20,435 nt of DNA. Origin: a virus. Positions 1 to 20,435 of the stretch are shown here, one piece after another. The DNA lies in IMG/VR virus record IMGVR_UViG_3300029448_000565, positions 1-20,435 of that record, one strand, 5' to 3'. The position numbers and the translations under genes were made by a program. Numbering within the stretch: the first letter of the stretch is position 1; each line of letters starts with the position of its first letter. A model generated the notes under the pieces. That model was not told the DNA's origin, did not search any database, and saw nothing but the letters and a program-made list of their open reading frames with translations.

Positions 1-90
1 ACCACCACCACCGATGACGATGTATTCAAAATAACCTGGTGCATATACTTCTTGTGTCATCGCACCTAGTCTGTTTGCTCCTAGTGGCAT
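1..90 (-). CDS. Partial: N-terminus of a probable glycine-rich tail adhesin
   Basis: The first 30 codons of a gene are visible; the rest lies beyond the left edge. The ATG at 88-90 follows an AGGA Shine-Dalgarno element with about 7 nt spacing, and lies 47 nt past the tail fibre stop. The peptide starts MPLGANRLGAM, continues to a YFEYIVI beta-strand-like stretch, and enters a run of at least four glycines at the window edge. An aromatic/valine strand running into poly-glycine is typical of glycine-rich domains in phage tail tip and fibre proteins, which often follow the main fibre gene. The function is inferred from this short motif and from position. A cut-off structural protein of another type is possible. 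Confidence 0.6.
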   Translation of the reverse strand, partial: MPLGANRLGAMTQEVYAPGYFEYIVIGGGG

Positions 91-137
91 TTTATAATCC
101 TAATTTCCTAGCACCTAACATAAAGTTAATTACTCCG

Positions 138-3100
138 TTATGCCGCGTATGATTTAGAAAGATTACCTATGTAATTGGTACCATCGTTGAAAATAGTCAC
201 GACGTCTATAGCACTTGCGGCTGTTGATAATGTTTTTGATCCACCCGCAAATTTGACAGCAGTTGATCCGTCTGTTCCAAACGTTGCTGTTCTTGAACCT
301 GTACCATCTTGTGTGATGATAAGTGTTACAGAACCACCTGTTGGTAGGTTGCTGATAACAAATCCTGTGTTTGTTGCAAGTGTAACTGTGAACACGGATG
401 CCGCTGAACAATCAACTGTGATAGTTGATGAACTTGTGAGTGCATCAATGTTCTCTTGATAACTTTTCTTGAATTCTAATTTTTCTACTGCTTCGATATG
501 GTCTTCAATTGTTAATTTTGTAGTTGCACCCGATGACGCACCTTTGTTGATTGTTTTAACTCTAAATCCACCACCCCTGTTGGATGCTGAATGTGCCTCT
601 GATGCATATAGATCAACATTAGTGTTACCTGAATAGTATCCTGTACCGTCTGTGTCACCATTCCATCCTGCCGCAAAAAAGTTAAAAATAACATCTCCAC
701 TATCTAGATACGCATTTGTGCCGTGTGTGTTTGAATTTGATCTTGCGGCCCATAAAGAGTTGTAGGCATTGGTTGAGAAGTTGTTCAAGATCAATTGTGA
801 ATAGTGATATGAACCTGCTGAGTCAACCTGTAGTCCTGTTGGATCCAACATACCAACTTTACCGTCTGCTGATGTTTGGAAATCACCGTCTGCTTGGTCA
901 GTCAATACAATGTTACCACCACCTGTGGCAGTCGTCGCACCATCACCTATTCCAATGATTGGTGCATTTGAAATAATTTTTCCTGTGCCTGATGTGTCTA
1001 TGTGTAGATCTGCGTTTGAAGCCGCTGTTGAAATATGGTTGTCTGTGATTGTTACACCACTTGCAGTGATATCACCGTTCTGTAGTGTTACACCACCTAT
1101 GCTGTTGATGTAAGAGTCATCATTTGTGTAGAATCCGTATTTGTTTGTGCCTCCTAATCCATCAACAAAAACTCCGTATTCGTTTGTGATGGCACCATCA
1201 CCTGATGAACCTTTGACTGCATAGTGATATGCGTTTGTCATTGCAACAGTTTCTGATGTGCCTTCTCCCAATGCTATGTCTGTGACAAAACCATAACCTG
1301 AAGTTATAGTCAGTCCACCACCGTTGTCTGTTCCTGTGGTGTTCAATGATGAATACACACCTGTGATGTTGTTCAACGTTGATGCCGCTGATGTTGATGT
1401 GTTTTTGATCATAGTCTCTGCATAACGAGTGACTATACCTTTGAAATAGTTTGCTGATGATGTGATAGAGAAGCCTTTCATATCCATCAATGAGAATGTT
1501 CCTGATCTCCATCTTGCGTGTGAGTTTGAACTTGAACTTGCTAGTGATACTGATAAGAAATCACCGTTCGCATATCTTCTGTCTCCCGAATCAGAGAATA
1601 TAGAACTTGCGTTGGCATCCTGTTCAGAGAATACCCTGTTTGCACCAAAGTCGTATCTTGTGTTTGAGTCAAATACACCATCTACAGTTGCACCGTTGGG
1701 TGAGAATTCTATAGATCCTGTTCCGTTTGCTTGGAAGAACAATGAGTCATTTGATCTTGTTGTCTTAATAACATTGTCATCAATTGATACAGCGTCATTG
1801 GCTATTGAAGTTGTTGCTGTTATGTTGCCTGTAACTGCTAGAGTTGATCCGTTAAATGTTAAATTTGATTCTGCTGTGATTGGTGATGTGCCTGTTCCTG
1901 TTAGTACTGCATTGTCAGTCAATGATGAAGCACCTGTACCACCATCTGCCACTGTTAAATCTGTTATTCCTGTAATTGTTCCGCTTGTGATTGCGGCTTT
2001 TGTTATAGCAACTGATCCTGTACCATTTGCTGATATCTCTAGATCAGCGTTTGAGGCATTTGACGAAATAGTGTTGTCGTTGATAGTTACACCGTCCAAC
2101 GTTGAACTGCCTGTGTTTGCAAAACTTGTTAGTCCTGAAATAGTACCACCTGTTATAGCGGCATTTGTTGCTTCTATGGTTGCAACTTTTAAATTACCTG
2201 CTGTTACAGAGATACCACCTGACTTGTCACCTGCTGTCGCAGTTGTTGTTCCAAGTGTGAATTCGTCTTCTGACTCATCCCAAATGATCGCGGCATTGTT
2301 TCCTGTCGATCCACGTTCAATGATTATACCAGCATCGTTCAACGATTGTGATATACCTGAATTTAATTCTATGATGTTGTCTTCTATGGTTGTGTTTGTT
2401 GTGTTGATGGTTGTCGTGCTACCACTAACAGTCAAGTTACCTGATATTGTTTGATTACCTGTTACTGCAAGTGTGCTTGATCCCGCTTGCCATTCCAACG
2501 CACCTGAAACTGCTATTGCACTTGAGCCATTTCCTAATAATAATTGATTTGCTGTAAATGTACTTGCACCTGTTCCACCGTCTGCTACTGCAAGATCAGT
2601 GATGCCTGTTATCGTTCCGCTAGTGATACCAACTGCTCCTGTGATATCTACATTTTCAGCCAATGTGATTTTTGTTGAATCATCTGAACTGATTGTGGTA
2701 CCATTGACTTTAACTGCACCCAATATAACATTTCCAGTACCTGCAGGTTGTAATGATAAATCTTCATTGCTTCTTCTTCCGGATATTACACCTGAACCTG
2801 CATCTATTTTGATAGACTCTGTTTGGATGTATGAATCATCACCTGTTGTTTGGATGTATCCATAACCAGTGACGTTGTTGCTTAATGTTATGCCTGCACT
2901 TGATGAAAGTTGCAAAGCATTTCCATCTTCGTTTGTGACGTTACCAACAAAATTGTGTGAATTGCTTAATAATTTTACATCACTGCCTGGTCTGATCTCA
3001 CCTGTACCTGCTGGATCAATGATCAAATCTTCATTGCTTCTCAATCCAACGATGGTGTTGTCTGTGATTCTTATTGCATCGTTTTCAATGCTGGTTGTTG

Positions 3101-4253
3101 CAGTGACTGATCCTGTTACGCTCGTGTTTGCATTCAAGACTATGCTTCCTGATCCTGATGGATCCAAAGTTAAGTCTGCATTTGATGGTGATATTAGTGT
3201 TGACCCCGTTGCAGTAAGATCACCTATGCCTGTTGCGGCATCTTGTGTATCCACATATGCCTTAATTGCTTTTGCACTTGCTAAAGTGTCATCTGATCCA
3301 GATACGCTCGAAAGATCCGTATCTAAAACACCTGATTTTAAATTATCAACTTCTATGTTTGAAACTGTGTTGTTGTCTACATCAATTGTTTTGTTTGTTA
3401 ATGATTGCGATCCTGTAAGTGTTGTAACTGTTGAATCAATTGCAAGTGTTACTGTGTTTGATGTTGCACTTGATGATAAACCTGTTCCACCAGCAACTGT
3501 CAATGTTTCACTGTCTAGGTCAATAGCAATCGTGCCACTGTCTGTGGTGATGTCTAAATCTTCTGCTGTGATCTGTGTGTCTACGTAATCTTTTACTGCG
3601 GCTGATGTTGGTAGTGTTGTGTCATTGTCATTTGAACCAATGCCTTCTGACTCTGTTACTAGTGTTGCCGCTTTGATGTTGTCTACTTCTAAATTTGTTA
3701 TTGTGTTGTTGTCTGCGTCAATGGCTTTGTTTGTAAGTGTTTGTGAACCTGTCAATGTCACATCACCTGTTGCTGATGTTGTTGCCTCTGCGTTACCTGA
3801 AGAGTCAAAACCTAAAACTTTGTTTGCTCTTGTTGCCGCGTCAGGTATTGTCATTGTAGCAGTATCGGTGTTTGGTTCTGCTGTTGATATTGCTCTGTTT
3901 TCAATTTTGTCTGTTGCGTCGATCACTGCCTGTGATAAACGATCAAATTCTGCGTTAACTGTGTTTGCCAAGAATGCACCCGACTGTGTGAAGTCTGTTG
4001 TTCTTGCTAGATTTGTGTCTCTGACAAATGTTATGACTGTGCTGTCGCTGGGTGCTGATACAAATACAACTGATCCTGTACCTGAAGTACCTGAATCAAA
4101 CGAAATAGTATAATGTGTTGTTAATGTTTTTTTAGTAGAGCCTTCATATACTGCAATAGACGAACTGTCCGCTATCTCAAAATTGAAAGTAAATGAAACA
4201 GTACTTCCATCTGCTGTGTATGCCACTCTAGGCGTTGTTGTTGATGTTGTCAT
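138..4253 (-). CDS. Tail fibre protein, T7 gp17-like N-terminus, 1371 aa
   Basis: This is the receptor-binding tail fibre subunit, expected to form a trimer attached to the tail. Residues 1-120 (TPRVAYTADG, FTFNFEI, a VITFVRDT strand, then FDRLSQAVIDATDKIENRA) match the style of the T7 gp17 N-terminal tail-attachment domain. Residues 160-1100 are low-complexity Ser/Thr/Asn/Gly/Asp sequence with several internal repeats, as expected for a triple-stranded beta shaft. Residues 1260-1371 form a conserved-looking C-terminal domain with a DGTGSRTATF stretch, also common at the end of marine phage fibres. The protein is far longer than T7 gp17 (553 aa), the extra length being repeats. TAGGAG lies 12 nt before the ATG, a rather long spacing. 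It is the last gene of the ejection-protein block. No chaperone-like domain was recognised. Confidence 0.9.
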   Translation of the reverse strand: MTTSTTTPRVAYTADGSTVSFTFNFEIADSSSIAVYEGSTKKTLTTHYTISFDSGTSGTGSVVFVSAPSDSTVITFVRDTNLARTTDFTQSGAFLANTVNAEFDRLSQAVIDATDKIENRAISTAEPNTDTATMTIPDAATRANKVLGFDSSGNAEATTSATGDVTLTGSQTLTNKAIDADNNTITNLEVDNIKAATLVTESEGIGSNDNDTTLPTSAAVKDYVDTQITAEDLDITTDSGTIAIDLDSETLTVAGGTGLSSSATSNTVTLAIDSTVTTLTGSQSLTNKTIDVDNNTVSNIEVDNLKSGVLDTDLSSVSGSDDTLASAKAIKAYVDTQDAATGIGDLTATGSTLISPSNADLTLDPSGSGSIVLNANTSVTGSVTATTSIENDAIRITDNTIVGLRSNEDLIIDPAGTGEIRPGSDVKLLSNSHNFVGNVTNEDGNALQLSSSAGITLSNNVTGYGYIQTTGDDSYIQTESIKIDAGSGVISGRRSNEDLSLQPAGTGNVILGAVKVNGTTISSDDSTKITLAENVDITGAVGITSGTITGITDLAVADGGTGASTFTANQLLLGNGSSAIAVSGALEWQAGSSTLAVTGNQTISGNLTVSGSTTTINTTNTTIEDNIIELNSGISQSLNDAGIIIERGSTGNNAAIIWDESEDEFTLGTTTATAGDKSGGISVTAGNLKVATIEATNAAITGGTISGLTSFANTGSSTLDGVTINDNTISSNASNADLEISANGTGSVAITKAAITSGTITGITDLTVADGGTGASSLTDNAVLTGTGTSPITAESNLTFNGSTLAVTGNITATTSIANDAVSIDDNVIKTTRSNDSLFFQANGTGSIEFSPNGATVDGVFDSNTRYDFGANRVFSEQDANASSIFSDSGDRRYANGDFLSVSLASSSSNSHARWRSGTFSLMDMKGFSITSSANYFKGIVTRYAETMIKNTSTSAASTLNNITGVYSSLNTTGTDNGGGLTITSGYGFVTDIALGEGTSETVAMTNAYHYAVKGSSGDGAITNEYGVFVDGLGGTNKYGFYTNDDSYINSIGGVTLQNGDITASGVTITDNHISTAASNADLHIDTSGTGKIISNAPIIGIGDGATTATGGGNIVLTDQADGDFQTSADGKVGMLDPTGLQVDSAGSYHYSQLILNNFSTNAYNSLWAARSNSNTHGTNAYLDSGDVIFNFFAAGWNGDTDGTGYYSGNTNVDLYASEAHSASNRGGGFRVKTINKGASSGATTKLTIEDHIEAVEKLEFKKSYQENIDALTSSSTITVDCSAASVFTVTLATNTGFVISNLPTGGSVTLIITQDGTGSRTATFGTDGSTAVKFAGGSKTLSTAASAIDVVTIFNDGTNYIGNLSKSYAA
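975..3188 (-). repeat. Six copies of a 16-residue repeat in the tail fibre shaft
   Basis: A repeat of form (R/A/P)SN(E/A/D)(D/S)L-x4-(A/S/N)G(T/S)G-x-(I/V) occurs at fibre residues 356-371, 405-420, 494-509, 733-748, 833-848 and 1078-1093. In DNA these are 3141-3188, 2994-3041, 2727-2774, 2010-2057, 1710-1757 and 975-1022. Longer duplicated segments also exist: residues 167-194 against 279-306 (LTGSQ(T/S)LTNK, DNNT, EVDN), and 541-564 against 753-776 (ITSGTITGITDL, VADGGTGAS). Copies differ at protein level, so they are old duplications and not a recent tandem expansion. Confidence 0.85.
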
Positions 4254-4272
4254 AATATTTTCTTGCTCCTAC

Positions 4273-4283
4273 ATATTTAGCGG
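4273..4283 (-). promoter_or_regulatory. 11-bp shared upstream motif, copy 1 (before tail fibre)
   Basis: On the minus strand this reads CCGCTAAATAT. It lies directly after the stop of the upstream ejection protein and 19 nt before the tail fibre start. The same 11 bases occur at 15441-15451 ahead of the gp11-like gene. It may be a promoter core or a processing site, but two copies do not prove function. Confidence 0.35.
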
Positions 4284-4284
4284 T

Positions 4285-6936
4285 TTAATTTAATAAAGTA
4301 TTCGTAGGCAGTTTATCAAAAATTAAATTGTTGTATGAGCCGCCGTAACGTTTTTTCCTTGCTTCTTTCCTTATCCTCTTTTCTCTTCTCCGGTATCCTT
4401 TTGGATCAATCATCTCGTGCAAGTGCTCTGATAACCATTTTCTCACTAAAAGTTTTGTAATCCATAAGTTCTCCAAACCTGTTTGTCCCAATGCCATCCT
4501 TGTTATTTTGTATAGGCCTTTTCTAGTGGTCTCGTAATTCCTATCTTGTCCTTGTGCTTGTAGTAGTAATCCACCACCTGCTTGTAAAACAACTGCATCT
4601 AACAATTTTGCGGCATCAATGATAGTTGGTCCAAGTTGGTTTCCTAATATTTCTAATGCTGTGCTACGTCTCACTTTTGAATCTGGTGTGAACAGTTGTT
4701 CCATCAATTGATCTCCTCCATTTGAAAAAAATATGTCACTCATTATTCCAAACGAACCACCCTGTATCAATGCTCTCTTCATAAACTCGCCGTCATCTAT
4801 TCTGTACGGCTGTTTACCTGCTATCACTTGTTTGAGTTGTAGCACGGCCGCACTTGAAACAGTGGTCATCGCCGCCAACATCATCAGGTTGGCTATTGCT
4901 TCTTCTTTGGGTGCTGACTTCCAATCTCTTGCAACAATCTTCCTCCAAAACGATATTGGATGTGATTTGAATTGTGTCATCGTTGATCCTACTTGCTGTC
5001 CAATCTTGTTGTCACTAAAAAATTTTGTAGTTAGTATGTCAAATTGTCCTGGTTTCATGACCATAGTGTCTACTGCGTCTGCCATAGTGGCTATTAATTT
5101 GTCTCTGGTGCTTTGTTTTCCAAATGCTACTTGGTGTTGTCTGTCTTGTATTTGGAACAAATCTAATCTTCCGTCAACGTCAAGTGGTTGATCGTTTAAC
5201 AAATCGCCCCAATCTTTTTTAGTAAGTCCAAATTTTTCAAAATTCTGTTTTACTGGTTTGCTGATGTTATCCCAATCGGTCCTGCTGGATATAAGGTCAC
5301 CTATGTTTAATGAATAAGCACCCGCGGCTTTTGCCTGTAGCGATCTAGTCCACCAGTTTAATCCTGAATACTTGAATATTAAATTAGCAAAACCACTACC
5401 ACCTTTTTGGAATCCTGTTTGTGAATCTGTTCCGTCGATCAAACCAAATCTTTCTGTGGCGCTGTCTAACCAACTCTCTTTCATCTCTAACACGTATCTC
5501 ATATTTCTTTTTGATCCTTCTCCATCAAACCAACTTGCCATTGTACGACTGGCGTCTACACCAAACAATCTTTTTCCTGCGTGTACAAATATTGGTAGAT
5601 CCATTAGTGCTGTTATTACTGCTGATCCCAATTTACTACCTGCCATAAATCCTCTTAATCCTGCAAGTCTTTGCACAAACTTTGAGTTCTCGTGTACTGA
5701 CGGATTGACTTGGTTCTCTAACCAACTGAACACACTCCTCATGACTCTGCCATCGTATTCACCACCTTCAAATCTGTTTCCAAATCCTTTGATGCCTTTG
5801 CTTGGATCACCTCTCTCCATACGTTTTTTCAATGCGTCTAAACCTCTTTGGTGATTGGGTCCTAGGAACCGTGTAAGTGTTACTTCTCTTGCAAGTTCTC
5901 TGGTGTGTTGTTCAATCAATTGTTTGCTTGTTGCGTTGTCTGAAAATTTTGTGTTTACTTCCGTAAATGCTGTGCCATCTCTGTATACCAACTGTTCTCT
6001 TTCGTTCTTTGCCAACGGATTGTTGTCTGTTTCATCTTTCAATCTCTTTTCACCTAATGTTCTCCAGTCTGACTCCCCTGTGCCTTTGGACATTTTTTTG
6101 TGTATATTTTGTGCAATAGTCCTCCTGTCTGCTATGGTTCCGTGTTTTGCTTCACTCAAACGAGGTGCAAGGTAATCCATAAATTCCTGTTCTTTCATTT
6201 TCTTTACAAGGGCGTGTTGGAATCTTACTTTGTTCCCCAACGTCGTTAACCTCATGGTTTTACCTGCCAATGAAAGTTTAGTCTGTGACGTGAGGCTGGT
6301 CTCTTCAAAATATGCTTTGGCAAGATCAAACGCTTTTTTGTTTCCTGTTCCTGCTTTAACAGTTGTTGGATTTTGAACAACATTGTAATATTCACTCCAA
6401 AAGTCTTTTTTGAATTCTGGTATTTCAACAAGTTCTTCAAATGTTTCACCTTCGTCGAGTATGTTTTTTATTTTGTTTGTGAGATCTCCAAACATTGAGT
6501 TCTGTTCACTCCTCAACATCAACTCCATTGGTGATGTGCCTCTGGTGTCGTTGGTGTTAACCAGTGTTCCTATGAATGCTCTTTCTCTAATTTGTTCTGG
6601 TGTTGGCTTTTTCTTTAGATCTGTTCTACTTTCATAATATTTTGTTAAATTACGTTCAACGTTTAAAATTGTTTCTGACAACCTCTCTTGGGAGTCAAGT
6701 TGTCTTAGTGTTGTTAATACATCTTCTGTGTTTGCAGAAGTTTCTACTTCATCAATACGTTTAACTTGTTTTTGTAGATTGGTTAATCCGTCGGGATTGA
6801 TGTCAGTGTCTGACTGACCCACCATTGCTTGGTCTTTCCTAAAATTGTCAACTTGTCCTAGGAGTTTTTCTTTTTCTGCATCATCAAGTGTTCTGCCTGT
6901 GGTCCTTGTGAAGTCATCAAAACATTTTTTACTCAT
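4285..6936 (-). CDS. Internal virion / DNA ejection protein, C-terminal gp16-like part, 883 aa
   Basis: This is a large virion protein in the T7 gene 16 position, immediately before the tail fibre gene. Such proteins leave the capsid at infection and help form the conduit across the host envelope. It begins MSKKCFDDF and has long charged helical stretches at residues 1-450. A hydrophobic and aromatic region follows (FKYSGLNWWTRSLQAKAAGA), then a QFKSHPISFWRK segment, and then a hydrophobic stretch (AIANLMMLAAMTTVSSAAVL). The C-terminus is strongly basic (RRREKRIRKEARKKR). This layout is usual for the C-terminal portion of large phage ejection proteins. The ATG lies 1 nt after the previous stop (TAA-T-ATG) without a strong Shine-Dalgarno element, so translation is probably coupled. 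I see no enzymatic motif. The assignment rests on synteny and general style. Confidence 0.75.
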   Translation of the reverse strand: MSKKCFDDFTRTTGRTLDDAEKEKLLGQVDNFRKDQAMVGQSDTDINPDGLTNLQKQVKRIDEVETSANTEDVLTTLRQLDSQERLSETILNVERNLTKYYESRTDLKKKPTPEQIRERAFIGTLVNTNDTRGTSPMELMLRSEQNSMFGDLTNKIKNILDEGETFEELVEIPEFKKDFWSEYYNVVQNPTTVKAGTGNKKAFDLAKAYFEETSLTSQTKLSLAGKTMRLTTLGNKVRFQHALVKKMKEQEFMDYLAPRLSEAKHGTIADRRTIAQNIHKKMSKGTGESDWRTLGEKRLKDETDNNPLAKNEREQLVYRDGTAFTEVNTKFSDNATSKQLIEQHTRELAREVTLTRFLGPNHQRGLDALKKRMERGDPSKGIKGFGNRFEGGEYDGRVMRSVFSWLENQVNPSVHENSKFVQRLAGLRGFMAGSKLGSAVITALMDLPIFVHAGKRLFGVDASRTMASWFDGEGSKRNMRYVLEMKESWLDSATERFGLIDGTDSQTGFQKGGSGFANLIFKYSGLNWWTRSLQAKAAGAYSLNIGDLISSRTDWDNISKPVKQNFEKFGLTKKDWGDLLNDQPLDVDGRLDLFQIQDRQHQVAFGKQSTRDKLIATMADAVDTMVMKPGQFDILTTKFFSDNKIGQQVGSTMTQFKSHPISFWRKIVARDWKSAPKEEAIANLMMLAAMTTVSSAAVLQLKQVIAGKQPYRIDDGEFMKRALIQGGSFGIMSDIFFSNGGDQLMEQLFTPDSKVRRSTALEILGNQLGPTIIDAAKLLDAVVLQAGGGLLLQAQGQDRNYETTRKGLYKITRMALGQTGLENLWITKLLVRKWLSEHLHEMIDPKGYRRREKRIRKEARKKRYGGSYNNLIFDKLPTNTLLN

Positions 6937-6937
6937 A

Positions 6938-8638
6938 TTATATTCTCGGTATACAAGCGAACAAATCTTCTTTGGCTTGTAATTCCGTTGCTCCTCTGTT
7001 TTGTTTTTCTAATTGTTTTAGTAGTATTTCTCTCATTTCTTTTTCATTGCCTGATAGGTCTTTTGAAACTTTCAATGCGTTGCCTTTCTTGTCAACTGTC
7101 CTCAACACCATGGTGTCTTGATCAAACGCCATACCTATTCTTTTTAATCTTCCCATTGTTATGCCTCTACCTGTTATGATGGCTTTGATGAAGTTTGATG
7201 AATCACCTTTGTTCTTGTTGTATTCTGTGCCACGACCTGACGTGGACGCATCAACATCATTTAAATTTTTGTGTGATTGAAGTGTTCTCTGTGATTGTTC
7301 TTTAATTGTCTCTCTGCCGTTGATTATGTCAAGTGGTTGTTCAGCATTAACCTGACTAGATGATTTAACCGTTTTGTTTGGTTCTGGCACTTCTGCATCT
7401 ATAGTGTATTTTTTTAATTTTTCTGTTTCTTTGGCACTTAATTTAGTTGTCTTGCCATTTTTTACTCTGAATGCTTGACTAATCTCTCCAGCATCGTTTA
7501 ATTTAAATTGTATGACTTCACCTTCTATTGTTCTCTCAACCATTGTTGTGTCAAGTTTGCTTTTTATTCCTGTCGCTTTCTCTGTGTCTGCTATCCATTT
7601 TTTAAGATTTGGTCTAAAGAAAGTTTGTTCATTGCCGTCATCGAACTCAAAACGTATTTGTTTATCATCGCTAATTTTTTCGTCCAACGTCTTTGCTAAT
7701 TTTAATATTTGGTTCCTGCTACCTTTAACTACAACTGTGCCTGCATCATTTGATATGCTGATTGATTGTTCAAATGGTTTTGAACTCGTGTCTCCATATG
7801 TGTCCACGTAGATAGTTTCCGGTATGTCATCAAGGTTCCTGTTGGCTATGTTTGTGTTGTCAACGGCCCTTGAAGCAAGACTTATTTGAAATCCATCTAT
7901 CAAACCTTTTACTTGATCACTTACTTCAAAATTTTCGTCTGTCTCTTTGTGTTTTGAGATGTGTTCATCTACCGCACTTTTGCCTGGATAGTTTCCAATG
8001 TTTCCACCACTCATTCTGTCAAACAATGCTTTGACTCCTCTGCCTGCACCATATAATCCAACACCTGCACCAAATGCCAATCCAATATTCAACATGGCAT
8101 CATTGGCTGTGTACTCTTCGCCTCTGGCTTCATATCCTTTTCTGTATAGCGGAACAAGTCCAACTTCTATAGCGGCGTTGCCTGCACCAACTCTAGCGGC
8201 GTTCTTTAAAAAAGTATATCCTGCTTTGGCTGTTCCTAGTGGTAACAAGTTTACTGGGTCTAATATAGCACCCCCAAACATTCCTATCATCTGTCCTGCC
8301 GCACCAAGTGATGAACTTTTGTTCATGGTGTCTTCTGCTTCTCTTCTAAAGTCGTAATTTTCTTTTATTCCTGCGGCATAATCTAGTGTAAGGTATGGTT
8401 CCCAAGCCACTCCTGGTGTGTAGTATGGGTGTGACTCGTTCCATTGGTCTTCTGGTATGTAATCAGTGCCGTGTATCTGTGCTGTGGCTTTTGCATTAAG
8501 ATTTGTTAACATCGATATAGATGTTTCACGTAAACCTTGTAAACCACCAATTGCTAAATTTTCTCCAAATGATCTTTGTCTGATCTGTGCATCAGCGGGC
8601 GACTCTATTTTGTTTCTTCTTAAACCTTTTATAGGCAT
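6938..8638 (-). CDS. Internal virion / ejection protein, N-terminal gp16-like part, 566 aa
   Basis: This structural protein lies between the gp15-like and the larger gp16-like genes. The start is clear: AAGGAG with 6 nt spacing before the ATG. Residues 1-110 are polar, with a YYTPGVAWEPY segment. Residues 110-210 are Gly/Ala-rich and partly hydrophobic (AGQMIGMFGGAILDPVNLLP, then FGAGVGLYGAGRG), the type of segment found in membrane-interacting ejection proteins. The second half is highly charged. It ends with LFACIPRI one base before the next start. With the 883-aa neighbour it totals 1449 aa, close to T7 gp16 (1318 aa), so the pair may be a naturally split gp16. No lytic transglycosylase motif of the T7 gp16 N-terminus was recognised. 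Confidence 0.7.
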   Translation of the reverse strand: MPIKGLRRNKIESPADAQIRQRSFGENLAIGGLQGLRETSISMLTNLNAKATAQIHGTDYIPEDQWNESHPYYTPGVAWEPYLTLDYAAGIKENYDFRREAEDTMNKSSSLGAAGQMIGMFGGAILDPVNLLPLGTAKAGYTFLKNAARVGAGNAAIEVGLVPLYRKGYEARGEEYTANDAMLNIGLAFGAGVGLYGAGRGVKALFDRMSGGNIGNYPGKSAVDEHISKHKETDENFEVSDQVKGLIDGFQISLASRAVDNTNIANRNLDDIPETIYVDTYGDTSSKPFEQSISISNDAGTVVVKGSRNQILKLAKTLDEKISDDKQIRFEFDDGNEQTFFRPNLKKWIADTEKATGIKSKLDTTMVERTIEGEVIQFKLNDAGEISQAFRVKNGKTTKLSAKETEKLKKYTIDAEVPEPNKTVKSSSQVNAEQPLDIINGRETIKEQSQRTLQSHKNLNDVDASTSGRGTEYNKNKGDSSNFIKAIITGRGITMGRLKRIGMAFDQDTMVLRTVDKKGNALKVSKDLSGNEKEMREILLKQLEKQNRGATELQAKEDLFACIPRI

Positions 8639-8649
8639 CTAGGTCTCCT

Positions 8650-11610
8650 TTACCTTCTATAAACAATAGTTCCGTATTTTTGTTCCCACCACTGTGACTC
8701 ATCTACTTGTGTTTCTGTGCCATCATTATAGTAACTACCATAACTGTATCCTGAATAAGTTTCTTGTATATCTGATGGTGAATGAGGTGCATTCCTTGTT
8801 ATGCTTGCCAACGTTTGTAACACCGTCTTAACTGTTGCTTCATTGTTTTTAGTTGTTGGTGGATTGTTTGGATCAATTTTTGCCAATTCCGCTTTAACGT
8901 ATTCAACGTTTTTTGGATTTTTTAATTTTGCTAGATATGGGATCGTTGACATATGCTCAAACATCCAATCTTCGTATGAACCTTCTTTTATGGCTAGACT
9001 AATTGCATTCAACTCTTTCATCATGTTGTCGTCTGAACCTGTAAGTGCAAGTGCGAACTTGTCAATGTATGCTGTTCCTTGTTCTGCGCCATTGTCATCT
9101 CTGTTCACCATTGTTTCTGTAAAATACATGGCCAATTTTCTGGCTTTCTGTTCTGTAGTATCATCAATGTTGTAAGTAAATTCTTCACTAAACCCTGGCA
9201 TCGCTTCGACTGTTCTTTCTGTTGTGAATTTAGTGTTCTTCTCAAAGTTGCTGTACCAGTTGTTTGGTGTGTCTAACTGCCAAGTCAATTCTATGTCTTC
9301 ACTTTGTACTACGTCTTTGTTTGCAGGTGTGTAAATTAATTCACTGTAAATTAAATCATTTGCACCACTAGGTAACAATGCTTTTGGTTGTATTCCAAAT
9401 TTGGATTCATTGTTAACAAGAATTAATGCACCATCTTCATAACCAAATGTGTAATTTTTATTGTCTTTGATAAAATCAGTCAATGTTTCACCACCACCAA
9501 GTATTATGTTGTAATCACCTGGGTTGGCTAATATGTCATTGGCCGCTTCAACAAACGCTTTGCCATCTTCGTAGTTTGGCAACATCATTTGTGTACCATT
9601 ACTAAATTCTACTGTTTGAAAATTTTTGTTTAAAAAGTTGAATGCTCTCTCCATTGCTATGTCGTGATCAACTGGATTAGCACCTCCCCTCGCTTGAAAA
9701 TAAATGTTTTTGGCTGTTTCTTTTACTGCCGCATAATATCTCACGTTACCTGGTAACACATCATTAAACTGTGTTTCAAAATTTAGATCAAAATCGTCAA
9801 TGTTCTCGTTTATTGTGCTTGAATTCCTTTGTGTTGTATTTGCTTCATTGTCTATCCTATCTGCCGTAGCGGCCCATAGTGTTCCTATGTCTGACTGTGC
9901 TTCTATACCAGTGTCTTCAACTAAATGTCCCATTACTAGATATGCAAGGTCTCCGCCACCCTCTGTTATTGTCTTACCATCAGGTGTGACTGCTGTTTGT
10001 ACAAAGTTTCCATAAAACTTTCCGTATTTGTTTTTAAAATTTATTATCAATCCAATTGCTTGTTCTCTTGACGTGGCTGTTTTTATTTGATCAAGTTCTG
10101 CTTTTACTAAATCTGGTGGAAATTTAATTTTTTTATATGAGTAAGGAAAATATTTTTGAACAACAGGTAAAACTGTTGTTTCTATGGCTTGTTCAGATGT
10201 GTAATCAAATTCAAATTTTTCGTCTATGTTTTTTTCGATGTAACCAATCTGATTACCGTTTTCTATTGCTGTTTGTTTTTCTTCCTGAACTGTTTGTATT
10301 CTTTTTAATATTTCATTTTTCTCTTCAATTAAAATATCTTTCTCTTGTTGAGTAAGGTTGCTATAATCTGCAACTAATTCGCTGGGGTAATCTGGATCTA
10401 TCTTTGTGTCACCATTTCTAATCAGTGCTATGTCCTCATTTATCTGTGACTCTATTTCTGTGATGCCTGTGATGCTTGAATTTTTTGCTATATTAACTAC
10501 TACACCAATCCTAAATGCATTACCTTCTTGAATTTTCATTGACGTTATTTTGTCTTCTGTTAAATTTTTAATTTTTAATGGACCGTAATCAAACTTTTCA
10601 TCCAAACGTTTTCCGTCCATTTGATCGTTCATAAAATTTGTGTGTCTGTCTGTTTCTACTTTTATTTCTGATGCATATGCTTTGTTGCTGTCTTTAACGT
10701 ATTTTGCCATTTCCGAATTGTATAATGTAAGATCCCTGTAACCTAATGTTGATTTGATAGGTAATGTATCTCCAAACGTTTCTTGTAGTTCACTCAACAC
10801 TTCTGACTTATTAGTTCTAAGGTCCGCTAAAATTTTGTCTCTTTCTTCAACTGTCTCTGCGTTGGTCCATGCATATTTCAAATATGTTAATTCTATTGCA
10901 TTTCTAACCTTGGTCATTTTTACATCTATCTCAGATGCATTTAAATCAAGTGCGTTTGGACCTAAGTCTGTCAAGTAGTTGGTCAGTGCTGGTATGCTAA
11001 TATCTATTTGTGTGTTGCCGTCTAATCCTTGTGTCTCTATACTGCCAACAAGTTTTCCAAGTTCTGTGTCAATACCTGTACTAATTTCTAGTATCTGTTG
11101 ATCCTTCTGTTGTAGGATGTCAGCACCAGTTACTTGTATAAGATTGTTGCTGTTAACTTGATCAAATTTTAAAGAAAAATCTGGTTGTAAATCACTGTTT
11201 ATAGTTCCTAAAAATTCTGACTTGTATTCATTTGCTTCTATTGTGTATGCTCCTGGATTGGTACTGTTTTTTGATCTTATTTCTTGGAGTTTAGTTTCAA
11301 ACTCTGCAGACTTAGATGCCACGTATGCTGTCTTGGCTCCTTTTTGAAATGCTTGTCCAGTAAGTGATGCTGGATTGTAGGCTCCTAGGTATGTGTTCTC
11401 TCCTTTTTCTAATGCCTCTACTTGTTTTTTCTTACCCAGTATCTCTGCTTCATTCACTGCTGTCGCGTCAGCAACGTTGTTGGCAATGTTAGTTACATCG
11501 CTAACAATGTTCTGTAATGCCGCACCTGATTGAACAGGTAAGGTAAATTTTTGTTGAGGTACTACTGAACCCCCTGTGTATGTTGGTATCTTAACTGATT
11601 TCCTTGCCAT
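8650..11610 (-). CDS. Internal core protein, gp15-like, 986 aa
   Basis: This is a large, mostly helical, acidic and polar protein in the T7 gene 15 slot, after a gp14-like gene and before the gp16-like pair. It is expected to be part of the internal core, ejected with the DNA. Residues 1-60 hold a proline-poor, valine-rich start (MARKSVKIPTYTGG). Residues 35-500 are rich in Glu/Lys/Asp/Gln with helical and coiled-coil potential (for example TVQEEKQTAIENGNQIG). The C-terminus has a Tyr/Ser-rich stretch (YSGYSYGSYY) ending with YGTIVYRR. The ATG overlaps the upstream stop by one base (TAATG), so expression is likely coupled. It is longer than T7 gp15 (747 aa). No catalytic motif was seen, and function is inferred from order and size. 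Confidence 0.72.
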   Translation of the reverse strand: MARKSVKIPTYTGGSVVPQQKFTLPVQSGAALQNIVSDVTNIANNVADATAVNEAEILGKKKQVEALEKGENTYLGAYNPASLTGQAFQKGAKTAYVASKSAEFETKLQEIRSKNSTNPGAYTIEANEYKSEFLGTINSDLQPDFSLKFDQVNSNNLIQVTGADILQQKDQQILEISTGIDTELGKLVGSIETQGLDGNTQIDISIPALTNYLTDLGPNALDLNASEIDVKMTKVRNAIELTYLKYAWTNAETVEERDKILADLRTNKSEVLSELQETFGDTLPIKSTLGYRDLTLYNSEMAKYVKDSNKAYASEIKVETDRHTNFMNDQMDGKRLDEKFDYGPLKIKNLTEDKITSMKIQEGNAFRIGVVVNIAKNSSITGITEIESQINEDIALIRNGDTKIDPDYPSELVADYSNLTQQEKDILIEEKNEILKRIQTVQEEKQTAIENGNQIGYIEKNIDEKFEFDYTSEQAIETTVLPVVQKYFPYSYKKIKFPPDLVKAELDQIKTATSREQAIGLIINFKNKYGKFYGNFVQTAVTPDGKTITEGGGDLAYLVMGHLVEDTGIEAQSDIGTLWAATADRIDNEANTTQRNSSTINENIDDFDLNFETQFNDVLPGNVRYYAAVKETAKNIYFQARGGANPVDHDIAMERAFNFLNKNFQTVEFSNGTQMMLPNYEDGKAFVEAANDILANPGDYNIILGGGETLTDFIKDNKNYTFGYEDGALILVNNESKFGIQPKALLPSGANDLIYSELIYTPANKDVVQSEDIELTWQLDTPNNWYSNFEKNTKFTTERTVEAMPGFSEEFTYNIDDTTEQKARKLAMYFTETMVNRDDNGAEQGTAYIDKFALALTGSDDNMMKELNAISLAIKEGSYEDWMFEHMSTIPYLAKLKNPKNVEYVKAELAKIDPNNPPTTKNNEATVKTVLQTLASITRNAPHSPSDIQETYSGYSYGSYYNDGTETQVDESQWWEQKYGTIVYRR

Positions 11611-12245
11611 TAATTGTCATCCATTTTATTTGTATTGCTTAAATCTTTTGTAGTTGTGTCTGTAGTTGTGTCAAAGTTTCCAAACCCTCTTGTGCCAATT
11701 GTTGTCACTGCTCTAGTGTATCCACCTATCACGGACATTTTTGCTTCTTGTCTAAGACTTGACGCTGAGAATTGTTTACTTAATATGTTTTGTGATGTAT
11801 TGAATGCATCAATAAAATCATCTTCTGCAAAAGTTGCCGCAGTTTGTCCTAAAACGTCTGACGGTGTACCTGCAAGTGTTACACCTGTAACTCCGTACAA
11901 TGCTCTTTGTTTTCCTACCGCGGCTCTAAGTGCTCTTGCTCTTTTAACTTTTCTAAGTGCATATGCATCTTCTTCGCCTTTGACTTGGTAGTCTACAAAA
12001 CCTGCTTTAGCATTTAATTGATTTGCTTGTAAGTATCCTGTATATATTGATCCTGCCGCTCCAATAACCGGTGCCGCAATCTTGGCAACACTTGCCAATG
12101 TTTGTAATGTTGATGATGCCCGTGCCGCCTGTATACCACTCTGTATGGCTGTGCCTGCAGACGAGAATAAAGACGTACCACCTGTTGCATAAGCGGCCGC
12201 TCCTATCAATGCTATTTTGGCTAAATCATTTTTTGGTGCACACAT
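11610..12245 (-). CDS. Internal virion protein, gp14-like, 211 aa
   Basis: This protein is in the T7 gene 14 position and has the expected size (T7 gp14 is 196 aa). The N-terminal third is Ala/Gly-rich and hydrophobic (IALIGAAAYATGG, AAPVIGAAGSIYTGYL). The middle is basic (ALRKVKRARALRAAVGKQRA), followed by a GVTLAGTPSDVLGQ motif and a long helix. In T7, gp14 is ejected first and inserts into the outer membrane, which fits a hydrophobic N-terminus. The gene starts at the ATG of TAATG, overlapping the upstream stop by one base, with AGGA about 10 nt before. Its own stop overlaps the next start in the same way. The family assignment is by composition, a shared GTP-type turn and synteny. Confidence 0.75.
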   Translation of the reverse strand: MCAPKNDLAKIALIGAAAYATGGTSLFSSAGTAIQSGIQAARASSTLQTLASVAKIAAPVIGAAGSIYTGYLQANQLNAKAGFVDYQVKGEEDAYALRKVKRARALRAAVGKQRALYGVTGVTLAGTPSDVLGQTAATFAEDDFIDAFNTSQNILSKQFSASSLRQEAKMSVIGGYTRAVTTIGTRGFGNFDTTTDTTTKDLSNTNKMDDN

Positions 12246-12721
12246 TAAGTTCTTTTCCTCTCGACTAGATAAATTTCTTCATCTCCTACGTAGTAAGATG
12301 CGAATTGTTTAAATTTTAATGTATTTAACCATTTTACGCTGTCAACGTGTTTAGACCAAACCTGCACCACGTGTCTTTTTGTAGGGTGTTTTTTTATACT
12401 GCGATTAATAAGGTCTAATGCTTCTCTGGTTATCCTGACAAAAAAATCTTTTACTAATGGTGTAGATATAAACCAATACCAAACTTCGTCATCGATCACA
12501 TGAGTGCCTGCCGCTAAAAAAGGAACACCGTTATATGTTCCTGTTACACCATCTTCCAACTGTTCGTATTTGTTTAATATATGTGCTTTGGTATATCCCA
12601 TCAACATAAGTTCCATTTGATCCGCAACTCTGCAGTTATCGACCACATATTTGAAATGTGAGAAATTTAAAGGATGTCTTACTGGTTGTCTAACCTTGAT
12701 CTTGTAGTTTTCCTGCTCCAA
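12245..12721 (-). CDS. gp13-like protein (GNAT-like fold family), 158 aa, TTG start
   Basis: This protein sits between the tail tubular B and gp14-like genes, the slot of T7 gene 13. T7 gp13 is 138 aa and needed for virion assembly. Residues 31-50 (RVADQMELMLMGY) and the C-terminal part (VQVWSKHVDSVKWLNTLKF, then a YLVERK strand) resemble the GNAT-like layout of that phage family, where a conserved segment reads like 'wL..lGF'. The start is TTG at 12719-12721, supported by GGAG seven bases upstream. The first in-frame ATG is only at residue 36 and lacks comparable support. The gene overlaps the end of the 700-aa gene by 32 nt and abuts the next by TAATG. Whether it binds acetyl-CoA cannot be judged from sequence. 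Confidence 0.7.
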   Translation of the reverse strand: MEQENYKIKVRQPVRHPLNFSHFKYVVDNCRVADQMELMLMGYTKAHILNKYEQLEDGVTGTYNGVPFLAAGTHVIDDEVWYWFISTPLVKDFFVRITREALDLINRSIKKHPTKRHVVQVWSKHVDSVKWLNTLKFKQFASYYVGDEEIYLVERKRT

Positions 12722-14792
12722 CTTTTATCTCCGTCGTAATACTTAATATAGTACATGGCAACGGGTCTTCTATTGTGACAGTAACCGTGGGTCTATTGCT
12801 GTAACCAGTCAATCTAATTCTTTTTTGTCCGGTAAAAGAAGTGACTTGTTGGTCAAGCAATGAATCACCTAATGATCTAAATGGTACTGTTATACCATCA
12901 ACTTTACAAGTTTTTGAATTTAAGAATTGTAATTCTACAAAAAGTTTTCTAACTCTTTCTCCTAGTGTGCTCTGTCCTCCTGCTTGTATCACTACAGGCA
13001 AAGTTTTTGCTGTTGCTGTGTATCCATTTCCAATCTGTGTAGATGAACTTGTTCTTGTCAATGTAAAATTACCTGCGTTGGTAACTGTAAGATCTGGATG
13101 AACCAAACCATCTGCTACCACTTTGACTGTTTGTCCTTCAAGTCCAACTGCGCCTGTGAACGAGGAACCATCTGACTCTGTTGTGTGATATGAATCCAAG
13201 AACACATTGTCTTCTGTAAGTTTTTCTAAAAACACACCTGTCTGTAAAGTTGAACCATCGTTGTCATATCTTTGTACCAATGCATACAATGAATCATCTA
13301 CAACTGTCAATGCCTTAAAGTTTCCGTTTGTTGTCCATTTGTTCCAACCTACAACAGAAAATTCAACGTTGATACCTAGGCATCCTATACTACCATCTGA
13401 ATTCAAGGCAAACACATAGTTGGTGTTCTTGTCTGAATAATTTTGTAGGTAAGCAAGTTGTGTTGCACCTGTTAATATATCGTGGTGTACCAATGAATAG
13501 TTTTTGGCACTGAAGGCATCTGTTGCAAAGTTATAAACAAATGCTCTAGATTGTTTGCCTGACTTATCATTGAACAATACTTCGTTATCAACTACCGCTG
13601 GTGTTGTAACGCCATTAGCAATTCCATAACGTGTTTGTTGTCTGACAAGTACATTTGAAGGAGTAATCGGTTCACCTGATAAATCAAATTCACCATCTGA
13701 AGTGAATATGAATAATGATTGTTGTGACACCATGTGTCTGATAATGTTCAATTGGTCTGATGCTATTGTAAATGTAAATGCCGCATCGTCTGTAACGTCA
13801 CCTGTGGTTGTTGTTGAACCACCCGACTCTGTTACAACTTTTGTTAATGGATTAAAATTAAAAAAATCACCTGACTGTGATCCAAACACCGTTTGTGGTT
13901 TGTCTCTGCTACCACCAAATATTAATCTGTTCTGGTGGAACGATACTGATCTAGGAAAGCCACCACCTTGTGTTGCTGGTAGATTTGAAAATGCTGTTAT
14001 TTCCCATTCATTACCTGTGGCACCTTCTGTATCAACCATATCAAAAATTACATCTGCTGTCATAACAGTGGCCGATGACCTTGTTTTTAATTGTACAAGT
14101 CCTCCATTGATTGACACGTACATATTCTTGTGTCCATTTGGCCAATCTGCATCTACCCAAGTGTATGAGCCTGAACTCAATGTCATATTGATTCCTGTGC
14201 CTGTTGTTGCACTTGGTGTCAGTGTTGTTGCAAAATTAAAATTTGCCAACGGAATAAAATCAAAAGATAGATTACTTGCTGTCCAATCCGAATTGACTGA
14301 TCCCCTAACCAATGATATAGGTTGCAGGTCTGGATGGCACATGATCATTTGATCAAATGATTGTGTTATTCTTAAATCTGGAAGTTGTGCTGTTGTTACA
14401 GGAAAAACTTGTCCTCCTGATCCATTTGTTAAATGTGCAACTCTTGTGTCTTCATAAAAGATATGCATCTGTGCTTCAACTGAATCAGTCTTTGGTTCAA
14501 ACACAATTACGTATTCTTGTCCGTCAGTGTATCTGAAAGGTATTAGTCTACTGTTAACGTTAAAACCGTTTGTGGTTAATGCTGTTGATCCATCTGGTGT
14601 TGTTGTTGCGTCAGGATCTGCTGATATGAATTGAAAACCTTTTCTCTTTTCCATTCCACCTTGTGGAAGCAAAAGCATATTGGTACATTCTTCTAAACCG
14701 TTTTTATAGAGAGGTGTGTCTGTTCGCCCCGTCATGAACGGACCAACTTGACCTACGTTGAAACTTATTTGCGAGTGCCTTCTTACTGTCAT
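12690..14792 (-). CDS. Tail tubular protein B / nozzle, gp12-like, 700 aa
   Basis: This is the tail tube or nozzle protein in the gene 12 position, directly after the gp11-like adaptor. The N-terminus carries the family's hallmark order: RRHSQISFNVGQVGPFMTGR, then TPLYKNGLEECTNM, then LLLPQGGMEKRKGF. This is the common opening 'F..G..sp.l.gR.D...Y..g...~N....pqGg~..R.G..f' of podovirus nozzle and stabilisation proteins. The rest is beta-rich with many Thr/Ser/Gly, including GGGFPRSVSFHQNRLIFGGS around the middle. The length (700 aa) is near T7 gp12 (794 aa). The ATG lies 3 nt after the upstream stop with no strong Shine-Dalgarno element, so coupling is likely. Confidence in the family is high; exact contacts in the tail are unknown. 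Confidence 0.88.
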   Translation of the reverse strand: MTVRRHSQISFNVGQVGPFMTGRTDTPLYKNGLEECTNMLLLPQGGMEKRKGFQFISADPDATTTPDGSTALTTNGFNVNSRLIPFRYTDGQEYVIVFEPKTDSVEAQMHIFYEDTRVAHLTNGSGGQVFPVTTAQLPDLRITQSFDQMIMCHPDLQPISLVRGSVNSDWTASNLSFDFIPLANFNFATTLTPSATTGTGINMTLSSGSYTWVDADWPNGHKNMYVSINGGLVQLKTRSSATVMTADVIFDMVDTEGATGNEWEITAFSNLPATQGGGFPRSVSFHQNRLIFGGSRDKPQTVFGSQSGDFFNFNPLTKVVTESGGSTTTTGDVTDDAAFTFTIASDQLNIIRHMVSQQSLFIFTSDGEFDLSGEPITPSNVLVRQQTRYGIANGVTTPAVVDNEVLFNDKSGKQSRAFVYNFATDAFSAKNYSLVHHDILTGATQLAYLQNYSDKNTNYVFALNSDGSIGCLGINVEFSVVGWNKWTTNGNFKALTVVDDSLYALVQRYDNDGSTLQTGVFLEKLTEDNVFLDSYHTTESDGSSFTGAVGLEGQTVKVVADGLVHPDLTVTNAGNFTLTRTSSSTQIGNGYTATAKTLPVVIQAGGQSTLGERVRKLFVELQFLNSKTCKVDGITVPFRSLGDSLLDQQVTSFTGQKRIRLTGYSNRPTVTVTIEDPLPCTILSITTEIKVGAGKLQDQG
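12729..12732 (-). promoter_or_regulatory. Ribosome binding site deciding a TTG start
   Basis: On the minus strand the order is GGAG, seven bases (ATAAAAG), then TTG. The site lies inside the 3' end of the 700-aa gene and sets the start of the 158-aa gp13-like protein. Confidence 0.7.
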
Positions 14793-14795
14793 TCA

Positions 14796-15416
14796 TTAAC
14801 TAGTTGGGTGTCTTAACCTACCATTCAGCGAACTGTTAGTTCCAATGTGTGCTTCAACTAATCTACCTGCAGGAACAATATTAACTGATGGGTTTTCTTG
14901 TCCATCTGCAATTCTGCTGGCTCTAAGTTTCAACTGGAATTCTTCTGTAAGCCTTCTTGTAAGTGATCCAACTCCTGTTATAGATTCATTTATCTCTGCG
15001 GCTAATTTTGCAATTAGTGCCTCAATAAAAAATACTGGAAAATTACTTTCGTCTAGTCTTTGTACATATTCAATGTTCAACGGATCTGTGTTTGAATATA
15101 CTTTGTTGCTTTCAATTGAATAATCTGTTATTGCATAACCGCTTTTGTCTACCATACCTTTTACTCTGATGATATCACCAGGTAGTGTGTGTACTTTGGT
15201 ATAACTTGCGTCTACGGGTGTTTCGTTTGTTAAACTTAATGCTTGTTTGGTAACTGCAAAGTTCCAAAATGTATAATACAACAATCCATCTCTAGCATTG
15301 TCATACATTGTTGAACAAGTGTTTGCTTCGTGTGAACCATCTGTGAAGGATGAGATTGTGTTTGCACCACATTTTACCAGTGCTTGGTTTGATATAGAAA
15401 CTTTTGATTCAGCCAT
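14796..15416 (-). CDS. Tail tubular protein A / adaptor, gp11-like, 206 aa
   Basis: This is the adaptor protein that joins the portal to the tail nozzle (T7 gp11, 196 aa). Residues 1-20 (SKVSISNQALVKCGANTISS) and the later CSTMYDNARDGLLYYTFWNF segment are typical of this family: a short helix, then a 'y...rd.lL...pW.fA' region. The end of the domain has ALIAKLAAEI followed by a basic helix (LTRRLTEEFQLKLRASRIAD), also usual. The gene follows the capsid gene and its terminator. AAAGGA is 8 nt before the ATG. The 131-nt gap upstream holds the terminator and the CCGCTAAATAT motif, so this gene may have its own transcription start. Confidence 0.9.
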   Translation of the reverse strand: MAESKVSISNQALVKCGANTISSFTDGSHEANTCSTMYDNARDGLLYYTFWNFAVTKQALSLTNETPVDASYTKVHTLPGDIIRVKGMVDKSGYAITDYSIESNKVYSNTDPLNIEYVQRLDESNFPVFFIEALIAKLAAEINESITGVGSLTRRLTEEFQLKLRASRIADGQENPSVNIVPAGRLVEAHIGTNSSLNGRLRHPTS

Positions 15417-15440
15417 TTTTTAATTCCTTTAAATTTTAAT

Positions 15441-15451
15441 ATATTTAGCGG
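15441..15451 (-). promoter_or_regulatory. 11-bp shared upstream motif, copy 2 (before gp11-like gene)
   Basis: The minus strand reads CCGCTAAATAT, identical to 4273-4283. It lies between the terminator after the capsid gene and the gp11-like start, 24 nt upstream of the ATG, in AT-rich DNA. A start site just past a terminator would make sense, but no matching -35 box is visible, so a phage-specific promoter or processing site is only a guess. Confidence 0.35.
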
Positions 15452-15459
15452 ATAAAAGA

Positions 15460-15498
15460 AATGCGGGCCTCCAACAATCCAATATGAAGACCCGCATT
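15460..15498 (-). terminator. Rho-independent terminator after the major capsid gene
   Basis: The arms AATGCGGG and CCCGCATT pair perfectly over 8 bp, extended after one mismatch by two more pairs, around a loop of about 17 nt. On the minus strand the stem is followed by TCTTTTAT. It lies 49 nt past the capsid stop. Partial termination here would yield more capsid mRNA than tail mRNA, as in T7, where the main terminator also follows gene 10. Confidence 0.85.
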
Positions 15499-15547
15499 CG
15501 TAAAACTAAGAGTGAGGTAAATCCTTTCTTAATTTAATTTAAACTGA

Positions 15548-16441
15548 TTACTCAGTTACTTGTACTTCTACAACGCCGTCTGCATCGATTACTGCCGCAC
15601 CACAAGACATTTCTCCTAAGATTAATGTACTTGCTTTTTGTGGAACGTAATTTATGTTTACGGACATATCTGCACCAATTGCCAAGCCTACAGATGATTT
15701 CTGTAAAGCGTAACATTTTCTTACAACTGAATCTGCAGTTAATAAGTTTGATACGATTACTTTGAATCCAAAAATATTTGGAATGAAACCAGATGCTAAT
15801 GCTGTGTCTGTTATAACACCGTTAGCCGCTGATACCAAAGTAGTGTCAGTTAACAAATCAGTCAACGCCGCTGGTGAAACGATAAGTGCTCTGTCGTTTG
15901 AAGGTACGTCAAGAGCGTTTAACGCCTCGTGTACTTCTAACATAGCCGCTTTGTTTAAACCGTTTGCGCCTTGCGATGTTGTTTTGATGTTTGTTGGAGT
16001 TGATGCATCTAAGGCATCTACGATCGATTGATCCGTGGCTCTCGATAAAGCCGAGGCAATGGATGTTGCGAATGTAGATCTTAAGTCTGCATTTGTTTTT
16101 ACTTCGTCAAGTGTTTGAACGTATTCACCTGCATGAAAGTTTGCCATAGTCGCTGAGACTGTTGCATTCTGAGCAGTTGAACCAGTGTATGCACCTGGTG
16201 AAGTTAAAGATTTAGAAGTATCAGACATTACTACGATATCTTCAAATCTTGCTTTGTTCTTGATTGAACCACCTTTAGTCATCGTGTGAAATTTGTAAGT
16301 GTTTCCAGTTACGTTTCTCACAACTCTAACTGCGTCCATCAAGTTTGATGTTTGTTGCTGGTAAGCCTGTTTAACGTCATCACTAAACATTGTTGTGAAT
16401 GCGTTTGATACAGAAGTACCTGCGTTTGCTACTAGTGCCAT
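15548..16441 (-). CDS. Major capsid protein, 297 aa
   Basis: This is the main shell protein. The assignment rests on several points. It lies directly before the gp11-like and gp12-like genes. It has about 300 residues and an Ala/Thr/Val/Ser-rich composition. The opening helix region (YQQQTSNLMDAVRVVRN) is followed by a TYKFHTMTKGG strand, as in HK97-fold capsid proteins of marine podoviruses. A central region reads DQSIVDALDAS, then PSNDRALIVSPAAL and LTDLL. Near the end is a NIFGFKVIVSN segment, the usual 'GfkV..sn' strand, and the last residues form beta strands (GVVEVQVTE). AAGGAG lies 10 nt before the ATG. Codon use looks strongly biased, consistent with high expression. No frameshift signal for an extended minor form was seen at the 3' end. 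Confidence 0.88.
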   Translation of the reverse strand: MALVANAGTSVSNAFTTMFSDDVKQAYQQQTSNLMDAVRVVRNVTGNTYKFHTMTKGGSIKNKARFEDIVVMSDTSKSLTSPGAYTGSTAQNATVSATMANFHAGEYVQTLDEVKTNADLRSTFATSIASALSRATDQSIVDALDASTPTNIKTTSQGANGLNKAAMLEVHEALNALDVPSNDRALIVSPAALTDLLTDTTLVSAANGVITDTALASGFIPNIFGFKVIVSNLLTADSVVRKCYALQKSSVGLAIGADMSVNINYVPQKASTLILGEMSCGAAVIDADGVVEVQVTE

Positions 16442-16509
16442 GGTATATGGTCTCCTTAGTTGTTAGTTGTTGTTTAATTTCACGCTTTTTGAATTGTGTT
16501 ATACTTTGA

Positions 16510-16527
16510 ATGGGCCTTTCGGTTGTC
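16510..16527 (-). repeat. Imperfect direct repeat, copy B
   Basis: This 18-nt unit matches 16598-16615 at 14 of 18 positions, 88 nt away in the same orientation. On the minus strand it contains GACAACCGAAAGGCC. Read as codons it would give Asp-Asn-Arg-Lys-Ala, and copy A gives the same five residues with only synonymous changes. It is not inside any gene I accept. Confidence 0.5.
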
Positions 16528-16533
16528 CTTCTT

Positions 16534-16556
16534 ATACAACGTTCTAGAACTTGTAT
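16534..16556. promoter_or_regulatory. 23-nt near-perfect palindrome upstream of the capsid gene
   Basis: The arms ATACAA and TTGTAT flank a perfect 10-bp palindrome, GTTCTAGAAC, with a single extra C in one arm. It lies in the 181-nt gap between the MptE-like stop and the capsid start, 93 nt before the capsid ATG. Size and symmetry suit an operator for a dimeric protein or an RNA hairpin acting as a processing site. There is no U-run, so it is not a typical terminator. Confidence 0.5.
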
Positions 16557-16597
16557 TTTACAGCAATACCAACTGTTTGTAATCTTGTACAACCAAA

Positions 16598-16615
16598 GTA
16601 GGCCTTACGGTTATC
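16598..16615 (-). repeat. Imperfect direct repeat, copy A
   Basis: This is the partner of 16510-16527. On the minus strand it contains GATAACCGTAAGGCC and starts 8 nt after the stop of the 184-aa gene. The two copies bracket the 23-nt palindrome. Confidence 0.5.
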
Positions 16616-16622
16616 TACGCAA

Positions 16623-17177
16623 CTATTTATAATTGATAAGGAAATCAGTATCTGTGTTGATTGTAACATCTGGATAGTATTGGAGTATTTTTTGGAACGT
16701 GTGTCCGTATCTCCATTCAGGAACTTGATTGTGTTTAAGGCTAACGTTTGTGTCTGTCTTACCTCTGTAAACAGAATCAGGTCCTCCATCAAAACCAATA
16801 ACATCAATGTTTTCAAAACCCATCTGTGCGGCCAACACTATTGCTATCTCTCCTGTTAACCAACTGTTCATCCTGATGTATGGAAAACGTATCTCTCTCA
16901 TATCCGGTACGGTTATTGTGCTGACGTCTCTGTGTGCTCTGTGTGAAAGGAATGGTACGTATACTTGTTCAACACCATCACGTGACATCTCTTCTAACAC
17001 TCTCCTGTCTTTTGCAACAAGGAATGTTGGTGTGTGTTCTTTGTATAATTGATTGCAACCAAAAGTTGGATGCCTTATGTCATCTAGATTATATTTTTTA
17101 CGACTTGCACCATTGCCAATAACAGTACAGTCTAAACATAAATTTGTTCTATTGGTCTTCTTTTTCCCATTGTTCAT
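16623..17177 (-). CDS. MptE-like / DUF115-type Rossmann protein, 184 aa
   Basis: The family is suggested by three segments in order. VIGNGASRKKY at residues 19-29 is a glycine-rich loop after the first strand. TFGCNQLY at 38-45 is the 'gvN~ly' position. TGEIAIVLAAQMGFENIDVIGFDGG at 108-132 is the 'sG~~Ai~lA~~lG~~~I~liG~D' block. This layout is shared by MptE-like/DUF115 proteins and by GT42-type glycosyltransferases, which act on nucleotide or nucleotide-sugar ligands. The start overlaps the upstream gene by 29 nt. It ends 181 nt before the capsid gene. The substrate is unknown; surface-glycan modification or a nucleotide-related reaction are both possible. A GVDSVYRGK-like tail of the block (GGPDSVYRGK) carries acidic residues that could bind metal. 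Confidence 0.65.
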   Translation of the reverse strand: MNNGKKKTNRTNLCLDCTVIGNGASRKKYNLDDIRHPTFGCNQLYKEHTPTFLVAKDRRVLEEMSRDGVEQVYVPFLSHRAHRDVSTITVPDMREIRFPYIRMNSWLTGEIAIVLAAQMGFENIDVIGFDGGPDSVYRGKTDTNVSLKHNQVPEWRYGHTFQKILQYYPDVTINTDTDFLINYK

Positions 17178-17397
17178 ACATTAAGTCTCTGCCTGATTTA
17201 AACAGATTCCTTTCTTCTCTGAACACATATGGTTTCAGGTGTGAATTTTTTATTCTGTCAAATAAATCTTCTGGATGATGAAACGTTGTGTCTTGTAGAT
17301 CAAATGTTGTTGCACCTTTGTCAAACATTTGACAAACCAGTTTTGGTTCATCGTCGTCTGGATACCAAACACTTGTCTCATTAAATTGTCCGCACAT
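17149..17397 (-). CDS. Small acidic protein of unknown function, 82 aa
   Basis: I do not recognise this protein. It begins MCGQFNETSVWYPDDDEPK and is acidic in the N-terminal half, with aromatic and charged residues at the C-terminus (SGRDLMYEQWEKEDQ). There is no signal peptide or membrane segment. The ATG lies 1 nt past the SpeD-like stop (TAA-T-ATG) with no strong Shine-Dalgarno element, so it is probably translated by coupling. Its end overlaps the MptE-like gene by 29 nt. This close packing with both neighbours supports a real gene that is co-expressed with them. Two cysteines (residues 2 and 22) are not arranged as a metal site. Confidence 0.7.
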   Translation of the reverse strand: MCGQFNETSVWYPDDDEPKLVCQMFDKGATTFDLQDTTFHHPEDLFDRIKNSHLKPYVFREERNLFKSGRDLMYEQWEKEDQ

Positions 17398-17398
17398 A

Positions 17399-17893
17399 TT
17401 ATTTGTAGATGAAAGGATCTTTTGCTCTCAACCTTTCTACTAATTCATTGTGGTCTTCATCTTTTTTTAATTTTTCCATTGTGTTGTAGTATGCTGAGTC
17501 CCACCAACTCAACTCATTGTTGTCTAATGTTTTGAATCCTTTGTCCCTGTCCAGGTATTTGTAATCTACTTTTTCAATATCAAACTGTGCCAACCAAGTG
17601 AATATGGTTTTGATTTTGAATTCTTTGCAAGAATAAACATCCAATTGTATCACTGCGGGTTCTAACCAACTGTGGAATGTTACGGAACTGGTGTCTATGA
17701 TAGCAACAGAACTGTATCCTTCATTGCCTTCCACATCTGACCATTCTGTGTGTGGACCCGACAGTATGTTCATGTCAATGTTTTTGATTAAATTTTTTAT
17801 TTCGTTGTCCAAACGTTCTCGGTCTTTGAACAGAGGTGGTGAATTGACCTCCGCTCGTACCAATAGATGCTTGTGTACCAATTGAGGAGTCAT
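17399..17893 (-). CDS. S-adenosylmethionine decarboxylase-like (SpeD-type pyruvoyl) protein, 164 aa
   Basis: SpeD proteins cleave themselves at a serine to make a pyruvoyl group, then decarboxylate AdoMet for spermidine synthesis. Relatives have changed to ornithine or arginine decarboxylation. Against the prokaryotic enzyme (Ser63, His68, Glu72 and Cys83 in Thermotoga maritima), this protein has Ser69, His74, Glu78 and Cys89 with identical spacing. These lie within IDTSSVTFHSWLEP and LDVYSCKEF. The residue before the serine is Thr, not Glu; Asp67 lies one further back. The His that usually follows the serine is Ser70. The N-terminus (HLLVRAEVNSPP) is one beta strand longer than short bacterial forms. 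The start is a TAATG overlap with the upstream 48-aa gene. AdoMet itself as substrate is unproven. Confidence 0.8.
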   Translation of the reverse strand: MTPQLVHKHLLVRAEVNSPPLFKDRERLDNEIKNLIKNIDMNILSGPHTEWSDVEGNEGYSSVAIIDTSSVTFHSWLEPAVIQLDVYSCKEFKIKTIFTWLAQFDIEKVDYKYLDRDKGFKTLDNNELSWWDSAYYNTMEKLKKDEDHNELVERLRAKDPFIYK

Positions 17894-18039
17894 TAAGAGT
17901 GTTTTTTGATTACTCTTAATTTTAATGTAGTGGATGCACCTCTGTGTTTTTTGAATCTGCCTGTGTGCTTCATCAGTTTAGGACCCGTCTTGCTCTTCAT
18001 AAAATGGAATCCTCGGGGTGCTTTGATTGTTTTTTTCAT
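17893..18039 (-). CDS. Small basic protein, 48 aa
   Basis: The start is chosen at 18039 because AGGAG lies 5 nt before this ATG; an upstream in-frame ATG at 18126 would overlap the previous gene and has no such site. The product begins MKKTIKAPRGFHFMKSK and continues GPKLMKHTGRFKKHRGA. It is rich in Lys, Arg and His, with no acidic residues, and has a beta-like end (TTLKLRVIKKHS). Similar 'aP.GyHfMk...kLMkHtGkF..HkGAs' proteins occur in many phages, as I remember them, without known function. It might bind nucleic acid or the virion. It starts 8 nt after the holin-like gene and overlaps the SpeD-like gene by one base. Confidence 0.75.
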   Translation of the reverse strand: MKKTIKAPRGFHFMKSKTGPKLMKHTGRFKKHRGASTTLKLRVIKKHS

Positions 18040-18047
18040 TGTTTCTC

Positions 18048-18272
18048 CTAGGTTATGTTGTTCTGGAACAGTACTTTCAACAATATCGTGAACATACCAC
18101 CTATCAATGCTGTGCTGGATATCCAAACCACCAATTCCAAACGATTGATACGTTGCATCATCCTGCTCATTATGTCTTGTGTTTGCTTTTGCATTATTCT
18201 GCAGAGTTTTTCGTGCTGGTCCATTCTGTAGTGGGCCATTTTTGATGTGGTAAGTCGTTGTCTAGTCGCCAT
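18048..18272 (-). CDS. Coiled-coil + C-terminal membrane protein, XhlA/holin-like, 74 aa
   Basis: The start is taken at 18272 (MATRQRLTTSK) because AAGGA lies 8 nt upstream; a longer version starting at 18329 would overlap the 79-aa gene much more. Residues 15-45 are a polar helix rich in Gln, Met, Arg and Lys (HEKLCRIMQKQTQDIMSRMM), likely a coiled coil. Residues 46-68 (LELVVWISSTALIGGMFTIL) form one membrane-spanning helix, and the end is short and polar. A soluble N-terminal helix followed by one C-terminal transmembrane helix is the plan of XhlA-type haemolysin/holin-associated proteins. A lysis role is inferred; no endolysin is in the window. It overlaps the 79-aa gene by 11 nt. Confidence 0.65.
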   Translation of the reverse strand: MATRQRLTTSKMAHYRMDQHEKLCRIMQKQTQDIMSRMMQRINRLELVVWISSTALIGGMFTILLKVLFQNNIT

Positions 18273-18501
18273 TGGTATTTTCCTTATTTGGTGAAAAGTG
18301 AACGGAGTGCCATGGTGCTGGTCTTCCATGAGTGTTTCGCAGTATTTCTCCAGTTTCTACCGATTGACACCCAATGATTTTTTTGTGACCATTGCCAACC
18401 ACTTTCTTCGTTATCACTGCAGAAGGCTTGTACTCCTGACCACGATGGTAATAACGTGTCTGTGTCTGACTGAGACCTTTGTTGGTCTTTTTCCCTGGCA
18501 C
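18262..18501 (-). CDS. Basic protein of unknown function, 79 aa, GTG start
   Basis: I do not recognise this protein. The start is GTG at 18501, chosen because GGAG lies 7 nt upstream. The other-frame ATG at 18514 overlaps that same site and would give an unrelated 76-aa reading. The product is basic in the first half (MPGKKTNKGLSQTQTRYYHR, then a strand-like SAVITKKVVGNGHKKIIG) and ends with HSVHFSPNKENTNGD. There is one cysteine and no membrane segment. It lies 15 nt after the 32-aa basic gene and overlaps the holin-like gene by 11 nt, consistent with one transcript. Confidence 0.6.
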   Translation of the reverse strand: MPGKKTNKGLSQTQTRYYHRGQEYKPSAVITKKVVGNGHKKIIGCQSVETGEILRNTHGRPAPWHSVHFSPNKENTNGD

Positions 18502-18516
18502 TTTCGATCTCCATTG

Positions 18517-18615
18517 TTAGTACGCTTTTCTCTTCGTTCTTTTTGCACCATAAGAAGATTTCTTCTTTGTGCTCGGTCTTTTTCTACCGTATCTTTTTGC
18601 TTTGGTTTTTTTCAT
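18517..18615 (-). CDS. Very basic mini-protein, 32 aa (possibly 52 aa)
   Basis: The product begins MKKTKAKRYGRKRPSTKKKS and ends RTKRKAY. About half its residues are Lys or Arg and none is acidic, so it should bind nucleic acid or another polyanion. GGAGGG lies 6 nt before the ATG, one of the strongest ribosome sites in the window. The frame stays open upstream to another ATG at 18675, which would add 20 residues (MPAGTTVSRSF...) and sit 14 nt after the previous gene, but that ATG lacks a Shine-Dalgarno element. Small size and composition suggest a DNA-condensing or virion-associated protein. No homologue is known to me. Confidence 0.65.
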   Translation of the reverse strand: MKKTKAKRYGRKRPSTKKKSSYGAKRTKRKAY

Positions 18616-18621
18616 TTTTTT

Positions 18622-18627
18622 CCCTCC
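18622..18627 (-). promoter_or_regulatory. Strong ribosome binding site of the 32-aa gene
   Basis: GGAGGG on the minus strand followed by six A residues and ATG. It is the reason for preferring the 32-aa over the 52-aa form, although the same bases could encode part of the longer form. Confidence 0.65.
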
Positions 18628-18689
18628 AGACCAACTGGTCACAAAAGATCTTGATACTGTTGTTCCCGCTGGCATAACTTTATTTAACT

Positions 18690-19148
18690 CTATCCATTTT
18701 TATTGAATGTTTTAGACGGCTTGTAGTTTCGGTTCATGTGCTTGAAGTGTTGTGAACGAGTGCCCACGTAACAGTTGCCCCTGCTCCATGGTTTCTGGTT
18801 GTCCTTCCTGCACAACATCAATGTGTCTCCACCGTTCCTGCCCCTCTTGTGCCAGTTGTGACCCCAGAGATACCTGTAGTCGGTCAGTGACAGTTTCCAT
18901 ACCTCTCCACGGAATACTGCCTGTGCCTTGCTCCTCAGCATCGCCATGTTCTGTGCCTTGACGACAGGGTCAGGCCCGTGCTTCCACACCCACGGCCTAG
19001 GGCCGGTGCAATGGTTGACACGGTTGCCCACTGGCTTGTCGTAGCGGCCGGTCCTGTAGCCTTCACGAAGTGTGCGTGATATGGCCTCTCGGTGTGCGGG
19101 TGATATAATCCTTCTTTTGCGTTTCGCAAATTTTTGTGTTTGCTCCAT
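18690..19148 (-). CDS. Basic DNA-binding-like protein, possibly HNH-related, 152 aa
   Basis: This is a real gene with a strong start: AAGGAG 6 nt before the ATG. Residues 1-15 are highly basic (KFAKRKRRI). Residues 16-36 (SPAHREAISRTLREGYRTGR) resemble the small NUMOD3-type helix often attached to homing endonucleases. The C-terminal half has a Trp/Arg-rich LWGHNWHKRGR stretch, then LCRKDNQKPWSRGNCYVGTR at 112-131 and QHFKHMNRNY. That end is like the 'R.D...g~...N~~~~Tr..h' tail of some phage HNH proteins, but no clear HNH triad is visible. The codons are much richer in G and C than in the virion genes. It is the first gene after the promoter at 19484-19511. Nuclease activity is uncertain. 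Confidence 0.6.
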   Translation of the reverse strand: MEQTQKFAKRKRRIISPAHREAISRTLREGYRTGRYDKPVGNRVNHCTGPRPWVWKHGPDPVVKAQNMAMLRSKAQAVFRGEVWKLSLTDYRYLWGHNWHKRGRNGGDTLMLCRKDNQKPWSRGNCYVGTRSQHFKHMNRNYKPSKTFNKNG

Positions 19149-19483
19149 TTTTGTCTCCTTGTGTATATACAGTATTTATTGTCCCCTGCACCCTTGACAC
19201 CGTGAGTTGACTGGTTGGCCCGATTCTGGGTCAGAGTGGGGGCGGGTGCTTATAACGGTGGCCGAAAAAAATGCAACTTGCCACCCACCTAAAAACCTAG
19301 CAAAACTGGGGGTATGGTGTTTTCCACAACATCCTGTGCCACCCCGGTCAAAGTTTTTACCATCCGGAGCCACCACCCATGGGTCCACCGTTTCTACAGT
19401 AGAGCCACACCGGATCACATCATTCGGTACGTTGGTAATACTGTTGGGACGGTGGCAGAACGGCCACACCTAGGCTTATCTAT
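19149..19483 (-). other. GC-rich leader, no convincing gene
   Basis: This segment of about 330 nt runs from the predicted transcription start to the 152-aa gene. It is richer in G and C than the rest of the window, with many G-runs and C-runs and several GGTGG/CCACC elements able to pair. A 97-codon GTG-started frame (19176-19469) and an 88-codon frame on the other strand both span it. Neither has a ribosome site, and the GTG would lie about 8 nt from the RNA start. Near the 152-aa start is an AT-rich patch. A structured 5' leader or small RNA is possible; none of the known riboswitch classes was recognised. Confidence 0.4.
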
Positions 19484-19563
19484 ATAATAGCACATATTCC
19501 CACTGTGTCAACCGGTGGATCTAGGATCTCCTTCTGGTGGATCACCGTGAGGCCAGTGGCCAT
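19480..19563 (-). CDS. Possible 27-aa ORF overlapping the promoter
   Basis: An ATG at 19561-19563 opens a frame starting MATGLTVIHQKEILD and ending GICAII. Only a weak GAG lies upstream. The frame runs through the promoter boxes, so it may be chance. No function can be proposed. Confidence 0.2.
   Translation of the reverse strand: MATGLTVIHQKEILDPPVDTVGICAII
19484..19511 (-). promoter_or_regulatory. Sigma70-type promoter with extended -10
   Basis: The minus strand has a perfect -35 box TTGACA (19506-19511), a 16-nt spacer and TATTAT (19484-19489) as the -10 box, preceded by TGC, which makes it an extended -10. Transcription should start near 19477 and run toward the 152-aa and auxiliary genes. 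It is the best host-type promoter I can find in the window. Confidence 0.75.
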
Positions 19564-19575
19564 TCTGGCTCGACA

Positions 19576-19668
19576 CTAGATGTAGTCTTTAAACGTTGGC
19601 TGGCTGTCACACTCGGGGAGGCTGTCGTCTTTGTATGTTGGTAAGGTCGTTTGGTCCAAATGAACCAT
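19576..19668 (-). CDS. Possible 30-aa acidic mini-protein
   Basis: The frame starts MVHLDQTTLPTYKDDSLPEC and ends FKDYI. AGGA is 6 nt before the ATG, a good spacing. The peptide is acidic, unlike the basic mini-proteins downstream. It lies between the methyltransferase-linked membrane ORF and the promoter. Without homology this remains a candidate. Confidence 0.35.
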   Translation of the reverse strand: MVHLDQTTLPTYKDDSLPECDSQPTFKDYI

Positions 19669-19695
19669 TCTGATTCCTGCTCACTAAATATTCCA

Positions 19696-19751
19696 GTGCA
19701 GTATCATTCCAAAATAGTTCTCCTTGCAGAGTCTATCTCCTGGTACTGCAC
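19696..19751. repeat. Inverted repeat, 8 bp perfect, extendable to 11
   Basis: GTGCAGTA (19696-19703) and TACTGCAC (19744-19751) are perfect complements. In plus-strand RNA the stem extends through a U-G pair to 11 bp around a 34-nt loop. There is no T-run on either side, so it does not look like a terminator. It lies just after the 30-aa membrane ORF, in the gap before the acidic mini-protein. Confidence 0.4.
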
Positions 19752-19759
19752 CCTTTAAT

Positions 19760-19852
19760 CTAGTCGAACAGCAACACAATAACCACTGCCAGTTCTATCA
19801 CTATAACTGTGTGGTAAAGTGTCCATAGTATTTCTCTGTTCTCTTGTTTCAT
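19760..19852 (-). CDS. Small single-pass membrane protein, 30 aa
   Basis: The frame starts MKQENREILWTLYHTVIVIE and continues as a hydrophobic helix (LAVVIVLLF) ending in Asp. Residues 9-29 form one clear membrane-spanning segment after a short charged N-terminus. The ATG is 4 nt after the methyltransferase stop; there is no Shine-Dalgarno element, so it would depend on coupling. A longer frame from TTG at 19942 lies inside the methyltransferase gene and is unlikely. Such mini membrane proteins are common in phages (holin-like or inhibitors of host membrane proteins), but the function is unknown. Confidence 0.45.
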   Translation of the reverse strand: MKQENREILWTLYHTVIVIELAVVIVLLFD

Positions 19853-19856
19853 TGCA

Positions 19857-20396
19857 TTAGTACTTGTTGGTTTGATTGCCCCACACTCGCCAACCCTCTG
19901 TTTGTGTCCTTGCGAACATTTCCAATCTAGGTCTATCTCCAAACAATCTCACTATGTCATCTCTGACTCTGTCTGGTTTCCTTGAGTGTTCTCTGCGTGG
20001 TTCTTGTATGATCTGATGCACATCCCGGTTGGCTCTGGCAAATCCTCGACCTCTCTTGGCCAACAGGCATATCTCTGCGTTTGCTTTGGTGTAGTTGCCC
20101 AGTCCTGCGTATGGTCGACCATTGTTCCGGTTGGTCTTTACCCACACGAATGCTGTGGTTATGTAGCGGAATCCCCAGGCAGGTATCACTGTTTGGATGC
20201 AACGATCTAGGTAAGGCATGGTGCTCCATATGAACAGATATGCATCGTCACTGCACCAATCCTGCACCGGTATGTCTGCTATCTCCTGTGTGGTCATTGT
20301 GGGATACTTGTCAGTCACTCCGCCACCAAATAGTGTGCCTGTTCGCCTTGTGGCATAGTGCCAGGGTGGGTCAGCATATATGATCTCGTAGCACAC
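19857..20396 (-). CDS. MT-A70-family DNA adenine (N6) methyltransferase, 179 aa
   Basis: This enzyme transfers a methyl group from AdoMet to N6 of adenine. The MT-A70 signatures appear in order: the catalytic DPPW at residues 9-12 (IIYADPPWHY); a YLFIWSTMPYLD strand and helix at 53-64; FVWVKTNR at 83-90; GLGNYTKANAEICLLAKRGRG at 98-118, the AdoMet-binding 'G.G~y.R...E~~L~akrG'; EPRREHSRKPDRV at 132-144; and LEMFART, GWRVWGN at 158-174. The length is normal for a solitary phage enzyme. The start is GTG at 20396; an in-frame stop lies shortly upstream, so little extension is possible. Its codons are GC-rich like the 152-aa gene. No restriction enzyme is next to it. It may shield phage DNA from host restriction; the target sequence is unknown. 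Confidence 0.92.
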   Translation of the reverse strand: MCYEIIYADPPWHYATRRTGTLFGGGVTDKYPTMTTQEIADIPVQDWCSDDAYLFIWSTMPYLDRCIQTVIPAWGFRYITTAFVWVKTNRNNGRPYAGLGNYTKANAEICLLAKRGRGFARANRDVHQIIQEPRREHSRKPDRVRDDIVRLFGDRPRLEMFARTQTEGWRVWGNQTNKY

Positions 20397-20435
20397 GTTA
20401 CAGCATCCATACTACCAATGCATATCTTGTACCTT

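Follow-up and report, generated by a model that had tools for sequence, protein, structure and literature searches.

Between the small genes and the capsid genes of an uncultivated phage lies a real, gene-free and conserved control region (hereafter the hub). It was analysed in the window, meaning the whole 20,435-base virus contig IMGVR_UViG_3300029448_000565, where the minus strand carries the long genes. The promoter sequence, its recurrence in relatives, the lack of coding capacity, the conserved elements and a covarying hairpin were all directly observed. Judging from these sequence comparisons, we favour with modest confidence the explanation that the hub is a fast-evolving, cis-acting control site in which a host-type promoter and an untranslated leader would feed into the capsid operon under regulation by the conserved elements.

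The window is a fragment of a podovirus-like phage of marine type. Its capsid protein matched 87 distant GenBank phage records, all at <60% identity (best 34%, pelagiphage EXVC031P Hodr) and including HTVC010P-type and Vibrio podovirus-like phages. Homology of the major capsid protein across these 87 records places it with the HTVC010P-type group, and its tail and head families agree with this capsid-based placement. HTVC010P-type pelagiphages have capsid homology and a podovirus-like gene order in common with the window, although their capsid proteins are only about 30% identical to its own. At the DNA level no GenBank phage was matched (one window query and two relative queries, one of them the L049 hub, against 50,697 phage records), no cultured member of the phage group was found, and a host search of the genome collection contigs returned neither matches to the element pattern nor relatives for the capsid query. 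The relatives used here are 50 IMG/VR contigs that encode the capsid protein or part of it; the hub was read in L002, L007, L008, L043, L046, L048, L020, L023, L027/G002, L049, L052, L079 and others. These hubs are partly non-independent, since L052, L023 and L049 are 85-88% identical within the hub and L043 and G004 are close.

The hub is flanked on one side by a variable block of small genes and on the other by the operon toward the major capsid gene (Table 1). In the window the gene-free stretch amounts to about 610 nt (19149-19759) rather than about 330 nt, because gene-free DNA extends upstream of the promoter. Relatives contain a gene-free hub of 390-965 nt in the same place, upstream of a small-gene block ending in the capsid gene, and in several of them the genes upstream of the hub run in the opposite direction. 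The small peptide encoded at the upstream limit is conserved, with 57-70% identity over 27-30 residues in G001/L048, G003, L007, L023 and L052, and 42% identity over 48 residues in L064 and L068; its gene, which escapes ordinary ORF cut-offs, comes after the methyltransferase gene in the window and directly after a 2OG oxygenase gene in G001, G003 and L007. The first gene downstream of the leader has no Pfam match, and an HNH assignment was not supported by any Pfam model. The map of G001, which is complete and circular at about 31.66 kb (98-bp exact end overlap), reads TerL, portal, scaffold-like gene (so assigned by position and weak family matches), 2OG oxygenase, three small genes on the other strand, hub, small genes and capsid.

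Two further genes of the operon were recorded. The second gene after the window leader encodes a strongly arginine/lysine-rich protein of 52 aa (18517-18675, minus strand), and a similar protein is encoded by the first gene after the leader in L049, L052 and L027; the 52-aa protein could be an RNA- or DNA-binding candidate. A gene resembling S-adenosylmethionine decarboxylase (17399-17893, minus strand; phrog_3125) is part of the operon, ahead of the capsid gene.

Table 1. Positions of the hub features and adjoining genes, in window coordinates unless a relative is named
Feature	Position	Strand	Remarks
152-aa gene, first after the leader	18690-19148	-	Matches phrog_16521 (unknown function); starts the operon toward the capsid gene
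Predicted untranslated leader, about 329 nt	19149-19477	-	Start near 19477 inferred from the -10 box
TAAATA motif	19173-19178	-	Immediately precedes the downstream gene; candidate late-promoter word of the phage
Conserved sequence element E, core CAAGTTGCATTTTTTTCGGCCACCG	19246-19288	-	Window-free model, E=2.9e-6
Hairpin C: outer CACCGT/ACGGTG, inner ACAGTA/TACTGT	19386-19454	-	Covaries in 14 loci
Sigma-70-type promoter TTGACA-16-TGC-TATTAT	19484-19511	-	-35 overlaps CACnGTG palindrome (TTGACACAGTG)
Conserved sequence element A (GACAGCCTCCCCGAGTGTGACAGCCAGCCAACGTTTAAAG)	19587-19626	-	Upstream of the promoter in the window; window-free model, E=1.3e-5
30-aa membrane-like peptide gene	19760-19852	-	Upstream limit of the hub; conserved in relatives
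MT-A70 type DNA methyltransferase gene	19857-20396	-	Upstream of the hub
Second hairpin	L027 3322-3396; L036 378-450; L023 2962-3032; L049 1220-1290		Also in L048, L007, L008, L002, L011 and L079

The initial annotation had proposed a strong host-type promoter followed by about 330 nt without a credible gene, and both proposals held. The promoter letters were confirmed exactly on the minus strand (TTGACA at 19511-19506, a 16-nt spacer, and an extended -10, TGC-TATTAT, with the -10 box at 19489-19484); the site agrees with 11 of 12 consensus bases in addition to the extended -10, and its near-consensus hexamers and 16-nt spacer fit the sigma-70 type (spacing 16-18 nt). Promoter-like sites are not generally enriched in the window (52 against 50.5 expected in shuffles), and this one is the top site of the whole window. 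Sites scoring at least 11/12 with TG before the -10 occur once in the window against 0.025 per shuffle, and once in the 610-nt gap against 0.000 per shuffle. Downstream of it, about 329 nt separate the predicted start from the gene ending the leader at 19148. The leader ORFs of 97, 88 and 57 aa had no relative in a tblastn search of 23 relative sequences, some of them overlapping or from one contig (best E 0.099), while the flanking 152-aa gene, in the same search, does match relatives. A conserved protein frame across 19176-19469, named beforehand as the observation that would speak against a leader, was not found in the relatives.

The promoter recurs in relatives. Extended -10 sites scoring at least 10/12 are present in 11 of 14 hubs, where about 0.01 per hub would be expected (0.003-0.033 in shuffles); at this threshold they are absent from L002, L008 and L079, and L008 has an 11/12 site lacking the extended -10. 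The promoter points toward the capsid genes in the window, G004, L043, L052, L023, L049 and G002 (10/12 in the last), with a score of 12/12 in L052, L023 and L049. In G001, L007, L020 and L040 (12/12 in the latter two) the only direction of the strong promoter is away from the capsid genes, indicating that not every relative would have a leader into the capsid operon. Back-to-back divergent pairs are found in G004, L043 and L052, as expected of a control region. The window, L040 and L008 each have a CACnGTG palindrome overlapping the -35 box. Finally, the promoter lies between elements A and E in the window and upstream of A in L052, L023, L049, L043 and G004, so the window promoter does not simply correspond in identity and position to theirs.

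Within the leader, TAAATA resembles the late promoter word of T4-type phages. The window and G001-G004 together have 54 copies on the capsid strand and 24 on the other, often shortly before genes. It lies outside ORFs of at least 75 aa in 28 of 54 cases on the capsid strand, compared with 75 of 348 for control words; since the share on the other strand (14 of 24) is also high, a late-promoter role is suggestive only. A separate word, TGGTAA/TTACCA, is unusually common across the small genes and the hub in L002 (1-2750) and in L079.

Elements A and E were each recovered in the window by models from which it had been left out. The element A profile (11 loci) and the rebuilt element E model (14 sequences) each gave a single significant match in the 20-kb window, at the positions and E-values of Table 1. 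A profile of element E built from seven seeds, window included, matched 19 of 51 sequences with E-values no higher than about 1e-6, and every match is on the capsid strand (that in L033 is partial, at the contig start); many of the other 32 end before the hub. Matches in L020, L040 and L017 are weak (E 0.017-0.37). Element E is a nearly ungapped conserved block, and its core pattern was found in 20 IMG/VR contigs, once in each, and in no contig of the genome collection. A peptide was considered for element E, as its downstream part is open in several loci, and was rejected because of stops just upstream and the lack of a start codon in some loci.

A nearly ungapped block that occurs once per contig is also what might be seen at a packaging start site (cos or pac), and the initial annotation had listed a packaging region among its proposals. 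In G001, however, TerL lies about 5 kb upstream (4555-6024, against element E at 11781-11858) and the map closes by its end overlap away from E. With nothing else indicating packaging, that proposal was left unsupported, and we regard such a site as very unlikely.

Outside these elements the hub changes quickly. Its identity is mostly at or below the third-codon-position identity of the neighbouring genes compared: 77% for L043/L046 against 98% (152-aa gene homologue) and 96% (capsid), 85% for L052/L023 against 100%, and 84% for L002/L079 against 87%. The exceptions were L023/L049 (88%, against 54% in one gene and 85% in the capsid gene), L052/L049 (87% against 54%) and L008/L011 (78% against 72% and 83%). 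When the window is set beside its nearest relatives, the bulk of the leader shows no conservation. Taken together, the comparison of hub and third-codon-position identities describes a variable region with conserved islands. The same drift, and the mostly unconserved leader, would be expected if the hub were an ordinary strong promoter followed by a fast-drifting spacer in which the conserved pieces are minor operators, yet A, E and C were recovered independently in the window and hairpin C covaries strongly, and we consider a mere spacer rather improbable.

Base composition and overall folding did not set the leader apart. It has the high G+C that the initial annotation had noticed (about 50%, with 39% elsewhere), but both neighbouring genes are equally G+C-rich and the rise extends, genes included, from about 18,750 as far as the contig end; high G+C therefore does not mark the leader. 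Nor did the leader as a whole fold better than shuffled sequence (z +0.26; 62 of 100 shuffles at least as good). No Rfam family exceeded the gathering threshold in the window, and none was found in four of five relatives, including L052; loose thresholds added nothing meaningful in either case. No tRNA or tmRNA was found in the window or in eight relatives. A weak tRNA-like Rfam match in the L008 hub (3863-3930, minus strand; 34 bits) was not confirmed by ARAGORN and was discarded.

In contrast to the leader as a whole, hairpin C, which lies between the promoter and element E in the window, covaries strongly. Over 14 loci, window included, chosen because C is recognisable in them (the count omits L020 and L048), 93.5% of 168 cells are paired, compared with 29-60% when the partners are slid by 1-3 columns. 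Double changes occur at five pairs (17 cells), and none of 500 shuffles reached the paired percentage, the number of double-change cells or the covariation score. Depending on the locus the inner helix reads ACTCT/AGAGT, ACCCT/AGGGT, ACCGT/ACGGT or ACAGT/ACTGT, and RNAalifold predicts the helices unaided from a nine-sequence alignment. The covariance analysis proposed for homologous leaders thus yielded compensatory changes. A covariance model of C built without the window ranked the window's C first of nine matches, at an E of only 0.31, and the next four matches also fell in the hub, on both strands. In relatives outside its seed the model matched strongly in L064, L068 and L036 and more weakly in L040, L008, L011, L013 and L020; L007 and G001 gave no convincing match.

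Hairpin C showed no consistent strand preference. All 16 loci folded gave a hairpin on either strand (z -1.2 to -6.1; L048 placed by eye), the lower energy being on the opposite strand in eight, on the leader strand in seven and equal in one. For the window the values are z -3.15 and -22.9 kcal/mol on the leader strand, and z -6.07 and -32.5 kcal/mol on the opposite strand. Because C folds on both strands and the only promoter of some relatives points the other way, a function at the DNA level fits as well as one in RNA.

A second, three-way-junction-like hairpin was observed downstream of element E in relatives; its stems change while a loop word, UUGCCAUA/GUGCCAUA, is conserved. It has z -2.3 to -3.8 in nine of ten relatives (L079, -1.3) and also folds on the opposite strand; it was absent from the window. 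An alignment of it by MAFFT was rejected for pair counts because L036 was misplaced.

These observations bear on whether hairpin C and its neighbouring structures form a dedicated structured RNA, such as a riboregulator, an antitermination leader or a small RNA. Covarying helices and loop words conserved in most loci argue for it, as do the second hairpin of the relatives with its UUGCCAUA-type loop and a long hairpin that starts within the first few nucleotides past the -10 box in L052, L023, L049 and L068. Against it stand the ordinary fold of the whole window leader, the absence of the second hairpin there, the better folding of the window's C on the opposite strand, the lack of Rfam matches in the window, L052 and others, and the retention of C in L020 though no promoter points through it. 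We find a dedicated RNA possible but not probable. Of the structured leader proposed initially, a covarying hairpin and a conserved sequence element stood, whereas folding of the leader as a whole did not; and since C is strand-neutral, the leader fold is ordinary and the hub is a variable region with conserved islands, we do not call the hub a structured RNA.

Palindromes are a further hub property. CACCGTG/CACGGTG is 29-fold enriched over 11 hubs (28 copies, against 19 in the rest), with two copies in the window hub and none in its remainder, one in the G001 hub and none in the L007 hub. Lag signals of 10-11 bp were detected in G004 (z 4.9), L023, L020 and G001; this periodicity was not seen in the window.

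Strand neutrality, palindromes and phasing raise the question of whether the hub is the phage replication origin, fired by host factors and perhaps aided by transcription from the strong promoter, with hairpin C, the palindromes, the helically phased repeats and the A-tract of element E as putative origin parts. Consistent with this, the complete circular G001 (23 ORFs scanned) has no DNA polymerase, primase or helicase family, G002 encodes a clamp-loader-like ATPase in the gene block adjoining the hub (L090 4650-5393, minus strand; phrog_168, E=3.8e-36), and element E is present once per contig in 20 of 20 contigs. However, no initiator gene was recognised, the GC-skew turning point is not clearly at the hub and the window lacks the 10-11 bp phasing. 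An origin, and the assignment of these parts to it, is accordingly a tentative minority reading. More speculative still, and doubtful, would be an undescribed origin-and-control element in a phage group without recognisable replication enzymes, in which host RNA polymerase, from a promoter that can flip, opens or primes a hairpin-and-palindrome origin; just as doubtfully, such an origin might evolve very fast, perhaps escaping competition between co-infecting relatives.

The reading that we prefer, a cis-acting control hub, would work as follows. Transcription by host RNA polymerase most likely begins at the TTGACA/TGC-TATTAT promoter and would give an untranslated leader of about 330 nt that leads on to the 152-aa gene and capsid operon. 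The conserved features, namely hairpin C, element E and the CACnGTG palindromes (the -35 box overlaps one of these), may be binding or processing sites for phage or host factors, and would thereby regulate the promoter, the leader or both, with C acting as either DNA or RNA. Evidence counted against a control hub includes the flips in promoter direction, the absence of the site at the threshold from L002, L008 and L079, the differing order of promoter and element A, the E-value of the window's C and the hypervariability of the hub.

In the literature on pelagiphages, structured RNAs of marine phages, podovirus origins and phage leaders, including PMC12286853 and PMC2864571, no description of the hub was found, nor was any literature linking MT-A70 with origins. 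GOLLD and ROOL phage RNAs are described in PMC12286853 as non-coding, with covarying helices, large and highly elaborate, and often near tRNA islands. The hub is likewise non-coding and phage-encoded and has covarying helices; in contrast, it has one conserved two-helix hairpin, with neither a tRNA in the window nor an Rfam match.

The hub is a non-coding control site, conserved in a group of uncultivated phages and without a match among GenBank phages (hub DNA) or in Rfam. Elements A, C and E and the promoter are defined parts, each of which is separately testable. Were the hub an origin, it would illustrate the recruitment of host replication by a complete phage genome (about 30 kb) that has no known replication enzymes.

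Two well-known systems offer further comparisons. ColE1-type origins with RNA II are transcription-primed. Several relatives likewise have a strong promoter about 500 nt ahead of element E, a G/C block with an A run after it, although this spacing is only about 170 nt in the window and some relatives have no promoter in that direction. The lambda pL-nutL-N region is a phage promoter-leader control region, with a strong sigma-70 promoter and an untranslated leader containing a hairpin. While the promoter of the hub, unlike that of lambda, flips direction between relatives, both systems combine a strong sigma-70 promoter, a hairpin in an untranslated leader (a predicted one in the hub) and small basic proteins encoded downstream.
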